Below are positions 1 to 57,149 of a DNA stretch of 57,149 nucleotides, piece by piece. This stretch comes from Cryomorphaceae bacterium. GTDB lineage: Bacteria > Bacteroidota > Bacteroidia > Flavobacteriales > Schleiferiaceae. Position 1 is the first letter of the stretch; every line of letters starts with the position of its first letter. The translations under genes were made by a program, and so were the position numbers. The notes under the pieces are model-generated. The model had not been told where the DNA came from, ran no database searches, and saw only the letters and a list, made by a program, of their open reading frames with translations. The DNA lies in contig WTIZ01000041.1 of the NCBI GenBank assembly GCA_011525035.1, positions 54,849 to 111,997 of the forward strand, read 5' to 3'.

Positions 1-37
1 TTTCCGTGGTAAGATTTACACAGACGGCGCTCCGTTT

Positions 38-940
38 TTAGGTATAAAAGAATGCCGCCGTTCTAAAGGTGTTGGCGTGTGCCTCGATGATTCGGCGAAT
101 CTCAGGGCTATAACCACCGCCCATGTTGACGGCTACGGGTACATCATTTGAGTGACAAAGCTCAAAGACAAGTTGATCACGCTGCTTGCATCCGTCCAAT
201 GTGAGGTCCATTCTTCCGAGCTTATCACCGCGTATCACATCTACGCCGCTTTGGAAAAAGACAAATTGCGGCTCGATGCGATCAAACAGATCTTTCAAGT
301 GATAGTCAAGTAAGCTGAGGTATGCTTTGTCGCTAATAAAATCAGGTAGAGGTAGGTCGAGATCGCTCTGTTCCTTGTGGTAAGGGTAATTCTTCGCACC
401 GTGCATGCTGAAGGTGAAAATCCTCGGATCATCAGCCGCAAGTGCTGCCGTTCCATTGCCTTGATGAACGTCTAGATCTACCACTAGTATTCGCTCATAC
501 CCGTGGTTGTCTATCAGATGGTGTGCGCCAATGATGATGTCGTTTAGGATGCAAAATCCTTCTCCGCGGTCGTAAAATGCATGATGGGTGCCTCCTGCAA
601 TATTCATGGAACAACCGTATTGCAAGGCAAATTCGGTATTGTCAATAGTACCCCGACAGATGGTACGTTCTCTGTCTATGAGCTGTTTGCTCAACGGGAA
701 GCCGATCTTGCGTTGTGCCTTAGGGTCTAAAGTACCCTCGTCCAGCTCTTTCCAATACTCAGGACAATGCGTTCGAGTGATTTGCTCGGGTGTTAGCATA
801 CTGGGCGCAAAAAAATCGTCTTCAGCAAGTGTTCCCTCGTGAATCAATTGTTCAGGCAGCAGCGAGTATTTAGCCATCGGGAAGCGATGGTTCTCAGGAA
901 GAGGATGGTGATAAATAGGGGCCCAAGCGACCTTTAGCAT
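38..940 (-). CDS. Histone deacetylase-family (AcuC-like) deacetylase
   Basis: A 300-residue zinc-dependent deacetylase of the arginase/deacetylase fold. The paired active-site histidines lie in GGTHHA (H119, H120). The metal ligands are D157 and H159 in DLDVHQGNG and D234 in SGVD, and the GGGY loop at 274-277 carries the catalytic tyrosine, so the enzyme looks intact. Family members deacetylate acetyl-lysine on proteins such as acetyl-CoA synthetase, or small acetylated amines; the substrate cannot be read from sequence. No signal peptide, so cytoplasmic. It follows pheT by 6 bases on the same strand and is probably cotranscribed with it. No terminator is visible between its stop and the window edge. 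Confidence 0.9.
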   Translation of the reverse strand: MLKVAWAPIYHHPLPENHRFPMAKYSLLPEQLIHEGTLAEDDFFAPSMLTPEQITRTHCPEYWKELDEGTLDPKAQRKIGFPLSKQLIDRERTICRGTIDNTEFALQYGCSMNIAGGTHHAFYDRGEGFCILNDIIIGAHHLIDNHGYERILVVDLDVHQGNGTAALAADDPRIFTFSMHGAKNYPYHKEQSDLDLPLPDFISDKAYLSLLDYHLKDLFDRIEPQFVFFQSGVDVIRGDKLGRMDLTLDGCKQRDQLVFELCHSNDVPVAVNMGGGYSPEIRRIIEAHANTFRTAAFFYT

Positions 941-946
941 GTTCGA

Positions 947-3358
947 TTAACGCAATTGGGCATTTAATCGTTCACCCAACTGATGTACAATTCTGCCGAC
1001 ACTCTTCTCAACAGCCTTGTCGTTTAGTGTCTTTCCTGGATCTTGGAAGGTCAAACCGATGGCATAGCTCTTTTTGCCTTCAGGTAATTTGTCCCCTTCG
1101 TACACATCGAACAAGAATACATTCTTCAAGAGTTTGCGCTCAGTCTGTGTAATGGTTTCTTCAAGTTCAGCATACGTAGTCGCTGTATCTACGAGAAGTG
1201 CAAGGTCACGACGAACGCTTGGGAACTTCGGCAATGCTGCGAAAGGTTGTGTGCCATTAGAAATCATAAGCTGTACCACTTGCTCCCAATGCAACGAGGC
1301 GTGCGCAACGGTACCTTTAACATCAAAGTGACCCAAGACTTTTGGGTGTACAGAGCCGAGGTGACCAATGGTGGTTTTCCCGACTTTAATGTTCAAGAAT
1401 TCGCCGTAAAGACTGTGGTCTTTGCGTGTCATCGTAGCGTTAAACCCAAATCTATTAAGCATTGCCTCGAGCAAGCCTTTCATGTAGAAGAAATCATTTT
1501 CTGAAGCATCGGCTTTCCAGTGATCGGTATTCGATGTGCCCGAACAGAACAAGTCAATTACCGATGTTTCGAAATAACCATTTCCACCTTTTCCGTAGGT
1601 TTTACCGCGTTCAAAGAAGCGTAGGTTTGATTGCTGTCTTTTTTGATTGAACCCTATAGCCGTCAATCCCCCAAATAGCATGTTGTTTCTCATCACATTG
1701 AGATCTTGACTCAACGGATTAAGCATTTCAATGAGATTACCAGATACTTCGGATTGCAGGGTTTCATAATCGGCCCCTTTCGAAAGACTATTATTCATGA
1801 TTTCGAAGAAACCATTACCAGTAAGTTGATCTAAGACCGATTTCTCGATTTTTTCAGGACGTGGATCGTGCTTTGCAACACTAATTCGCATTCCCGATGG
1901 AATCTCAACGTTGTTGAAACCATAGATACGAAGCAGCTCTTCAGCAATATCTACATCTCTAGTAACGTCTACGCGATAGGTCGGAACTTTGACTGTCCAT
2001 TGGTCCCCATTAAGTCCAATAATTTCAAAATCTAGCCACTTTAGAATGTCAGAAGCACTTTCAATGCTCATTTCCACACCAATCAACTTACATACCTTTT
2101 CGAAGCTAAAGGTGATTTCGAGTTTAGGGAAGTCTGTTGTGCCTTGGTGGTCGGCTACACTGGCGGTAGCACCGGTTAGTTCACATATTAGAGCGGCAGC
2201 ATAAGCATGTGCAGCAGCGGTAATGTTAGGATCAACACCTCGCTCGTAGCGATAGCTTGCGTCACTATTGATTCCATGACGTTTCGCAGTTTTTCGAACA
2301 CTTACCGCGTCGAAATAGGCGCCTTCTAAATAGACTGAAGTTGTGGCTTGACTTACACCGCTATCCGCGCCTCCAAGTACACCTGCAATACAAACAGGTT
2401 TGCGCTCGTCGGCAATGACTAAATCATGTGCACTTAGCTCACGCTCGACATCGTCTAGAGTGGTCATCTTTTCGCCCTCCTTGGCCTGGCGAACGATCAC
2501 TTTTTGACCGCTTAGTTTTTCCGCATCGAAAGCATGAAGCGGGTGTCCAAAGGTGTGTAACACATAATTGGTAATATCCACCACATTGTTTTTTGGCGTT
2601 AAGCCGATTGCGGTGAGACTGTTCTTTAACCAATCTGGACTTTCCTTCACCTCTACTCCTGTAAAGTAGGTGCCGTAGTAGGACGGACACATATCACTTT
2701 CGATAGTAAGTTCTACAGGGTTGTTGCCTTCGGTTTGATACGTGCCTTTGGGAACGATTAGCTCTGGACTTTCCTCGCCCTTGACGAGCAAGGCAGCACG
2801 AAGGTCGCGAGCAACACCAATGTGTCCCATCGCGTCAGTTCTATTTGGCGTTAGGCCAATTTCGAAAACAAAGTCACTTTCAATATTGAACACCTCTGCA
2901 CACGGAGTACCCGGTTTGAGCGATGGGTCAAGCACCATGATACCGTCGTGGTCGTTTCCTAGACCTAGCTCATCTTCTGCGCAGATCATTCCGAAGCTCA
3001 CTTCTCCGCGGATTTTACCCTTCTTTATTTTCAGTTCTTCACCACCAGGATACAAGCGTGTTCCCACTGTCGCTACCGGAACCTTTTGTCCCGCGGCAAC
3101 ATTTGGTGCTCCACAGACAATTTGTACGGGCTCCTCTTCTCCAATGTTCACTGTAGTCACGCGAAGTCTGTCCGCGTTTGGATGCTGCTCACAGGTCAAT
3201 ACTTCACCTACGACAACACCACGCAAGCCGCCCTTGATGCTCTCTACTTCGTGCACACCTTCGACTTCTAGTCCGGTATCCGTTAGTAATTCATCAACGC
3301 GCTTTGGATCTAAATCAACAGCTAGAAAACGCTTTAACCACTGGTAAGAAATGTTCAT
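947..3358 (-). CDS. pheT: Phenylalanyl-tRNA synthetase beta subunit
   Basis: An 803-residue beta chain of the alpha2-beta2 enzyme that charges tRNA-Phe. Domain order is as expected: an EMAP/OB-type tRNA-binding domain at about 43-155 (with HPNADRL), the B3/B4 editing domain at about 210-400, B5 at about 415-480, the catalytic-like core at about 490-690, and the C-terminal ferredoxin-fold anticodon-binding domain at about 710-803 (starting near FPSVRRDLALLVD). Full length for bacteria. The partner pheS is not in the window, so the two subunits are unlinked here. A -7 box lies about 24 bases upstream, and the deacetylase gene follows after 6 bases. Confidence 0.98.
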   Translation of the reverse strand: MNISYQWLKRFLAVDLDPKRVDELLTDTGLEVEGVHEVESIKGGLRGVVVGEVLTCEQHPNADRLRVTTVNIGEEEPVQIVCGAPNVAAGQKVPVATVGTRLYPGGEELKIKKGKIRGEVSFGMICAEDELGLGNDHDGIMVLDPSLKPGTPCAEVFNIESDFVFEIGLTPNRTDAMGHIGVARDLRAALLVKGEESPELIVPKGTYQTEGNNPVELTIESDMCPSYYGTYFTGVEVKESPDWLKNSLTAIGLTPKNNVVDITNYVLHTFGHPLHAFDAEKLSGQKVIVRQAKEGEKMTTLDDVERELSAHDLVIADERKPVCIAGVLGGADSGVSQATTSVYLEGAYFDAVSVRKTAKRHGINSDASYRYERGVDPNITAAAHAYAAALICELTGATASVADHQGTTDFPKLEITFSFEKVCKLIGVEMSIESASDILKWLDFEIIGLNGDQWTVKVPTYRVDVTRDVDIAEELLRIYGFNNVEIPSGMRISVAKHDPRPEKIEKSVLDQLTGNGFFEIMNNSLSKGADYETLQSEVSGNLIEMLNPLSQDLNVMRNNMLFGGLTAIGFNQKRQQSNLRFFERGKTYGKGGNGYFETSVIDLFCSGTSNTDHWKADASENDFFYMKGLLEAMLNRFGFNATMTRKDHSLYGEFLNIKVGKTTIGHLGSVHPKVLGHFDVKGTVAHASLHWEQVVQLMISNGTQPFAALPKFPSVRRDLALLVDTATTYAELEETITQTERKLLKNVFLFDVYEGDKLPEGKKSYAIGLTFQDPGKTLNDKAVEKSVGRIVHQLGERLNAQLR

Positions 3359-3381
3359 GGATCGAGTTGTTCAATAGGTCC

Positions 3382-3389
3382 CAAAGTTA
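3382..3389 (-). promoter_or_regulatory. Candidate promoter -7 box for pheT
   Basis: On the minus strand this reads TAACTTTG, a full match to the Bacteroidota -7 consensus TAnnTTTG, ending 24 bases before the pheT start. No clear -33 TTTG was found at the usual spacing. Confidence 0.5.
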
Positions 3390-3410
3390 CACTATTGAAA
3401 GAGAATAAAA

Positions 3411-3427
3411 AGCCCGAAAATCGGGGG
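3411..3427 (-). terminator. Intrinsic terminator behind the VTT-domain gene
   Basis: On the minus strand a 5-bp stem CCCGA/TCGGG with a short A/T loop is followed by CTTTTTATT. It sits between the stop of the VTT-domain gene and the pheT promoter, so it separates recG-VTT from pheT. Confidence 0.6.
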
Positions 3428-3428
3428 T

Positions 3429-4034
3429 TTAGAACAAATTATAGAGCAAGGCTCCATAAAGCGCAAATCGAAGGAAACGCACTAGGGTGAGCAAGGCAAA
3501 TTTTTTAAACGGATAGTTGTTCATTCCGCTGAGCTGGCTCACGATGGGATAGGGTAGAGGTGTCAATGCAGCGAGTACAATTAATAGCCCCCCAAATCTG
3601 TTGAGTTGTTCGAAAGTTTGGGTGTAGCGGTCCAACAACAGGTTGCGAACCAAGGCACGAGTACGCCAGAATTGGCCCATGAAATAACCGACGATACCGG
3701 CGGAATAGCTCAGTAGTGCCAACAGGGTGAGCATCCATCGTGGCTTTAGCGTTTCGTCCGCCCAAACGATCAGAAGTTCTGGTGTGATAAAACCAATGCT
3801 TACTTCAGACAAAAAGAAGAGCCCAATAAGTCCTCCTGGTGAAAAGAAACTGGTGGCCCATTCTGCAGCAGCGCTGAGGTCAATAACATATCGGTCAAAC
3901 AAGTATAGAAGCAGCAGTATCACGCCAATTGACGCGACAAGCTTAAGCACATTTGCTCGAATGAACGAATAACCGCCATTGCGTTGCATCAGCAGATGCT
4001 GTGCCTTCATAAATCGTTTTACTATGTCTACCAT
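3429..4034 (-). CDS. VTT/DedA-like (YqaA-type) integral membrane protein
   Basis: A 201-residue polytopic membrane protein with hydrophobic segments near 30-50, 65-90, 100-120, 145-165 and 180-200. The region around GYFMGQFWRTR and the proline-rich stretch ALTPLPYPIVSQLSG resemble the re-entrant region of VTT (DedA/SNARE-associated) proteins, some of which move lipid carriers such as undecaprenyl phosphate across the membrane. A specific role cannot be assigned. It starts 3 bases after the recG stop and is followed by a terminator, so it is the last gene of a recG operon. Confidence 0.75.
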   Translation of the reverse strand: MVDIVKRFMKAQHLLMQRNGGYSFIRANVLKLVASIGVILLLLYLFDRYVIDLSAAAEWATSFFSPGGLIGLFFLSEVSIGFITPELLIVWADETLKPRWMLTLLALLSYSAGIVGYFMGQFWRTRALVRNLLLDRYTQTFEQLNRFGGLLIVLAALTPLPYPIVSQLSGMNNYPFKKFALLTLVRFLRFALYGALLYNLF

Positions 4035-4037
4035 GAA

Positions 4038-6134
4038 TTACGAAATCCTGTTCCAACCCCATTGGTCTTTGTACAAAGCTTTCCAATGTTCTTTAATAGG
4101 AACGTGATTTTGGTCATTTAGTTGAGGATCATTGGACAATAATTGTTCCACGACACCTCTCGCCCAGCTCAGGATAGTACCGTCTTGAGTCAAAGAAGCC
4201 AACTTGAACTGAAGCTGACCACTTTGTCGGGTACCCATCATATCACCCGGTCCACGGAGGTTCATATCGACTTCAGCAATCTCAAAACCATCCTGAGTGC
4301 GCACCATGGTTTCCAGGCGGGTTTTAGCGTCATTACTTAGTTTGAATGAACTGACCAAAACACAGAAACTTTCTTCGCTTCCACGACCAACACGGCCGCG
4401 CAATTGATGCAACTGACTTAACCCGAAGCGCTCTGCATTTTCAATGACCATTACAGATGCGTTTGGGACATTTACGCCAACCTCAATGACGGTAGTAGCC
4501 ACGAGTATGTGCGCTTTACCTGAGGCAAATCGCTGCATTTCACCTTCTTTCTCTTCCGGTTTCATGCGTCCGTGAACTACGGCAATTTGGTATTGGGGTC
4601 GAGGGAAATCTCGCAGCAATTGCTCATAGCCCTCTTGAAGATTCTTCAAATCTAATTTTTCACTTTCTTCGATGAGCGGAAAAACGATGTACACCTGGCG
4701 TCCTTTGGCAATTTCACGCTGCATGAAGCCGTTGAGTTTCAACCGGTTCTTTTCATACAGGTGGTGCGTTGTAATCGGCTTTCTACCGGGAGGAAGTTCA
4801 TCAATCACACTTATGTCTAAATCCCCATAAAGGCTGAGGGCAAGAGTTCTTGGTATAGGAGTAGCTGTCATGACCAAAACATGCGGCGGATGTTCGTTTT
4901 TCTTCCACAGTTTGGCACGCTGCGCCACGCCGAAACGGTGTTGTTCATCAATGACTGCCAGTCCTAAATTGGCGAATTTCACTGTAGGTTCAATCAACGC
5001 ATGTGTGCCGATTAAAATATGCAGTTCGCCGCTTTGAAGGCGCTGATGTATCGAAGCGCGATCGGATTTGTTTGTAGAACCTGTCAATAGCTCAATAGTA
5101 ATCCCTGCGGGTTCACACAGCGCTTTAAGTCCTTGGTAGTGTTGCGTTGCGAGGATTTCCGTTGGCGCCATAAGGGCTGCCTGAAAGCCGTTGTCTATCG
5201 CAAGCAACATCGCTAATAATGCAACAATCGTTTTACCCGAGCCTACATCTCCCTGAACTAGCCTGTTCATTTGTGCTCCTGTGGCTACATCCGCGCGTAT
5301 TTCCTTCACCACTCGCTTTTGTGCGCCGGTAAGCTCAAAGGGTAAGTGGTTGTTGTAAAAGTTTAAAAAGGTTTGACCAACTTCTGCAAAAGGGTAGCCT
5401 TTAATGGCACTTTTATTTCGCAGTTTGTTTCTGAGCTGCGTGAGTTGAAGGAAGAAAAACTCTTCAAATTTGATTCGCTTTTTGGCCGCCTCCAAGTGCT
5501 CCCGAGAGCTAGGAAAGTGTATCCAGTACAGTGCTTGCTTTTTTGAAACGACACCATGCTCTTTGGCAAATTCAGTCGTGAATGGATCTGTAAGATGCTC
5601 TAACTCTTTACGCAGCAAAGCCTTCATCACTTTGGCTATTCCCTTGGAATTCAAGCCTTTCTTAGAAAGCTTATCGGTGGTTGAGTACACTGGTTCAAGA
5701 GTGGATTGGGTCTCACTACTGAGCGCTGGGGCTGAGATTTCTGGATGGGGGATGCTCTTTTTGCCATTGAATGCATTCACCTTTCCAAAAACCACCAGAG
5801 GGGTATTCAGTTTCAAGGAGCGGCGAATCCACTTTGCACCCTTGAACCAAACGAGCTCGATGAATCCGGTTCCGTCCGTAAAGGTCGCTACGAGTCTTTT
5901 TTGACGTGGCGGCCCCACTTCTTCAATCTTGGTGATCTGACCCTTGACCTGTACTTCTACAGGGGCAGCGGTCAGCTGAGCTACTGAATAAAACTGCGTT
6001 TTATCGACATATCTAAACGGGTAATGTTCAAGAAACTGTGCTGTCGTTCGAATGCCAAACTCCTCTGCCAACAAGGCTGCTCGATCTGGTCCTATGCCAT
6101 CTGCGTAGACTATGGGAGTTTGGGTAGTGCTCAT
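4038..6134 (-). CDS. recG: ATP-dependent DNA helicase RecG
   Basis: A 698-residue helicase that reverses stalled replication forks and migrates Holliday junctions. The N-terminal OB/wedge domain is at about 60-125, Walker A GDVGSGKT at 295-302, the DEQH box at 396-399 and motif III TATPIPRT at 423-430. The C-terminal helicase part carries the RecG-typical QLRGRVGRG. The reading frame stays open 25 codons further upstream to 6209, but that stretch overlaps the divergent sugar transferase gene and adds no conserved sequence, so the start at MSTTQTP (6134) is preferred. Only 35 bases separate it from the divergent gene. Confidence 0.96.
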   Translation of the reverse strand: MSTTQTPIVYADGIGPDRAALLAEEFGIRTTAQFLEHYPFRYVDKTQFYSVAQLTAAPVEVQVKGQITKIEEVGPPRQKRLVATFTDGTGFIELVWFKGAKWIRRSLKLNTPLVVFGKVNAFNGKKSIPHPEISAPALSSETQSTLEPVYSTTDKLSKKGLNSKGIAKVMKALLRKELEHLTDPFTTEFAKEHGVVSKKQALYWIHFPSSREHLEAAKKRIKFEEFFFLQLTQLRNKLRNKSAIKGYPFAEVGQTFLNFYNNHLPFELTGAQKRVVKEIRADVATGAQMNRLVQGDVGSGKTIVALLAMLLAIDNGFQAALMAPTEILATQHYQGLKALCEPAGITIELLTGSTNKSDRASIHQRLQSGELHILIGTHALIEPTVKFANLGLAVIDEQHRFGVAQRAKLWKKNEHPPHVLVMTATPIPRTLALSLYGDLDISVIDELPPGRKPITTHHLYEKNRLKLNGFMQREIAKGRQVYIVFPLIEESEKLDLKNLQEGYEQLLRDFPRPQYQIAVVHGRMKPEEKEGEMQRFASGKAHILVATTVIEVGVNVPNASVMVIENAERFGLSQLHQLRGRVGRGSEESFCVLVSSFKLSNDAKTRLETMVRTQDGFEIAEVDMNLRGPGDMMGTRQSGQLQFKLASLTQDGTILSWARGVVEQLLSNDPQLNDQNHVPIKEHWKALYKDQWGWNRIS

Positions 6135-6169
6135 CGTCGTAAAAGTAAGTATCTTTTGGCCGAAGAAAA

Positions 6170-7495
6170 ATGCAGAATCAGAGTTCTCAAATATTTCGAC
6201 TAGGCACACTGCTATTAGACGGTGCGTTACTCCTGACCCTCTTTGTGGTCATAGGATTGTGGCGGTTTGACGACTTACGCATTTCGAATCCGGAATACTA
6301 CAACTACTATCTACAGCTTCTCGTGCTCACCTTGGTGAGTTGGTACGGTGCAGGTCGTTGGGCGGGTATGTTCTCCTACACTAGTGGTTTGGAGCAGCGC
6401 AATGTGTTGGCCAATGTCGTTCGTGGTGCACTCGGACAGATGGCCATCCTCGCGATAATTGTGGTAGGATTGAAGGGCTATTACTACAGTCGTTTGTTTT
6501 TAGCGACCTATTTCAGTCTTTTCTACGCCAGTGCGATTATCTACCGTTTGATTTTTGTCCAATTCTTACGCAACCAAATGGCCAAGGGCAAATGGCAGCG
6601 AAATTTTATCATTTCCGGTACGCATACTACTACCGAGGCACTATTGAATTTAGTAGCTGTCCGACCAGAATTAGGTTGGCGCCATGCGGGAACGGTCGAT
6701 TCCAAGGATCTTGATGGTGAAAACGTTCGCAACGTTCAGGACATTATATGTGGCTATGCGCCAAGCTCAAAAGAGTATACAGCAGTACAGCGATACGCCA
6801 TGGAACACGGCATGAGATTCAGATTTTTACCCGAAATGGGCGCAAATTATGCCGGTGAACTCTTCTTAGAGTCCCTCGAAGGTATTCCGTTGTTCTCTGA
6901 GCGTAAAGAGCCCTTATCTAATTGGACGAACAAAGGCATAAAACGCGTTTTTGACATCCTTTTCTCGGTAGTATTCATTGCCACTGTTTTATCGTGGGCC
7001 CTGCCTCTGTTTGCCCTTGCCCTTATATTGACCGGAGCGGGTAATCCTTTCTTCATGCAATCTCGAGAAGGATTGGAAGGCAAAAGATTTACTGTACTCA
7101 AGCTGCGCACATTGAACGCTAACGGCACGAGCAATGCCTTGCAATCTTGGATGAGAAAGGTTGGGGTAGACGAGCTTCCACAGCTTATAAATGTTCTTTT
7201 AGGCCAAATGTCATTAGTTGGTCCTCGTCCGCACACTCCGGGTGATGGGGTGCTATACGCTAAAAAAATCGGTAGTTACAAAGTGCGCCATTGGGCCAAA
7301 CCTGGCCTCACAGGCCTTGCTCAAACTAGAGGTCTACGCGGGGGCGATAGTGCTGCAAACGAACAATTGCTCGAAGCGAGAATCCGAGCAGATATTTACT
7401 ACGTCGAGCATTGGTCACTACTGCTTGATTTACGCATACTTATTGAAACCATAGTGCGCACTCTGTTTGCGCCGTCAACCCTGCATCAGAATTAA
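6170..7495 (+). CDS. Polyprenyl-phosphate sugar-1-phosphate transferase (WcaJ/WbaP type)
   Basis: A 441-residue initiating glycosyltransferase for exopolysaccharide, capsule or O-antigen, predicted to move a sugar-1-phosphate from a nucleotide sugar to undecaprenyl phosphate. Four N-terminal membrane helices (about 11-30, 47-64, 88-105, 108-130) precede a cytoplasmic Rossmann-like domain, a fifth hydrophobic segment at about 263-289, and the Bac_transf catalytic domain. Signature pieces are KRVFD (259-263), VDELPQLINVLLGQMSLVGP (from 333), GPRP (351-354), KPGLTGLAQ and DIYYVEHWS (from 408). No other glycan genes adjoin it apart from the distant rmlD-like gene, so the sugar is unknown. pepT follows after 5 bases. 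Confidence 0.93.
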   Translation: MQNQSSQIFRLGTLLLDGALLLTLFVVIGLWRFDDLRISNPEYYNYYLQLLVLTLVSWYGAGRWAGMFSYTSGLEQRNVLANVVRGALGQMAILAIIVVGLKGYYYSRLFLATYFSLFYASAIIYRLIFVQFLRNQMAKGKWQRNFIISGTHTTTEALLNLVAVRPELGWRHAGTVDSKDLDGENVRNVQDIICGYAPSSKEYTAVQRYAMEHGMRFRFLPEMGANYAGELFLESLEGIPLFSERKEPLSNWTNKGIKRVFDILFSVVFIATVLSWALPLFALALILTGAGNPFFMQSREGLEGKRFTVLKLRTLNANGTSNALQSWMRKVGVDELPQLINVLLGQMSLVGPRPHTPGDGVLYAKKIGSYKVRHWAKPGLTGLAQTRGLRGGDSAANEQLLEARIRADIYYVEHWSLLLDLRILIETIVRTLFAPSTLHQN

Positions 7496-7500
7496 CTGCA

Positions 7501-8736
7501 ATGAAGTATCCTTCACTTTTAGACCGATTCAAACAATACGTTCAAATAGATACACAAAGCGACGCTAGTTCGCCAACTGTACCATCCACAGCTAAGCAGA
7601 AAAACTTGGGCGAATTGCTCGTGCAGCAGCTTTTAGAGATGGGTGTGGAAGATGCGCACATGGACGATAAAGGATATGTCTATGCCACGGTGCCTGCAAG
7701 TGCAGGTGCAGAGGATAAGCCAGCGGTTTGTTTTTGTGCCCATATGGATACCTCGCCGGAATACTCCGGCGCAGGGGTAATACCAACTCTTCATGAAGAT
7801 TATGACGGCGGCGAGATCCACCTGCCGAAGGGAGGGATCGTCCTTACTCCGAAGCAATTTGGCCCCTTGAAAGAAATGAAAGGGCATACCATCATCACTT
7901 CTGACGGCAGCACACTTCTGGGAGCCGATAATAAAGCGGGTGTAGCAGAGATTATGACGGCAGCGGAACTACTCATGAAGTCGGATCGACCGCATGCTGC
8001 GATGAAAATACTTTTTACCCCTGATGAAGAAATTGGACGTGGTGCAGACCATGTAGACCTTGAAAAACTTGGGGCCGATTTTGGATATACGATGGACGGT
8101 GCAACCAAGGGCTCGCTAGAAGACGAGACCTTCTCGGCGGACGGTGCAACTATTGTTTTCCGCGGCGCCAATACCCACCCTGGGTACGCACACAAAAAAA
8201 TGGGGAATGCACTCAAAGCTGCAGGCGTGTTCTTAGGCTCTTTGCCACGCTCTGAGTGGGCGCCAGAATCGACCAAAGGCGAAGCTGGTTTCGTTCATCC
8301 GTATGAGATATCGGGTGGGGTAGAAGAGGTACGCATTACCATGATCTTAAGGTCTTTCGATACAGAAGACTTAGAGCCCTACGCGGCACTGCTAAACACC
8401 TTGGCCAAGCAAGCGTCAAAGGCAGTTAAGCGGACCAGCTATGAAGTGATTATAAGCGAGCAGTATCGCAATATGAAAGAGGTTTTGGACAAGCATCCTC
8501 ACGTGGTCGAGTTTGCGGAAAAGGCAATTGTAGCAGCAGGTCTACCTTTACGCAAGAGCAAAATCCGCGGCGGCACTGACGGTTCGAAATTGAGTTTCAT
8601 GGGCCTTCCGTGTCCAAACATTTTTGCGGGTGAACACGCGTTCCACAGCCCGTACGAATTTGTTTCCCTTCAGGACATGGAAAGTGCTACAGATGTAATT
8701 GTCAATCTGCTCGAAATCGTTGCTGTAGAAAGCTAA
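7501..8736 (+). CDS. pepT: Peptidase T (tripeptide aminopeptidase)
   Basis: A 411-residue cytoplasmic M20-family dizinc aminopeptidase that removes N-terminal residues from tripeptides. Metal and catalytic residues are visible: H81 and D83 in AHMDT, D143 in GADNKAGVAE, E176/E177 in PDEEIGRGADH, D199 in TMDG, and the C-terminal histidine in GEHAFHSPYE. The dimerisation lid begins near residue 215 (NTHPGYAHKKMGNA). Length is normal for the family. It begins 5 bases after the sugar transferase stop and converges on the S1/P1 nuclease with a 5-base gap, leaving no room for a dedicated terminator. Confidence 0.96.
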   Translation: MKYPSLLDRFKQYVQIDTQSDASSPTVPSTAKQKNLGELLVQQLLEMGVEDAHMDDKGYVYATVPASAGAEDKPAVCFCAHMDTSPEYSGAGVIPTLHEDYDGGEIHLPKGGIVLTPKQFGPLKEMKGHTIITSDGSTLLGADNKAGVAEIMTAAELLMKSDRPHAAMKILFTPDEEIGRGADHVDLEKLGADFGYTMDGATKGSLEDETFSADGATIVFRGANTHPGYAHKKMGNALKAAGVFLGSLPRSEWAPESTKGEAGFVHPYEISGGVEEVRITMILRSFDTEDLEPYAALLNTLAKQASKAVKRTSYEVIISEQYRNMKEVLDKHPHVVEFAEKAIVAAGLPLRKSKIRGGTDGSKLSFMGLPCPNIFAGEHAFHSPYEFVSLQDMESATDVIVNLLEIVAVES

Positions 8737-8741
8737 TGAAA

Positions 8742-9512
8742 TTAACGAGCGGCGTACGCTTTGTTCAAAGCTGCTGCCAAGCGAACACCAGCTTGTGTCA
8801 AACGCTGGTTGAGCAATTCCGTGTTGTCATAGATGTAACGGTACCCCATTCGCTCAGGATCACCCATGGTATCGTAGCACTGATCTCGCGCCACTACGCT
8901 CTCGCGAATCCAATCTTCTAAGGAAGAGTTTTGCCACTGTGCCACCTGGTCTTGCTTCACTTTTGCCATAGCCCAGTCTGAGTACTCCGTGTAGCTCATC
9001 TTCCAATAATCGATCATTTCGCTGTCCCAAACCCGGTGTAGGTTGGATTTGCGGTAAAACCATTTGACTTGGACCATATTTCCACCCATATCTGTGCCGC
9101 GTCCACAATGCAATGGTTGGTGTACATCACCAATCAAGTGAGCGATGGCTCGGAGCGCAAATCCCTCATCGACGCTGTACTGCCCAGTTTCAATCTCCGT
9201 TAAGAACTTATCGATAGCCATCCAGATATCACCTTCCGCAGGATGCTTGTGCGTGTCCATTGAATCCAGGTGTAAAATGGTACAATAGTGATACGGCTTT
9301 AGGCTGTCGTACGAACGTTCACTTTTGATGAAGTCCATCCAATTGGCCACCATAGCGAGGTCTTCACCTTCTAAAACGTCTAGAATATGCGCTTTTACTT
9401 CAGGGTTTAAGTAGTCCATGGCAATATGACCAACTACTCTATGGCCAGTAAGACCCCAGCCAAAAGAATTGATACTTAGTAGAATAGCTAAAATTGATGC
9501 GAGCTTCTTCAT
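8742..9512 (-). CDS. Secreted S1/P1-type nuclease
   Basis: A 256-residue exported zinc nuclease that cuts single-stranded DNA and RNA to 5'-mononucleotides. The start at MKKLASILAI gives a signal peptide whose cleavage before W19 would create the N-terminal tryptophan this family uses as a metal ligand. All nine trinuclear-zinc ligands can be found: W19, H24, D60, H75, H125, D129, H135, H159 and D163, with spacing close to P1 nuclease. A longer frame to 9557 exists but overlaps the upstream gene and hides the signal peptide. The start lies one base after the stop of the T9SS plug-like gene, so the two are probably coupled. Likely role: phosphate or nucleotide scavenging outside the inner membrane. 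Confidence 0.93.
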   Translation of the reverse strand: MKKLASILAILLSINSFGWGLTGHRVVGHIAMDYLNPEVKAHILDVLEGEDLAMVANWMDFIKSERSYDSLKPYHYCTILHLDSMDTHKHPAEGDIWMAIDKFLTEIETGQYSVDEGFALRAIAHLIGDVHQPLHCGRGTDMGGNMVQVKWFYRKSNLHRVWDSEMIDYWKMSYTEYSDWAMAKVKQDQVAQWQNSSLEDWIRESVVARDQCYDTMGDPERMGYRYIYDNTELLNQRLTQAGVRLAAALNKAYAAR

Positions 9513-9513
9513 G

Positions 9514-10758
9514 TTATAATGCTTGTGAAGGTTTGAAGTATCCAATAATACGGTCATATCGCAAACCCATACTACGGTTGTACATAATTAATGTGTAATC
9601 GTTTCGCGTTTGCCAATGTGTGCCTTCAGTTAGGGCTGTGCTAATGCCTCCGTTTTCCCCAGGATGGGCAAAGACATAATTGTAATACCCTTGTTTCAGC
9701 AAGATTTTTTTACTGTAGGCGCCACGCTCTCGATTGTAATCCATTCTAAACTCCGGCAAGAGTTCCCAATCACTAAGTTGCCCATACACATAAACAGGCT
9801 CGTCCAACTCAGGACTTTCAAAGTAAAAATCGACCCAGCAATAATCGCCTGCTAGGTCAGGGTTACCGACATCAGCGCGATTGAAAAAGCGCCTTCCATT
9901 AATGTCGTTTTGGAAACTGTATACGGCAATGGAGCGGTTCTTCTTTTCATAGAGATATACTTCCCAGCACGTATCTAGCCTTGAAGTTTTTACACCAAGT
10001 CCGACCTGATTCAAACGCTTCGTATCAAAAGTGTGGAATTCTGTACCACCGTCGAAGGATTCGCTGCCCATGAAATTATAGGTGAGTAATCCGTCGTTAA
10101 TAAAGGTAGGTTTGAGGTTGGTCTTGGCATTGTTCCACCTTCTATTCTGCAAAATGCTTAAGTCGAGGTCCATGAAATAATCTTGAACAGGATAACCGGC
10201 GAGGCTAACTGTTGCACTTACTTGCTGCTGGGTGGAGAATTCTTCCATATCTACTGCGCGGCTTACACTCACTCCGGGAATAACCAAGCTCTCGTAAACG
10301 ATGAACCTTCGGCGGATAATCAGGTCCTCAGGATCGTCGTTTTGAAAAATTTCGATGACGTAGTTGCCACTTACACGCGGCTTTGTTTCAGCATTAGGAA
10401 ATTTAATGGAATAGTGGGTGTACGGAACGAACGTTCCTACGCTTATCGCGAAGTTGTTCATGTAGTTCCCTTCGAAACCTATGAGGTATTGATTAACTAA
10501 TAAGTCGCTCTTCTCCCAGTTCTTGGTACAATGGAATATGCGGTAGCTGTAATTGTTCCATTCATACGCGAGGTCGTCAAAGCTCAGCTCAAGCCCCTTG
10601 CGGGCTCCCAATTCATATGCAGGAAAGTCTAGGGGTTCTCCTTCAGGTGATATCTGGACACTTTTTAGATAATCATAAACCACTGTATCGTTTAATACTT
10701 GGGCGTTGATCGAACTGAAAATCATCAGTGTGACCAATGTCATATACCTTGTTAGCAT
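9514..10758 (-). CDS. T9SS plug-like protein (former DUF5103 family)
   Basis: A 414-residue exported protein; MLTRYMTLVTLMIFSSINAQ is a signal peptide with a likely cut after AQ (about residue 20). The body is beta-rich and matches in character the DUF5103 family, whose Flavobacterium member was seen plugging the SprA translocon of the type IX secretion system. Recognisable stretches include the N-terminal DTVVYDYLKSVQISPEGEPL and the C-terminal carbohydrate-module-like part with VYGQLSDWELLPEFRM. The alternative start 33 bases upstream (10791) lacks a signal sequence at its N terminus. The S1/P1 nuclease gene follows after one base. Confidence 0.8.
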   Translation of the reverse strand: MLTRYMTLVTLMIFSSINAQVLNDTVVYDYLKSVQISPEGEPLDFPAYELGARKGLELSFDDLAYEWNNYSYRIFHCTKNWEKSDLLVNQYLIGFEGNYMNNFAISVGTFVPYTHYSIKFPNAETKPRVSGNYVIEIFQNDDPEDLIIRRRFIVYESLVIPGVSVSRAVDMEEFSTQQQVSATVSLAGYPVQDYFMDLDLSILQNRRWNNAKTNLKPTFINDGLLTYNFMGSESFDGGTEFHTFDTKRLNQVGLGVKTSRLDTCWEVYLYEKKNRSIAVYSFQNDINGRRFFNRADVGNPDLAGDYCWVDFYFESPELDEPVYVYGQLSDWELLPEFRMDYNRERGAYSKKILLKQGYYNYVFAHPGENGGISTALTEGTHWQTRNDYTLIMYNRSMGLRYDRIIGYFKPSQAL

Positions 10759-10830
10759 AATTGTTAAATAATCTTGCCCACTAAGGTACAATTAGTAGCG
10801 AAAAGGATAGGGATTCCCAACGCTGTAATA

Positions 10831-10838
10831 TATTTTTG
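10831..10838 (+). promoter_or_regulatory. Candidate promoter -7 box for the nqr operon
   Basis: TATTTTTG followed by C matches TAnnTTTG and lies 27 bases before the chosen nqrA start. It also argues against the longer nqrA reading frame beginning at 10836, which would start inside this box. Confidence 0.55.
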
Positions 10839-10865
10839 CAGCCTAAAATCATACTGAAACGTACG

Positions 10866-12215
10866 ATGTCTCAATCCTTTAAGATTCGCAAGGGTTACGA
10901 TCTTAAGCTAGTCGGTGCAGCTGCACAGACTGATTTGGGTGCAGTTAGCGCCTCAACTTATGCCGTAAGTCCCTTAGATTTCCCTGGAATCACGCCGAAA
11001 TTGGCGGTGAAAGCAGGGGCTCAAGTAAAAGCGGGCGACACGTTATTCTTTGACAAGGATCGTCCCGAAGTAAAAATTTGTTCACCAGTTTCCGGAGAGG
11101 TAGCAGAAGTTAAGCGCGGTGCCAAGCGTAAAATTTTGGCAGTTGTTGTATTAGCGGACAGTGACATTACCTATGCAGACCACGGTGCGCTAGATGTTGC
11201 AAAGGCTGACCGCTCTGCGGTTGCTGAGCATTTAGCCAATACAGGTGCCGGTGCATTCATTACCTCTAGACCTTACGGTGTAGCAGCGAGTATGAACGAA
11301 GAGCCACGTGATATCTTCGTAAACGCAGTTCACAGTGGTCCTCTTGCTGGGGATCTCGCCTACCAGTTGGCAGGCAAAGAAGCTGAGGTTGCTGCTGCTC
11401 TTAATGCACTTGGTGCATTGACAACAGGTAAGGTATACGTGAGTCAGGCTGATGATGTTGCTCCTCTAGACTGTTTGAGTGGCGAAGGTGTAGTTAATGC
11501 CACCTTCTCAGGAAAGCATCCTAAGGGGTTGGTTGGAACACAAATCGCACAAATTGCTCCTATTAATAAGGGAGAGGTAGTTTGGACGGTGAACGCTGTT
11601 GACCTACCTGTAATTGGTCGTGCTGTGCTCAATGGCCAGTACGCGCCAGAATACAAAGTGGCGGTTACAGGTTCTAAAGTAACGAACAGTGGTTATGCCA
11701 CCATGCTGCAAGGTGTGAATCTTGCTGCTTTTAATTCGGCAAATATTAATCTCGATAACACTCGTGTGATCGCTGGTGATGTACTTACCGGTACGCAGAT
11801 GGATGCGGAAGGTTTTATGACTTTCGGTAAATCTCAAATCACTGCGATTCCAGAAGGAAACCAAACTGAGTTCTTCGGTTGGGTACTTCCAGGCTTTGGT
11901 AAGTTCTCAACGAATCGTGCATTCTGGGGATGGTTGTTCCCAAATAGAAAGTACGATTTGGATACCAATATGCACGGTGAAGAGCGCGCATTTGTAGTGA
12001 CAGGGGAGTACGATAAGTTCATTCCTATGGACATTTTCCCGCAGCAGTTGCTACGCGCCATCTTGATCGGTGATATCGAGAAGATGGAAAAGCTTGGTAT
12101 TTATGAAGTATTGCCAGAAGACTTCGCGCTTGCAGAAGTGGCTTGTACTTCAAAACTGCCGTTGCAACAAATCGTGAGAAACGGTTTGAATGATCTTAGA
12201 AAAGAAATGATGTAA
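10866..12215 (+). CDS. nqrA: Na+-NQR subunit A
   Basis: A 449-residue peripheral subunit of the Na+-translocating NADH:ubiquinone oxidoreductase, which oxidises NADH and pumps Na+ outward. The N-terminal part (IRKGYDLKLVG, then a barrel-sandwich region with SPVSGEVAEVKRGAKRKIL) and the C-terminal MDIFPQQLLRAI/CTSKLPLQ segment are typical of NqrA. The start at MSQSFKI is chosen because ten extra upstream codons would overlap the -7 box. First gene of six in canonical order; nqrB begins 11 bases after its stop. Confidence 0.97.
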   Translation: MSQSFKIRKGYDLKLVGAAAQTDLGAVSASTYAVSPLDFPGITPKLAVKAGAQVKAGDTLFFDKDRPEVKICSPVSGEVAEVKRGAKRKILAVVVLADSDITYADHGALDVAKADRSAVAEHLANTGAGAFITSRPYGVAASMNEEPRDIFVNAVHSGPLAGDLAYQLAGKEAEVAAALNALGALTTGKVYVSQADDVAPLDCLSGEGVVNATFSGKHPKGLVGTQIAQIAPINKGEVVWTVNAVDLPVIGRAVLNGQYAPEYKVAVTGSKVTNSGYATMLQGVNLAAFNSANINLDNTRVIAGDVLTGTQMDAEGFMTFGKSQITAIPEGNQTEFFGWVLPGFGKFSTNRAFWGWLFPNRKYDLDTNMHGEERAFVVTGEYDKFIPMDIFPQQLLRAILIGDIEKMEKLGIYEVLPEDFALAEVACTSKLPLQQIVRNGLNDLRKEMM

Positions 12216-12226
12216 TACGCCATATT

Positions 12227-13429
12227 ATGAAGTTTGTACAAAACATATTCGACCAGACTAGACCGCTTGTTGAAAAAGATGGCAAGAGAAACATCCTCTA
12301 CCCATTGCACAACGCATTGGAGACGATGGCCTTCGTTCCTGATCACACTGCCCACTCGGGTGCGCACGTTCGCGACGCGATCGATTTGAAACGCACGATG
12401 GTGACAGTGATTTTCGCTATGGTTCCGGCACTCCTTTTTGGAATGTGGAACATCGGCCGTTTGCACTACGGTGCGATCGGATTGGACAGCACATTATTAG
12501 ATAACTTCCTGTTCGGTGCCTTAAAGTTGTTGCCACTTATTATTGTGACGTATGCAGCTGGTCTTGGTGTTGAAATTTTCTTCTCGTGGAAGCGCAACCA
12601 CCCTGTAAATGAAGGTTTCCTTGTTTCAGGTTTGTTGATTCCATTGATTATGCCAGTAGACATTCCACTATGGATGGTTGCTGCCTCGACTATTTTCGCT
12701 GTACTTATCGGTAAGGAAGTATTTGGTGGAACAGGTATGAACCTGTTGAACCCAGCACTTACTGCACGTGCCTTTGCATTCTTTGCGTATCCAACGTGGA
12801 TGTCGGGTGATCAAGTATGGATCAATACTTCAGGCGGTGACCTTGTTGACGGTTACTCAGGTGCAACAGCGATGGGTGATTTGGCCACTACAGTAGGTCA
12901 AGGCCTAGGCAATCCAGCAACGGAAACAGTTATGGCCCAGTTCGGTCCAGAAGGAACATACTCGTTGATGAATGCATTCTTGGGATTGATTCCTGGTTCT
13001 ATTGGAGAAACTTCAGCATTGTTAATTCTTCTTGGAGGATTATTCCTTGTATTCAAAGGAGTGGGTTCTTGGAGAATCATGTTGAGCTTCTTTGTAGGTG
13101 GGTTAGTAATGGCAGGTATTTTCAATGCCTTTGCAGTGAACGAGTTTATGGGATTGAATCCTATCCACCAGTTGATGTTGGGTGGCTTCATGTTCGGTAT
13201 GGTCTTCATGGCTACTGATCCTGTGAGCGCCGCTCAGACGGAAACGGGTAAATACATCTACGGTTTCTTAGCCGGATTCTTCGGTATCATGATTCGCGTC
13301 TTCAACCCAGCATACCCTGAAGGTATCATGTTGGCGATTCTTTTCATGAACGTAATGGCGCCACTAATTGACCACTACGTTGTAGAAGCAAACATCAAAC
13401 GTCGCGAGAAGCGTCTAGCTAACGCCTAA
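12227..13429 (+). CDS. nqrB: Na+-NQR subunit B
   Basis: A 400-residue membrane subunit that carries a covalently bound FMN and riboflavin and belongs to the core of Na+ translocation. The flavinylation motif SGAT is at 211-214, so T214 is the predicted FMN-threonine. Many transmembrane helices are visible between about 57 and 385; the region NEGFLVSGLLIPLIMP and GGTGMNLLNPALTARAF are family-typical. FMN attachment requires ApbE, encoded at the end of this gene block. nqrC starts 13 bases downstream. Confidence 0.97.
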   Translation: MKFVQNIFDQTRPLVEKDGKRNILYPLHNALETMAFVPDHTAHSGAHVRDAIDLKRTMVTVIFAMVPALLFGMWNIGRLHYGAIGLDSTLLDNFLFGALKLLPLIIVTYAAGLGVEIFFSWKRNHPVNEGFLVSGLLIPLIMPVDIPLWMVAASTIFAVLIGKEVFGGTGMNLLNPALTARAFAFFAYPTWMSGDQVWINTSGGDLVDGYSGATAMGDLATTVGQGLGNPATETVMAQFGPEGTYSLMNAFLGLIPGSIGETSALLILLGGLFLVFKGVGSWRIMLSFFVGGLVMAGIFNAFAVNEFMGLNPIHQLMLGGFMFGMVFMATDPVSAAQTETGKYIYGFLAGFFGIMIRVFNPAYPEGIMLAILFMNVMAPLIDHYVVEANIKRREKRLANA

Positions 13430-13442
13430 ACTACATAACACG

Positions 13443-14135
13443 ATGAACGTAAATAGCAACGCATATACTTACACATTCGCCACAGTGATGGTGGTGTTGG
13501 TAGCTGTGCTTTTGTCTGGAGCATCTCTTGGTCTTAAGAGCAAGCAAGCTTCAAACATTAGCCAAGAGAAGAAACAAAGCATTTTGGCCTCTATCGGTAT
13601 CGAGGTAGATCGCTCAGAATCTGATGCAGCCTTTGGAGAGTACATCAAGCAAAGCTTGACCCTTCAGGGCGGAACAGTAGTATCTGAAGATGCATCAGCA
13701 GCTTTCGATATTGATATGGCCGCAGCCATTAAGGCGGGTAACATGGACCGTTCGGTTCCATTGTACGTGGCAGAGAAAGAAGGTGATACGTACTACATTA
13801 TTCCAATGCGCGGAAAAGGTCTTTGGGGTCCTGTTTGGGGCTACTTGGCTTTGGAAAGCGACGGTAACACGGTAGTTGGTGCAACTTTTGACCACAAGAG
13901 TGAAACGCCAGGTCTTGGTGCCGAAATCACGACGCCAATGTTTACAGACCAATTCCCAGGAAAGAAAATCTCTGAAGCGGGAATATTCAAATCGATTTCA
14001 GTAGTGAAAGCAGGTACTTCTGCTGGTGATTACGCTGTAGACGGTATCTCTGGAGGTACTATTACTTCAAACGGCGTAAATGACATGCTTACAGACTGTC
14101 TTGCACCTTACGCTGAATACTTCAAAAACATCTAA
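13443..14135 (+). CDS. nqrC: Na+-NQR subunit C
   Basis: A 230-residue subunit with one N-terminal membrane anchor (about 10-30) and a periplasmic FMN-binding domain. The ETPGLGAE motif is at 154-161 and the flavinylation motif SGGT at 203-206, so T206 is the predicted covalent FMN site. It passes electrons from the iron centre in NqrD/E toward NqrB. Shorter than the proteobacterial subunit (about 255 residues), as is usual in Bacteroidota. nqrD starts 3 bases after the stop. Confidence 0.97.
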   Translation: MNVNSNAYTYTFATVMVVLVAVLLSGASLGLKSKQASNISQEKKQSILASIGIEVDRSESDAAFGEYIKQSLTLQGGTVVSEDASAAFDIDMAAAIKAGNMDRSVPLYVAEKEGDTYYIIPMRGKGLWGPVWGYLALESDGNTVVGATFDHKSETPGLGAEITTPMFTDQFPGKKISEAGIFKSISVVKAGTSAGDYAVDGISGGTITSNGVNDMLTDCLAPYAEYFKNI

Positions 14136-14138
14136 GCC

Positions 14139-14804
14139 ATGAGTACAGAAGTAAAACAAAAAGAATCGTTGTTCTCGAAGAAAAATCAGAGACTACTTTC
14201 TGATCCTTTCAACGACAACAACCCGATTACAGTTCAGGTACTGGGTATCTGTTCTGCACTTGCGATTACCGTTAAACTTGAGCCGGCTATCGTAATGTCA
14301 CTTTCTGTAATGTTTGTATTGGCAGCAGGTAACGTAATCATCTCGTTGATTCGTAACCTTATCCCAAATCGTATCCGTATTATCGTGCAGCTCGTAGTAG
14401 TTGCCTCTTTGGTAATCTTGGTGGACCAATTCCTGAAAGCTTTCGCCTACGATGTGAGTAAGCAGCTTTCCGTATTCGTTGGTTTGATCATTACGAACTG
14501 TATTATCATGGGACGCTTTGAAGCCTTCGCGCTAGGTAACGGTCCATGGAAAGCCTTTTTGGACGGTATCGGTAACTCTATTGGTTACGGTGTCATTCTT
14601 ATCGCAGTTGCCTTCTTCCGCGAATTGCTAGGTTCTGGTGCATTGCTTGGCTTCCAAGTGATTCCAGACAGCTGGTACATCGCAAACGGAGGATTCTATG
14701 CCAACAACGGGTTCTTCTTGTTCCCTCCGATGGCTTTGATCGTTGTAGGTCTAATCATCTGGGCGCAACGTGCGAAAAACACTAAACTCATTGAAGAAAA
14801 CTAA
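14139..14804 (+). CDS. nqrD: Na+-NQR subunit D
   Basis: A 221-residue six-helix membrane subunit, homologous to NqrE in inverted topology. C38 (VLGICSAL) and C121 (ITNCIIMGR) correspond to the two cysteines that, with two from NqrE, hold the intramembrane iron-sulfur centre. A hydrophilic tail of about 25 residues precedes the first helix. nqrE begins 6 bases downstream. Confidence 0.97.
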
Positions 14805-14810
14805 GCCGAC

Positions 14811-15431
14811 ATGGGACAAGAATTAATCAACTTATTTGTTCGCTCAATCTTTATTGAGAACATGATCTTCGCATACTTCCTAGGTATGTGTTCTTACCTC
14901 GCAGTATCTAAAACAGTAAAAACTGCTGTTGGTCTAGGTATTGCTGTAACATTCGTATTGACTATCACTCTTCCGGTGAACTGGTTGCTTGAAAACTATG
15001 TTTTGAAGCCTGGTGCATTGGCTTGGTTGGGTGAAGAGTTCGTAGATGTAGACCTTAGCTTCCTTTCGTTCATTATGTTCATCGCAGTAATTGCTTCGAT
15101 GGTACAGTTGATCGAGATGATCGTTGAGAAATTTGCACCTGCACTATACAGCGCCTTGGGTATCTTCTTGCCACTTATCGCTGTAAACTGTTCTATCCTT
15201 GGAGGTTCACTCTTCATGCAAGAGCGTGCCTTCGGTACTATCGCTGAAGCGGTAGTATACGGTATCGGTTCAGGTGTGGGTTGGTTCTTGGCCATTGTTG
15301 CTATTGCAGCCATCCGCGAGAAAATCCGCTATTCAAACGTTCCTGCTCCTTTGCGCGGTCTTGGGATTACCTTCATCATTACTGGTTTGATGGGTATCGC
15401 GTTCATGAGCTTTATGGGTATTAAATTATAA
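14811..15431 (+). CDS. nqrE: Na+-NQR subunit E
   Basis: A 206-residue six-helix membrane subunit. C27 (LGMCSYLAV) and C127 (AVNCSILGG) are the expected ligands of the iron-sulfur centre shared with NqrD. The order of helices mirrors NqrD with opposite orientation. nqrF follows after 14 bases. Confidence 0.97.
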
Positions 15432-15445
15432 TAAGTACAGTAGCT

Positions 15446-16747
15446 ATGTTTTTATCTAGCACAGTAGTTCTTTCATCGGTAGTTGTCTTCGTACTCGTTA
15501 TCCTTTTGTTGGTGACGATTCTATTGCAGGCAAAAGCGCGTTTGTCTCCAAGCGGACCGGTAAAATTGAACATCAACGGAGATGATGTAGAAGTAGAATC
15601 AGGAACGACCCTGTTGAATACTTTGAGCAACCAAAAGATCTTCTTGCCATCTGCTTGTGGTGGTGGTGGTACTTGTGGAATGTGTAAGTGTCAGGTAACT
15701 GAAGGTGGTGGTGAAATCCTACCTACAGAAACAGGATTCTTCAACCGTAAGGAGATTGCGGATAACTGGCGTCTTGGATGTCAGATTAAGGTGAAGAACG
15801 ACATGAACGTTAAAGTACCTGAAGAGATCTTCGGTATCAAGAAGTGGGAGTGTGAAGTTGTAAGTAACTACAACGTAGCTTCTTTCATTAAAGAGTTTGT
15901 TGTAAAACTGCCGGAAGGTGAAACACTAGACTTCGAAGCTGGTGGTTACATTCAGGTAGATGTACCTGCAACAACGGTAGACTTCAAGAACATTGATATT
16001 ACGTCTCACCCGAAATTGGGTAAGGCTCCTGACGAATTCCAAGCAGAGTGGGATAAGTTCAAACTATGGGATCTTAAGATGGTGAACCCAGAGCCACTAT
16101 TCCGTGCGTACTCTATGGCCAACCACCCTGCAGAAGGTAATATCGTAATGTTGAACATTCGTATTGCTACGCCACCGTTCGACCGTAAGAAAGGCGGATG
16201 GATGGATGTAAACCCAGGGGTTTGTTCTTCATTCGTATTCGATCAAAAGCCAGGCGATAAAGTGACTATTTCGGGTCCTTACGGTGAATTCTTCATCAAA
16301 GAGACAGACGCTGAAATGTTGTATATCGGTGGTGGTGCTGGTATGGCACCAATGCGCTCGCATTTGTTCCACTTGTTCCATACGTTGAAGACTGGTCGTA
16401 AGGTGAGCTACTGGTACGGTGGTCGTTCTAAGCGCGAGTTGTTCTACCTTGACGATTTCCGTCAGATCGAAGAGCAGTTCCCGAACTTTAAGTTCCACCT
16501 AGTATTGTCAGAGCCACTACCAGAGGACAACTGGAAAGCTAAGGAGAACATGGATGACGAAGGTGATGGCTTCGTAGGTTTCGTACACCAAGCGGTTATC
16601 GATAACTACTTGAACCACCACGATGCACCAGAAGATATCGAGTTCTACTTCTGTGGACCACCGCTAATGAATGCAGCGGTTCTGAAGATGGTAGACGACT
16701 TCGGCGTACCACCAGAGAACGTTAGTTTTGACGACTTCGGTGGTTAA
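15446..16747 (+). CDS. nqrF: Na+-NQR subunit F (NADH dehydrogenase subunit)
   Basis: A 433-residue electron-entry subunit. It has one N-terminal membrane helix (about 7-27), then a [2Fe-2S] ferredoxin domain with cysteines C71, C77, C80 and C112, then an FAD domain (RAYSMANHP) and an NADH-binding domain ([23 protein letters not shown]). The C terminus DDFGG is typical of NqrF. An 11-bp hairpin with a T-run stands 19 bases after the stop and closes the six-gene nqr operon. Confidence 0.97.
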
Positions 16748-16765
16748 TCCCAAAGATTTATTCTC

Positions 16766-16795
16766 AAAGCCGCTCCGCCAGGAGCGGCTTTTTTA
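16766..16795 (+). terminator. Intrinsic terminator of the nqr operon
   Basis: An 11-bp perfect stem AAAGCCGCTCC/GGAGCGGCTTT with a GCCA loop is followed by a run of T. It lies between nqrF and apbE, so apbE depends on read-through or its own promoter. Confidence 0.85.
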
Positions 16796-16805
16796 TTTTT
16801 ATCCC

Positions 16806-17798
16806 ATGAGATACATCCTTTCTATTCTTATTGCGACCGGAATACTGACTTCTTGCAGTTCAACTCCTGAATTGGTGCAGGTGACCAACCAAGGTCCAGC
16901 CCAGGGTTCGACCTACAGCATATCCTATCAGGTACCACAAGGTGTTGACTATCGCGAGGGCATAGATAGCATCCTCAAAGCGATGGATCAGCAGATGAGC
17001 CTGTGGGTAAGCGATAGCGAAATCTCTCGATTGAACCGTGGAGACTCTGTTCGCATTAGTACGGCTTTTGCACGTGTTATTACCTTGTCAAAATTGTACA
17101 CTGAACTCACTTCTGGCCAATTTGATATTACCATTGCTCCCGTCATCAAAGCCTGGGGATTTTCTGGTGGTGATTACAACGACAATGTCAATGTAGATAG
17201 CCTTTTGCAGTTTGTGGGCAGTGCTAAATTGGCCTTACCAGAACCAGATTCACTCTATGCCTTGCCTCAAGGGTTTCAAGTTGATGTGAATGCCATTGCA
17301 CAGGGGTATACGGTGGATATTATCGCCGATTATTTGTCTGCTAAAGGCGTACGTAATTACATGGTTGAAGTAGGGGGTGAGGTGCGTTGTAAAGGCGAAA
17401 ATGTGAAAGGCCGTGGATGGCGTATTGGTATAGAGAAGCCTGTGGAGGACCGTATTCCAGGTCAGTTCCAGACCATCATTGCCTTAGATTCTATGTCGCT
17501 TGCCACGAGCGGTAACTATCGCAAATTCTGGGTTGATGAAAGCGGTCAGAAGGTGGTGCATACCATAGATCCGGAAACCGGTCAGCCGGTGATTAGCAAT
17601 GTCTTGTCAGCGAGTATTATTGCTTCCAATGCGACCTTGGCAGATGCATTAGCCACAGCATGTATGGTCGCAGGGCCGAATGCCTTGCAATTGGTGGCAC
17701 AATTTCCAGATGTTGAAGCCTACTTTATCGTTGGCAACGTGAAAGGTGAATTAGAAGTACAGAAGACCGAAGGATGGTCGGCGTACGAGCCCAATTAA
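16806..17798 (+). CDS. apbE: FAD:protein FMN transferase (lipoprotein)
   Basis: A 330-residue periplasmic flavin transferase that attaches FMN from FAD to the threonines of NqrB and NqrC. The start at MRYILSI gives a lipoprotein signal with lipobox LTSC (C17), so the enzyme is membrane-tethered on the outer face. Family motifs are GQFDITIAPVIKAWGF, DVNAIAQGYTVD, VEVGGEVRCKG and HTIDPETG, and the Mg2+ site region TLADALATACM is intact. A longer frame to 16728 overlaps nqrF and the terminator. Placement right after nqrF matches its job. Its stop codon overlaps that of the convergent 68-residue gene. Confidence 0.96.
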   Translation: MRYILSILIATGILTSCSSTPELVQVTNQGPAQGSTYSISYQVPQGVDYREGIDSILKAMDQQMSLWVSDSEISRLNRGDSVRISTAFARVITLSKLYTELTSGQFDITIAPVIKAWGFSGGDYNDNVNVDSLLQFVGSAKLALPEPDSLYALPQGFQVDVNAIAQGYTVDIIADYLSAKGVRNYMVEVGGEVRCKGENVKGRGWRIGIEKPVEDRIPGQFQTIIALDSMSLATSGNYRKFWVDESGQKVVHTIDPETGQPVISNVLSASIIASNATLADALATACMVAGPNALQLVAQFPDVEAYFIVGNVKGELEVQKTEGWSAYEPN

Positions 17799-18001
17799 GC
17801 TTGTTCGAGGTTGTTCTCGCACTGATTAGGGTTCTTTCCGCAGTACGAACACGTCTCCCCATCTTGGTTTAAGAAAGGACTTTGCGAGGCACAGGTGCCT
17901 GCGAATTCTCCGTCCTTTTTCGCCCAGATTTTAATAGCAATTCCTGCTACGCCAAGACCGAGCAGTACTACAGTGATTCCGATGAGTTTTAAAGCTACCA
18001 T
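17795..18001 (-). CDS. Small four-cysteine membrane protein, NqrM-like candidate
   Basis: A 68-residue protein with one N-terminal transmembrane segment (about 3-24) followed by a short soluble tail with four cysteines at 37, 51, 54 and 61 (GTCASQ, CSYCGKN, QCENN). Its size, single helix and four-cysteine tail recall NqrM (DUF539), a small protein next to apbE in proteobacterial nqr operons that is needed to mature Na+-NQR, probably by supplying iron. Here it converges on apbE with overlapping stop codons. A good -7 box precedes the start. Orthology to NqrM is an inference; sequence identity outside the cysteine pattern looks low. Confidence 0.6.
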   Translation of the reverse strand: MVALKLIGITVVLLGLGVAGIAIKIWAKKDGEFAGTCASQSPFLNQDGETCSYCGKNPNQCENNLEQA

Positions 18002-18022
18002 AAGAGGGTAATTTTGATGCTA

Positions 18023-18030
18023 CAAAGGTA
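18023..18030 (-). promoter_or_regulatory. Candidate -7 box for the NqrM-like gene
   Basis: The minus strand reads TACCTTTG followed by T, a full TAnnTTTG match 22 bases before the start codon at 18001. It supports the small gene being expressed from its own promoter. Confidence 0.5.
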
Positions 18031-18110
18031 CAACGTAGAGTTGGAATTTTGAACCTATATCAATTGCCCGGTTTTCTCGGTGAGAGGATAAATAATCGCG
18101 GTCTGTGAAG

Positions 18111-18118
18111 TACATTTG
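18111..18118 (+). promoter_or_regulatory. Candidate promoter -7 box for mdh
   Basis: TACATTTG followed by T matches TAnnTTTG, 33 bases before the mdh start, giving a leader of roughly 28 bases. No convincing -33 element was seen. Confidence 0.55.
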
Positions 18119-18150
18119 TAGGACCAGAATAACATTAAAATCAAACACAT

Positions 18151-19083
18151 ATGAAAATTACTGTTGTTGGTGCCGGTAACGTAGGTGCTACAGTAGCTGA
18201 GAACATGGTTCGTCGTGAATTGGCTGAAGAAATCGTACTGCTTGATATCAAGGAAGGATTTGCAGAAGGTAAAGCGATGGACATGAACCAAACTGCAACC
18301 TTGAATGGTTTCGATTCTAAAGTAGTGGGTTCAACCAACGATTACAGCAAAACTGCCGGTTCTGCTGTAGCAGTAATTACTTCAGGTATTCCTCGTAAGC
18401 CAGGGATGACTCGTGAGGAGTTGATTGGCACGAATGCGAAGATCGTTCAGATGGTAACTGAGAACTTGATCAAGCACAGCCCTGAAATCATCATCGTTGT
18501 AATCTCTAACCCAATGGACACGATGACGTATTTGACGTCTAAGACCTCAGGATTGCCAAAGAACCGTATCATCGGTATGGGTGGTATCCTAGATTCTGCA
18601 CGTTTCAAGTACCGCTTGTCTGAGCAACTAGGTTGTTCGCCTAACGACCTTCAAGGTCAGGTAATCGGTGGTCACGGTGATACTACTATGATTCCATTGA
18701 TTAACCACGCCACGTACAACAGCATGCCAGTGACTCAATTCTTGACACCAGAGCAGCAAGAGTACGTTGTTGCTGAAACCATGGTGGGTGGTAAAACATT
18801 GACAGGTTTAATCGGAACTTCTGCATGGTATGCACCAGGTGCTGCTGGAGCAGAGTTGGTTGAGAGCATCGTTCGCGATCAGAAGAAAATGTTCCCGTGT
18901 TCTGTATTGCTAAACGGAGAGTATGGACAAGACGATATCTGTATCGGTGTTCCAGTAATCGTTGGTAAGAACGGTTGGGAGAAAGTAGTAGAGTTTGATC
19001 TAAGCGCTGACGAGAAAGAGAAGTTTGAAGCTTCTGCTGCTGCAGTTCGTAAGATGAACGCTGCACTTGACGAGAATCTATAA
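18151..19083 (+). CDS. mdh: Malate dehydrogenase
   Basis: A 310-residue NAD-dependent enzyme of the lactate dehydrogenase-like malate dehydrogenase group; it interconverts malate and oxaloacetate in the TCA cycle. The nucleotide-binding loop GAGNVG is at 7-12 with D32 binding the NAD ribose. R82 and R88 in PRKPGMTR are the malate-type substrate arginines, N120 lies in SNPMD, and the catalytic pair D148 (LDSAR, with R151) and H175 (GGHGD) is present. It stands alone with its own promoter and a strong terminator. Codon use is of the highly expressed type. Confidence 0.97.
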   Translation: MKITVVGAGNVGATVAENMVRRELAEEIVLLDIKEGFAEGKAMDMNQTATLNGFDSKVVGSTNDYSKTAGSAVAVITSGIPRKPGMTREELIGTNAKIVQMVTENLIKHSPEIIIVVISNPMDTMTYLTSKTSGLPKNRIIGMGGILDSARFKYRLSEQLGCSPNDLQGQVIGGHGDTTMIPLINHATYNSMPVTQFLTPEQQEYVVAETMVGGKTLTGLIGTSAWYAPGAAGAELVESIVRDQKKMFPCSVLLNGEYGQDDICIGVPVIVGKNGWEKVVEFDLSADEKEKFEASAAAVRKMNAALDENL

Positions 19084-19122
19084 GCCCTAAGGGTGCAAAA
19101 AAAGCCCCGCAGGGGCGAAACT

Positions 19123-19157
19123 AAAACCCCCGAGCGCGCAGCGCTCGGGGGTTTTTT
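19123..19157. terminator. Bidirectional intrinsic terminator between mdh and the DCC-family gene
   Basis: A perfect 15-bp stem (19123-19137 with 19141-19155) and a 3-base GCA loop. It has A-runs on the left and T-runs on the right, so it can stop transcription from both convergent genes. A second, weaker GCCCC/GGGGC hairpin lies at 19104-19116. Confidence 0.85.
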
Positions 19158-19177
19158 ATGCGAAAAATTTTGGCGAA

Positions 19178-19555
19178 TCAATCGAGCATTCTTGGTCCCG
19201 AGACTAGTGTACAATAGCCTTTGCCAAAGAACCTGTAGCGTGTCTTGGCTATGATTCGGTACACCAGGTCTCGTAAAAAGGTAGGCACAAGGTGAAACAC
19301 TTTGGTCCAGCGGTAACCGGGCAGCTGCTCGAGTATGAGCAAGGCGGCTTTGGAACGAATGTGGAATTGGCCATGCATAAATAAAACGACCGAATCTTCA
19401 CTCTTTAAATGTTCGGGTAGATGTTCTGCTGCCCACTTGCTCTGCAAAGACGCGAAGGAAAATGTGCCATGAAAATCTCTGGAATGGATCCAGTCGACAC
19501 TCTTATTGCACAAGGTGCACGGGCCGTCAAAAAGGACAACTATTTCAGACATCAC
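19178..19555 (-). CDS. DCC-family (DUF393) thiol-disulfide oxidoreductase-like protein
   Basis: A 125-residue protein with the DxxCxxC motif DGPCTLC at 10-16 that defines this thioredoxin-like family. Family members are described as thiol-disulfide oxidoreductases, but their substrates are largely unknown. It has no signal peptide. Its start codon overlaps the stop of the large secreted FG-GAP protein by 4 bases (ATGA), so translation is probably coupled. Whether it acts on that protein is unknown. Confidence 0.85.
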   Translation of the reverse strand: MMSEIVVLFDGPCTLCNKSVDWIHSRDFHGTFSFASLQSKWAAEHLPEHLKSEDSVVLFMHGQFHIRSKAALLILEQLPGYRWTKVFHLVPTFLRDLVYRIIAKTRYRFFGKGYCTLVSGPRMLD

Positions 19556-22236
19556 TGAAGGACGAGTTTCTCAGTGGCTAAGATGCTGCCATTTTCTGCG
19601 AGGAACTTAGCGATATATAGACCTTTCGGTAATTTTAAGAAATGCTGTGTGCCCAAATCATAGGTGCCCACTTTCTTGCCTAAAAGATCATAAAGTGCAA
19701 CTTCAGAAGCCTCTGAGGCCTCAAATAAAACAGTCCCAATGCTCGGGTTTGGAAGAATACTGGTCTCGATAGTCAACACTTGTTCCTCAAGACCAATGCT
19801 GTTGAAGGCCTTGCCTTGGTAATAGTGAAGTCCGCCGCTCATGTTCCCGACAATAACATCGGGGTAGCCGTCCGCATTTAGGTCGGCAACGGCCGGGTGC
19901 AATCGCTTTCCAGAGCTCAGCATATGAGCATCTGTTTGGTGAAGAGTTGGGGTGAAATTGAAGCGCATATTTGGTCGCTTCTTGTTCTTGCTTAGATAGG
20001 GCATAAGACAGCCGTTCTTTGTGATGCTGTTCCAACCAGTGATGTCGCCGATGAGCACAGAGTTAAAAGAGGTGCTGCCTAGAACTACGGGTATATCTCC
20101 GGTTTGTGCGTGCTTCGAGAAGCAAATTTGTACGAGGATGTGGTCGGTGCCGTTCCACGCAAAAGGAGTGGATAGCTGCAGGTCGTTCCACCCGGTAGTC
20201 ATTACCCGAATCCCTTCATATACTTGGGTAAAGCCTGAATTTTGGAAGGTAGATTGTGCGGTATCGCTGATGTGTTTGACGCTGATGGTAAATCCTTGCG
20301 TGAGGTACAGGTTAGTATTGGTACCTATCTCAAAGCCGATTGAATTTATTTGACCAAAAGAGGCGCCTGCTGCGAGCAATTCATCTTTCGTGTAAATGAT
20401 TTGCATGCGTCCATTGCGCTTGGAACCGCCAAAGGGTGTTTCCTCGCGGGTGGTAGAAGAAGTGGTGCCGCTTCCAAAAACAGCATCAACGTTAGTAGCC
20501 CCAGCCATGATTTTTGCCAAAGAATCTAGGTGTACGATCCCTTGATCTTCAGAGCCTATCAGTAGGGTAGTATCAGCGCCGTAAATAACAGAGGGTACTG
20601 AATAGCCGCTTGGAGCAAACGGAGTACTCATGTCTATACCTACCCAATTCGCATCGACAAGGGTAAATATGTTTGGATACGTACCGGTGTGTTCATAATA
20701 CGCCACGGTTCCAGCCTCATTGCCAATCATTAAATCAAGGTCTCCATCGCCGTCGAGGTCGCCAAGTGCAGGCGTACTATGGTTCCCAACATCAATGTTT
20801 TGCAAGCCGCCTTTGTAGGTGAAGGATGGCGCTAAAAACGTACCTGTGTTTTCGTAGTAAAAAATCTCTCCAGTCATCGCCCCAATAAGCAGGTCTGGAT
20901 CGTAGTCGCCATCAAGGTCGCCAAAGGCAGGACTAAGGTCTTCTCCTAGGTTGTTGAAACCGGCATTCACATAATCGGTATTGGTCAATTCAAATTCAGG
21001 CGATGTATTGGTGCCAACATTGGTGTAGAGGTGCAGCGAGCTCTTGTAGGTCCCAGGTGCCAAGTAGGCACCCTTGCCTCCGACAACTAAATCATAATCC
21101 CCGTCGAAATCTAAATCCACTAGAGCGGGGCGCGCAGTGGAGCCGACGTCAATCATCTCGTCTACCAAGAAGCTGCTGTCTAATGAAGCAAAAACAGGGT
21201 TGTTTGAAGCTCCTGTGTTTTGATAGAGCCATGCATTGCCTTGATTGATGGAGCCGTTCAAATTTGGAGCTACAAGCAGGTCAGGAATACTGTCAAAATC
21301 CACATCCTCATAAAAGGCTGCGGGGAAGTACTCGATATTAGTAGGGATGCTGGTCGGAAAGAGGGTGTCCTTGCTTGACATGTAGGCACTGTCGATATGC
21401 CCGCCATTGAATGCGGCTACTAAATTGGTAAAGCTTACATCGCCAAGCAGCACATCTGTTAGTGTATCTCCATTGAGGTTCAGTGTAAGAACCGTCGATC
21501 CGGCATGGGCGCCGCCAGAATTCTTTTGACTGAATTCCATTTTCTGTACACCTTGACATGCGTCCAAAGCAAGGTCATTGCTATTTAGACCTTCCTCGAA
21601 TCGACCCCAACATGTGGTATTCATCGCAAAGTCTAAACCGTTGGGGGTAAGACCTTCGTGCCATTCGATAGTGGCGCGCTGTCCGAAGGTAAGCACGTCC
21701 AAATCACCGTCGTTGTCAATATCGTCGATGGCTGGGATATCACTGCTGAAATTGTAAAGATTGGCCGTGGCACTGCCAACATTTGTAGTCAAATACGTTC
21801 CTGAAAGTGCCCAATCAAATTGAAGAGAGTCCGTGCTGTTGTTTGTCCATACGCCCATCCCGCCAAGAACATAAGCGAAGAGATCTTTCTTTCCATCGCC
21901 GTTATAGTCGCGAAAAAGCCCCCAATATTGAACCTTTGGTAAGCTATCCGCATAAGCTGGCGCGGGTACCCAAGTGTTGTTCTCTGCAAGGAAAGTGAGC
22001 CAACGGTTCCCTTGACGATCAAATGCAACGAGGTCTTCGGTGCCGTCTAAATTCAAGTCTACGCGGGAAAACTGAGGTAAATCGGCCCCGCCCATAAAGG
22101 CCATGCCTAAGGTATCACTCCCTGAAACCACTGTTGGGCCTTGGGTCCAGTCAAAACTCAGTCGGTTGGACTGTCCACACAAATCCAGCTGAGTAAGCAG
22201 GGCCGTGAGTAGGATAAGGAGTGATCTTTGTATCAT
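19552..22236 (-). CDS. Secreted FG-GAP/VCBS-repeat protein with T9SS sorting domain
   Basis: An 894-residue exported protein. The N terminus MIQRSLLILLTALLTQLDLC is a signal peptide. The body carries many FG-GAP/VCBS-type calcium-binding segments such as DIDNDGDLDVL, DLDFDGDYDLVVG, DLDGDGDLDLMIG and DLNADGYPDVIVG, which normally form a beta-propeller. A jelly-roll-like stretch interrupts them at about 590-760. The last about 70 residues (from LPNPSIGTV through LYDLLGKKVGTY and LPKGLYIAKF) are a type A T9SS sorting domain, so it should be delivered to the cell surface. The ligand or function is unknown. A -7 box sits directly before the start codon. Confidence 0.9.
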   Translation of the reverse strand: MIQRSLLILLTALLTQLDLCGQSNRLSFDWTQGPTVVSGSDTLGMAFMGGADLPQFSRVDLNLDGTEDLVAFDRQGNRWLTFLAENNTWVPAPAYADSLPKVQYWGLFRDYNGDGKKDLFAYVLGGMGVWTNNSTDSLQFDWALSGTYLTTNVGSATANLYNFSSDIPAIDDIDNDGDLDVLTFGQRATIEWHEGLTPNGLDFAMNTTCWGRFEEGLNSNDLALDACQGVQKMEFSQKNSGGAHAGSTVLTLNLNGDTLTDVLLGDVSFTNLVAAFNGGHIDSAYMSSKDTLFPTSIPTNIEYFPAAFYEDVDFDSIPDLLVAPNLNGSINQGNAWLYQNTGASNNPVFASLDSSFLVDEMIDVGSTARPALVDLDFDGDYDLVVGGKGAYLAPGTYKSSLHLYTNVGTNTSPEFELTNTDYVNAGFNNLGEDLSPAFGDLDGDYDPDLLIGAMTGEIFYYENTGTFLAPSFTYKGGLQNIDVGNHSTPALGDLDGDGDLDLMIGNEAGTVAYYEHTGTYPNIFTLVDANWVGIDMSTPFAPSGYSVPSVIYGADTTLLIGSEDQGIVHLDSLAKIMAGATNVDAVFGSGTTSSTTREETPFGGSKRNGRMQIIYTKDELLAAGASFGQINSIGFEIGTNTNLYLTQGFTISVKHISDTAQSTFQNSGFTQVYEGIRVMTTGWNDLQLSTPFAWNGTDHILVQICFSKHAQTGDIPVVLGSTSFNSVLIGDITGWNSITKNGCLMPYLSKNKKRPNMRFNFTPTLHQTDAHMLSSGKRLHPAVADLNADGYPDVIVGNMSGGLHYYQGKAFNSIGLEEQVLTIETSILPNPSIGTVLFEASEASEVALYDLLGKKVGTYDLGTQHFLKLPKGLYIAKFLAENGSILATEKLVLQ

Positions 22237-22240
22237 ATTT

Positions 22241-22248
22241 CAAAGATA
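22241..22248 (-). promoter_or_regulatory. Candidate -7 box abutting the FG-GAP gene
   Basis: The minus strand reads TATCTTTG ending five bases before the ATG at 22236. With normal -7 geometry, transcription would start at or next to the start codon, giving a leaderless message. Confidence 0.5.
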
Positions 22249-22306
22249 ACTCGCAACAAGATTCATACCGCATTAAAAATGGTTAGGTTAGCCACCCCGA
22301 CTTAGT

Positions 22307-22314
22307 TATATTTG
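22307..22314 (+). promoter_or_regulatory. Candidate promoter -7 box for secDF
   Basis: TATATTTG followed by C matches TAnnTTTG and lies 33 bases before the secDF start. Confidence 0.55.
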
Positions 22315-22346
22315 CGCGTTATTGGAAAAAAGAAATAATCCACACA

Positions 22347-25319
22347 ATGCAAAACAAAGGATTAATTACCGCGTTCGCGATTGCTCTAGGGTTGGCCTCA
22401 CTATACCAGCTCTCTTTTTCATGGGTAGCGAATGGCGTAGCAAGTGATGCAGAGGAGTTCTCTGCGGGTGATTCGAAAGTCAAAGCAGCTTACCTAGACA
22501 GCATGATGACGCAAGAGGTATACCCAATGTTGGGATACACCTATGCTGAGGTGAAGAAGCGTGAAATGAACTTAGGTCTTGACCTTAAAGGTGGTATGAA
22601 CGTCATCTTGGAGGTTAGCGTGAAGGACGTACTCAAAGGAGTAGTTGCCAATGCACAAGACCCAATGTTTGTTCAAGCGATTGCAAATACAGATGCTGCT
22701 CAGAGCCAGGGTCAGGATAACTACCTAAACACCTTCTTTACAGAGTTTGATAAACTTTCTGCGGAAACCGGTGGTGGTCGTCTACTAAGTGACGCGAGCC
22801 TTTTCGGTACTCCAGAAATGACAGATAAGGTAGGTTTCAACGCGTCGAACGATGCTGTACAAGCAGAGATTCGTCGTGACGTTGAGGCGGCCATCGCAAA
22901 CGTATTTACTGTCTTGCGTGCACGTATTGACCAGTTCGGTGTTGTACAGCCAAACATCCAGCGTTTGGAGGGTACGGGTCGTATCTTGGTAGAATTGCCA
23001 GGGGTGAAAGATCCTGCGCGTGTTCAGAAACTCCTTCAGAGTACTGCAGAGCTTCAGTTCTGGAACATGTACGAAGGTGCTGAGGTATTGCCGTTCTTGG
23101 TGAACGTAAACGAGCGCATGCGCGACCTCGTAGAAGCAGAGAAAACAGAAGTTGCTGAAACGGAGAGCTTTGATGCAATGAGCATTGACGGTACGGAAGA
23201 AGCAGATTCTACATCTTCAGATTCAACAGACGTTCTTTCTAACGTAAATCCTTTCTTTGAGATTTTCCGCCCGATGGTAAGCGAGACAGGTCAGTCTTTG
23301 CAAGGTCCACGTGTAGGTTACTCGTTGATCCGCGATACAGCGAAGGTGAACGCTATGTTGAAGCGTCCAGAGATTCAGCAGATCATGAACCAGGAATTGC
23401 GCAATGCGAAGTTCTTGTGGAGCAACAAGCCAGAACCAGGTTCTGATATCATCACGTTGTTGGCAATTAAGACCAACCGCGAAGGCACGCCAGAACTAGA
23501 CGGTGGTGTTATTGTTGATGCGCGTCCAGATCTTGACGAATACAACCGCAACATTGTAACCATGGCTATGAACGGCTCTGGTGCACAAAAATGGCAACGT
23601 CTTACTGCAGAGGCAGCGGCTCAAACGCCGAAGCGTTCTGTAGCGGTAGTGCTCGATAACTACGTATACTCTTACCCTCAAGTACAAAATGAAATTGCTG
23701 GTGGTCGTACACAGATCACGGGTAACTTCACTGCTGAGGAAGCTTCCGATTTAGCAAACATCCTACGTGCAGGTAAGCTAGATGCTCCAGCTCGTATCAT
23801 CCAGGCGGACGTTGTTGGTCCATCATTGGGTAAGGAGGCTATTTCAGATTCTATCAACTCTTTCGCTATTGCACTTGCACTGGTATTGTTGTACATGTAC
23901 TTCTACTACAGCGGTGCAGGTTTGGTAGCCAACTTGGCGCTATTGGTGAACATGTTCTTCATCTTTGGTATCCTCAACAGCTTCGGTGCTGTATTGACGC
24001 TTCCAGGTATGGCAGGTATCGTATTGACGATCGGTATGGCGGTAGATGCGAACGTGATCATCTTCGAGCGTATTCGTGAAGAGTTGCGCTTGGGTAAAGG
24101 TCTTCGTGCCGCTCTTGTAGACGGTTACAAGAACTCGAACAGTGCCATTATTGATGCAAACGTTACTACGCTTATCGTAGGTATTATCCTATACTCTTTC
24201 GGTACGGGTCCAATTCGTGGTTTCGCAACCACGCTAATCATCGGTATCCTGACCTCTTTGTTCTCTGCACTCTTTATTTCACGCGTAGTGTTCGAGAACC
24301 GATTGGGCAAGAAGAAGAACGTAGCCTTCTCTACGAAGACAACGCAGAACTGGTACACCAACATCAACTTTGACTTCTTGTCGAAGCGTCGTTTGGCGTA
24401 CATCGTATCGTCAATCGTTATCGTAATTGGTTTAGCATCTCTATTTACGAAAGGTCTAAACCTTGGTGTAGATTTCGTAGGTGGTCGTTCGTTCCAGGTA
24501 CGCTTTGACCAAAGTGTTGAAGTAAGCGACGTTGCAGAATCTCTAAGCGAAGTGTTGGTAGATGCAGAAGGAAATGCCTTTACGCCAGTGGTTAAAACAT
24601 TGGGCGAGTCTAATCAGGTTATCATTACTACAAACTACCGCATCGGTGAAACCGGTCCTGCTGTAGACGAAGACATCACGAACAAGCTTTACGCTGGTGT
24701 GAGCGGATTCTTCTCGGAAGAAATCTCACGTGAAGATTTCTTTACTGACGAGACGGAAGAAGCAATCGGTTTGGTAGGTTCACGTGTTGTTGGACCAACT
24801 ATCGCAGACGATATTAAGACAGGTGCTGTATACAGTATCATCTTCTCACTCATCGTAGTATTCTTATACATCTTGGGTCGATTCCGCAAGTGGCAGTTCT
24901 CTTTGGGTGCTGTAGCTGCACTATTGCACGATGTATTGTTTGTATTGGGTCTGTTCTCTATCCTCGACGGTGTGTTGCCGTTCCAGTTGGAGGTAGATCA
25001 AGCATTCATTGCAGCCATCCTAACGGTAATTGGTTACTCGTTGAACGATACAGTGGTTGTATTTGACCGTATTCGTGAAAACATGGGAAGCCGTAAGGCG
25101 AACTTCGAAGCAGGGGTGAACAAATCGTTGAACCAGACATTGAGCCGTACGTTCAATACCTCTTTGACAACGTTCTTCGTACTTCTCGTGATCTTCTTAT
25201 TCGGTGGTGAAGTCATCCGTGGTTTCATGTTTGCACTTCTTGTAGGTGTCCTCGTAGGTACTTACAGCTCATTGTTCATTGCTACTCCAGTAATGTTCGA
25301 TGCGTCGAAGGAGAAATAA
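22347..25319 (+). CDS. secDF: Fused protein translocase subunit SecDF
   Basis: A 990-residue fusion of SecD and SecF, which uses the proton or sodium gradient to pull exported proteins through SecYEG. The SecD part has the LGLDLKGGMN motif at 77-84, a large periplasmic domain, then six helices with GIVLTIGMAVDANVIIFERI. The SecF part starts near residue 670 with LGVDFVGGRSFQV and ends with six helices including VIGYSLNDTVVVFDRIREN. An acidic, serine-rich insert lies at about 263-299 in the first periplasmic domain. Fusion of the two is usual in Bacteroidota. The gene is monocistronic between a promoter and a strong terminator. Confidence 0.97.
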   Translation: MQNKGLITAFAIALGLASLYQLSFSWVANGVASDAEEFSAGDSKVKAAYLDSMMTQEVYPMLGYTYAEVKKREMNLGLDLKGGMNVILEVSVKDVLKGVVANAQDPMFVQAIANTDAAQSQGQDNYLNTFFTEFDKLSAETGGGRLLSDASLFGTPEMTDKVGFNASNDAVQAEIRRDVEAAIANVFTVLRARIDQFGVVQPNIQRLEGTGRILVELPGVKDPARVQKLLQSTAELQFWNMYEGAEVLPFLVNVNERMRDLVEAEKTEVAETESFDAMSIDGTEEADSTSSDSTDVLSNVNPFFEIFRPMVSETGQSLQGPRVGYSLIRDTAKVNAMLKRPEIQQIMNQELRNAKFLWSNKPEPGSDIITLLAIKTNREGTPELDGGVIVDARPDLDEYNRNIVTMAMNGSGAQKWQRLTAEAAAQTPKRSVAVVLDNYVYSYPQVQNEIAGGRTQITGNFTAEEASDLANILRAGKLDAPARIIQADVVGPSLGKEAISDSINSFAIALALVLLYMYFYYSGAGLVANLALLVNMFFIFGILNSFGAVLTLPGMAGIVLTIGMAVDANVIIFERIREELRLGKGLRAALVDGYKNSNSAIIDANVTTLIVGIILYSFGTGPIRGFATTLIIGILTSLFSALFISRVVFENRLGKKKNVAFSTKTTQNWYTNINFDFLSKRRLAYIVSSIVIVIGLASLFTKGLNLGVDFVGGRSFQVRFDQSVEVSDVAESLSEVLVDAEGNAFTPVVKTLGESNQVIITTNYRIGETGPAVDEDITNKLYAGVSGFFSEEISREDFFTDETEEAIGLVGSRVVGPTIADDIKTGAVYSIIFSLIVVFLYILGRFRKWQFSLGAVAALLHDVLFVLGLFSILDGVLPFQLEVDQAFIAAILTVIGYSLNDTVVVFDRIRENMGSRKANFEAGVNKSLNQTLSRTFNTSLTTFFVLLVIFLFGGEVIRGFMFALLVGVLVGTYSSLFIATPVMFDASKEK

Positions 25320-25339
25320 GAAAATTGATATTTGAAAGG

Positions 25340-25372
25340 AGCCCCGTTGCGCGCAGCGCAACGGGGCTTTTT
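25340..25372 (+). terminator. Intrinsic terminator of secDF
   Basis: A 12-bp perfect stem GCCCCGTTGCGC/GCGCAACGGGGC with a GCA loop is followed by five T. The centre GCGCGCAGCGC is the same as in the mdh terminator. Confidence 0.88.
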
Positions 25373-25375
25373 GTT

Positions 25376-25383
25376 TAAATTTG
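25376..25383 (+). promoter_or_regulatory. Candidate -7 box for tatA
   Basis: TAAATTTG followed by C ends five bases before the tatA ATG at 25388 and starts just after the secDF terminator T-run. The predicted transcript would be leaderless. Confidence 0.5.
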
Positions 25384-25387
25384 CCCC

Positions 25388-25666
25388 ATGTCACATACAT
25401 TCCTTTTGTTCAACATCAGTGGAGGCGAGTTTATACTCGTTGCCTTGATCTTCTTGGTTCTCTTCGGGCCAAAGCAAATCCCAACGATGGCGAGATCGGC
25501 GGCAAAAGTCATTAAGCAGGTCCGCAACGCCACGAATGATATCAAGAGAGAAATTATGGACAGCGCGGAGGATCAAAAATTGACCGAAGTGAAAAAGACC
25601 ATCGAAGAAGGTCGCGACGCTTTTAAAGAAGTGACCGATTCCATTAAAAGAGGCACCAAGATTTGA
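25388..25666 (+). CDS. tatA: Twin-arginine translocase subunit TatA/TatE
   Basis: A 92-residue pore-forming subunit of the Tat system for folded proteins. A hydrophobic helix (about 11-26) leads into the hinge FGPKQIP at 26-32, then an amphipathic helix and a charged, coiled-coil-like tail rich in Lys and Glu. The gene overlaps the following antiporter start. tatC is not in the window. Confidence 0.93.
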   Translation: MSHTFLLFNISGGEFILVALIFLVLFGPKQIPTMARSAAKVIKQVRNATNDIKREIMDSAEDQKLTEVKKTIEEGRDAFKEVTDSIKRGTKI

Positions 25667-26601
25667 TAGCATTGTTTCTCCTTGGCGGATTCGCCCTGCT
25701 CTTGGTCGGTGGAGAGTTTCTCGTCCGAGGCAGTGTTGGTATTGCATTAAAGCTACGTGTCTCTAAGGTAGTTATTGGATTGACCTTGGTAGCTTTTGCA
25801 ACAAGCGCCCCGGAGTTGCTCGTAAGTGTCGTGGCTGCTACGAGAGGTAAAAGTGATATTGCTCTAGGAAATGTCATTGGCTCTAACATCGCGAACATAG
25901 GACTCATTTTAGGGCTGACAGCATTAGTCTATAAGATGAAGGCGGTGCGTATGCATTACCGCAATGATTGGCTTTTCCTGCTCTTGGCAAATGCACTATT
26001 GGCGGTATTCCTGTTTTACGGCGGAATTACTACCGGACAAGGTTTGTTACTTGTTGCCCTTCTTGTGGGGTACAATATTCAAAAGATTCGCTCAGCACGA
26101 AGAAATCGCAACCTTGCCATCGGTGAAGAGATCGAAGAGATTCATCTTCCGGTATGGAAAGGAGTGGTGTTGCTCATCGTCGGGGCGTTGGGCCTTTCCT
26201 TTGGCGCAAAATTCTTCGTCAGTGGAATTAGCGCCCTTGCCATTCATTTCGGTATGACGGAGCGATTTGTGGCAGTAACGATGGTGGCTTTTGGCACGAG
26301 TGTACCAGAATTGGCTGCAAGTTTCATGGCTGCACGAAAGGGAGAAAGTGATATCGCTATCGGAAACATCATTGGGTCGAACATCTTTAACATCTTATCG
26401 GTATTGGGCTTTACTGCTCTTGTTCAGCCAATTACCCTCCAAGATGCCGCTCTCTTTACCTTTGATTTTCATGCTTCCGTATTCTTCACATTGTTAATAA
26501 TTCCACTGATGAGTCTCTTTACGAAGGACCGATTGGACCGTTTGGAAGGGGCATTGTTGCTAGGTTTTTACCTAATCTTTATTTCATCCTTAGTTTTTTA
26601 A
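25663..26601 (+). CDS. Calcium/sodium antiporter (CaCA family, YrbG-like)
   Basis: A 312-residue membrane exchanger with two homologous halves of about five helices each. The alpha-1 repeat reads LVAFATSAPELLVSV and GNVIGSNIANIG; the alpha-2 repeat reads MVAFGTSVPELAASF and GNIIGSNIFNILSVLGF. The two acidic residues of the PEL motifs bind the cations. The start is TTG at 25663, overlapping the tatA stop TGA; no in-frame ATG nearby keeps the first helix whole. Likely translated by coupling with tatA. Confidence 0.92.
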   Translation: MIALFLLGGFALLLVGGEFLVRGSVGIALKLRVSKVVIGLTLVAFATSAPELLVSVVAATRGKSDIALGNVIGSNIANIGLILGLTALVYKMKAVRMHYRNDWLFLLLANALLAVFLFYGGITTGQGLLLVALLVGYNIQKIRSARRNRNLAIGEEIEEIHLPVWKGVVLLIVGALGLSFGAKFFVSGISALAIHFGMTERFVAVTMVAFGTSVPELAASFMAARKGESDIAIGNIIGSNIFNILSVLGFTALVQPITLQDAALFTFDFHASVFFTLLIIPLMSLFTKDRLDRLEGALLLGFYLIFISSLVF

Positions 26602-26634
26602 GGGGTTACTCGGCAAATAGTTAATAATTTTTTA

Positions 26635-26665
26635 TTGCACCCCTCCTTTTTAGGGGGTATCTTTG
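26635..26665 (+). promoter_or_regulatory. Promoter of glutamine synthetase III with palindromic spacer
   Basis: A -33-like TTG (26635-26637) is separated by 20 bases from TATCTTTG (26658-26665), a good Bacteroidota promoter. The spacer is filled by an inverted repeat CCCCT (26640-26644) / AGGGG (26652-26656), which could be an operator. The ATG lies 23 bases after the -7 box. Confidence 0.6.
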
Positions 26666-26687
26666 ACGCAAATAAAAATTTAACCAC

Positions 26688-28880
26688 ATGCCAACGGTAA
26701 GATTTCTAGCACTAGAAGAAACAATGGGGCGTAAGCCACAGCACTTCGAAGCACCTGGAACAAGAGTTTCAGAATACTTCGGTTCTCGCGTATTCAACAG
26801 AAAAGCAATGCGCGAATACATGACTTCAGAGGCCTACAAGGCTGTTATTGACGCAATGGACAACGGTACCAAAATCAACCGCAACATTGCCGATCAGGTA
26901 GCTGCAGGTATGAAAGCTTGGGCTTTGAATTTGGGAGCAACGCACTACACACACTGGTTCCAGCCACTTACTGGTGCGACTGCAGAAAAGCACGATTCTT
27001 TCTTTGAGCCTACTGGAAATGGTGAGGCGATTGAGAAATTCTCAGGCGGTATGTTGGTACAGCAAGAGCCGGATGCATCTTCTTTCCCGAACGGTGGTAT
27101 TCGTAATACGTTCGAAGCACGTGGTTACACAGCTTGGGATCCTACATCACCAGCTTTTGTTTTCGGAAACACACTATGTATTCCTACGGTATTCGTTTCT
27201 TACACGGGTGAGGCACTTGATTACAAGACGCCACTACTACGTGCATTGCAAGCAGTAGATACCGCTGCAACTGCAGTATGTAAGTACTTCGATAAGAACG
27301 TAACGAAAGTAAATGCAACCCTAGGTTGGGAGCAAGAGTACTTCTTGGTAGACGAAGCATATTTTGCGGCGCGTCCAGATTTACAATTGGCAGGTCGTGC
27401 CCTAGTGGGACACGCACCGGCGAAAGGCCAGCAGTTGGACGATCACTACTTTGGTTCTATTCCAGAGCGTGCGATTGAATTCATGAAAGAATTGGAGTAC
27501 GAAAGCCGCATCTTGGGTATTCCAGTAAAAACTCGTCACAATGAGGTGGCACCAGCACAGTACGAATTTGCTCCTGTATTTGAAGAGGCAAACGTTGCAG
27601 TAGACCACAACTCATTGTTCATGGACCTCATGGAAAAAGTGGCGCGTCGTCACAACTTCCGTGTGTTGTTGCACGAAAAGCCGTTTGCAAACATCAACGG
27701 TTCAGGTAAGCACAACAACTGGTCGTTGGCAACAAACACCGGTGTAAACCTTTTGGCTCCTGGATCTACTCCAATGAGCAACTTGATGTTCTTGACGTTC
27801 TTCATCAACAGCATCAAGGCGGTATACCGTCACGCAGATTTGATTCGTGCTTCTATCGGTTCAGCAGGTAACGAGCACCGTTTGGGTGCAAACGAAGCTC
27901 CACCAGCAATTATCTCAGTTTTCATCGGTCAGCAACTAAGCGCTGTTTTGGACCAATTGGAAAATGTTAAGGGTGGTAAAATGACGCCTGAAGAGAAGAC
28001 TGATCTGAAATTGAACGTAGTAGGTAAAATTCCAGATGTACTTCTTGACAACACTGATCGTAACCGTACTTCACCGTTTGCCTTTACAGGTAACAAGTTT
28101 GAGTTGCGTGCGGCAGGTTCTGCTTCAAACTGTGCACAGCCAATGACTGTATTGAATGCAGCGATGGCAGAGCAATTGATTGAATTCAAAGCGGATGTAG
28201 ATGCGCTTATCGAGAAAGACGGATTGAAGAAAGACGAAGCCATCTTTAGCGTATTGAAACGTTACATCACTGAGAGTAAAGCGATCCGCTTCGAAGGTGA
28301 TGGATACGGTGATGCTTGGAAGGAAGAAGCTGCAAAGCGCGGTTTGAACAACGAGCCATCAACGCCACGTGCACTTGATGCATACGTAAGCGAGCAGACT
28401 TTAGGTATGTTCGAAGCAATGGGGGTAATGAGCCACCGCGAGGCAGAAGCACGCCACGAGATTTTACTCGAGTCGTACTTCATGAAGATTCAAATCGAAT
28501 CACGTGTTCTTGGTGACCTAGCAGGTAACCACATTGTTCCTACAGCAATTAAGTACCAGAATACTTTGATTGACAACGTACAGCGTTTGAAGGAGATTAT
28601 GGATGCGGATACCTTTGCAAGTGTTGCAAAAGAGCAGCTTGAAATGATCAAAGAAATCAGCGCTAGAATCTCTAAGATTTTGTCTTCGAAGGATGCTATG
28701 CTTCAGGCTCGTAAAGACGCGAATGCGCTTGAAGATGTACGCGAGAAAGCAATCGCTTACTACGACAACGTGAAGCCTTACTTTGACGTTATCCGTTACG
28801 AAAGCGACAAGCTAGAATTGATGATTGATGATGAGCAATGGCCAATGCCGAAGTTCCGTGAAATGCTATTCACGCGTTAA
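26688..28880 (+). CDS. glnN: Glutamine synthetase type III
   Basis: A 730-residue type III glutamine synthetase, the large form typical of Bacteroidota and cyanobacteria; it makes glutamine from glutamate, ammonia and ATP. Segments seen include the N-terminal GSIII domain (FGSRVFNRKAMREYM), the catalytic glutamate region GWEQEYFLVD, KTRHNEVAPAQYEFAP, the ATP/Mg2+ site NGSGKHNNWS, and RIGANE-like HRLGANEAPPAI. The long C-terminal extension after about residue 580 is family-typical. Expressed as a single gene from a promoter with a palindromic spacer, and closed by a UUCG-loop terminator. Confidence 0.96.
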   Translation: MPTVRFLALEETMGRKPQHFEAPGTRVSEYFGSRVFNRKAMREYMTSEAYKAVIDAMDNGTKINRNIADQVAAGMKAWALNLGATHYTHWFQPLTGATAEKHDSFFEPTGNGEAIEKFSGGMLVQQEPDASSFPNGGIRNTFEARGYTAWDPTSPAFVFGNTLCIPTVFVSYTGEALDYKTPLLRALQAVDTAATAVCKYFDKNVTKVNATLGWEQEYFLVDEAYFAARPDLQLAGRALVGHAPAKGQQLDDHYFGSIPERAIEFMKELEYESRILGIPVKTRHNEVAPAQYEFAPVFEEANVAVDHNSLFMDLMEKVARRHNFRVLLHEKPFANINGSGKHNNWSLATNTGVNLLAPGSTPMSNLMFLTFFINSIKAVYRHADLIRASIGSAGNEHRLGANEAPPAIISVFIGQQLSAVLDQLENVKGGKMTPEEKTDLKLNVVGKIPDVLLDNTDRNRTSPFAFTGNKFELRAAGSASNCAQPMTVLNAAMAEQLIEFKADVDALIEKDGLKKDEAIFSVLKRYITESKAIRFEGDGYGDAWKEEAAKRGLNNEPSTPRALDAYVSEQTLGMFEAMGVMSHREAEARHEILLESYFMKIQIESRVLGDLAGNHIVPTAIKYQNTLIDNVQRLKEIMDADTFASVAKEQLEMIKEISARISKILSSKDAMLQARKDANALEDVREKAIAYYDNVKPYFDVIRYESDKLELMIDDEQWPMPKFREMLFTR

Positions 28881-28910
28881 TTCAGATTTCAATTGAAATT
28901 ATACTTTAGA

Positions 28911-28941
28911 GAAACCCTGCTTCGGCGGGGTTTCTTTTTTT
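28911..28941 (+). terminator. Intrinsic terminator of glutamine synthetase III
   Basis: A 10-bp stem (GAAACCCTGC with GCGGGGTTTC, one G-T pair) closed by a TTCG tetraloop is followed by six or more T. Confidence 0.88.
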
Positions 28942-28986
28942 ATTTTGGCTATATTGGGAACGCTTAAACACTAGAATAAAGTTCTA

Positions 28987-31485
28987 ATGCAAATACGCAG
29001 ATATTTTCTACTTGTTGCTGCTATGATCGCCATGCCTATGGCAATGGTAGCGCAAGATGCCGACATCGAGGATGTTGAGATTGAAATTCACAAGACCACT
29101 AAAAAGGCCGACGAATACTTTGAGTCAAAGGAGTATAGCACAGCTGTAGAGGTATACGCTAAAGCCTATTCTAAGGAGAAAAGCCGCGAGCAAAAGCAGC
29201 GCATCTCCTACAATATGGCGGAATGTTACCGCAATACAGGGCAGTTCAAGAGAGCGGCCAGCTATTACCTGCGTGCCCAGAAATTGGGTTATGGTGCGTT
29301 GGCAGGTCTAGGCTATGCCGAAATGCTACAAAGTCAAGGCGAGTACGAAGATGCTATTGTAGCCTTCGAAGAGTATAAGAAGCTCATCCCGTCCGATCCG
29401 CGTGCTGAAGAAGGTATTCAGGCATGTCGTCAAGCGGCTACATGGGTTGAATCAGGTTCATTGTTCTCGTTAGACAATGCGAAAGATTTAAATTCTAAGA
29501 AATCAGATTATGCCATTGCTTACGCTGGTAAGCGCGGTAAAGAAGACCTTACCCTGATGGTAAGTTCCATGAGAGATAATTCAACAGGGAAAAAAGAAGA
29601 CGGCTGGACAGGTCAGCGTTTTTCTGACATCTACGTGATTGAAGGGCAAAAGAAAAAAGGCAAGCGCAAGAAAGGAAAAGAGGCAAATGCAAACGATGAA
29701 ATTGTTTGGGGAGAACTCGAATCCATCGGCGAAGTAATCAATACGAAAGACCACGAAGGGGTACTTACTTTCGACTCGAGGGGTAAGACCATGTACTTCA
29801 CCAAGTGTATCAAGCTTAAGAATGTAAAAATGGGTTGTGCCATCTACTCTACGAAGAAAGTAGGGCAGGATTGGGCAAATCCAGAGCCGGTTGTGATTGC
29901 AGTAGATTCTAATGCTTCTGTAGGTCACCCTGCGCTAAGCCCTGATGATAACATCTTGTACTTTGCAGGTGAGCTAAGCGGCGGTAAAGGCGGTAGAGAC
30001 ATTTACATGACGACTTACGACAGACGACGTCGCGAGTGGAAAGAACCAACTTCATTGAGCATCAATACACGCGGAGATGAGCTGTATCCGTATATCCACG
30101 GAGACGGTTACTTGTATTTCTCGTCAAACGGTCGCCCAGGTATGGGTGGGTTTGATTGTTACCGTGTAAAATTGGACGATCTAGGACAGCCAATTGGGGA
30201 TGTAGAAAACATGTTAAGCCCAATTAACTCTGAGGGTGATGATATCGCATTGCGTTGGATTCCTGGTGATAACACACAAAGAGGATTTGTGGTGTCTAAC
30301 CGTAAAGGAACGCGCGGTGAGCACGATATCTGGTACGTTACAGAGTGGACCAAACAGTTCGTTGTTTCAGGTACTGTTGTGAGTACCAAAAATGGCAAGC
30401 CTGTAAAAGACGTGACCATTGAAGTAAGCGATAAAAAAGGCGGTTCATTCACAATTACAACCGATGCCAACGGTAACTTCGGAATTCCAAAGGGACGTCT
30501 TGAAGAAGATATGTCGTACAAATTGAACATGTCTCGTAAGAAATTCTTGAACGCTATTGGTGACATCAGTACAGAGGATCTTGCATTGACGGATTACTCA
30601 AGAGTCAAGGAAGACAGAGAGTATGTTAAGACGTACAACCTCACTTTAAAAATGGATCCGATTGAAGTTCCTATCGTACTTCCTAACGTATTCTTCGATC
30701 TTGCTAAATCTGACCTACGCGACGAAAGTAAAGTAGCGCTAGATACGGTATTCAATATCCTACAACGCAACCCGAACATTACTATTGGTCTACGTTCACA
30801 TACGGATTACCGTGATACAGACGCTAAGAACCAGGTGCTTTCTCAGGCACGTGCTCAGAGCTGTGTGGATTACCTCATAGAAAAGGGCATCCCTGCAGAT
30901 CGTTTAACTGCTGTAGGTATGGGTGAAGGTGAGCCTTTCACTATTCCTAACGGATACGCAGGTTACGGAGCAGATAAATTCAAAGAAGGCGACAAGCTTA
31001 CAGAAAGCTTTATCAAAAGATTAGGCGGTGACGATCAAGAGGTGGCTAACCAGATCAACCGTCGTACGGATTTCAAGGTGCTTTCAGATGATTATGTACC
31101 TTCTGCACCAGTTGCTACTGTTGATGGTGAGCCAGCATTGGCACCAGCCAAGAAGAACGAGAATCCAATCGGTCAAACTATTACTCTAGGCCCTAAGGAC
31201 CGCTCACTCGGTAAAATTGCCATGGAGAACGGTATGAACGTGGTAGAGTTGAAGAAATTGAACGCTGGGTTGCGTGGTGCGCGTCCAATGCCAGGAATGG
31301 TGCTCAAGATCACTAAGAATGGTGATTACACAGAGTTTGACGCAACACACTACCAAGTACAACGTGGCGACCAACTTCGCTCTATTGCTAAGAAGGTTGG
31401 TTCAGATGTGAAGACATTGAAATCGTTGAACGGTATTAAGAATGATTCAGAGTTAATCATTGGATCTTGGATCCAAACGAAGTAG
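28987..31485 (+). CDS. PorE-like OmpA-family protein with TPR, PD40 propeller and LysM repeats
   Basis: An 832-residue exported protein with a signal peptide cut near AQ (21-22). Order of parts: TPR helices (about 37-150), a PD40/WD40-like propeller (about 180-440), a carboxypeptidase regulatory-like beta domain (about 455-520), an OmpA peptidoglycan-binding domain (about 555-705, with RSHTDYRDTDAKN and LSQARAQS), and two LysM-like units (about 735-780 and 785-832, the second beginning HYQVQRGDQLRSIAKKVG). The first four parts match PorE, a T9SS component that anchors to peptidoglycan. LysM repeats are not part of classical PorE. It has its own terminator and no operon partners. Confidence 0.82.
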   Translation: MQIRRYFLLVAAMIAMPMAMVAQDADIEDVEIEIHKTTKKADEYFESKEYSTAVEVYAKAYSKEKSREQKQRISYNMAECYRNTGQFKRAASYYLRAQKLGYGALAGLGYAEMLQSQGEYEDAIVAFEEYKKLIPSDPRAEEGIQACRQAATWVESGSLFSLDNAKDLNSKKSDYAIAYAGKRGKEDLTLMVSSMRDNSTGKKEDGWTGQRFSDIYVIEGQKKKGKRKKGKEANANDEIVWGELESIGEVINTKDHEGVLTFDSRGKTMYFTKCIKLKNVKMGCAIYSTKKVGQDWANPEPVVIAVDSNASVGHPALSPDDNILYFAGELSGGKGGRDIYMTTYDRRRREWKEPTSLSINTRGDELYPYIHGDGYLYFSSNGRPGMGGFDCYRVKLDDLGQPIGDVENMLSPINSEGDDIALRWIPGDNTQRGFVVSNRKGTRGEHDIWYVTEWTKQFVVSGTVVSTKNGKPVKDVTIEVSDKKGGSFTITTDANGNFGIPKGRLEEDMSYKLNMSRKKFLNAIGDISTEDLALTDYSRVKEDREYVKTYNLTLKMDPIEVPIVLPNVFFDLAKSDLRDESKVALDTVFNILQRNPNITIGLRSHTDYRDTDAKNQVLSQARAQSCVDYLIEKGIPADRLTAVGMGEGEPFTIPNGYAGYGADKFKEGDKLTESFIKRLGGDDQEVANQINRRTDFKVLSDDYVPSAPVATVDGEPALAPAKKNENPIGQTITLGPKDRSLGKIAMENGMNVVELKKLNAGLRGARPMPGMVLKITKNGDYTEFDATHYQVQRGDQLRSIAKKVGSDVKTLKSLNGIKNDSELIIGSWIQTK

Positions 31486-31505
31486 ATAACTCCTTGATAA
31501 AAGAG

Positions 31506-31536
31506 AAGCGCGCACGGGTCTCCCGTGCGCGCTTTC
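31506..31536 (+). terminator. Hairpin terminator behind the PorE-like gene
   Basis: A perfect 13-bp GC-rich stem AAGCGCGCACGGG/CCCGTGCGCGCTT with a TCT loop; the T-run after it is short (TTTC), so termination may be incomplete. Confidence 0.7.
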
Positions 31537-31540
31537 TCGT

Positions 31541-31548
31541 TATTTTTG
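31541..31548 (+). promoter_or_regulatory. Candidate -7 box for the purM operon
   Basis: TATTTTTG followed by C ends eight bases before the purM ATG at 31556, so the expected leader is only about 3-4 bases. Confidence 0.5.
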
Positions 31549-31555
31549 CAGCACT

Positions 31556-32731
31556 ATGAGTAACAATTCAGACCGCTACACCGGCAGAGGTGTGAGTGCA
31601 CAGAAAGAAGATGTGCACAATGCCATAAAGAACATTGACAAGGGACTTTTTCCGAAGGCCTTCTGTAAAATTGTACCGGACTACCTAACCGGTGATTCAG
31701 ACTACTGTCTGGTGATGCATGCCGACGGTGCAGGAACGAAGAGTTCTTTGGCCTACATGTACTGGAAGGAGACCGGTGACCTTAGTGTATGGAAGGGCAT
31801 TGCTCAGGATGCGTTGATCATGAACATCGACGATCTTCTGTGTGTCGGTGCTACGGAGAACATCATGCTCAGTTCTACCATTGGAAGAAACAAAGGGTTA
31901 ATCACTGGCGAGGTATTGAGCGCGATTATCGGTGGAACCGAGGAGCTTCTAGAAGAATACCGTAAGCACGGCATTGATATTATCAGCACTGGTGGTGAAA
32001 CTGCCGACGTTGGTGATTTGGTGCGCACAATAATCGTAGATAGTACTGTGGTTGCGCGTATGAAGCGTTCGGACGTTGTAGATAACGCGAACATAAAAGC
32101 CGGCAATGTCATCGTTGGTTTGGCGAGCTACGGCCAGGCAGCTTATGAGAGCGAATACAACGGCGGTATGGGGTCTAACGGACTTACAAGTGCGCGTCAC
32201 GATGTGTTCTCAAAAGAATTGGCAACAAAATACCCGGAAAGCTTCGATCCAGCAGTACCCGAGAATTTGGTGTACACCGGAACAAAAAGCCTAACAGAGC
32301 CAACAGAAACAGATCTTGATGCTGGAAAACTAGTATTAAGCCCAACTCGCACGTATGCACCAATCATAAAACAAATCTTGGACAAATACCGCGGTCAGAT
32401 TGACGGTATGGTACACTGTTCTGGGGGTGCACAAACGAAGATTTTACATTTCTTGGAAAAGGGACATGTGATCAAAGACAACTTGTTCCCAATACCTCCA
32501 TTGTTTGAATTGATTCACCAGGAGAGTGGTACCAGTTGGGAAGAAATGTACCAAGTATTCAACATGGGACACCGAATGGAGCTTTATGTAGATCCAGCGA
32601 TTGCTGAAGATATCATTGCAATCAGTGAGAGCTTTGGAGTAGCAGCACAGATCGTAGGGCGCGTTGAAGAGAGCGCAGCAAAAGAGCTGACTATAACGAG
32701 TGAGTTCGGAACCTTTAAATACAGCAAGTAA
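31556..32731 (+). CDS. purM: Phosphoribosylformylglycinamidine cyclo-ligase (AIR synthase)
   Basis: A 391-residue ATP-dependent enzyme that closes the imidazole ring to make aminoimidazole ribotide in purine synthesis. The ATP/Mg2+ motif HADGAGTKS is near 55-63, [11 protein letters not shown] forms the conserved dimer/active-site strand, and [12 protein letters not shown] is present. It is longer than the E. coli enzyme (about 345 residues), as in other Bacteroidota. Its TAA stop shares one base with the prfA ATG, showing translational coupling in a purM-prfA-pyrF operon. Confidence 0.93.
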
Positions 32732-33807
32732 TGCTAGATAAGCTCAACGTAGTCTTTCAGCGTTACAATGAGGTGAATGATCTCATTATTCAACCGGATG
32801 TGATTTCCGACAGCAAGCGCTATGTGAAATTGAACCGTGAATACAAAAACCTTAAGCCCCTGGTCGACGCCAGAGAGAAGTACCTCGAATTAAGTAGCAG
32901 AATAGAGGAGGCGAAAACGGTTTTAAAAGAAGAGAAAGACCAGGATTTCCGAGACATGGCCAAAATGGAGCTCGATGAGATCGAGCCTGCGTTCGCCGAG
33001 CTTGAGGAGGAAATCAAAATCTTACTGATACCCAAAGATCCTGAGGACGATAAGAATGCATTAGTTGAAATTCGCCAAGGTGCGGGTGGTGACGAAGGTG
33101 CCATTTTCGCCGGTGATTTATTCCGTATGTACCAACGATACTGTGAAGGCCGCGGTTGGAAGGTTGAGGTGATTTCTATGAACGAAGGAACCGCCGGAGG
33201 CTTTAAAGAAGTTTCTTTTGAGGTGAACGGTGAATCGGTTTACGGAATTCTAAAATACGAGAGCGGGGTACACCGCGTACAGCGCGTTCCAGCCACGGAA
33301 AGCCAGGGTAGGGTGCACACCTCTGCAGCATCTGTAGTCGTTCTTCCTGAAGCGGAAGATGTAGATGTCGATCTTGATATGAAAGATGTCAAAAAAGACA
33401 CCTATCGCGCTCAGGGTGCTGGAGGTCAGCACGTCAACAAAACTGAAAGTGCAGTGCGTTTGACGCATTTACCGACAGGAATTGTGGTAGAGTGTCAAGA
33501 TGGACGATCACAGCACAAGAACTACGAGCAAGCTTTGAAGGTGCTTCGTTCGCGCATGTTTGACATGGAGTTCAAGAAAAAGCAAGCAGAACAGGCTGCA
33601 AAGCGTAAGACCATGGTAAGTACTGGTGACCGTTCCGCGAAAATTAGAACTTACAACTATCCACAAGGAAGGGTAACTGACCACAGGATAGGTTTGACGA
33701 CCTACAATCTTAATGATGTCGTAGGTGGTGATATTCAGAAGTTTATTGACGAACTTCACATGGCGGAGAATGCCGAGAAGATGAAAGAAGGAACAGATAT
33801 CATTTAA
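32731..33807 (+). CDS. prfA: Peptide chain release factor 1
   Basis: A 358-residue class I release factor for UAA and UAG. The stop-codon-reading tripeptide PAT is at 187-189 (in [14 protein letters not shown]) and the universal GGQ that triggers peptide release is at 231-233 ([12 protein letters not shown]). Full length. It overlaps purM by one base and ends one base before pyrF. Confidence 0.97.
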
Positions 33808-33808
33808 G

Positions 33809-34624
33809 ATGAATAGACAAGCACTCATAGCTCAGATAGAAAAAAAGAAAAGTGTACTCTGCGTCGGACTAGACACGGATATCAATAAGATTCCAGAGCA
33901 TTTATTGAGTGAATCTGATCCAATATTCGCCTTCAACAAAGCCATCATTGATGCTACGGCGGACTTCGCAGTGGCTTACAAGCCTAACATTGCCTTTTAC
34001 GAAAGCATGGGAGTGAAGGGTTGGGAATCCTTAGGCAAAACCATTGCTTACCTAAACGAGAGCTATCCGGAAGTTTTTACCATCGCTGATGCTAAGCGCG
34101 GCGATATCGGCAATACTTCAAAGATGTATGCTGAAGCTTTCTTCAATGCCATGGCCTTTGATAGCGTTACCGTAGCTCCTTATATGGGTGTGGACAGTGT
34201 CAGCCCTTTTCTAGCCTTCGAAGACAAATGGGTTATCCTTTTGGCATTGACATCCAATCAAGGTGCATTTGATTTTCAGTTAACTGAAAACACGGATGGC
34301 GAAGCATTATTCGAAACTGTTGTTAAAAAGGCACAAGAGTGGGCGACCCCAGAGCAACTTATGTTTGTTCTAGGAGCTACCAAAACAGAATTCTTAGAGC
34401 GCGTAAGGAAGGCTGCTCCTGATTCTTTCTTCTTGGTGCCGGGTGTAGGTGCGCAAGGCGGATCACTAGAGGATGTACTTACTAAGGCGACCAATAAAGA
34501 CTACGGCGTCCTGGTAAATTCTACCCGAGGCATTATTTATCAAAGCAAAGACAGAGATTTCGCTGAAGCTGCACGAGGTGCTGCGCTTGAGTTGCAGCAG
34601 GAAATGCAACGAATTCTCTTCTAG
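33809..34624 (+). CDS. pyrF: Orotidine 5'-phosphate decarboxylase
   Basis: A 271-residue enzyme that makes UMP from OMP, the last step of de novo pyrimidine synthesis. It belongs to the longer PyrF subgroup: [13 protein letters not shown] near the N terminus, the catalytic DAKRGD (D94, K96, D99), and a C-terminal VPGVGAQGG phosphate-binding loop. It starts one base after the prfA stop, as the last gene of the operon. Confidence 0.95.
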
Positions 34625-34687
34625 TGTGCGCTGAGTCACACCTTGTCCAATAGAACATGGCTAGTTTAGAGGAATCAAAACACAGTC

Positions 34688-35488
34688 ATGGAGATAATAG
34701 GTTACATCGCATCGGTATTTATAGGGATTTCACTCGGCTTGATTGGCGGTGGTGGTTCTATCCTTACTGTACCGGTTTTAGTTTACCTCTTTGGGGAAAG
34801 TGCGGAGCTTAGTACCGCATATTCGTTATTCATTGTTGGCACGACTGCATTGGTAGGTGGAATTCGCAATGCCACTATGGGTAATGTGAATTACAAGACA
34901 GCAGTAGTATTTACAATCCCGGCATTTATTGCGGTGTATTTAACCCGTGCTTACCTAGTTCCAGCCATACCTCAAAACATCCTTACAGTAGGTGCTTTCA
35001 CGTTGACGAAAGACATTGCCATCATGGTCTTTTTTGCTTTGGTAATGCTTGCAGCTTCAGTGAGTATGATTCGCGACAAACGTGAGGAAGAGGATGAAGA
35101 AGGTGAAACTGCGCCAGTATTTAATGTACCGGCAATTGTTGCAGAAGGTGCAGTAGTAGGTGTATTAACGGGTATTGTTGGCGCCGGTGGTGGGTTTTTA
35201 ATTATTCCTGCGCTCGTGCTCTTTGCCAAATTGCCTATGAAAAAGGCAGTCGGTACCTCATTGTTGATTATCGCTGCAAAGAGTTTAATAGGTTTTATTG
35301 GTGATGTTCAACGTCCCGATTTAATTATTGATTGGACATTGCTGTTGACCGTGACAGCAATTGCCGTAGCAGGTATCTTTGTAGGTATCTATGCGACCAA
35401 ATTTATAGACGGTAAAAAATTGAAAAAGGGCTTCGGCTGGTTTGTACTCGTTATGGCAGTATACATCATCTTGAAGCAGATAGTATAA
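34688..35488 (+). CDS. TauE/SafE-family anion exporter
   Basis: A 266-residue membrane protein with about eight helices in two repeats; each repeat opens with a glycine-rich motif (GISLGLIGGGGSILTVPVL and GVLTGIVGAGGGFLIIPALV). Members move sulfite, sulfoacetate or related organosulfur anions. A charged loop KREEEDEEGE lies mid-protein. First gene of the sulfur block, 28 bases before the CstB-like gene. TauE-like genes also accompany cstB in the staphylococcal sulfide-response operon, which supports sulfite export here, but the substrate is inferred. Confidence 0.88.
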   Translation: MEIIGYIASVFIGISLGLIGGGGSILTVPVLVYLFGESAELSTAYSLFIVGTTALVGGIRNATMGNVNYKTAVVFTIPAFIAVYLTRAYLVPAIPQNILTVGAFTLTKDIAIMVFFALVMLAASVSMIRDKREEEDEEGETAPVFNVPAIVAEGAVVGVLTGIVGAGGGFLIIPALVLFAKLPMKKAVGTSLLIIAAKSLIGFIGDVQRPDLIIDWTLLLTVTAIAVAGIFVGIYATKFIDGKKLKKGFGWFVLVMAVYIILKQIV

Positions 35489-35516
35489 TAGCATAAGAAC
35501 TTCTAATTACACAGAA

Positions 35517-36917
35517 ATGATTGTAGAACAGATTTACACAGGGTGTTTGGCGCAAGGCGCTTACTATATAGCCTCTAAAGGTGAAGCAGTAGTTATTGAT
35601 CCATTGCGTGAGGTTGGTCCATATTTGGATCGTGCAGAAAAAGATGGTGTTACCATCAAATACATCTTGGAAACTCATTTCCATGCAGATTTTGTTTCTG
35701 GCCACCTAGACTTAGCGAAGAAAACGGGCGCTACGATTATCTACGGACCGAACGCTAATCCGAAATTTGATTGCAAGATTGCAGAGGATGGAGAAGTGTT
35801 GAAAGTAGGCGATGTTGAAATCCACGTGCTTCACACGCCAGGTCATACGATGGAGAGTACCACGTATTTATTGAAAGACGAGAGTGGTAAAGACCATGCA
35901 ATTTTCTCTGGCGATACCCTTTTCTTGGGAGATGTAGGTCGCCCAGATTTGGCACAGAAGGCGGCTACTATGACGCAAGAGCAATTAGCAGCAACGCTCT
36001 ACAACTCTCTTCGTACAAAAATCATGGTGCTTGCAGATGACGTGATTGTATATCCGGGTCACGGAGCTGGTTCGTCGTGTGGAAAGAACATGTCGAAAGA
36101 AACCGTGGGAACTATCGGTGAGCAGAAGGCAACAAACTATGCATTGCGTGCAGATATGACCGAGGAAGAGTTTATCAAGGAAGTGACAGACGGTTTGCAA
36201 AAACCACCGGCCTACTTCCCGGAAAACGTACGCTTGAATAAAGTGGGATACGAAAGCTTAGATACAGTAATGGACCGTGCGATGACGCCAATGAGTGCTG
36301 AGGCCTTCGAAGCTGCTGCTAATGAAACAGATGCCTTGATTCTTGATACACGTCACCAAAGCGAATTCATTCATGGCTTCATCCCTCAATCCATCTTTAT
36401 TGGTATTAAGGGAAGTTTTGCAATGTGGGTAGGAGCGATGATTCCTGATATCAATCAAAAGCTTCTTGTTGTTGCAGATCCTGGTATGGAAGAAGAAGTT
36501 TTAACTCGACTTTCACGTGTAGGCTATGATCAAACGATTGGCTACCTCGAAGGTGGATTTGACGCTTGGAAGAATGCTGGAAAAGAAGTCGATACTCTTG
36601 AGCAAATCACTGCTGAAGGATTAAAAGACGTACAGAGTCCAGTTGTGGTAGACGTGCGCAAAGACGGCGAATACTTGAGCGAGCACATGCCTACGGCTAT
36701 CCACGCCAGCCTAGAGTACATCAACGACCGTATGGGAGACATTCCAAGCGAAGGCACCTTCTACATTCACTGTGCAGGTGGCTACCGTTCAGTTATTGCA
36801 GCTTCTATTTTGAAAGCGCGTGGATTCCACAATATGGTAGATGTTGCTGGAGGTTTCGGTGCCATGAAAAAAGCAGGCATTGAGCTAACGGATTACGTAT
36901 GTCCTTCAACACTTTAA
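35517..36917 (+). CDS. CstB-like persulfide dioxygenase with pseudo-rhodanese and rhodanese domains
   Basis: A 466-residue three-part protein. The metallo-beta-lactamase domain (1-about 245) has a mononuclear iron set H54, H110 and D133, with HFHADFVSGH in place of the usual HxHxDH, as expected for persulfide dioxygenases. A first rhodanese-like domain (about 262-360) lacks the active cysteine: its loop reads VADPGMEEEV with D321. The second rhodanese (about 370-466) keeps C419 in CAGGYRS. This order matches CstB, which oxidises low-molecular-weight persulfide to sulfite and transfers sulfur to make thiosulfate. C188 in GSSCGKN may also take part. Cytoplasmic; middle of the sulfur operon. Confidence 0.88.
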   Translation: MIVEQIYTGCLAQGAYYIASKGEAVVIDPLREVGPYLDRAEKDGVTIKYILETHFHADFVSGHLDLAKKTGATIIYGPNANPKFDCKIAEDGEVLKVGDVEIHVLHTPGHTMESTTYLLKDESGKDHAIFSGDTLFLGDVGRPDLAQKAATMTQEQLAATLYNSLRTKIMVLADDVIVYPGHGAGSSCGKNMSKETVGTIGEQKATNYALRADMTEEEFIKEVTDGLQKPPAYFPENVRLNKVGYESLDTVMDRAMTPMSAEAFEAAANETDALILDTRHQSEFIHGFIPQSIFIGIKGSFAMWVGAMIPDINQKLLVVADPGMEEEVLTRLSRVGYDQTIGYLEGGFDAWKNAGKEVDTLEQITAEGLKDVQSPVVVDVRKDGEYLSEHMPTAIHASLEYINDRMGDIPSEGTFYIHCAGGYRSVIAASILKARGFHNMVDVAGGFGAMKKAGIELTDYVCPSTL

Positions 36918-36943
36918 TCGAATAACACTTAGATAACAGAACT

Positions 36944-37501
36944 ATGGATTTAATCATGCAACCTTGGCCATGGTACATAAGTGGGGCGCTTATCGCCTTG
37001 ATTATGTTTATCATGCTCTTTTTCGGAAAGAGTTTTGGCTTCTCGAGTAACCTGCGCACCCTCTGTACGCTTTGCGGTGCAGATCGCTTCGTGCCTTTCT
37101 TCCAATTTGATTGGAAATCTAAAAGCTGGAACCTCTTTTTCTTAGTCGGAGCAGGTATTGGCGGATACATTGCAGCCAATTTCCTTTCTCCTGAAGACTA
37201 TACCGTAGCTATTTCTGAGAATACCATTGCAGATTTATCAGCACTGGGCTTTACAGATCCAGAAGGATTTGTACCGGCAAGCCAGTTTGGTACTGAGGCC
37301 CTAGGTGATGCAAAGAATATTGTAATCTTGGCGCTCGGTGGCTTAATGGTTGGTTTCGGAGCTCGTTATGCCGGAGGGTGTACATCGGGCCATGCAATTA
37401 GCGGTATTTCTAATCTTCAGCCGGCTTCATTGCTTGCTGTGGTAGGATTTTTCATTGGTGGGCTTCTTATGACTCACGTATTGTTCCCTCTTATTTACTA
37501 A
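36944..37501 (+). CDS. YeeE/YedE-family protein, first half-size subunit
   Basis: A 185-residue membrane protein with hydrophobic helices near 10-30, 60-80, 128-145 and 160-182. The family cysteine motif is present as GGCTSGHAISG in the C-terminal part, and an extra TLCTLCG lies near 39-45. YeeE/YedE members include the thiosulfate importer TsuA, in which such cysteines are thought to relay thiosulfate. TsuA is one long chain; here two shorter genes encode the parts. The partner begins 3 bases downstream. Substrate is inferred from neighbours. Confidence 0.85.
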   Translation: MDLIMQPWPWYISGALIALIMFIMLFFGKSFGFSSNLRTLCTLCGADRFVPFFQFDWKSKSWNLFFLVGAGIGGYIAANFLSPEDYTVAISENTIADLSALGFTDPEGFVPASQFGTEALGDAKNIVILALGGLMVGFGARYAGGCTSGHAISGISNLQPASLLAVVGFFIGGLLMTHVLFPLIY

Positions 37502-37504
37502 GCC

Positions 37505-37918
37505 ATGAAGAATATTAAATTTTTAATCGCGGGTACCTTATTTGGTATCATCATGTTCAAGAGCGAAGCAGCTTCTTGGTATAGAATTCAAGAAATGTTC
37601 AGATTCCAAGCATTTCACATGTACGGAATCATTGGATTGGCAGTAGCCCTAGGCGTTCCTATGGTAGCAATTATTAAAGCAAAGAAAATCAAGGATTATG
37701 CGGGTGGACAGATCGTGTTTACACCCAAAGCTTGGAGCATTCCTCGCTACTTGATTGGAGGAACTATTTTCGGTTTGGGCTGGGCGCTTAGTGGTGCTTG
37801 TCCGGGGCCAATTGTAGTAAATATCGGCGCCGGTTACTCTGGGTACGTAATAGTACTTCTTGGAGCCCTTGTAGGAACATTCCTCTACGGCGTCATTCGC
37901 GATAAATTGCCGCACTAA
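37505..37918 (+). CDS. YeeE/YedE-family protein, second half-size subunit (DUF6691 type)
   Basis: A 137-residue membrane protein with about four helices and the cysteine motif LSGACPGPIVVNIGAGYSG near 95-113. It complements the preceding half-size protein; the pair probably forms one transporter for thiosulfate or another reactive sulfur species. It starts 3 bases after its partner and ends 6 bases before the tsdA-like gene, so the three are clearly one transcript. Confidence 0.85.
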   Translation: MKNIKFLIAGTLFGIIMFKSEAASWYRIQEMFRFQAFHMYGIIGLAVALGVPMVAIIKAKKIKDYAGGQIVFTPKAWSIPRYLIGGTIFGLGWALSGACPGPIVVNIGAGYSGYVIVLLGALVGTFLYGVIRDKLPH

Positions 37919-37924
37919 ACCGGT

Positions 37925-38986
37925 ATGGAATTTTCAAATCTACCGAAGCACCGCAAGGAACAGCTGGCTCAGCTCACTACAGGAACGAGTCGGATTGTTC
38001 TCAGCCTTTTGATGGGTCTTTTTGGTGTAGGGTTGATTTGGAGTGTCGATAGCGCGCTTCCTCCAGCTCAAGAATTTCCTGAATATTCTCAGGTCTTACC
38101 CGATGTTCCTTGGGATTATAAGCTCTTTGAAGATGTAGATTATGCAAATCCTGCAACCACGGAACAAGTAGCTTACGGTCGAAGGCTCATTATGGAGACG
38201 GCAGACTACCTAGGCCCAAACTCAAGCAAACCCTTTGCTGGTAATAATTTAGATTGTAATTCTTGTCATTTGGACGGGGGGACTAAGCCGTTTGCCGCAC
38301 CTTTTGTCACCGTACCTAGTCAGTTTCCTCAATTCCGTAACCGTGAGAATAAAGAGGGGACCATACAGGAGCGTATCAATGGGTGTATGCAGCGTTCAAT
38401 GAATGGACGTCCCTTGCCAGAGGACTCTGAGGAGCTCGCGGCCATGGTCGCTTACATGGAGTGGCTGAGTTTGGACAAGCCTCGCGGAGAAAAAATCAAC
38501 GGCAACAAGTTCTTAAAGGTTAATTATCCAGACCGAGCGGTGGATCTAAAGCATGGCGAGAAAGTGTATGTGCAACATTGTACTACTTGCCATCAGTCAG
38601 ATGGTCAGGGCCAACGAAACCCAGGCAGCAACACCTATTTGTATCCTCCATTATGGGGACCGGATTCCTACAATCACGGGGCGGGTATGCACCGAGTGAT
38701 CACGGCGGCTCAGTTCATCAAAGGAAATATGCCTTTAGGAACCACAGCGGACGAACCACTGCTTTCAGATGAAGAAGCATATGATGTGGCGGGATACATC
38801 AACAGCTTTGCCCGTCCATTAAAGAATAATCCTGAAGCGGACTTTCCAAATAAGAAGCTCAAGCCAATGTCGACGCCTTATGGACCGTGGGTCGACCCGT
38901 TCCCAGCGGCGCAGCATAAATTTGGACCATTCGGTGAAATCGCTGCTTTTTACCAAAACGAATACGGTCTGAAGAAGTCCAAATAG
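37925..38986 (+). CDS. tsdA: Membrane-anchored diheme cytochrome c, TsdA-like thiosulfate dehydrogenase
   Basis: A 353-residue periplasmic c-type cytochrome held by one N-terminal helix (about 23-42). Two heme sites are present: C111-N-S-C114-H115 and C219-T-T-C222-H223. C154 in INGCMQRSMNG fits the unusual cysteine ligand of heme 1 in TsdA, and M269 in GNMPLG could serve heme 2. TsdA joins two thiosulfates to tetrathionate, or the reverse. The known enzyme is soluble or fused to a partner cytochrome; the anchor here suggests direct contact with a membrane electron acceptor. Last gene of the sulfur block. Confidence 0.85.
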   Translation: MEFSNLPKHRKEQLAQLTTGTSRIVLSLLMGLFGVGLIWSVDSALPPAQEFPEYSQVLPDVPWDYKLFEDVDYANPATTEQVAYGRRLIMETADYLGPNSSKPFAGNNLDCNSCHLDGGTKPFAAPFVTVPSQFPQFRNRENKEGTIQERINGCMQRSMNGRPLPEDSEELAAMVAYMEWLSLDKPRGEKINGNKFLKVNYPDRAVDLKHGEKVYVQHCTTCHQSDGQGQRNPGSNTYLYPPLWGPDSYNHGAGMHRVITAAQFIKGNMPLGTTADEPLLSDEEAYDVAGYINSFARPLKNNPEADFPNKKLKPMSTPYGPWVDPFPAAQHKFGPFGEIAAFYQNEYGLKKSK

Positions 38987-39069
38987 GGTTTGGATAACTC
39001 TTAGATTTGATGGATAAGTAATCGTTGAAGGCTTCCTTTTTTACGACAATTGCTCGTAACTTTCAATAG

Positions 39070-40089
39070 ATGAACAATCCCTTCCACAGCCTGAGAAAAG
39101 TACTCATTTTGTTCTCCTTCATATTGTTTGGAGGAACGCTGGGCTATAGATTAATTGAAGACCTTGATTGGCTTCCGGCCTTTTATATGGTGGTTCAGAC
39201 AGTGAGTACTGTGGGATTTAATGAGGTTACAGAATTAAGCACCTCAGGTACATGGTTCACCATTGTGCTAATCATTTCCAGCTTTGGAACCTTTGCCTAC
39301 GGCGCCGGTCTTTTGGCGCAGTTGGCCATTGATGGACGTGTTCGTCATTTTTTACTCACCAAAAGAATTGAACGCAAGGTGGAAAAGTTAGAAGGACATG
39401 CCATTGTATGTGGCTTAGGTAGGAACGGCCGACAGGTGGTGAGCAAACTTCGCGCATACGGAGCGGATGTTGTTGTAATTGAAAAGGATGAACACCGAGC
39501 TGAAGAGTTCAGAAATCAATTTCAAAAGGTCTTGGTCGTTGTTGGGGACGCCACTGACGACACCATTTTAGAAAAGGTAAACATTGCGAAGGCTTCTTCC
39601 TTAATTGCCGCATTGGCCTCAGATACTGACAATCTCTTTGTAGTGATCTCTGCACGTCAGCTCAACCCGAACATGACTATCGGTGCTCGAGCGAACACTG
39701 AGAGTACAGAACGCAAACTTCTGGCGGCTGGCGCCACATATACGGTTAGTCCAAACCTGGTAGGAGGGGCACACCTGGCGCATAACTTGATGAATCCTGG
39801 AGTGATGAATTTCTTGGATCACCTAAGTGTAGGTGGATCCTCTGCAACCAATATCGAAGAAATCGTAGTTGATGAATTGCCTGAAGTGTTTAGTGGATGC
39901 AACATCAAGGATTTAGAGATTAGGCAACAGACCGGATGTACTGTCATTGGTTACGTGTGTGAACAAGGATTACTTACCGTTAATCCGTCACCAGACTTTA
40001 AAGTCGCACCGCATTCCAAACTCTACGTGTTGGGAAATGATGAACAGATTAAAGACTTGAGGGCTTGGTTTACCGAAAAGACCAAATAA
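39070..40089 (+). CDS. Potassium channel with cytoplasmic RCK (TrkA-N/TrkA-C) domain
   Basis: A 339-residue two-helix channel: helices at about 10-28 and 61-85 flank a pore loop with the filter TVGFNE (48-53 region), instead of the common TVGYGD. An RCK domain follows, with a Rossmann NAD-binding motif GLGRNGRQV near 115, and a TrkA-C domain occupies the last 80 residues. Such channels let K+ pass under control of nucleotides or ions bound by the RCK ring. It stands alone between the sulfur block and the RmlD-like gene. Confidence 0.9.
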   Translation: MNNPFHSLRKVLILFSFILFGGTLGYRLIEDLDWLPAFYMVVQTVSTVGFNEVTELSTSGTWFTIVLIISSFGTFAYGAGLLAQLAIDGRVRHFLLTKRIERKVEKLEGHAIVCGLGRNGRQVVSKLRAYGADVVVIEKDEHRAEEFRNQFQKVLVVVGDATDDTILEKVNIAKASSLIAALASDTDNLFVVISARQLNPNMTIGARANTESTERKLLAAGATYTVSPNLVGGAHLAHNLMNPGVMNFLDHLSVGGSSATNIEEIVVDELPEVFSGCNIKDLEIRQQTGCTVIGYVCEQGLLTVNPSPDFKVAPHSKLYVLGNDEQIKDLRAWFTEKTK

Positions 40090-40114
40090 ATTCGCAATCA
40101 GCTAACCACATCAG

Positions 40115-41011
40115 ATGAAGATTCTCTACACTGGGTCAAACGGACTATTAGGTCAAAAAATTTCTGCAGCTACCGTAGGCTACAAGCAGCATTCTTTTTT
40201 AGCGACGGCTCGAGGCGAAAACCGTACTGTAAATCTCGGTGGCGCATCATATGCCGCCATGGATATTACAAATGCGGAGGCCGTAAACGCTGTGGTCAAA
40301 GATTTTCAACCTGATGTCATCATCCATGGTGCGGCCATGACGCATGTGGACCAGTGTGAGCAGAACAAAGAATTGGCTTACCAGCTTAATGTAATAGGGA
40401 CTAAAAACGTAGCGGAGGCGGCAAGAGAGGTGGGAGCTCACCTTGTGCATATTAGTACAGACTTCATTTTTGATGGTACAGAAGGGCCTTACGACGAACA
40501 GGGTATACCCAATCCATTGAGTTATTACGGAGAGACTAAACTTGAGGCGGAGAAGATTGTGCAAGCCTTGGACCATTGGAGCATCCTTCGTACTGTTTTA
40601 GTTATTGGTATGGCTGAAGATTTGAGCCGCAGTAATATTGTTCTGTGGGCAAAGGGCGCTCTTGAGAAGGGCCAGGCCATTAATGTCGTTGACGACCAAT
40701 TCCGTACACCCACCCTCGCCGAAGATCTTGCCCAAGGAGCTTTGTTGGCAGCCACGCAGAAAGCGCAAGGCATCTACAACATATCCGGTCCAGACTTCAT
40801 GTCTATTTACGAACTCGTTGGTCACGTTGCAGCGCACTTCGACCTCTCTATGGATGCTGTAACAAGGGTGGACAGCACGACCTTGAACCAACCGGCAAAA
40901 CGCCCTCCTAGAACCGGTTTTGACATCACGAAAGCGAAGACAGAACTCGGCTTTAAGCCACACACTTTTAGTGAAGCGCTAGCAGTTATTGCCGAGCAAG
41001 CAGGATTATAG
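40115..41011 (+). CDS. RmlD-like NAD(P)-dependent sugar reductase
   Basis: A 298-residue short-chain dehydrogenase of the RmlD substrate-binding family. The nucleotide loop GSNGLLG is at 7-13, the STDFIFDG strand at 115-122, and the catalytic pair Y138 and K142 lies in YYGETK. Relatives reduce dTDP-4-dehydrorhamnose, but other members act as methionine adenosyltransferase-like regulators or on other sugars. No rmlA, rmlB or rmlC gene is nearby, so a rhamnose role is not supported by context. It follows the channel gene by 25 bases. Confidence 0.85.
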   Translation: MKILYTGSNGLLGQKISAATVGYKQHSFLATARGENRTVNLGGASYAAMDITNAEAVNAVVKDFQPDVIIHGAAMTHVDQCEQNKELAYQLNVIGTKNVAEAAREVGAHLVHISTDFIFDGTEGPYDEQGIPNPLSYYGETKLEAEKIVQALDHWSILRTVLVIGMAEDLSRSNIVLWAKGALEKGQAINVVDDQFRTPTLAEDLAQGALLAATQKAQGIYNISGPDFMSIYELVGHVAAHFDLSMDAVTRVDSTTLNQPAKRPPRTGFDITKAKTELGFKPHTFSEALAVIAEQAGL

Positions 41012-41064
41012 CCCGCAATTTGCTCCTTGAGCTTCAATCGTTTATTTTCGGGCTTATTCTAAAC

Positions 41065-41078
41065 TAACCTTTAGGTTA
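41065..41078 (+). promoter_or_regulatory. Perfect inverted repeat directly before the NSS transporter gene
   Basis: TAACCT-TT-AGGTTA is a perfect 6-bp palindrome ending one base before the ATG at 41080. A weak -7-like TATTTTCG lies at 41043-41050. It could be an operator or a small start-site hairpin; no factor is known. Confidence 0.35.
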
Positions 41079-41079
41079 C

Positions 41080-42720
41080 ATGTCAAACACTACTGAATCT
41101 TGGGGTTCCCGCGTCGGACTCATTCTCGCTATGGCGGGTAATGCAGTTGGTCTAGGAAACTTCCTGCGTTTTCCTGTTCAAGCCGTACAAAATGGCGGCG
41201 GAACCTTTATCATCCCTTACCTCGTATCCTTTTTGCTCATGGGTATACCTCTTTTGTGGGTAGAGTGGGCGATGGGCCGATTCGGCGGTCGTTTCGGCGA
41301 TCATAGCACACCGTTCATTCTCGACAACATGACCAAGAAGCGTTTCTGGAAATACTTCGGTGTCTTCGGGATCTTCACCAACATGGGGGTGATGGCATAC
41401 TACACGTACATCGAATCATGGACGTTGACCTACACCTTAAAATCCCTCAAGGGCGATTTCCTAGGTATGGACCTCGACGGTTTGGACCAATTCTTCAACA
41501 ACTACGTTGACCTTGGCGCAGGCATCAACTTCCCAGTATGGGCATTGCTCGCCTTCCTAATTACCCTGTCTGTAAATATTTACATCCTTTCACGCGGCCT
41601 GAGTGCTGGTATTGAAAAAGTAGCGAAGATTGCCATGCCACTATTGATTGGCTTTGGTGCTTTCTTGGCCATCATGTCTTGGACTACTGGTTCTACGGGA
41701 CGTTGTGCCGATTGTTCTACCTACGTCGGTCTGAACTATTTATGGCAACCGGACTTTACAACGCTAGCAAATCCGAAAATTTGGCTTGCAGCAGCCGGTC
41801 AGATCTTCTTCACCCTTAGTGTGGGTATGGGTACCATTCACTGTTACAGCTCTTACTTGAAGCAGAAAGACGATATCGCCCTGAACGCAATGTCTGCAGG
41901 GTGGATGAATGGCTTTGTAGAAATCGTTTTGGGTTCTGCCGTAGTTATCCCAATCGCCGTAGGTTACCTAGGTTTGGATTGGGTTGTAGAAAATGCAGGC
42001 TTTATGATGGCTTTCAAAACGATGCCGTTCCTGTTTGATCAATGGGGCAGTGTCCTTGCTGTTATCGCAGGGGTAGCTTGGTTTGGTCTCCTATTCTTTG
42101 CAGGTATCACCTCTTCGCTTGCTATGGGTACGCCTTGGATGGGCTTTGTACAAGACGAATTCAATTGGTCGAAAAACAAGAGCGCGTTAATCTTAGGTAT
42201 TGCCATTTTAGCGATGGGCCTCCCGACCATCTTCTTCTTCGAAAAAGGTGTGTTCGACGAATACGACTACTGGACAGGAACAGTGAGTTTGGTGATTTTC
42301 GCCCTCGCTGAGGTTATCCTCTTCGCATGGGTATTCGGAATGGACAAGGGATGGAAAGAAATCACAGACGGCGCAGATATGACGGTTCCAAGATTCTACC
42401 GCCCGATTATCAAATACATCACACCACTATTTATTGGTATCATCTTCCTGACTTCGATGTTCAAGCCACTCAACGGTGAATTAAGCGATTGGTCTTCCGC
42501 CTTTACTTCGCTGTTCTCCGGGAACGGTTGGCCGTGGGCAAACGATAGTATCATCAACCAGATTTTCCACATCAACACGGGAGTACAGTGGATGCAGGAC
42601 GGTGTCCTCACCAATATGTTCTATATTGATATGAGCCGATTCTTCCTGCTCGCCTGCTTCTTCGCATTGGTTGGTATGGTGAAGGTGGCTTCTAACAAAC
42701 GTAAAAAAGCAGCACAATGA
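41080..42720 (+). CDS. Neurotransmitter:sodium symporter (NSS) family transporter
   Basis: A 546-residue transporter with a LeuT fold and about twelve helices. The first helix has the Na+/substrate-site sequence GNAVGLGNFLRFP, and later segments include ILSRGLSAGIEKVAKI and FAGITSSLAMGTPWMGF. Family members bring amino acids into the cell with Na+, which fits a cell that pumps Na+ with Na+-NQR. The stop overlaps the ATG of a tiny MetS-like partner (ATGA), resembling the methionine/alanine importers MetPS. The amino acid is unknown. Confidence 0.93.
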   Translation: MSNTTESWGSRVGLILAMAGNAVGLGNFLRFPVQAVQNGGGTFIIPYLVSFLLMGIPLLWVEWAMGRFGGRFGDHSTPFILDNMTKKRFWKYFGVFGIFTNMGVMAYYTYIESWTLTYTLKSLKGDFLGMDLDGLDQFFNNYVDLGAGINFPVWALLAFLITLSVNIYILSRGLSAGIEKVAKIAMPLLIGFGAFLAIMSWTTGSTGRCADCSTYVGLNYLWQPDFTTLANPKIWLAAAGQIFFTLSVGMGTIHCYSSYLKQKDDIALNAMSAGWMNGFVEIVLGSAVVIPIAVGYLGLDWVVENAGFMMAFKTMPFLFDQWGSVLAVIAGVAWFGLLFFAGITSSLAMGTPWMGFVQDEFNWSKNKSALILGIAILAMGLPTIFFFEKGVFDEYDYWTGTVSLVIFALAEVILFAWVFGMDKGWKEITDGADMTVPRFYRPIIKYITPLFIGIIFLTSMFKPLNGELSDWSSAFTSLFSGNGWPWANDSIINQIFHINTGVQWMQDGVLTNMFYIDMSRFFLLACFFALVGMVKVASNKRKKAAQ

Positions 42721-42854
42721 CAACCTCCGCATTAATCATGATCATTCTGACGCAGGGTACAGTTATCGCTGCGACGATTTACTTCTTTAGAAAAGTTTTA
42801 AAGGCACCGCAAAACGCCGAGCCAGATTCTTATTCGGACAACGATCCGAAATAG
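42717..42854 (+). CDS. MetS-like small subunit of the NSS transporter
   Basis: A 45-residue protein: MTTSALIMIILTQGTVIA begins a single membrane helix (about 4-24), followed by a short charged tail ending DNDPK. It overlaps the transporter stop by 4 bases (ATGA), a sign of coupled translation. Size, single helix and position match MetS, the small subunit of methionine/alanine NSS importers. It is short enough to be missed by most gene finders. Function as a subunit is inferred from position and family resemblance. Confidence 0.75.
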   Translation: MTTSALIMIILTQGTVIAATIYFFRKVLKAPQNAEPDSYSDNDPK

Positions 42855-42908
42855 AGGAAAACTTTTAGTTGCTCACAATAGTAGCTGCAACGTCTTCAGC
42901 CATCTAAA

Positions 42909-43724
42909 TTGGATAGGAAAGACAGTAGCCTTGTGAGAGAACAGCTTGAATTAACCGCAATTCTTATATGCATCGCCCTGGTCTCTGGGGCGATGTTTTT
43001 GTTTCCTGTAGAAAAGAGGATAGCAGAGCATCAGGCCTTTTTAGAGCTTTGGTGGTCGGCCAATGATTCCTTGCGAATCAATACAGTAGATTCAACACAT
43101 ATATACTCCATGCCTATCTCTGAGGCAACGAAGCGAAGTTTGTGGTTTCGAAGAAAGCGGAATTGGCCCTTCAAGGACCTTGAAGAATTGCACGCCGACC
43201 GTTACTTGAGGAAAGATAGTTTGTTCTTTACTCTCGGCACTGTCGATTTTTCTCTACCCACAGCAACTACCACCAGAGTCACAACGATTAAAGCACCCAT
43301 TAAAACATCGCCCCCGGATAGGCGGTGGACTGCCGTTGATGTCAACACCTGTGACTCTGCAGCTCTCGATGCTCTTCCTGGAATAGGCCCTGGAATGGTA
43401 GGTGTATTATTTCGCTATCGAACGCGCTACGGTTTCATCGCCGATATGGACCATTTTAAATCAAACACCTATTACGGCGAACGCTGGCGACAGGAGTGGG
43501 CGACGTTACTGACCGTAGACTCTATACCTCCTCCGAAACTTTCTTTAGAACATTCAACCTTTGAAGAGCTTATGGGCTTTCCAGAGCTGAATTACGCTCA
43601 GACCAAAAGAATCTGTTTCTACCGAGAGCGTTTTACAGTGCCTACTTGGAAAGAAATTGTGGAATGGGAAGAATTTTCCGGAGTAGACACAACTTTTTTG
43701 CAGTTATATATTTCCAGAAATTAA
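42909..43724 (+). CDS. Helix-hairpin-helix (ComEA-like) protein with N-terminal membrane anchor
   Basis: A 271-residue protein from a TTG start; a GTG at 42933 is the alternative. A membrane helix at about 16-33 is followed by a linker and at least two helix-hairpin-helix units: the first around DVNTCDSAALDALPGIGPGM (from about 143), the second around STFEELMGFPELNYAQTKRI (from about 217). ComEA proteins bind DNA outside the membrane during uptake, so a DNA-binding role is possible. No other competence genes are nearby. It lies just upstream of rpsU. Confidence 0.75.
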   Translation: MDRKDSSLVREQLELTAILICIALVSGAMFLFPVEKRIAEHQAFLELWWSANDSLRINTVDSTHIYSMPISEATKRSLWFRRKRNWPFKDLEELHADRYLRKDSLFFTLGTVDFSLPTATTTRVTTIKAPIKTSPPDRRWTAVDVNTCDSAALDALPGIGPGMVGVLFRYRTRYGFIADMDHFKSNTYYGERWRQEWATLLTVDSIPPPKLSLEHSTFEELMGFPELNYAQTKRICFYRERFTVPTWKEIVEWEEFSGVDTTFLQLYISRN

Positions 43725-43733
43725 AAAAGGATG

Positions 43734-43741
43734 TAGTTTTG
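43734..43741 (+). promoter_or_regulatory. Candidate promoter -7 box for rpsU
   Basis: TAGTTTTG followed by C matches TAnnTTTG; a TTTC lies 19 bases upstream (43711-43714). The expected leader of about 27 bases contains the strong Shine-Dalgarno site. Confidence 0.5.
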
Positions 43742-43758
43742 CGGCCTAACAATTATAA

Positions 43759-43766
43759 AAGGAGGT
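43759..43766 (+). promoter_or_regulatory. Strong Shine-Dalgarno site of rpsU
   Basis: AAGGAGGT, fully complementary to the usual anti-Shine-Dalgarno, stands 6 bases before the ATG at 43773. No other gene in the window has one of this strength. In Flavobacterium, bS21 helps hide the anti-Shine-Dalgarno, and rpsU keeps a strong site that allows ribosomes lacking bS21 to make more of it. Confidence 0.9.
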
Positions 43767-43772
43767 GTTACT

Positions 43773-43967
43773 ATGCTCGTAATTAATGTAAAAGATGGAG
43801 AATCAATCGAACGCGCACTGAAGCGTTACAAGAGAAAACACAGCTCTACGGGTGTAGTGCGCAAGCTTCGTGCTGATCGTTATCACACAAAGCCGACTGA
43901 AGCAAAACGTCGTATGAATATGAAAGCGGCTTACATTCAGTCTTTGCGTCAAGCAGAGGAAGAATAG
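43773..43967 (+). CDS. rpsU: 30S ribosomal protein bS21
   Basis: A 64-residue basic ribosomal protein placed near the 3' end of 16S rRNA on the platform. The N-terminal VKDGESIERALKRYKRK is typical. Y54 (in KAAYIQSL) coincides with the tyrosine reported in Flavobacterium to stack on the 16S 3' tail and occlude the anti-Shine-Dalgarno. The gene has its own promoter, a strong Shine-Dalgarno site and a strong terminator, as expected for an autoregulated single gene. Confidence 0.96.
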   Translation: MLVINVKDGESIERALKRYKRKHSSTGVVRKLRADRYHTKPTEAKRRMNMKAAYIQSLRQAEEE

Positions 43968-43990
43968 TAATCTGTACCACGATATATAAG

Positions 43991-44021
43991 AAAGCCCAAC
44001 GCCCAGCGTTGGGCTTTTTTT
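43991..44021 (+). terminator. Intrinsic terminator of rpsU
   Basis: A perfect 12-bp stem AAAGCCCAACGC/GCGTTGGGCTTT with a CCA loop, followed by a T-run. Confidence 0.9.
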
Positions 44022-44035
44022 ATTAAGTTGCTTTT

Positions 44036-44923
44036 ATGTCCCACTCATCATTCATTGCTTTTGAAGATTACTTGCGTTCAGAGAAACGAGCGAGTGAGAA
44101 GACCATTGTTGCCTACAGCACAGAGCTCCAGCGCTGGGCCTCATTTCTTGAAGCTGAATTTGAAGTGTCTCCTGAGAAAGCCGTTAGGGCCCACGCGAAG
44201 CGGCTTATTGTATGGCGCAGTAAGCAAGGCATAAGCAACCGTTCGATCAACAGAACCCTAAGCGCATTGCGTTCTTATTACAAATGGTGTGAGCGTACGG
44301 GCCGACCGCACAATGATCCACTGGGCAGTATTAAAAGCCTGAAAGATCAAAAACGGGTGGTGATGAGTATTCCTCAGAAAGACCTTGAACAGTTGGTTAA
44401 AGATGAGGCATTTGAAAACAGCTTTGAAGGCATCCGGGACCAATTCATGTTGTTGCTCTTTTACGGCCTTGGGTTGCGAAAGGCCGAGCTGATTGAATTA
44501 AAGCAAGAGGACTTTGATTGGTCGCGCGGTGTGGTACGCATCACTGGTAAGCGCAACAAAACACGTCAAGTACCTATACCTGTAGCCTTGAAACCTTATT
44601 ATGACCGATATGTAGAGTCAAGAAAAGAAGTACCAGTCAAGGTTCCACAAATTTTAACAACTTCTAAGGGCGGAAAGCTATATCCAAGTATTGTTTATAA
44701 TCGCGTAGTTCATTATCTTCAAGGGACCACGACTGTGGTGGACAAACATCCTCATACTTTACGACATTCGTATGCCACGCATTTGTTAAATGCAGGGGTC
44801 GACATCAACACCGTAAAAGAGTTGATGGGGCACGAGAGCCTAAGCTCAACACAAGTGTATACGACGAGTACGTTTGAGGAACTTGTTCAAGCGTATAACC
44901 GAGCTCACCCTAAGGGCTCATAA
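44036..44923 (+). CDS. xerC: Tyrosine recombinase XerC/XerD type
   Basis: A 295-residue site-specific recombinase that resolves chromosome dimers at dif. The N-terminal core-binding domain covers about 1-95. The catalytic set is complete: R148 (GLGLRKAE), K172, H240 and R243 (HPHTLRHSYATH), H266 (LMGHES) and the nucleophile Y275 (TQVYTTST). Neighbouring genes are housekeeping and no attachment repeats are seen, so it is a cellular recombinase rather than an integrase of a mobile element. Starts soon after the rpsU terminator. Confidence 0.93.
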   Translation: MSHSSFIAFEDYLRSEKRASEKTIVAYSTELQRWASFLEAEFEVSPEKAVRAHAKRLIVWRSKQGISNRSINRTLSALRSYYKWCERTGRPHNDPLGSIKSLKDQKRVVMSIPQKDLEQLVKDEAFENSFEGIRDQFMLLLFYGLGLRKAELIELKQEDFDWSRGVVRITGKRNKTRQVPIPVALKPYYDRYVESRKEVPVKVPQILTTSKGGKLYPSIVYNRVVHYLQGTTTVVDKHPHTLRHSYATHLLNAGVDINTVKELMGHESLSSTQVYTTSTFEELVQAYNRAHPKGS

Positions 44924-44934
44924 ATCACAGTACT

Positions 44935-45228
44935 ATGACAGTAAATATTCAGTCTGTTAATTTCAAAGCGGATTCTAAGCTTTTGAGATTCATTGAAGAA
45001 CGTCTTGACAAGACGAAACTGTTTTTTGACAAAACCATAAATACAGATGTCTTTCTGAAGGTAGATAACAACCATCTGAGGGCAAATAAGATTGTGGAAA
45101 TGCGCATGTCCATACCTGGAAATGAGATTGTCGTAACCAAAGAGCGCAAATCCTTTGAGGAAGCAGCGAATTTGGTGGTAGAAGTACTGATCCGACAATT
45201 AAAAAAACACAAGGAAAAGAAGAAGTAA
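44935..45228 (+). CDS. hpf: Ribosome hibernation promoting factor (HPF/RaiA family)
   Basis: A 97-residue short-form hibernation factor that binds the 30S decoding region in slow growth. The start VNIQSVNFKADSKLLRFIEE, the mid-strand VFLKVDNNHLRANKIVEM and the lysine-rich end KKHKEKKK are typical. It lacks the C-terminal dimerisation domain of long HPF. It follows xerC by 11 bases and is closed by a terminator. Confidence 0.93.
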   Translation: MTVNIQSVNFKADSKLLRFIEERLDKTKLFFDKTINTDVFLKVDNNHLRANKIVEMRMSIPGNEIVVTKERKSFEEAANLVVEVLIRQLKKHKEKKK

Positions 45229-45264
45229 ACTAATTGTGATTCAATTAGTTGAAAACCCCCATTG

Positions 45265-45297
45265 AAAGTAGAGGCAGAAAGTCTCTACTTTTTTTTT
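45265..45297 (+). terminator. Intrinsic terminator of hpf
   Basis: A 9-bp stem AAAGTAGAG/CTCTACTTT with a 9-base loop, running into nine T. It separates the xerC-hpf unit from the tRNA operon promoter. Confidence 0.85.
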
Positions 45298-45305
45298 GAG
45301 AAGTA

Positions 45306-45335
45306 TTGCTCGTTTGAATCTCTTTACTACATTTG
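45306..45335 (+). promoter_or_regulatory. Promoter of the tRNA-tuf operon
   Basis: TTG at 45306-45308, 19 bases of spacer, then TACATTTG at 45328-45335 followed by C: the best full match to the Bacteroidota consensus in the window. It lies 40 bases before the first tRNA. Confidence 0.75.
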
Positions 45336-45374
45336 CAGTCCGTTTGCAAGAGGCGGAAGATCTTTGACATATAA

Positions 45375-45448
45375 GCCGATATAGCTCAGTTGGCCAGAGC
45401 ACGTGATTTGTAATCTCGGGGTCGTCAGTTCGAATCTGACTATCGGCT
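45375..45448 (+). tRNA. tRNA-Thr (anticodon TGT)
   Basis: A 74-base cloverleaf with 7-bp acceptor GCCGATA/TATCGGC, D stem GCTC/GAGC, anticodon loop TTTGTAA giving TGT, and T stem GTCAG/CTGAC. The anticodon stem has a T-T mismatch in its third pair (45404 with 45416). CCA is not encoded. First of four tRNAs. Confidence 0.95.
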
Positions 45449-45488
45449 CAAGTTTTATACTTGATTTAAGTGAGAATCAAGTATTACC

Positions 45489-45569
45489 GGGGGGATACTC
45501 AAGCGGCCAACGAGGACGGACTGTAAATCCGTTGGGAAACCTTCGCAGGTTCGAATCCTGCTCCCCCCA
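45489..45569 (+). tRNA. tRNA-Tyr (anticodon GTA)
   Basis: An 81-base class II tRNA with acceptor GGGGGGA/TCCCCCC, D stem CTC/GAG, anticodon loop with GTA, a long variable arm (around TTGGGAAACCTTC) and T stem GCAGG/CCTGC. Discriminator A. Confidence 0.96.
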
Positions 45570-45574
45570 CAACC

Positions 45575-45647
45575 GCGGAAGTAGCTCAGTTGGTAGAGCA
45601 TCAGCCTTCCAAGCTGAGGGTCGCGGGTTCGAATCCCGTCTTCCGCT
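45575..45647 (+). tRNA. tRNA-Gly (anticodon TCC)
   Basis: A 73-base cloverleaf with acceptor GCGGAAG/CTTCCGC, D stem GCTC/GAGC, anticodon loop CTTCCAA giving TCC, and a T stem around GCGGG/CCCGT (its outer pair is G-T). Only five bases separate it from tRNA-Tyr. Confidence 0.96.
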
Positions 45648-45658
45648 CAAAGGCTAAG

Positions 45659-45730
45659 GCCGATGTAGCTCAGGGGTAGAGCGTTTCCTTGGTAAGGAAG
45701 AGGTCACGGGTTCAATTCCCGTCATTGGCT
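45659..45730 (+). tRNA. tRNA-Thr (anticodon GGT)
   Basis: A 72-base cloverleaf with acceptor GCCGATG/CATTGGC (one G-T pair), D stem GCTC/GAGC, anticodon loop TTGGTAA giving GGT, T stem ACGGG/CCCGT. Second threonine tRNA of the cluster, 49 bases before tuf. Confidence 0.95.
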
Positions 45731-45779
45731 CTAAAATTTAGAATCTTTACACTGTTTATATATTTAATAATCGCTAGTC

Positions 45780-46967
45780 ATGGCAAAAGAGAATTTTGTA
45801 CGTACCAAGCCTCACTTGAACATTGGTACAATTGGTCACGTTGACCACGGAAAAACTACATTGACAGCAGCAATCACAACTTGTTTGGCGAATGCTGGTT
45901 TGTCTGAAAAAAGAGATTTCGATTCAATCGACAACGCTCCAGAAGAAAAAGAGCGTGGTATCACTATCAACACTTCACACGTTGAGTACGAGACGGCTAA
46001 CCGTCACTACGCACACGTTGACTGTCCAGGTCACGCGGATTACGTGAAGAACATGGTAACTGGTGCTGCTCAGATGGACGGTGCTATCCTCGTAGTAGCT
46101 GCTACGGATGGTCCAATGCCACAAACTCGTGAGCACATCCTTCTAGGCCGTCAGGTTGGTATTCCACGTATCGTTGTGTTCTTGAACAAAGCGGACATGG
46201 TTGATGACGAAGAATTGATGGAATTGGTAGACATGGAAGTTCGTGATCTACTTTCATTCTACGAGTACGATGGTGATAACACTCCAGTTATCCAAGGTTC
46301 TGCCCTAGGTGGTTTGAACGGAGAGCAGAAGTGGGTTGACACTATCATGGAATTGATGGACGCAGTTGATGCTTGGATCGAAGAGCCAGAGCGTGATCGC
46401 GATAAGCCATTCCTAATGCCAATCGAGGATGTATTCTCAATTACTGGTCGTGGTACTGTAGCAACTGGTCGTATCGAGACTGGTGTTGCAAACACAGGTG
46501 AAGCAGTAGAAATCATCGGTTTCGGTGACGAAAAATTGACTTCAACTATTACTGGTGTTGAAATGTTCCGTAAGATTTTGGATACGGGTGAAGCTGGTGA
46601 TAACGTAGGTATCCTTCTACGTGGTATCGACAAGTCTGATATCCGTCGTGGTATGGTAATCTGTAAGCCAGGTTCAATCACTCCTCACAAGAAGTTCAAA
46701 GCAGAGGTTTATGTTTTGAAGAAAGAGGAAGGTGGTCGTCACACTCCATTCCACAACAAATACCGTCCACAGTTCTACCTACGTACAACTGACGTAACAG
46801 GTGAAATTCACCTTCCAGACGGTGTTGAAATGGTAATGCCAGGTGATAACTTGAGCATCACTGTTGAGCTGATCGCAAATGTTGCTGTTAACACTGGTTT
46901 GCGTTTCGCAATCCGTGAAGGTGGTCGTACAGTAGGTGCTGGTCAGGTAACTGAGATCATCGAGTAA
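45780..46967 (+). CDS. tuf: Elongation factor Tu
   Basis: A 395-residue GTPase that brings aminoacyl-tRNA to the ribosome. Walker A GHVDHGKT is near 19-26, switch [14 protein letters not shown] near 81-92 and the guanine-binding NKAD near 135-138; domains 2 and 3 follow. The gene sits between tRNA-Thr and tRNA-Trp, an arrangement common in this phylum, and probably shares the tRNA operon promoter. Codon choice is strongly biased toward the highly expressed set. Confidence 0.98.
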
Positions 46968-47003
46968 TACACTCGACTGAATAACCACAAGGTAGTTAAG
47001 GTG

Positions 47004-47024
47004 CCTCCTTTTTAGGAGGTGCCT
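47004..47024 (+). terminator. Weak hairpin after tuf
   Basis: A 6-bp stem CCTCCT/AGGAGG with a TTTT loop, flanked by direct repeats of GGTGCCT; the T-run afterwards is poor (CTTTCTG). It may be a partial terminator or a processing site before tRNA-Trp. Confidence 0.35.
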
Positions 47025-47036
47025 TTCTGCCTACAT

Positions 47037-47107
47037 ACGGGCATAGTTCAATGGTAGAATAGCGGTCTCCAAAACCGTTGATCAGGGTTCGAATCCTTGT
47101 GCCCGTG
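47037..47107 (+). tRNA. tRNA-Trp (anticodon CCA)
   Basis: A 71-base cloverleaf with acceptor ACGGGCA/TGCCCGT, anticodon loop CTCCAAA giving CCA, T stem CAGGG/CCTTG (one G-T pair) and discriminator G as expected for tryptophan. It lies 15 bases before secE. Confidence 0.95.
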
Positions 47108-47122
47108 CAAAGAGATAAAAAG

Positions 47123-47317
47123 ATGAGCAAAATAATTACATCACTACAAGATTCTTGGAACGAGTTTGCAGTTAAAGCAACTTGGCCTTCATTGAGTGAA
47201 CTACAAAAGAGCACAGTTCTCGTAATCATAGGAACTATCATCTTTTCGCTAGTAGTATTTGGTATGGACAAAGCAATCTCAACAGTGCTTGAGTTTGTGT
47301 ATTCAATTTTCGGATAA
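47123..47317 (+). CDS. secE: Preprotein translocase subunit SecE
   Basis: A 64-residue single-helix subunit of SecYEG. The amphipathic stretch NEFAVKATWPSLSELQKST precedes the membrane helix at about 32-55. A longer frame begins at 47078 inside tRNA-Trp, so the ATG at 47123 is chosen. nusG starts 2 bases after the stop. Confidence 0.95.
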   Translation: MSKIITSLQDSWNEFAVKATWPSLSELQKSTVLVIIGTIIFSLVVFGMDKAISTVLEFVYSIFG

Positions 47318-47319
47318 TC

Positions 47320-47868
47320 ATGTCAGATACTGGAATGAAATGGTACGTTCTCCGCACTATTAGCGGTCAAGAACACAAGACCAAGACTTACATCGAAAAG
47401 GAGATGGCACATGCTGGCATGAGCGATCTTGTTGGTCAGATTGTAATCCCTATGGAGAAAGTTGTGCAAGTTCGCAACGGTAAGAAGGTCATCAAAGAGA
47501 AGACCAAGACTCCGGGATACATGTACGTTGAAACTACGCTGACAGGTGAAGTAAGTCACATGATTAAGAACCTTCCTAATGTGGTTGGATTCTTGTCAAA
47601 TGTAAAAGGTGGAGATCCTTCACCAATGCGTGCATCAGAAGTAAGCCGTCTACTCGGAGAGGTGGATAGAGAGGCTGAAAATGCTGCAATGCTGTTGATT
47701 CCATTTACGGTGGGTGAGACAGTAAAAGTGATCAATGGTCCTTTCAGCACATTTGATGCGACCATTGAGAAAATCAACGAGGAGAAACAAAAACTGGAGG
47801 TTACTGTTAAAATCTTCGGTCGTAAGACTCCTGTTGAGTTGAGCTTCACGGAAGTGGAGAAGTTATAA
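47320..47868 (+). CDS. nusG: Transcription termination/antitermination factor NusG
   Basis: A 182-residue factor that binds RNA polymerase and links it to Rho or the ribosome. The NGN domain starts at MKWYVLRTISGQEHKTKTYI and includes TPGYMYVE; a KOW domain at about 125-160 has FTVGETVKVINGPFSTFDA. Forms a unit with secE; a 94-base gap leads to rplK. Confidence 0.97.
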   Translation: MSDTGMKWYVLRTISGQEHKTKTYIEKEMAHAGMSDLVGQIVIPMEKVVQVRNGKKVIKEKTKTPGYMYVETTLTGEVSHMIKNLPNVVGFLSNVKGGDPSPMRASEVSRLLGEVDREAENAAMLLIPFTVGETVKVINGPFSTFDATIEKINEEKQKLEVTVKIFGRKTPVELSFTEVEKL

Positions 47869-47962
47869 TTGATATAGATGTGAGACTATATATAGGTTCG
47901 TTTTTCATGCTTCCAACTAGAGAAACGGCCACAACAACAACGCTAAATAGTAATAACAAGAA

Positions 47963-48400
47963 ATGGCAAAAGAGGTTAGTAAAGTAGTAAAGCTTCAGGT
48001 CCGTGGTGGCCAGGCTAACCCTTCTCCTCCTGTAGGTCCAGCATTGGGTGCTGCGGGTGTCAACATCATGGAGTTCTGTAAGCAGTTTAATGCTCGTTCA
48101 CAGGACAAAATGGGTCAGGTGTTGCCGGTAGTGATTTCTGTATACACAGATAAGAGCTTCGACTTCATCGTTAAGACACCTCCAGCAGCAGTACAATTGA
48201 TGGAAGCTGCAAAGATCAAGAAGGGATCATCAGAGCCTAACCGTAGTAAAGTTGCTAAAGTTACTTGGGATGCTGTTCGCAAGATTGCAGAGGATAAAAT
48301 GGTTGATTTGAACTGTTTTACCGTTGAATCAGCAATGTCTATGATTGCTGGTACTGCAAGAAGTATGGGTATAACTGTTACAGGCGAGAAGCCGTTTTAA
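47963..48400 (+). CDS. rplK: 50S ribosomal protein uL11
   Basis: A 145-residue protein of the GTPase-associated centre. The proline-rich N-terminal [20 protein letters not shown] and the rRNA-binding C-terminal domain ([13 protein letters not shown]) are typical. First ribosomal protein gene of the rplKAJL-rpoBC run; the 94-base leader before it has no clear structure that I could assign. rplA follows after 16 bases. Confidence 0.98.
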
Positions 48401-48416
48401 TTAAAAGTTTGAAGCA

Positions 48417-49109
48417 ATGGCAAAATTGACGAAAAACATGAAAAACGCGCTCGCTAAACTTGAAAAGGGTAAAGTATACTCTGTAAGCGAAGCAGCGGCC
48501 TTAGTAAAAGAGGTAAACTGCACTAAGTTTGATGCATCTGTTAACTTGGCAGTTCGTTTGGGTGTTGACCCACGTAAAGCAAACCAAATGGTTCGTGGCG
48601 TGGTAAGTCTTCCTCACGGAACTGGTAAGAGCGTACGTGTTTTGGCTTTAGTAACACCAGATAAGGTGGAAGAAGCAAAAGCAGCAGGTGCTGATTACGC
48701 GGGCCTTGATGAGTTCATCGAGAAAATCAAAGGCGGTTGGACGGACATTGACGTGATCGTTACAATGCCTTCAGTAATGGGTAAGATTGGACCTTTGGGT
48801 CGTGTATTGGGTCCTCGTGGCTTGATGCCGAATCCTAAGTCTGGTACCGTTACTATGGATGTAGCAAAAGCTGTAGGTGAAGTAAAAGCCGGTAAGATCG
48901 ACTTTAAAGTAGATCGTTACGGTATTGTTCACGCAGCTGTAGGTAAGGTATCTTTTGATGCAGCGAAGATTCAAGAGAACGCTGAGGAATTGATCAGAAC
49001 ATTGAACAAACTCAAGCCATCTGCGGCGAAGGGTACGTACATGAAATCTGTATACATTTCTTCAACAATGTCTCCGGGTATTGCTGTAGATGCTAAGTCA
49101 GTTTCATAA
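48417..49109 (+). CDS. rplA: 50S ribosomal protein uL1
   Basis: A 230-residue L1-stalk protein. The motif [20 protein letters not shown] (about 121-140) is the family signature, followed by KSGTVT and [18 protein letters not shown]. In many bacteria L1 represses its own operon by binding the leader; no clear site was recognised here. rplJ follows after 20 bases. Confidence 0.98.
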
Positions 49110-49129
49110 TCTTAAACGAGGAAAGCATC

Positions 49130-49651
49130 ATGACAAGAGAAGATAAACTTACTCAAATCGAAGAGCTAACAACTATTCTTAACGATACACCGACAATTTA
49201 CTTGGCGGATATCGAAGCACTAGATGCTGATACTACTTCTAGCTTGCGTAGAGCGAGCTTCGGTAAAGGTATCAAGCTGACAGTGGTTAAGAACACGTTG
49301 CTCAAGAAAGCTATGGATGCGTCTGAGAAAGACTTTGATGGTCTTTACGACGTATTGAAAGGAAACACTAGTATTATGCTTGCTGAAGCTGGTAACGCTC
49401 CTGCGAAACTCATTAAAGAGTTCCGTAAGAAGAACGACAAGCCAGTTTTGAAAGGCGCTTGGATTGAAGAAAGCGTTTATGTAGGTGATGAAAACTTGGA
49501 AATGTTAACTGCAATCAAGTCTAAAGAAGAGTTGATTGGAGATGTATTGACATTGCTCCAGAGCCCTGCGAAAAACGTTGTTTCTGCACTTCAAAGTGCC
49601 GGTGGAAGCCTTGCTGGTCTCCTAAAAACTTTGGAAGAGCGCAACGCGTAA
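49130..49651 (+). CDS. rplJ: 50S ribosomal protein uL10
   Basis: A 173-residue stalk base protein that carries L7/L12 dimers on its C-terminal helix. The N-terminal domain includes LTVVKNTLLKKAM, and the C-terminal helix ends with SLAGLLKTLEERNA. The 20-base gap from rplA leaves no room for a long L10 leader of the E. coli type. rplL follows after 51 bases. Confidence 0.97.
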   Translation: MTREDKLTQIEELTTILNDTPTIYLADIEALDADTTSSLRRASFGKGIKLTVVKNTLLKKAMDASEKDFDGLYDVLKGNTSIMLAEAGNAPAKLIKEFRKKNDKPVLKGAWIEESVYVGDENLEMLTAIKSKEELIGDVLTLLQSPAKNVVSALQSAGGSLAGLLKTLEERNA

Positions 49652-49702
49652 TTCCTTGAATAACAAATAACTAAGAATTAAACTTTTTAAATTTTACTAA
49701 AA

Positions 49703-50080
49703 ATGGCTGATATCAAAGAATTGGGCGATGCTCTAGTAAACTTGACAGTTAAAGAAGTATCTGAATTGGCAGATTACTTGAAAGAAGAATATGGCATCGA
49801 GCCGGCTGCTGCTGCAGTAGCTGTTGCTGGTCCTGCAGCTGGCGGCGAAGCTGGTGGTGGCGACGAGCAAACTGAGTTCGACGTAATCTTGAAAGCTGCT
49901 GGCGGTTCTAAACTTGCTGTAGTTAAGCTTGTTAAGGAAATGACTGGACTTGGCTTGAAAGAAGCGAAAGAAAAAGTAGATAGCGCACCTGCTGCATTGA
50001 AGGAAGGCGTATCAAAAGACGAAGCAGAAGCTTTGAAAGCACAGCTTGAAGAAGCTGGTGCTGAAGTAGAGATCAAGTAA
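49703..50080 (+). CDS. rplL: 50S ribosomal protein bL12 (L7/L12)
   Basis: A 125-residue stalk protein that recruits translation GTPases. The N-terminal dimerisation region is followed by an Ala/Gly-rich hinge (about 35-54) and the C-terminal domain with [20 protein letters not shown] and [13 protein letters not shown] long hairpin follows its stop and probably limits read-through into rpoB. Confidence 0.98.
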
Positions 50081-50102
50081 TTGATCACCTGCTAGGTTAT
50101 CC

Positions 50103-50145
50103 GGTTTAGGTCTTTGGGGAGGTCCCCTTAGACCTAAACCTTTTT
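50103..50145 (+). terminator. Attenuator-like terminator between rplL and rpoB
   Basis: An outer 11-bp stem GGTTTAGGTCT/AGACCTAAACC encloses an inner GGGG/CCCC hairpin with loop AGGT, and TTTTT follows. It lies 27 bases before the rpoB start. In E. coli a partial terminator at the same place lowers rpoBC relative to the ribosomal genes. Confidence 0.85.
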
Positions 50146-50171
50146 GTGTTTAATTAACATTTTGGGCTGAA

Positions 50172-53100
50172 ATGGTAAACCAAATTAATGCTCCACAGGA
50201 GCGAATCAACTTCTCATCAACTGCTATTAAGACGGCATTCCCGGACTTTCTAGACATTCAGTTGAAGAGCTTTATGGACTTCTTCCAGATTGAGACGAAG
50301 CCATCAGAAAGATCAGAAGAAGGTCTTCACCGCGTATTTGCGGAAAATTTCCCTATTTCGGATTCAAGAAACAACTTCGTTCTTGAGTTCTTGGACTACT
50401 TTGTAGATCCACCGCGTTATTCAGAGCGCGAATGTATCGAGCGTGGCTTGACATTCTGTGTTCCATTGAAGGCGCGTCTAAAATTGTACTGTACGGATCC
50501 AGAGCACGAAGATTTTGAAACGATTGTTCAAGACGTGTATCTCGGAACCATCCCTTATATGTCTCCACGAGGCACCTTTATCGTAAACGGTGCTGAGCGT
50601 ATTATTGTGAGCCAGTTGCACCGTTCACCAGGTGTTTTCTTCGGTCAGTCGTACCACGCAAACGGAACTAAACTCTATTCAGCCCGTATTATTCCGTTTA
50701 AAGGATCTTGGATTGAATTCGCTACGGATATCAACCAAGTGATGTATGCGTACATTGACCGTAAGAAGAAGTTACCTGTAACGACGCTACTGCGTTCTAT
50801 TGGTTACGAAAGAGACAAAGACATTCTTGAAATCTTTGACCTTGCAGAAGAAGTTAAGGTGAGCAAAGCAGCGTTGAAGCGCTCTATTGGCCGTAAGCTT
50901 GCTGCAAGAGTACTGAAGACGTGGATTGAAGATTTCGTTGATGAGGATACTGGTGAAGTTGTATCTATTGAGCGTAACGAGGTTATTTTGGACCGCGATA
51001 CGATTCTAGATAAAGAACACACGGAAGAAATCCTTGATGCTGAAGTAAGTACTATCCTACTTCACAAAGAAGATATTGCATCTTCAGATTTCGCAATCAT
51101 TCACAACACCCTTCAAAAGGATCCAACGAATACGGAGAAAGAGGCTGTAGAGCACATCTACCGTCAGTTGCGTAACGCGGAACCGCCTGATGAAGAAACA
51201 GCTCGTGGTATTATCGACAAATTGTTCTTCTCTGAGCAGCGTTACTCTCTAGGTGAGGTAGGGCGTTACCGTTTGAACAAGAAATTGTACGAAGGTTCTG
51301 ATGAAGATTCTCAGGTATTGACAAAAGGCGATATCATTGAAATCATCAAGCGTTTGATTGAGTTGATTAACTCTAAGGCAGAGATTGATGATATCGACCA
51401 CTTGAGTAACCGTCGTGTACGTACCGTAGGTGAGCAGATGGCCAACCAATTTGGTGTAGGTCTTGCTCGTATGGCGCGTACAATTCGTGAGCGTATGAAC
51501 GTTCGTGATAACGAGGTATTTACTCCGATTGATTTGATCAACGCGAAGACATTGTCTTCAGTGATTAATTCTTTCTTTGGTACCAACCAGCTAAGCCAGT
51601 TTATGGACCAGACCAACCCATTGTCTGAGATTACGCACAAGCGTCGTCTTTCAGCCTTAGGTCCTGGTGGTCTTTCTCGTGAGCGTGCAGGTTTCGAGGT
51701 TCGTGATGTTCACTACACGCACTACGGTCGTTTGTGTCCTATCGAAACTCCTGAAGGTCCAAACATTGGTTTGATTTCTTCACTTTGTGTGTATGCCAAA
51801 GTGAACTCTATGGGATTCATCGAAACACCTTACCGCAAAGTTGAAGAAGGTAAAGTTGTTGTTGATGAAGCACCACAATACTTAAGTGCAGAAGAAGAGG
51901 AAGCGAAAGTTATCGCTCAGGCGAATGCTCCAATCAGCCCAGACGGAACATTCATTAATGAGAAGGTAAAAGTTCGCGAGGAAGGTGACTTCCCAGTTGT
52001 TGAGCCGACGACCATTGATTTCATGGACGTTGCGCCAAACCAGATTGCTTCTATTTCTGCATCCCTCATTCCATTCCTTGAGCACGATGATGCAAACCGT
52101 GCATTGATGGGATCGAACATGATGCGTCAGGCCGTACCACTATTACGTCCTGAAGCACCAATCGTTGGTACTGGTCTTGAAAGACAAGTAGCTACAGATT
52201 CACGTGTATTGATCAACTCTGAAGGAGCAGGTACTGTTGAGTACGTAGATTCTATGCAGATTCAGATTCGTTACGACCGTAGCGAAGAAGATCGCGCAGT
52301 GAGCTTCGAAGAAGACGTGAAGACGTACCATTTGGTGAAGTTCCAGAAGACCAACCAAGGAACAACCATCAACTTGAAGCCTATCGTTAAGAGAGGCGAT
52401 CGCGTTGAATTTGGACAAGTTCTTTGTGAAGGTTACGCAACGCAGAAAGGTGAGCTCGCCTTGGGTCGTAACATGTTGGTATCGTTCATGCCTTGGAAAG
52501 GGTACAACTTTGAGGATGCAATCGTAATCTCAGAGCGTGTAGTACGTGAAGACATCTTTACTTCTATCCACATCGACGAGTACTCTTTGGAAGTACGTGA
52601 TACGAAATTGGGTGCTGAAGAATTGACAGCGGATATTCCAAACGTTAGTGAGGAAGCTACTAAAGATCTCGACGAGAACGGTATTATCCGTGTAGGTGCT
52701 GAAATTAAGCCAGGTGATATCCTCATCGGTAAGATTACACCTAAAGGAGAGAGCGATCCTTCGCCAGAAGAGAAACTTCTTCGCGCCATCTTTGGTGATA
52801 AGGCCGGTGATGTGAAAGATGCTTCATTGAAAGCTTCTCCATCATTGAATGGTGTGGTGATCGACAAGAAGTTGTTTACACGTTTGGTTAAAGACAAGCG
52901 TCAACGTGCTGAAGACAAAGAAGAAATCGCACAGCTCGATCTTGAAATGGCTGCTGAATTGGCAGACTTGAAGTCGGTGTTCGTTTCTAAATTGAGCGCT
53001 TTGGTTCAGGGTAAGACTTCTCAAGGTGTCATCAACGACCTTAACGAAGATGTAATTCCTAAGGGAACGAAGTTTACGTTGAAAGCGTTGAACGCAATTG

Positions 53101-53990
53101 AAGATTACAGCCGTATCGTAGGTGGTAAGTGGACGACAGACGACGTTCGCAACGACAAAATCGATACGTTGATTCACAACTATAAGATTCGAGTAAATGA
53201 TATCCAAGGTTCATACCGCCGTAAGCGCTTCGCGATTACCGTAGGTGATGAGCTACCAGCAGGTATCGTGAAATTGGCCAAAGTATACATCGCTAAGAAG
53301 CGTAAGCTGAAAGTAGGTGATAAGATGGCTGGTCGTCACGGTAACAAAGGTATCGTTGCGAGAATTGTACGTGATGAAGACATGCCGTTCTTGGAAGATG
53401 GAACTCCAGTGGATATCGTATTGAACCCACTAGGTGTACCTTCTCGTATGAACATCGGTCAGATTTACGAAACTGTACTAGGTTGGGCAGGTAGAAAGCT
53501 TGATAAAAACTTTGCTACACCAATCTTTGACGGTGCGTCACTTGATGATATCTCTTCGTACGTGAGCGAGGCAGGTCTTCCTGAATTCGGTCACACACAA
53601 TTGTACGATGGAGGTACTGGTGAGCCGTTTGATCAGAGAGCAACTGTAGGTATTATCTACATGTTGAAACTAGGTCACATGGTTGATGATAAGATGCACG
53701 CTCGTTCTATTGGTCCATACTCATTGATTACACAGCAACCGTTGGGTGGTAAAGCTCAGTTTGGTGGTCAGCGTTTCGGTGAGATGGAGGTATGGGCACT
53801 TGAGGCCTTCGGTGCTGCTAACATCTTGCGTGAAATCCTCACAGTGAAATCGGATGACGTTATTGGTCGTGCGAAGACTTATGAGGCAATCGTGAAAGGT
53901 GAGCGTATGCCGACTCCAGGTATCCCAGAATCGTTCAATGTATTGCTACATGAATTGAAAGGTTTAGGATTGAAAGTAACGTTGGACTAA
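50172..53990 (+). CDS. rpoB: RNA polymerase beta subunit
   Basis: A 1272-residue catalytic subunit. Seen in order: the N-terminal protrusion and lobe, the rifampicin-region sequence [20 protein letters not shown] followed by [16 protein letters not shown] (near 475-510), the [13 protein letters not shown] motif (near 780), [12 protein letters not shown] (near 1055), and the C-terminal anchor [17 protein letters not shown]. The rifampicin-region residues look wild type and no resistance change is evident. rpoC starts 51 bases downstream with a hairpin between. Confidence 0.98.
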
Positions 53991-54003
53991 AAAATGAATA
54001 ATC

Positions 54004-54027
54004 CCTGAGGCTTCGGCCTCGGGTTTT
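54004..54027 (+). terminator. Terminator-like hairpin between rpoB and rpoC
   Basis: An 8-bp stem (CCTGAGGC with GCCTCGGG, including one G-T pair) closed by a TTCG tetraloop is followed by TTTT. It sits inside what should be one rpoBC transcript, 15 bases before the rpoC ATG. Confidence 0.6.
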
Positions 54028-54041
54028 AATACAATCGCATT

Positions 54042-57000
54042 ATGGCTCTAAGAAAAAGCGATAAAAATCAAAACAGCGCATTCAACAAGATCACAATCTC
54101 GTTGACTGCCCCAGAAACCATCCTTGAAAACAGTCATGGAGAGGTTTTGAAACCAGAAACAATCAACTACCGTACGCACAAACCAGAGCGTGATGGTCTC
54201 TTCTGTGAGCGCATCTTCGGTCCTGTTAAGGATTACGAGTGTGCTTGTGGTAAGTACAAGCGTATCCGTTACAAGGGTATTGTTTGTGACCGTTGTGGTG
54301 TTGAGGTGACTGAAAAGAAAGTACGTCGTGACCGTGTAGGACACATCTCTTTGGTGGTTCCTGTCGTTCACATTTGGTACTTCCGTTCGTTGCCAAATAA
54401 AATTGGTTACCTATTGGGATTGCCGTCTAAAAAGTTAGACATGGTGATTTACTACGAGCGTTATGTAGTAATTCAAGCAGGTAATGCAGTAGATAACGAG
54501 GGTAACCCTCTTGAGCGCATGCAGTTCTTGACAGAAGACGAGTACTTGGATGCAATGGAGCGTTTACCAATCGAGAACCAGTACTTGGAAGATTCTGATC
54601 CAAATAAATTCATCGCCAAAATGGGTGCTGAAGCAGTTCAAGCGCTACTAGGTACGCTTGATTTGGATGAGTTGTCTTACCAGTTGCGCCACAAGGCCAA
54701 CACGGAAACTTCTCAGCAGCGTAAGCAAGAAGCGTTGAAGCGTCTACAGGTTGTAGAGAGCTTGCGCGATGCAAACTCACGTATTGAGAACAATCCAGAG
54801 TGGATGGTGATGAGCGTAGTTCCAGTGATTCCACCAGAACTTCGTCCATTAGTACCGCTAGATGGTGGTCGTTTCGCAACATCAGATTTGAATGATCTGT
54901 ACCGTCGTGTAATTATCCGTAACAACCGTTTGAAGCGTCTTCTTGAAATCAAGGCACCAGAGGTGATCTTGAGAAATGAGAAACGTATGCTTCAGGAATC
55001 TGTAGATAGCCTTTTCGACAACACTCGTAAGTCGTCTGCAGTGAAGACAGAAAGCAACCGTCCTTTGAAATCACTTTCAGATTCATTGAAAGGTAAGCAA
55101 GGTCGTTTCCGTCAAAACCTATTGGGTAAGCGTGTGGATTACTCAGCACGTTCGGTAATTGTTGTAGGTCCAGAATTGAAACTACACGAATGTGGTCTTC
55201 CTAAGAACATGGCTGCAGAGCTTTACAAGCCGTTCATCGTACGTAAGTTGATTGAAAGAGGTATCGTGAAGACTGTGAAGTCTGGTAAGAAGATCATTGA
55301 TCGTCGCGACCCAGTTGTTTGGGACATCCTAGAAAACGTGATGAAAGGTCATCCGGTACTATTGAACCGTGCACCGACCCTTCACCGTTTGGGTATCCAA
55401 GCGTTCCAGCCGAAGCTTATCGAGGGTAAGGCAATCCAATTGCACCCGCTAGCGTGTACGGCATTTAACGCGGATTTCGATGGTGACCAGATGGCTGTTC
55501 ACTTGCCGCTAGGTCCAGCTGCGATCTTGGAAGCGCAAGTATTGATGCTAGCTTCTCACAACATCTTGAACCCTGCAAACGGTTCGCCTATTGCAGTTCC
55601 TTCTCAGGATATGGTATTGGGTCTGTACTACATGACCAAATCCATGAAGAATACTAAGGAAATGCCTGTAAGAGGTGAGGGTATGGTATTCTACTCTCCT
55701 GAAGAAGTGGGAATCGCTTTGAATGAAGGTGCTGTTGATCTGCATGCTCAGATTAAGATCAAAGGGCGTGTTGAGCAAGAAGATGGTTCTATGAAGATGG
55801 AATTCATCGAGACTACTGTTGGTCGAGTATTGTTCAACCAAGCAGTTCCAGAGCGCGTACCTTATATCAACCAAGTACTTACTAAGAAAGCGTTGCGTGG
55901 TATTATCGCTGATGTTTTGAAGAAGACAGATGTACCTGCTACAGCGAAGTTCTTAGATGATATTAAGTCTATGGGTTACGGCCGTGCATTCCGCGGTGGT
56001 CTATCGTTCTCATTGAATGATATCCGTATCCCAGATGCGAAGGAAAAATTGATCTCAGAAGCTTCGGAAGAAGTAGAAGGCATTTTCGCTTCGTACAACA
56101 TGGGTCTTATCACCAACAACGAACGTTACAACCAGGTAATTGACGTATGGACCAACACCAATGCTCGTTTGACGCAAGAAGCGATGAGCACGTTGATCAA
56201 CGACCGTCAAGGTTTTAACCCAATCTACATGATGCTTGATTCTGGAGCACGTGGTTCTAAAGAGCAGATTCGTCAGCTCTCTGGTATGCGTGGTTTGATG
56301 GCTAAGCCACAGAAATCAGGTTCTGCAGGTGGTGAGATTATTGAAAACCCGATTATCTCGAACTTTAAGGAAGGTCTATCCATCCTTGAGTACTTTATTT
56401 CAACGCACGGTGCACGTAAAGGTCTTGCGGATACGGCATTGAAAACGGCGGATGCTGGTTACTTGACGCGTCGTCTACACGATGTTGCTCAGGATGTAGT
56501 TGTAAACGAGGTAGATTGTGGCACATTGCGTGGTTTGGAGGTAACTGCACTGAAGAAGAGCGAAGAGATCGTAGAATCGCTTGCTGAGCGTATCATCGGT
56601 CGTGTTTCTTTGAACGACGTAGTTGATCCGTTGACCGACGAAGTATACATCGAAGCAGGTGAACTCATCACTGAGGAGATTGCCAATAAGATTGATGCAT
56701 CTGCCATCGAAACTGTAGAAGTACGCTCTCCATTGACATGTGCTACGAAGCGCGGAATTTGTGAGAAGTGTTACGGTACCAACCTCGCTACCAATAAAGG
56801 TGCGCAGCAAGGTGATTCAGTAGGTGTTATTGCAGCACAGTCTATTGGTGAGCCGGGTACACAGTTGACACTACGTACCTTCCACGTAGGGGGTACAGCA
56901 GGTAACGTATCTGAGGAGAACAAGATTCTAGCGAAATTCGATGGTAAAATCGAACTAGAAGATGTTCGTACAGTAGATAATGAAGATGGCGACAAGATTG

Positions 57001-57149
57001 TTATCGGTCGTACTGGAGAAATGCGTTTGGTCGATGTGAAGACCGGTCGTACAGTAATGACCAACAACATTCCTTACGGTGGTATCTTGAAAGTGAAAGA
57101 CGGTCAGAAAGTGAAGAAAGACGCTGAGATCGTACAATGGGATCCTTAC
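54042..57149 (+). CDS. rpoC: RNA polymerase beta' subunit (3' end beyond window)
   Basis: The first 1036 codons of rpoC, open in frame to the last base of the window; bacteroidotal beta' is usually about 1400 residues, so roughly the last quarter is missing. The N-terminal zinc-binding cysteines lie near 66-90 (pattern C-A-C-G ... C-D-R-C-G). The catalytic Mg2+ motif NADFDGD starts at residue 476 with D478, D480 and D482. The bridge-helix/trigger-loop part begins in the segment with [19 protein letters not shown], and a second cysteine group (near [14 protein letters not shown]) is present. The start is the ATG after the hairpin. Confidence 0.97.

Follow-up and report, generated by a model that had tools for sequence, protein, structure and literature searches.

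Five adjacent genes in the marine-type genome of a Cryomorphaceae bacterium (Bacteroidota), tauE-cstB-yeeA-yeeB-tsdA, consist of a core (tauE-cstB) and a cassette (yeeA-yeeB-tsdA), and the cassette is kept or lost with an unlinked pair of SoxB-like and DsrE-like genes, which suggests a little-noticed sulfur-oxidising module in ordinary heterotrophs. We consider it fairly probable that these genes encode the half of a thiosulfate and sulfane-sulfur oxidation module that works in the membrane and cytoplasm, a module of the type described in Erythrobacter flavus. The genes lie in a stretch of 57,149 nucleotides that was analysed as a whole, here called the window.

Layout of the operon and identity of its products

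The five open reading frames are all on the forward strand, at positions 34688-35488, 35517-36917, 36944-37501, 37505-37918 and 37925-38986, and these coordinates confirmed the gaps of 28, 26, 3 and 6 bases given in the preliminary description. Judged by this spacing the genes are likely to form one transcript, as was then proposed. The operon probably starts in the 63-base gap between pyrF and tauE (34625-34687, forward strand), with read-through from pyrF as a further possibility, and in the 10 genus mates showing both genes the pyrF and tauE matches are 67-68 bases apart. Promoter and terminator scans of the region gave results at about the level of shuffled sequence; the sigma-70 scan, with a model that does not cover Bacteroidota promoters, found 8 sites vs. 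7.0 in shuffles. By eye, no gene for a CstR-like protein, BigR or CstA was recognised among the ORFs at 31000-43000. The window was also said to hold no sulfide:quinone reductase (SQR) or Sox gene, and own-genome searches for Pyr_redox_2 and, among the Sox proteins, for SoxB gave no match on its contig; an SQR and a SoxB-like gene do occur in the genome, on other contigs.

The first gene encodes a TauE/SafE-family membrane exporter of 266 aa (Pfam PF01925, 144.9 bits, cut-off 32.6), for which sulfite export, as originally predicted, is a plausible role. The second product (466 aa) is a CstB-type persulfide dioxygenase (PDO), with an MBL persulfide dioxygenase domain followed by two rhodanese domains across its full length (Lactamase_B 55.8 bits; Rhodanese 84.1 bits in two stretches), and its best solved structures, 3tp9 (E 1.5e-68) and 3r2u (E 3e-59), both matched over the full length. 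Cys188 (AGSSCGK) and Cys419 (HCAGGYRS) align with cysteines of these two structures; we take the functional CstB cysteines to be one after the MBL motif and one in the last rhodanese domain. The NCBIfam Blh model gave the enzyme 70.9 bits, far from its cut-off of 625. Pfam and structure matches thus agree with the family names first given to both proteins, and we accept as right the predicted CstB step, from persulfide to sulfite and thiosulfate.

The next two genes are the halves of a split YeeE/YedE transporter, an identity which the Pfam matches bore out. YeeA (36944-37501, 185 aa, PmpA/YedE-like; Sulf_transp 63.1 bits) is the first half and YeeB (37505-37918, 137 aa, PmpB/DUF6691-like; Sulf_transp 40.1 and DUF6691 38.9 bits) the second. 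Against the family profile, the best stretch of YeeA falls at the C-terminal end (positions 250-309 of 310) and YeeB in the N-terminal part (positions 10-103 of 310), and each of the adjacent halves has one candidate conserved cysteine (Cys146 of YeeA in GGCTSGH, Cys99 of YeeB in GACPGP), the comparison being made via the family profile and not with YedE1/E2 or PmpA/B sequences. The arrangement resembles YedE1E2/PmpAB, where two short adjoining genes encode YeeE halves with a cysteine in each, beside a PDO (PMC10812762, PMC11582611), although YeeA, at 185 aa, exceeds the first half described in PMC11582611 (about 130) and the host belongs to Bacteroidota, whereas outside Proteobacteria PMC10812762 reports only six strains with YedE1 and two with YedE2. 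The pair had been assigned to movement of thiosulfate, and this is less likely, since E. coli took up zero-valent sulfur faster with split YedE1E2-type pairs, an effect absent with the fused form (PMC10812762).

The last gene (37925-38986) encodes a TsdA-type diheme cytochrome c of 353 aa (Cytochrom_C 53.7 bits, SoxA-TsdA_cyt-c 37.8 bits), for which the best solved structure is Allochromatium TsdA 4wqc (E 6e-51). A single N-terminal hydrophobic helix at about residues 20-43 supports the membrane anchoring first proposed for this TsdA family member. The two heme motifs, C111xxC114H115 and C219xxC222H223, and the residues at axial-ligand positions, Cys154 and Met269, were invariant in all 30 aligned rows. 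Cys154 aligns with the known ligand cysteine of heme 1, which is Cys96 in A. vinosum and Cys138 in C. jejuni (PMC6879331).

In the heme 2 pocket Met269 is preceded by Asn268, where the Allochromatium enzyme has Lys. TsdA enzymes are reversible, and both this and the Asn were counted against the pathway proposed below. One alternative is that TsdA is a tetrathionate reductase, with tetrathionate as electron acceptor and the resulting thiosulfate or sulfane sulfur imported by the YeeE pair and then detoxified or assimilated. The same Asn-Met is found in Campylobacter jejuni TsdA, which acts as tetrathionate reductase in that organism (PMC6879331, PMC5146829), but the C. jejuni enzyme is also a fast thiosulfate oxidiser in vitro (table in PMC5146829). 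As Asn-Met is invariant in all 30 rows, it may only mark the lineage. Members of the persulfide dioxygenase family use oxygen, and one of them adjoins TsdA here; a SoxB-like hydrolase, in turn, suits tetrathionate as an intermediate. We regard the reductase role as improbable.

Core, cassette and an unlinked SoxB-like gene

The genus set comprised 24 relatives, 11 TsdA-positive and 13 TsdA-negative. All four partners lie beside TsdA and on its strand in 10 of the 11 TsdA-bearing mates, and in the eleventh the contig starts inside cstB. In eight TsdA-negative mates the assembly spans the locus from cstB as far as the channel gene; cstB is present in all eight and an intact YeeA or YeeB in none. 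Because these loci retain cstB without an intact YeeE pair, tauE-cstB is the core and yeeA-yeeB-tsdA the cassette, and tauE precedes cstB in mates both with and without the latter. A YeeA/YeeB remnant piece (E <= 0.002) was observed in three of the eight loci, L211 having a yeeB tail, and one (L213) has a doubtful 12-residue TsdA tail (E 0.17).

This pattern bears on the possibility that TauE, PDO and the YeeE pair form a sulfide detoxification operon like bigR or cst, with TsdA as an unrelated passenger. The bigR operon unites a PDO-sulfurtransferase with TauE (PMC5823870), YedE1E2 is located upstream of blh in Agrobacterium (PMC10812762), and in 63 of the 80 named loci whose TsdA is closest to that of the window no TauE, CstB, YeeE pair or SoxB-like match lay nearby at the thresholds used. 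Still, we consider a passenger TsdA very improbable, because TsdA and both YeeE halves are missing or degraded as a set while TauE-CstB stays, the reverse of what it predicts; the independent pairs described below, in which the SoxB-like gene varies with the cassette, also argue against it.

New in this analysis are the genome's SQR, a SoxB-like gene followed by a gene for a secreted DsrE-like protein on another contig, and the tracking of the cassette by the SoxB-like gene. The DsrE-like gene adjoins the SoxB-like gene in 14 of 14 genus loci. The unlinked position of the SoxB-like gene in its own genome was counted against the pathway reading. The best NCBIfam model for the protein is SoxB (254 bits, below its cut-off of 550), followed by a nucleotidase model (120), and its best solved structure is T. 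thermophilus SoxB (E 1e-30). It is a member of the 5'-nucleotidase superfamily and may be an ordinary nucleotidase, but the SoxB model gave about 1.5 to 2.5 times the best nucleotidase score for this protein and four cluster members, and the gene tracks TsdA.

Within the genus, the SoxB-like gene was found in 10 of 11 TsdA-positive vs. 0 of 8 resolved TsdA-negative mates (Fisher p 1.2e-4), and the same comparison over all 24 relatives gave p 0.0042. The genus tree holds the own genome and 19 of the 24 relatives; G247, G248, G251, G266 and G270, which stand outside it, are TsdA-negative with a cassette locus that is not assembled through, and four of the five have the SoxB-like gene. With G253 (TsdA, no SoxB-like match, 74% complete) set aside, all 6 independent pairs show the SoxB-like gene and the cassette varying together (sign test p 0.031); when G253 is counted against, 5 to 6 of the 6 agree (p 0.031-0.0625). 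The SoxB-like gene is present in 4 of the 13 TsdA-negative mates, none with the cassette locus assembled through: three show no CstB match and one has CstB cut by a contig end. G248 (SoxB-like, TsdA-negative, 93% complete) may be a true exception to the co-variation.

Linkage across Bacteroidia

According to the preliminary description, rare adjacency of these genes would speak against a module. We surveyed 52 TsdA regions of Bacteroidia, 14.3 kb long on average, from 53 matches outside the own genome, with one TsdA fragment (the second piece in G216) left out of the count. The partners were YeeA and YeeB (27 regions), a porin (27), SoxB-like (25), CstB (22), TauE (22) and DsrE-like (20); the porin profile had no match in the own genome. 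TauE, CstB, YeeA and YeeB were all on the strand of TsdA in 17 of the 52 regions, so that adjacency is not rare. The TsdA-CstB association is far above chance: CstB with >=50% identity occurred in 22 regions vs. about 0.3 expected, assuming 1.5 CstB copies anywhere in 3.7 Mb, both chosen round figures. In 20 of the sampled regions TauE, CstB, the YeeE pair and SoxB-like had no match nearby at the thresholds used. Gillisia limnaea DSM 15749 (L172) has TauE, TsdA, SoxB-like, DsrE-like, porin, YeeA and YeeB within 18.8 kb, and the CstB in this stretch is divergent (34%). TsdA relatives were also found on 53 plasmid records, all with <60% identity, and excerpts from PMC12694420 held no link between Schleiferiaceae and tsdA.

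Among the 31 Bacteroidia genomes with a SoxB-like gene 30 have TsdA, vs. 51 of 247 overall, which suggests tetrathionate as an intermediate in Bacteroidia. This tie affects the linear route from persulfide to tetrathionate that was first proposed, in which sulfite and thiosulfate from CstB would be handled by TauE (sulfite export) and the YeeE pair (thiosulfate movement), with TsdA forming tetrathionate as the end product, for sulfide detoxification and electron gain. The five gene calls behind it stand and are compatible with it, an SQR is present in the genome, and tauE-cstB is retained when the rest is lost, as expected of a detoxification core. Fused YeeE/YedE3 proteins do take up thiosulfate, but the tested split pairs import zero-valent sulfur, one being shown not to export it, and the fused form was inactive in this import (PMC10812762). 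Because the association of TsdA with SoxB-like is left unexplained, we rank the linear route lower and consider it unlikely.

Proposed pathway and relation to known systems

In our preferred reading, the Erythrobacter flavus-type module, every reaction is a prediction, and so are the direction in which TsdA runs, what each transporter carries and what the DsrE-like protein does. TsdA, membrane-anchored with its heme domain outside, would convert two thiosulfate to tetrathionate and pass the electrons to the respiratory chain. The SoxB-like lipoprotein and the secreted DsrE-like protein would then hydrolyse tetrathionate to sulfate and sulfane sulfur and carry the sulfur, which the split YeeE pair would import via its two cysteines. 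CstB, also fed by sulfide through SQR, would oxidise persulfide to sulfite and form thiosulfate from sulfite and persulfide, and TauE may export sulfite (perhaps thiosulfate too), letting thiosulfate re-enter at TsdA. A stronger version, to which we give less than even weight, is that Bacteroidota own a complete cyclic thiosulfate oxidation without SoxYZ, with surface breakdown by TsdA, SoxB-like and DsrE, import by YeeE and thiosulfate remade by CstB, gained and lost as a genomic unit even over two loci.

The earlier view that the combination fits no described system was too strong, since the pathway of TsdA, then SoxB, then sulfur dioxygenase in E. flavus 21-3, established by knockouts, is a tested precedent (PMC7608252). 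The evidence that SoxB hydrolyses tetrathionate in that strain is genetic, which was counted against our reading. Its genome was reported not to contain most of the usual genes for thiosulfate oxidation, the Sox complex among them, and TsdA, SoxB-family and persulfide/sulfur dioxygenase (SdoA/SdoB) genes with rhodanese form a cluster up-regulated by thiosulfate (PMC7608252). Bacteroidetes already appear there as a group in which tsdA and soxB homologues occur together, so such gene sets are known; in the main-text words of this source no mention of DsrE, YeeE or a transporter was found (PMC7608252). TsdA and a PDO share a cluster here too, but the dioxygenase is CstB-type (MBL and two rhodanese domains), the split YeeE pair and TauE are inside the operon, and a DsrE-like gene accompanies SoxB-like, which in the own genome is on another contig.

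The Staphylococcus aureus cst operon comprises CstR, TauE, CstA, CstB and SQR. The domain order and cysteines of CstB, the TauE and an SQR in the genome are in line with it, whereas beside the operon here no CstR or CstA was recognised by eye, SQR is unlinked, and the YeeE pair and TsdA are added. The bigR operon of Xylella and Agrobacterium (BigR, Blh, TauE) likewise joins a persulfide dioxygenase-sulfurtransferase to a TauE-related sulfite transporter, but Blh is DUF442-ETHE1 and the enzyme here CstB-type, and no TsdA is named for that operon in the excerpts of PMC5823870. Unlike it, our region (31000-43000) showed no BigR by eye.

Flavobacteriales are abundant aquatic heterotrophs and, to our knowledge, are seldom counted as sulfur oxidisers. 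With the cassette and its SoxB-like/DsrE-like partner as a marker, oxidation of thiosulfate and zero-valent sulfur would become readable from Flavobacteriales genomes. The module would give the split YeeE importer a place in a pathway, and type strains that carry it, e.g. Gillisia limnaea DSM 15749, permit stepwise knockouts.

The operon genes and their families

The five open reading frames of the predicted operon, tauE-cstB-yeeA-yeeB-tsdA (34688-38986, forward strand), were reproduced in the window exactly as in the preliminary description, with the same strands and gaps of 28, 26, 3 and 6 bases. Family assignments were checked against Pfam, NCBIfam and solved structures. The CstB-type protein (gene 2) aligned from end to end with two CstB-like structures, 3tp9 and 3r2u, its Cys188 and Cys419 falling on cysteines of these structures; CstB of S. 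aureus reportedly forms thiosulfate, a result ascribed to Shen in 2015. The two YeeE/YedE halves matched opposite ends of the family profile and each has one candidate conserved cysteine (Cys146 and Cys99). A second TauE/SafE protein is encoded outside the window, on contig 23 of the same genome (181534-182256).

Gene 5 is TsdA, with Allochromatium TsdA as top structure match (E 6e-51). Both heme motifs, the heme 1-ligating cysteine and the heme 2 methionine were invariant in all 30 aligned rows, its own included, and because the protein has a single hydrophobic stretch (residues 20-43) it is probably membrane-anchored with the hemes outside. The pocket residue before the heme 2 methionine is Asn in 30/30 rows, a likeness to C. 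jejuni TsdA as described in the accessible parts of PMC6879331 and PMC5146829, and judged from this Asn-Met pocket the TsdA reaction may run in either direction.

Joint loss of yeeA-yeeB-tsdA from a tauE-cstB core

The TsdA in the window was 70-98% identical to matches in Schleiferiaceae MAGs (named loci), an identity that would place the genome near these MAGs. TsdA was present in 11 of the 24 other genomes of the genus; the order pyrF-tauE-cstB-yeeA-yeeB-tsdA was found in ten of the 11 (pyrF incomplete in two), and in the eleventh the contig begins inside cstB. CstB was found in 10 of the 13 genus mates without TsdA, and eight of these ten are assembled from cstB through the channel gene. 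An intact YeeA or YeeB was found in none of the eight. Remnants consisted of a partial yeeA in one, most of yeeB, broken, in one, a 21-residue yeeB tail (E 0.002) in one and a doubtful 12-residue tsdA tail (E 0.17) in one, and four had no cassette remnant at E <= 1. The yeeA piece of one genome and the yeeB pieces of two others lie between cstB and the channel gene (genus loci L209:5449-5730, L211:5394-5456 and L215:1360-1726), which suggests repeated loss of the cassette. Gaps in incomplete assemblies could mimic loss; the eight genomes are 58-92% complete, and it is improbable that chance would produce a joint miss eight times. TauE was kept in all six of the eight that are assembled on that side. 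The locus thus has a stable core, tauE-cstB, and a yeeA-yeeB-tsdA unit that is retained or lost as a whole.

The distance from tsdA to the channel gene was ~1.4 kb in 6 of the 10 TsdA-bearing genus mates with the channel gene on the locus stretch that was read. In one of these loci (L105) the insert encodes a 446-aa protein that clusters with porins of other TsdA clusters, and an OprD-like outer-membrane porin (L105:4967-6307) lies directly 3' of tsdA in several genus mates. Among six named loci, whose contigs come from some of these genomes, four also have porin matches at that place. The window has just 83 bases there, and the porin profile had no match elsewhere in its own genome. Possibly, the porin is an outer-membrane route for the sulfur anion.

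A SoxB-like gene that co-varies with TsdA

On contig 44 of the genome a SoxB-like lipoprotein gene is followed, 4 bases 3', by a DsrE-like gene (L101:8377-10486). The lipoprotein scored 254 bits to the SoxB model, below the cut-off of 550, and 120 to the next nucleotidase model. The DsrE-like protein (139 aa, signal-like start) matched a profile of TsdA-adjoining DsrE-like proteins from other genomes (E 4.6e-6), and in the PDB this profile matched MTH1491 (E 3e-25) and ST0148 (E 2e-21). The two genes adjoin in 14/14 genus loci. A Type II (mitochondrial type) SQR, unlinked to the operon, is encoded on contig 46 (L090:1489-2745; E 7.6e-105 to SQR structures); in some other Bacteroidota SQR matches lie near TsdA or TauE (L103, L148, L149, L165, L171, L174).

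Within the genus the SoxB-like gene was found in 10/11 TsdA-positive vs. 0/8 TsdA-negative genomes assembled through the locus (p 1.2e-4), and in 4/5 TsdA-negative genomes where the locus is not assembled through, giving 10/11 vs. 4/13 over all 24 (p 0.0042). On a genus tree built from four flanking and core proteins TsdA changed state six times, and the SoxB-like gene changed with it in 6/6 independent pairs (p 0.031, the minimum attainable with six pairs); with the 74%-complete genome G253 scored as SoxB-like-negative this becomes 5 to 6 of 6 pairs (p 0.031-0.0625). The SoxB-like/DsrE-like pair tracks the TsdA cassette in the genus. Among 247 Bacteroidia genomes drawn, 31 had the SoxB-like gene (E <= 1e-100) and 30 of these had TsdA (Fisher p 9e-24, which ignores ancestry); part of the neighbourhood is unreadable in the remaining one.

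TsdA itself (E <= 1e-10) was found in 51 of the 247 genomes, the first YeeE half (E <= 1e-15) in 98 and CstB (E <= 1e-60) in 209. Genomes other than the window's own gave 53 TsdA matches, and we examined the surroundings of 52 of them. YeeA and YeeB adjoin TsdA in 27/52, and nearby are an OprD-like porin (27), a SoxB-like gene (25), a DsrE-like gene (20), TauE (22) and CstB (22, vs. ~0.3 expected by chance in round figures), the latter two at >= 50% identity. The co-occurrence that the preliminary description proposed to check in Bacteroidota was borne out in that TauE, CstB, YeeA and YeeB are all on the strand of TsdA in 17/52 regions, 15 of them also with the SoxB-like gene; the compact five-gene form was confined to the genus of the window among the 52 regions, and outside it intervening genes or wider gaps often separate the members. 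Gillisia limnaea DSM 15749 (L172) and Fulvivirga marina (L150) are further carriers of the module.

TauE, CstB, the YeeE pair and the SoxB-like gene had no match in 20/52 regions, nor, within at most 9 kb on each side of TsdA, in 63 of the 80 named loci whose TsdA is nearest to that of the window. TsdA therefore has other settings in Bacteroidota, and these regions count against the operon reading. Sphingobacterium and kin have a distinct conserved setting with neither CstB nor the YeeE pair nearby, where a LysR-looking regulator (by eye) lies 5' of TsdA, and a DsrE-like gene plus a conserved, secreted-looking protein of 310 aa lie 3' (L169, L183, L184, L185, L189, L190, L196, L199, L200, L203, L204, L207). 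A further arrangement, also lacking CstB, occurs in Muricauda, Christiangramia, Winogradskyella and other Flavobacteriaceae (L135, L139, L140, L141, L145, L151, L155, L168): 3' of TsdA come a conserved ~226-aa protein, whose start looks Tat-like by eye, and a DsrE-like gene. Possibly, this arrangement represents a second TsdA system.

A proposed variant of a known pathway type

In Erythrobacter flavus, according to the accessible part of PMC7608252, knockouts assign the opening step, in which thiosulfate becomes tetrathionate, to TsdA; SoxB then yields sulfate and zero-valent sulfur from tetrathionate, and dioxygenases act third. The accessible part of PMC10812762 reports that split YedE1E2 of two proteobacteria gave faster zero-valent sulfur import in E. 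coli, that one of them, as was shown, did not help export and required both cysteines, and that fused YedE3 had no such import effect; PmpA and PmpB match the two halves of full-length YeeE in what is accessible of PMC11582611. Joining these precedents with the co-loss, we consider it moderately probable that the operon belongs to an E. flavus-type pathway, with TsdA, the SoxB-like protein, import by the YeeE pair, CstB and export by TauE, in place of the linear persulfide-to-tetrathionate scheme proposed initially, where the YeeE pair moves thiosulfate.

No account of the Bacteroidota cluster, of its YeeE pair or of the joint loss was found in the passages of the open-access literature that were searched. 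PDO in marine-sediment MAGs of Bacteroidota is described in the accessible part of PMC12345210. The pathway type, and tsdA with soxB in Bacteroidetes, are already in print, and the cluster would therefore be a variant of a known pathway type.
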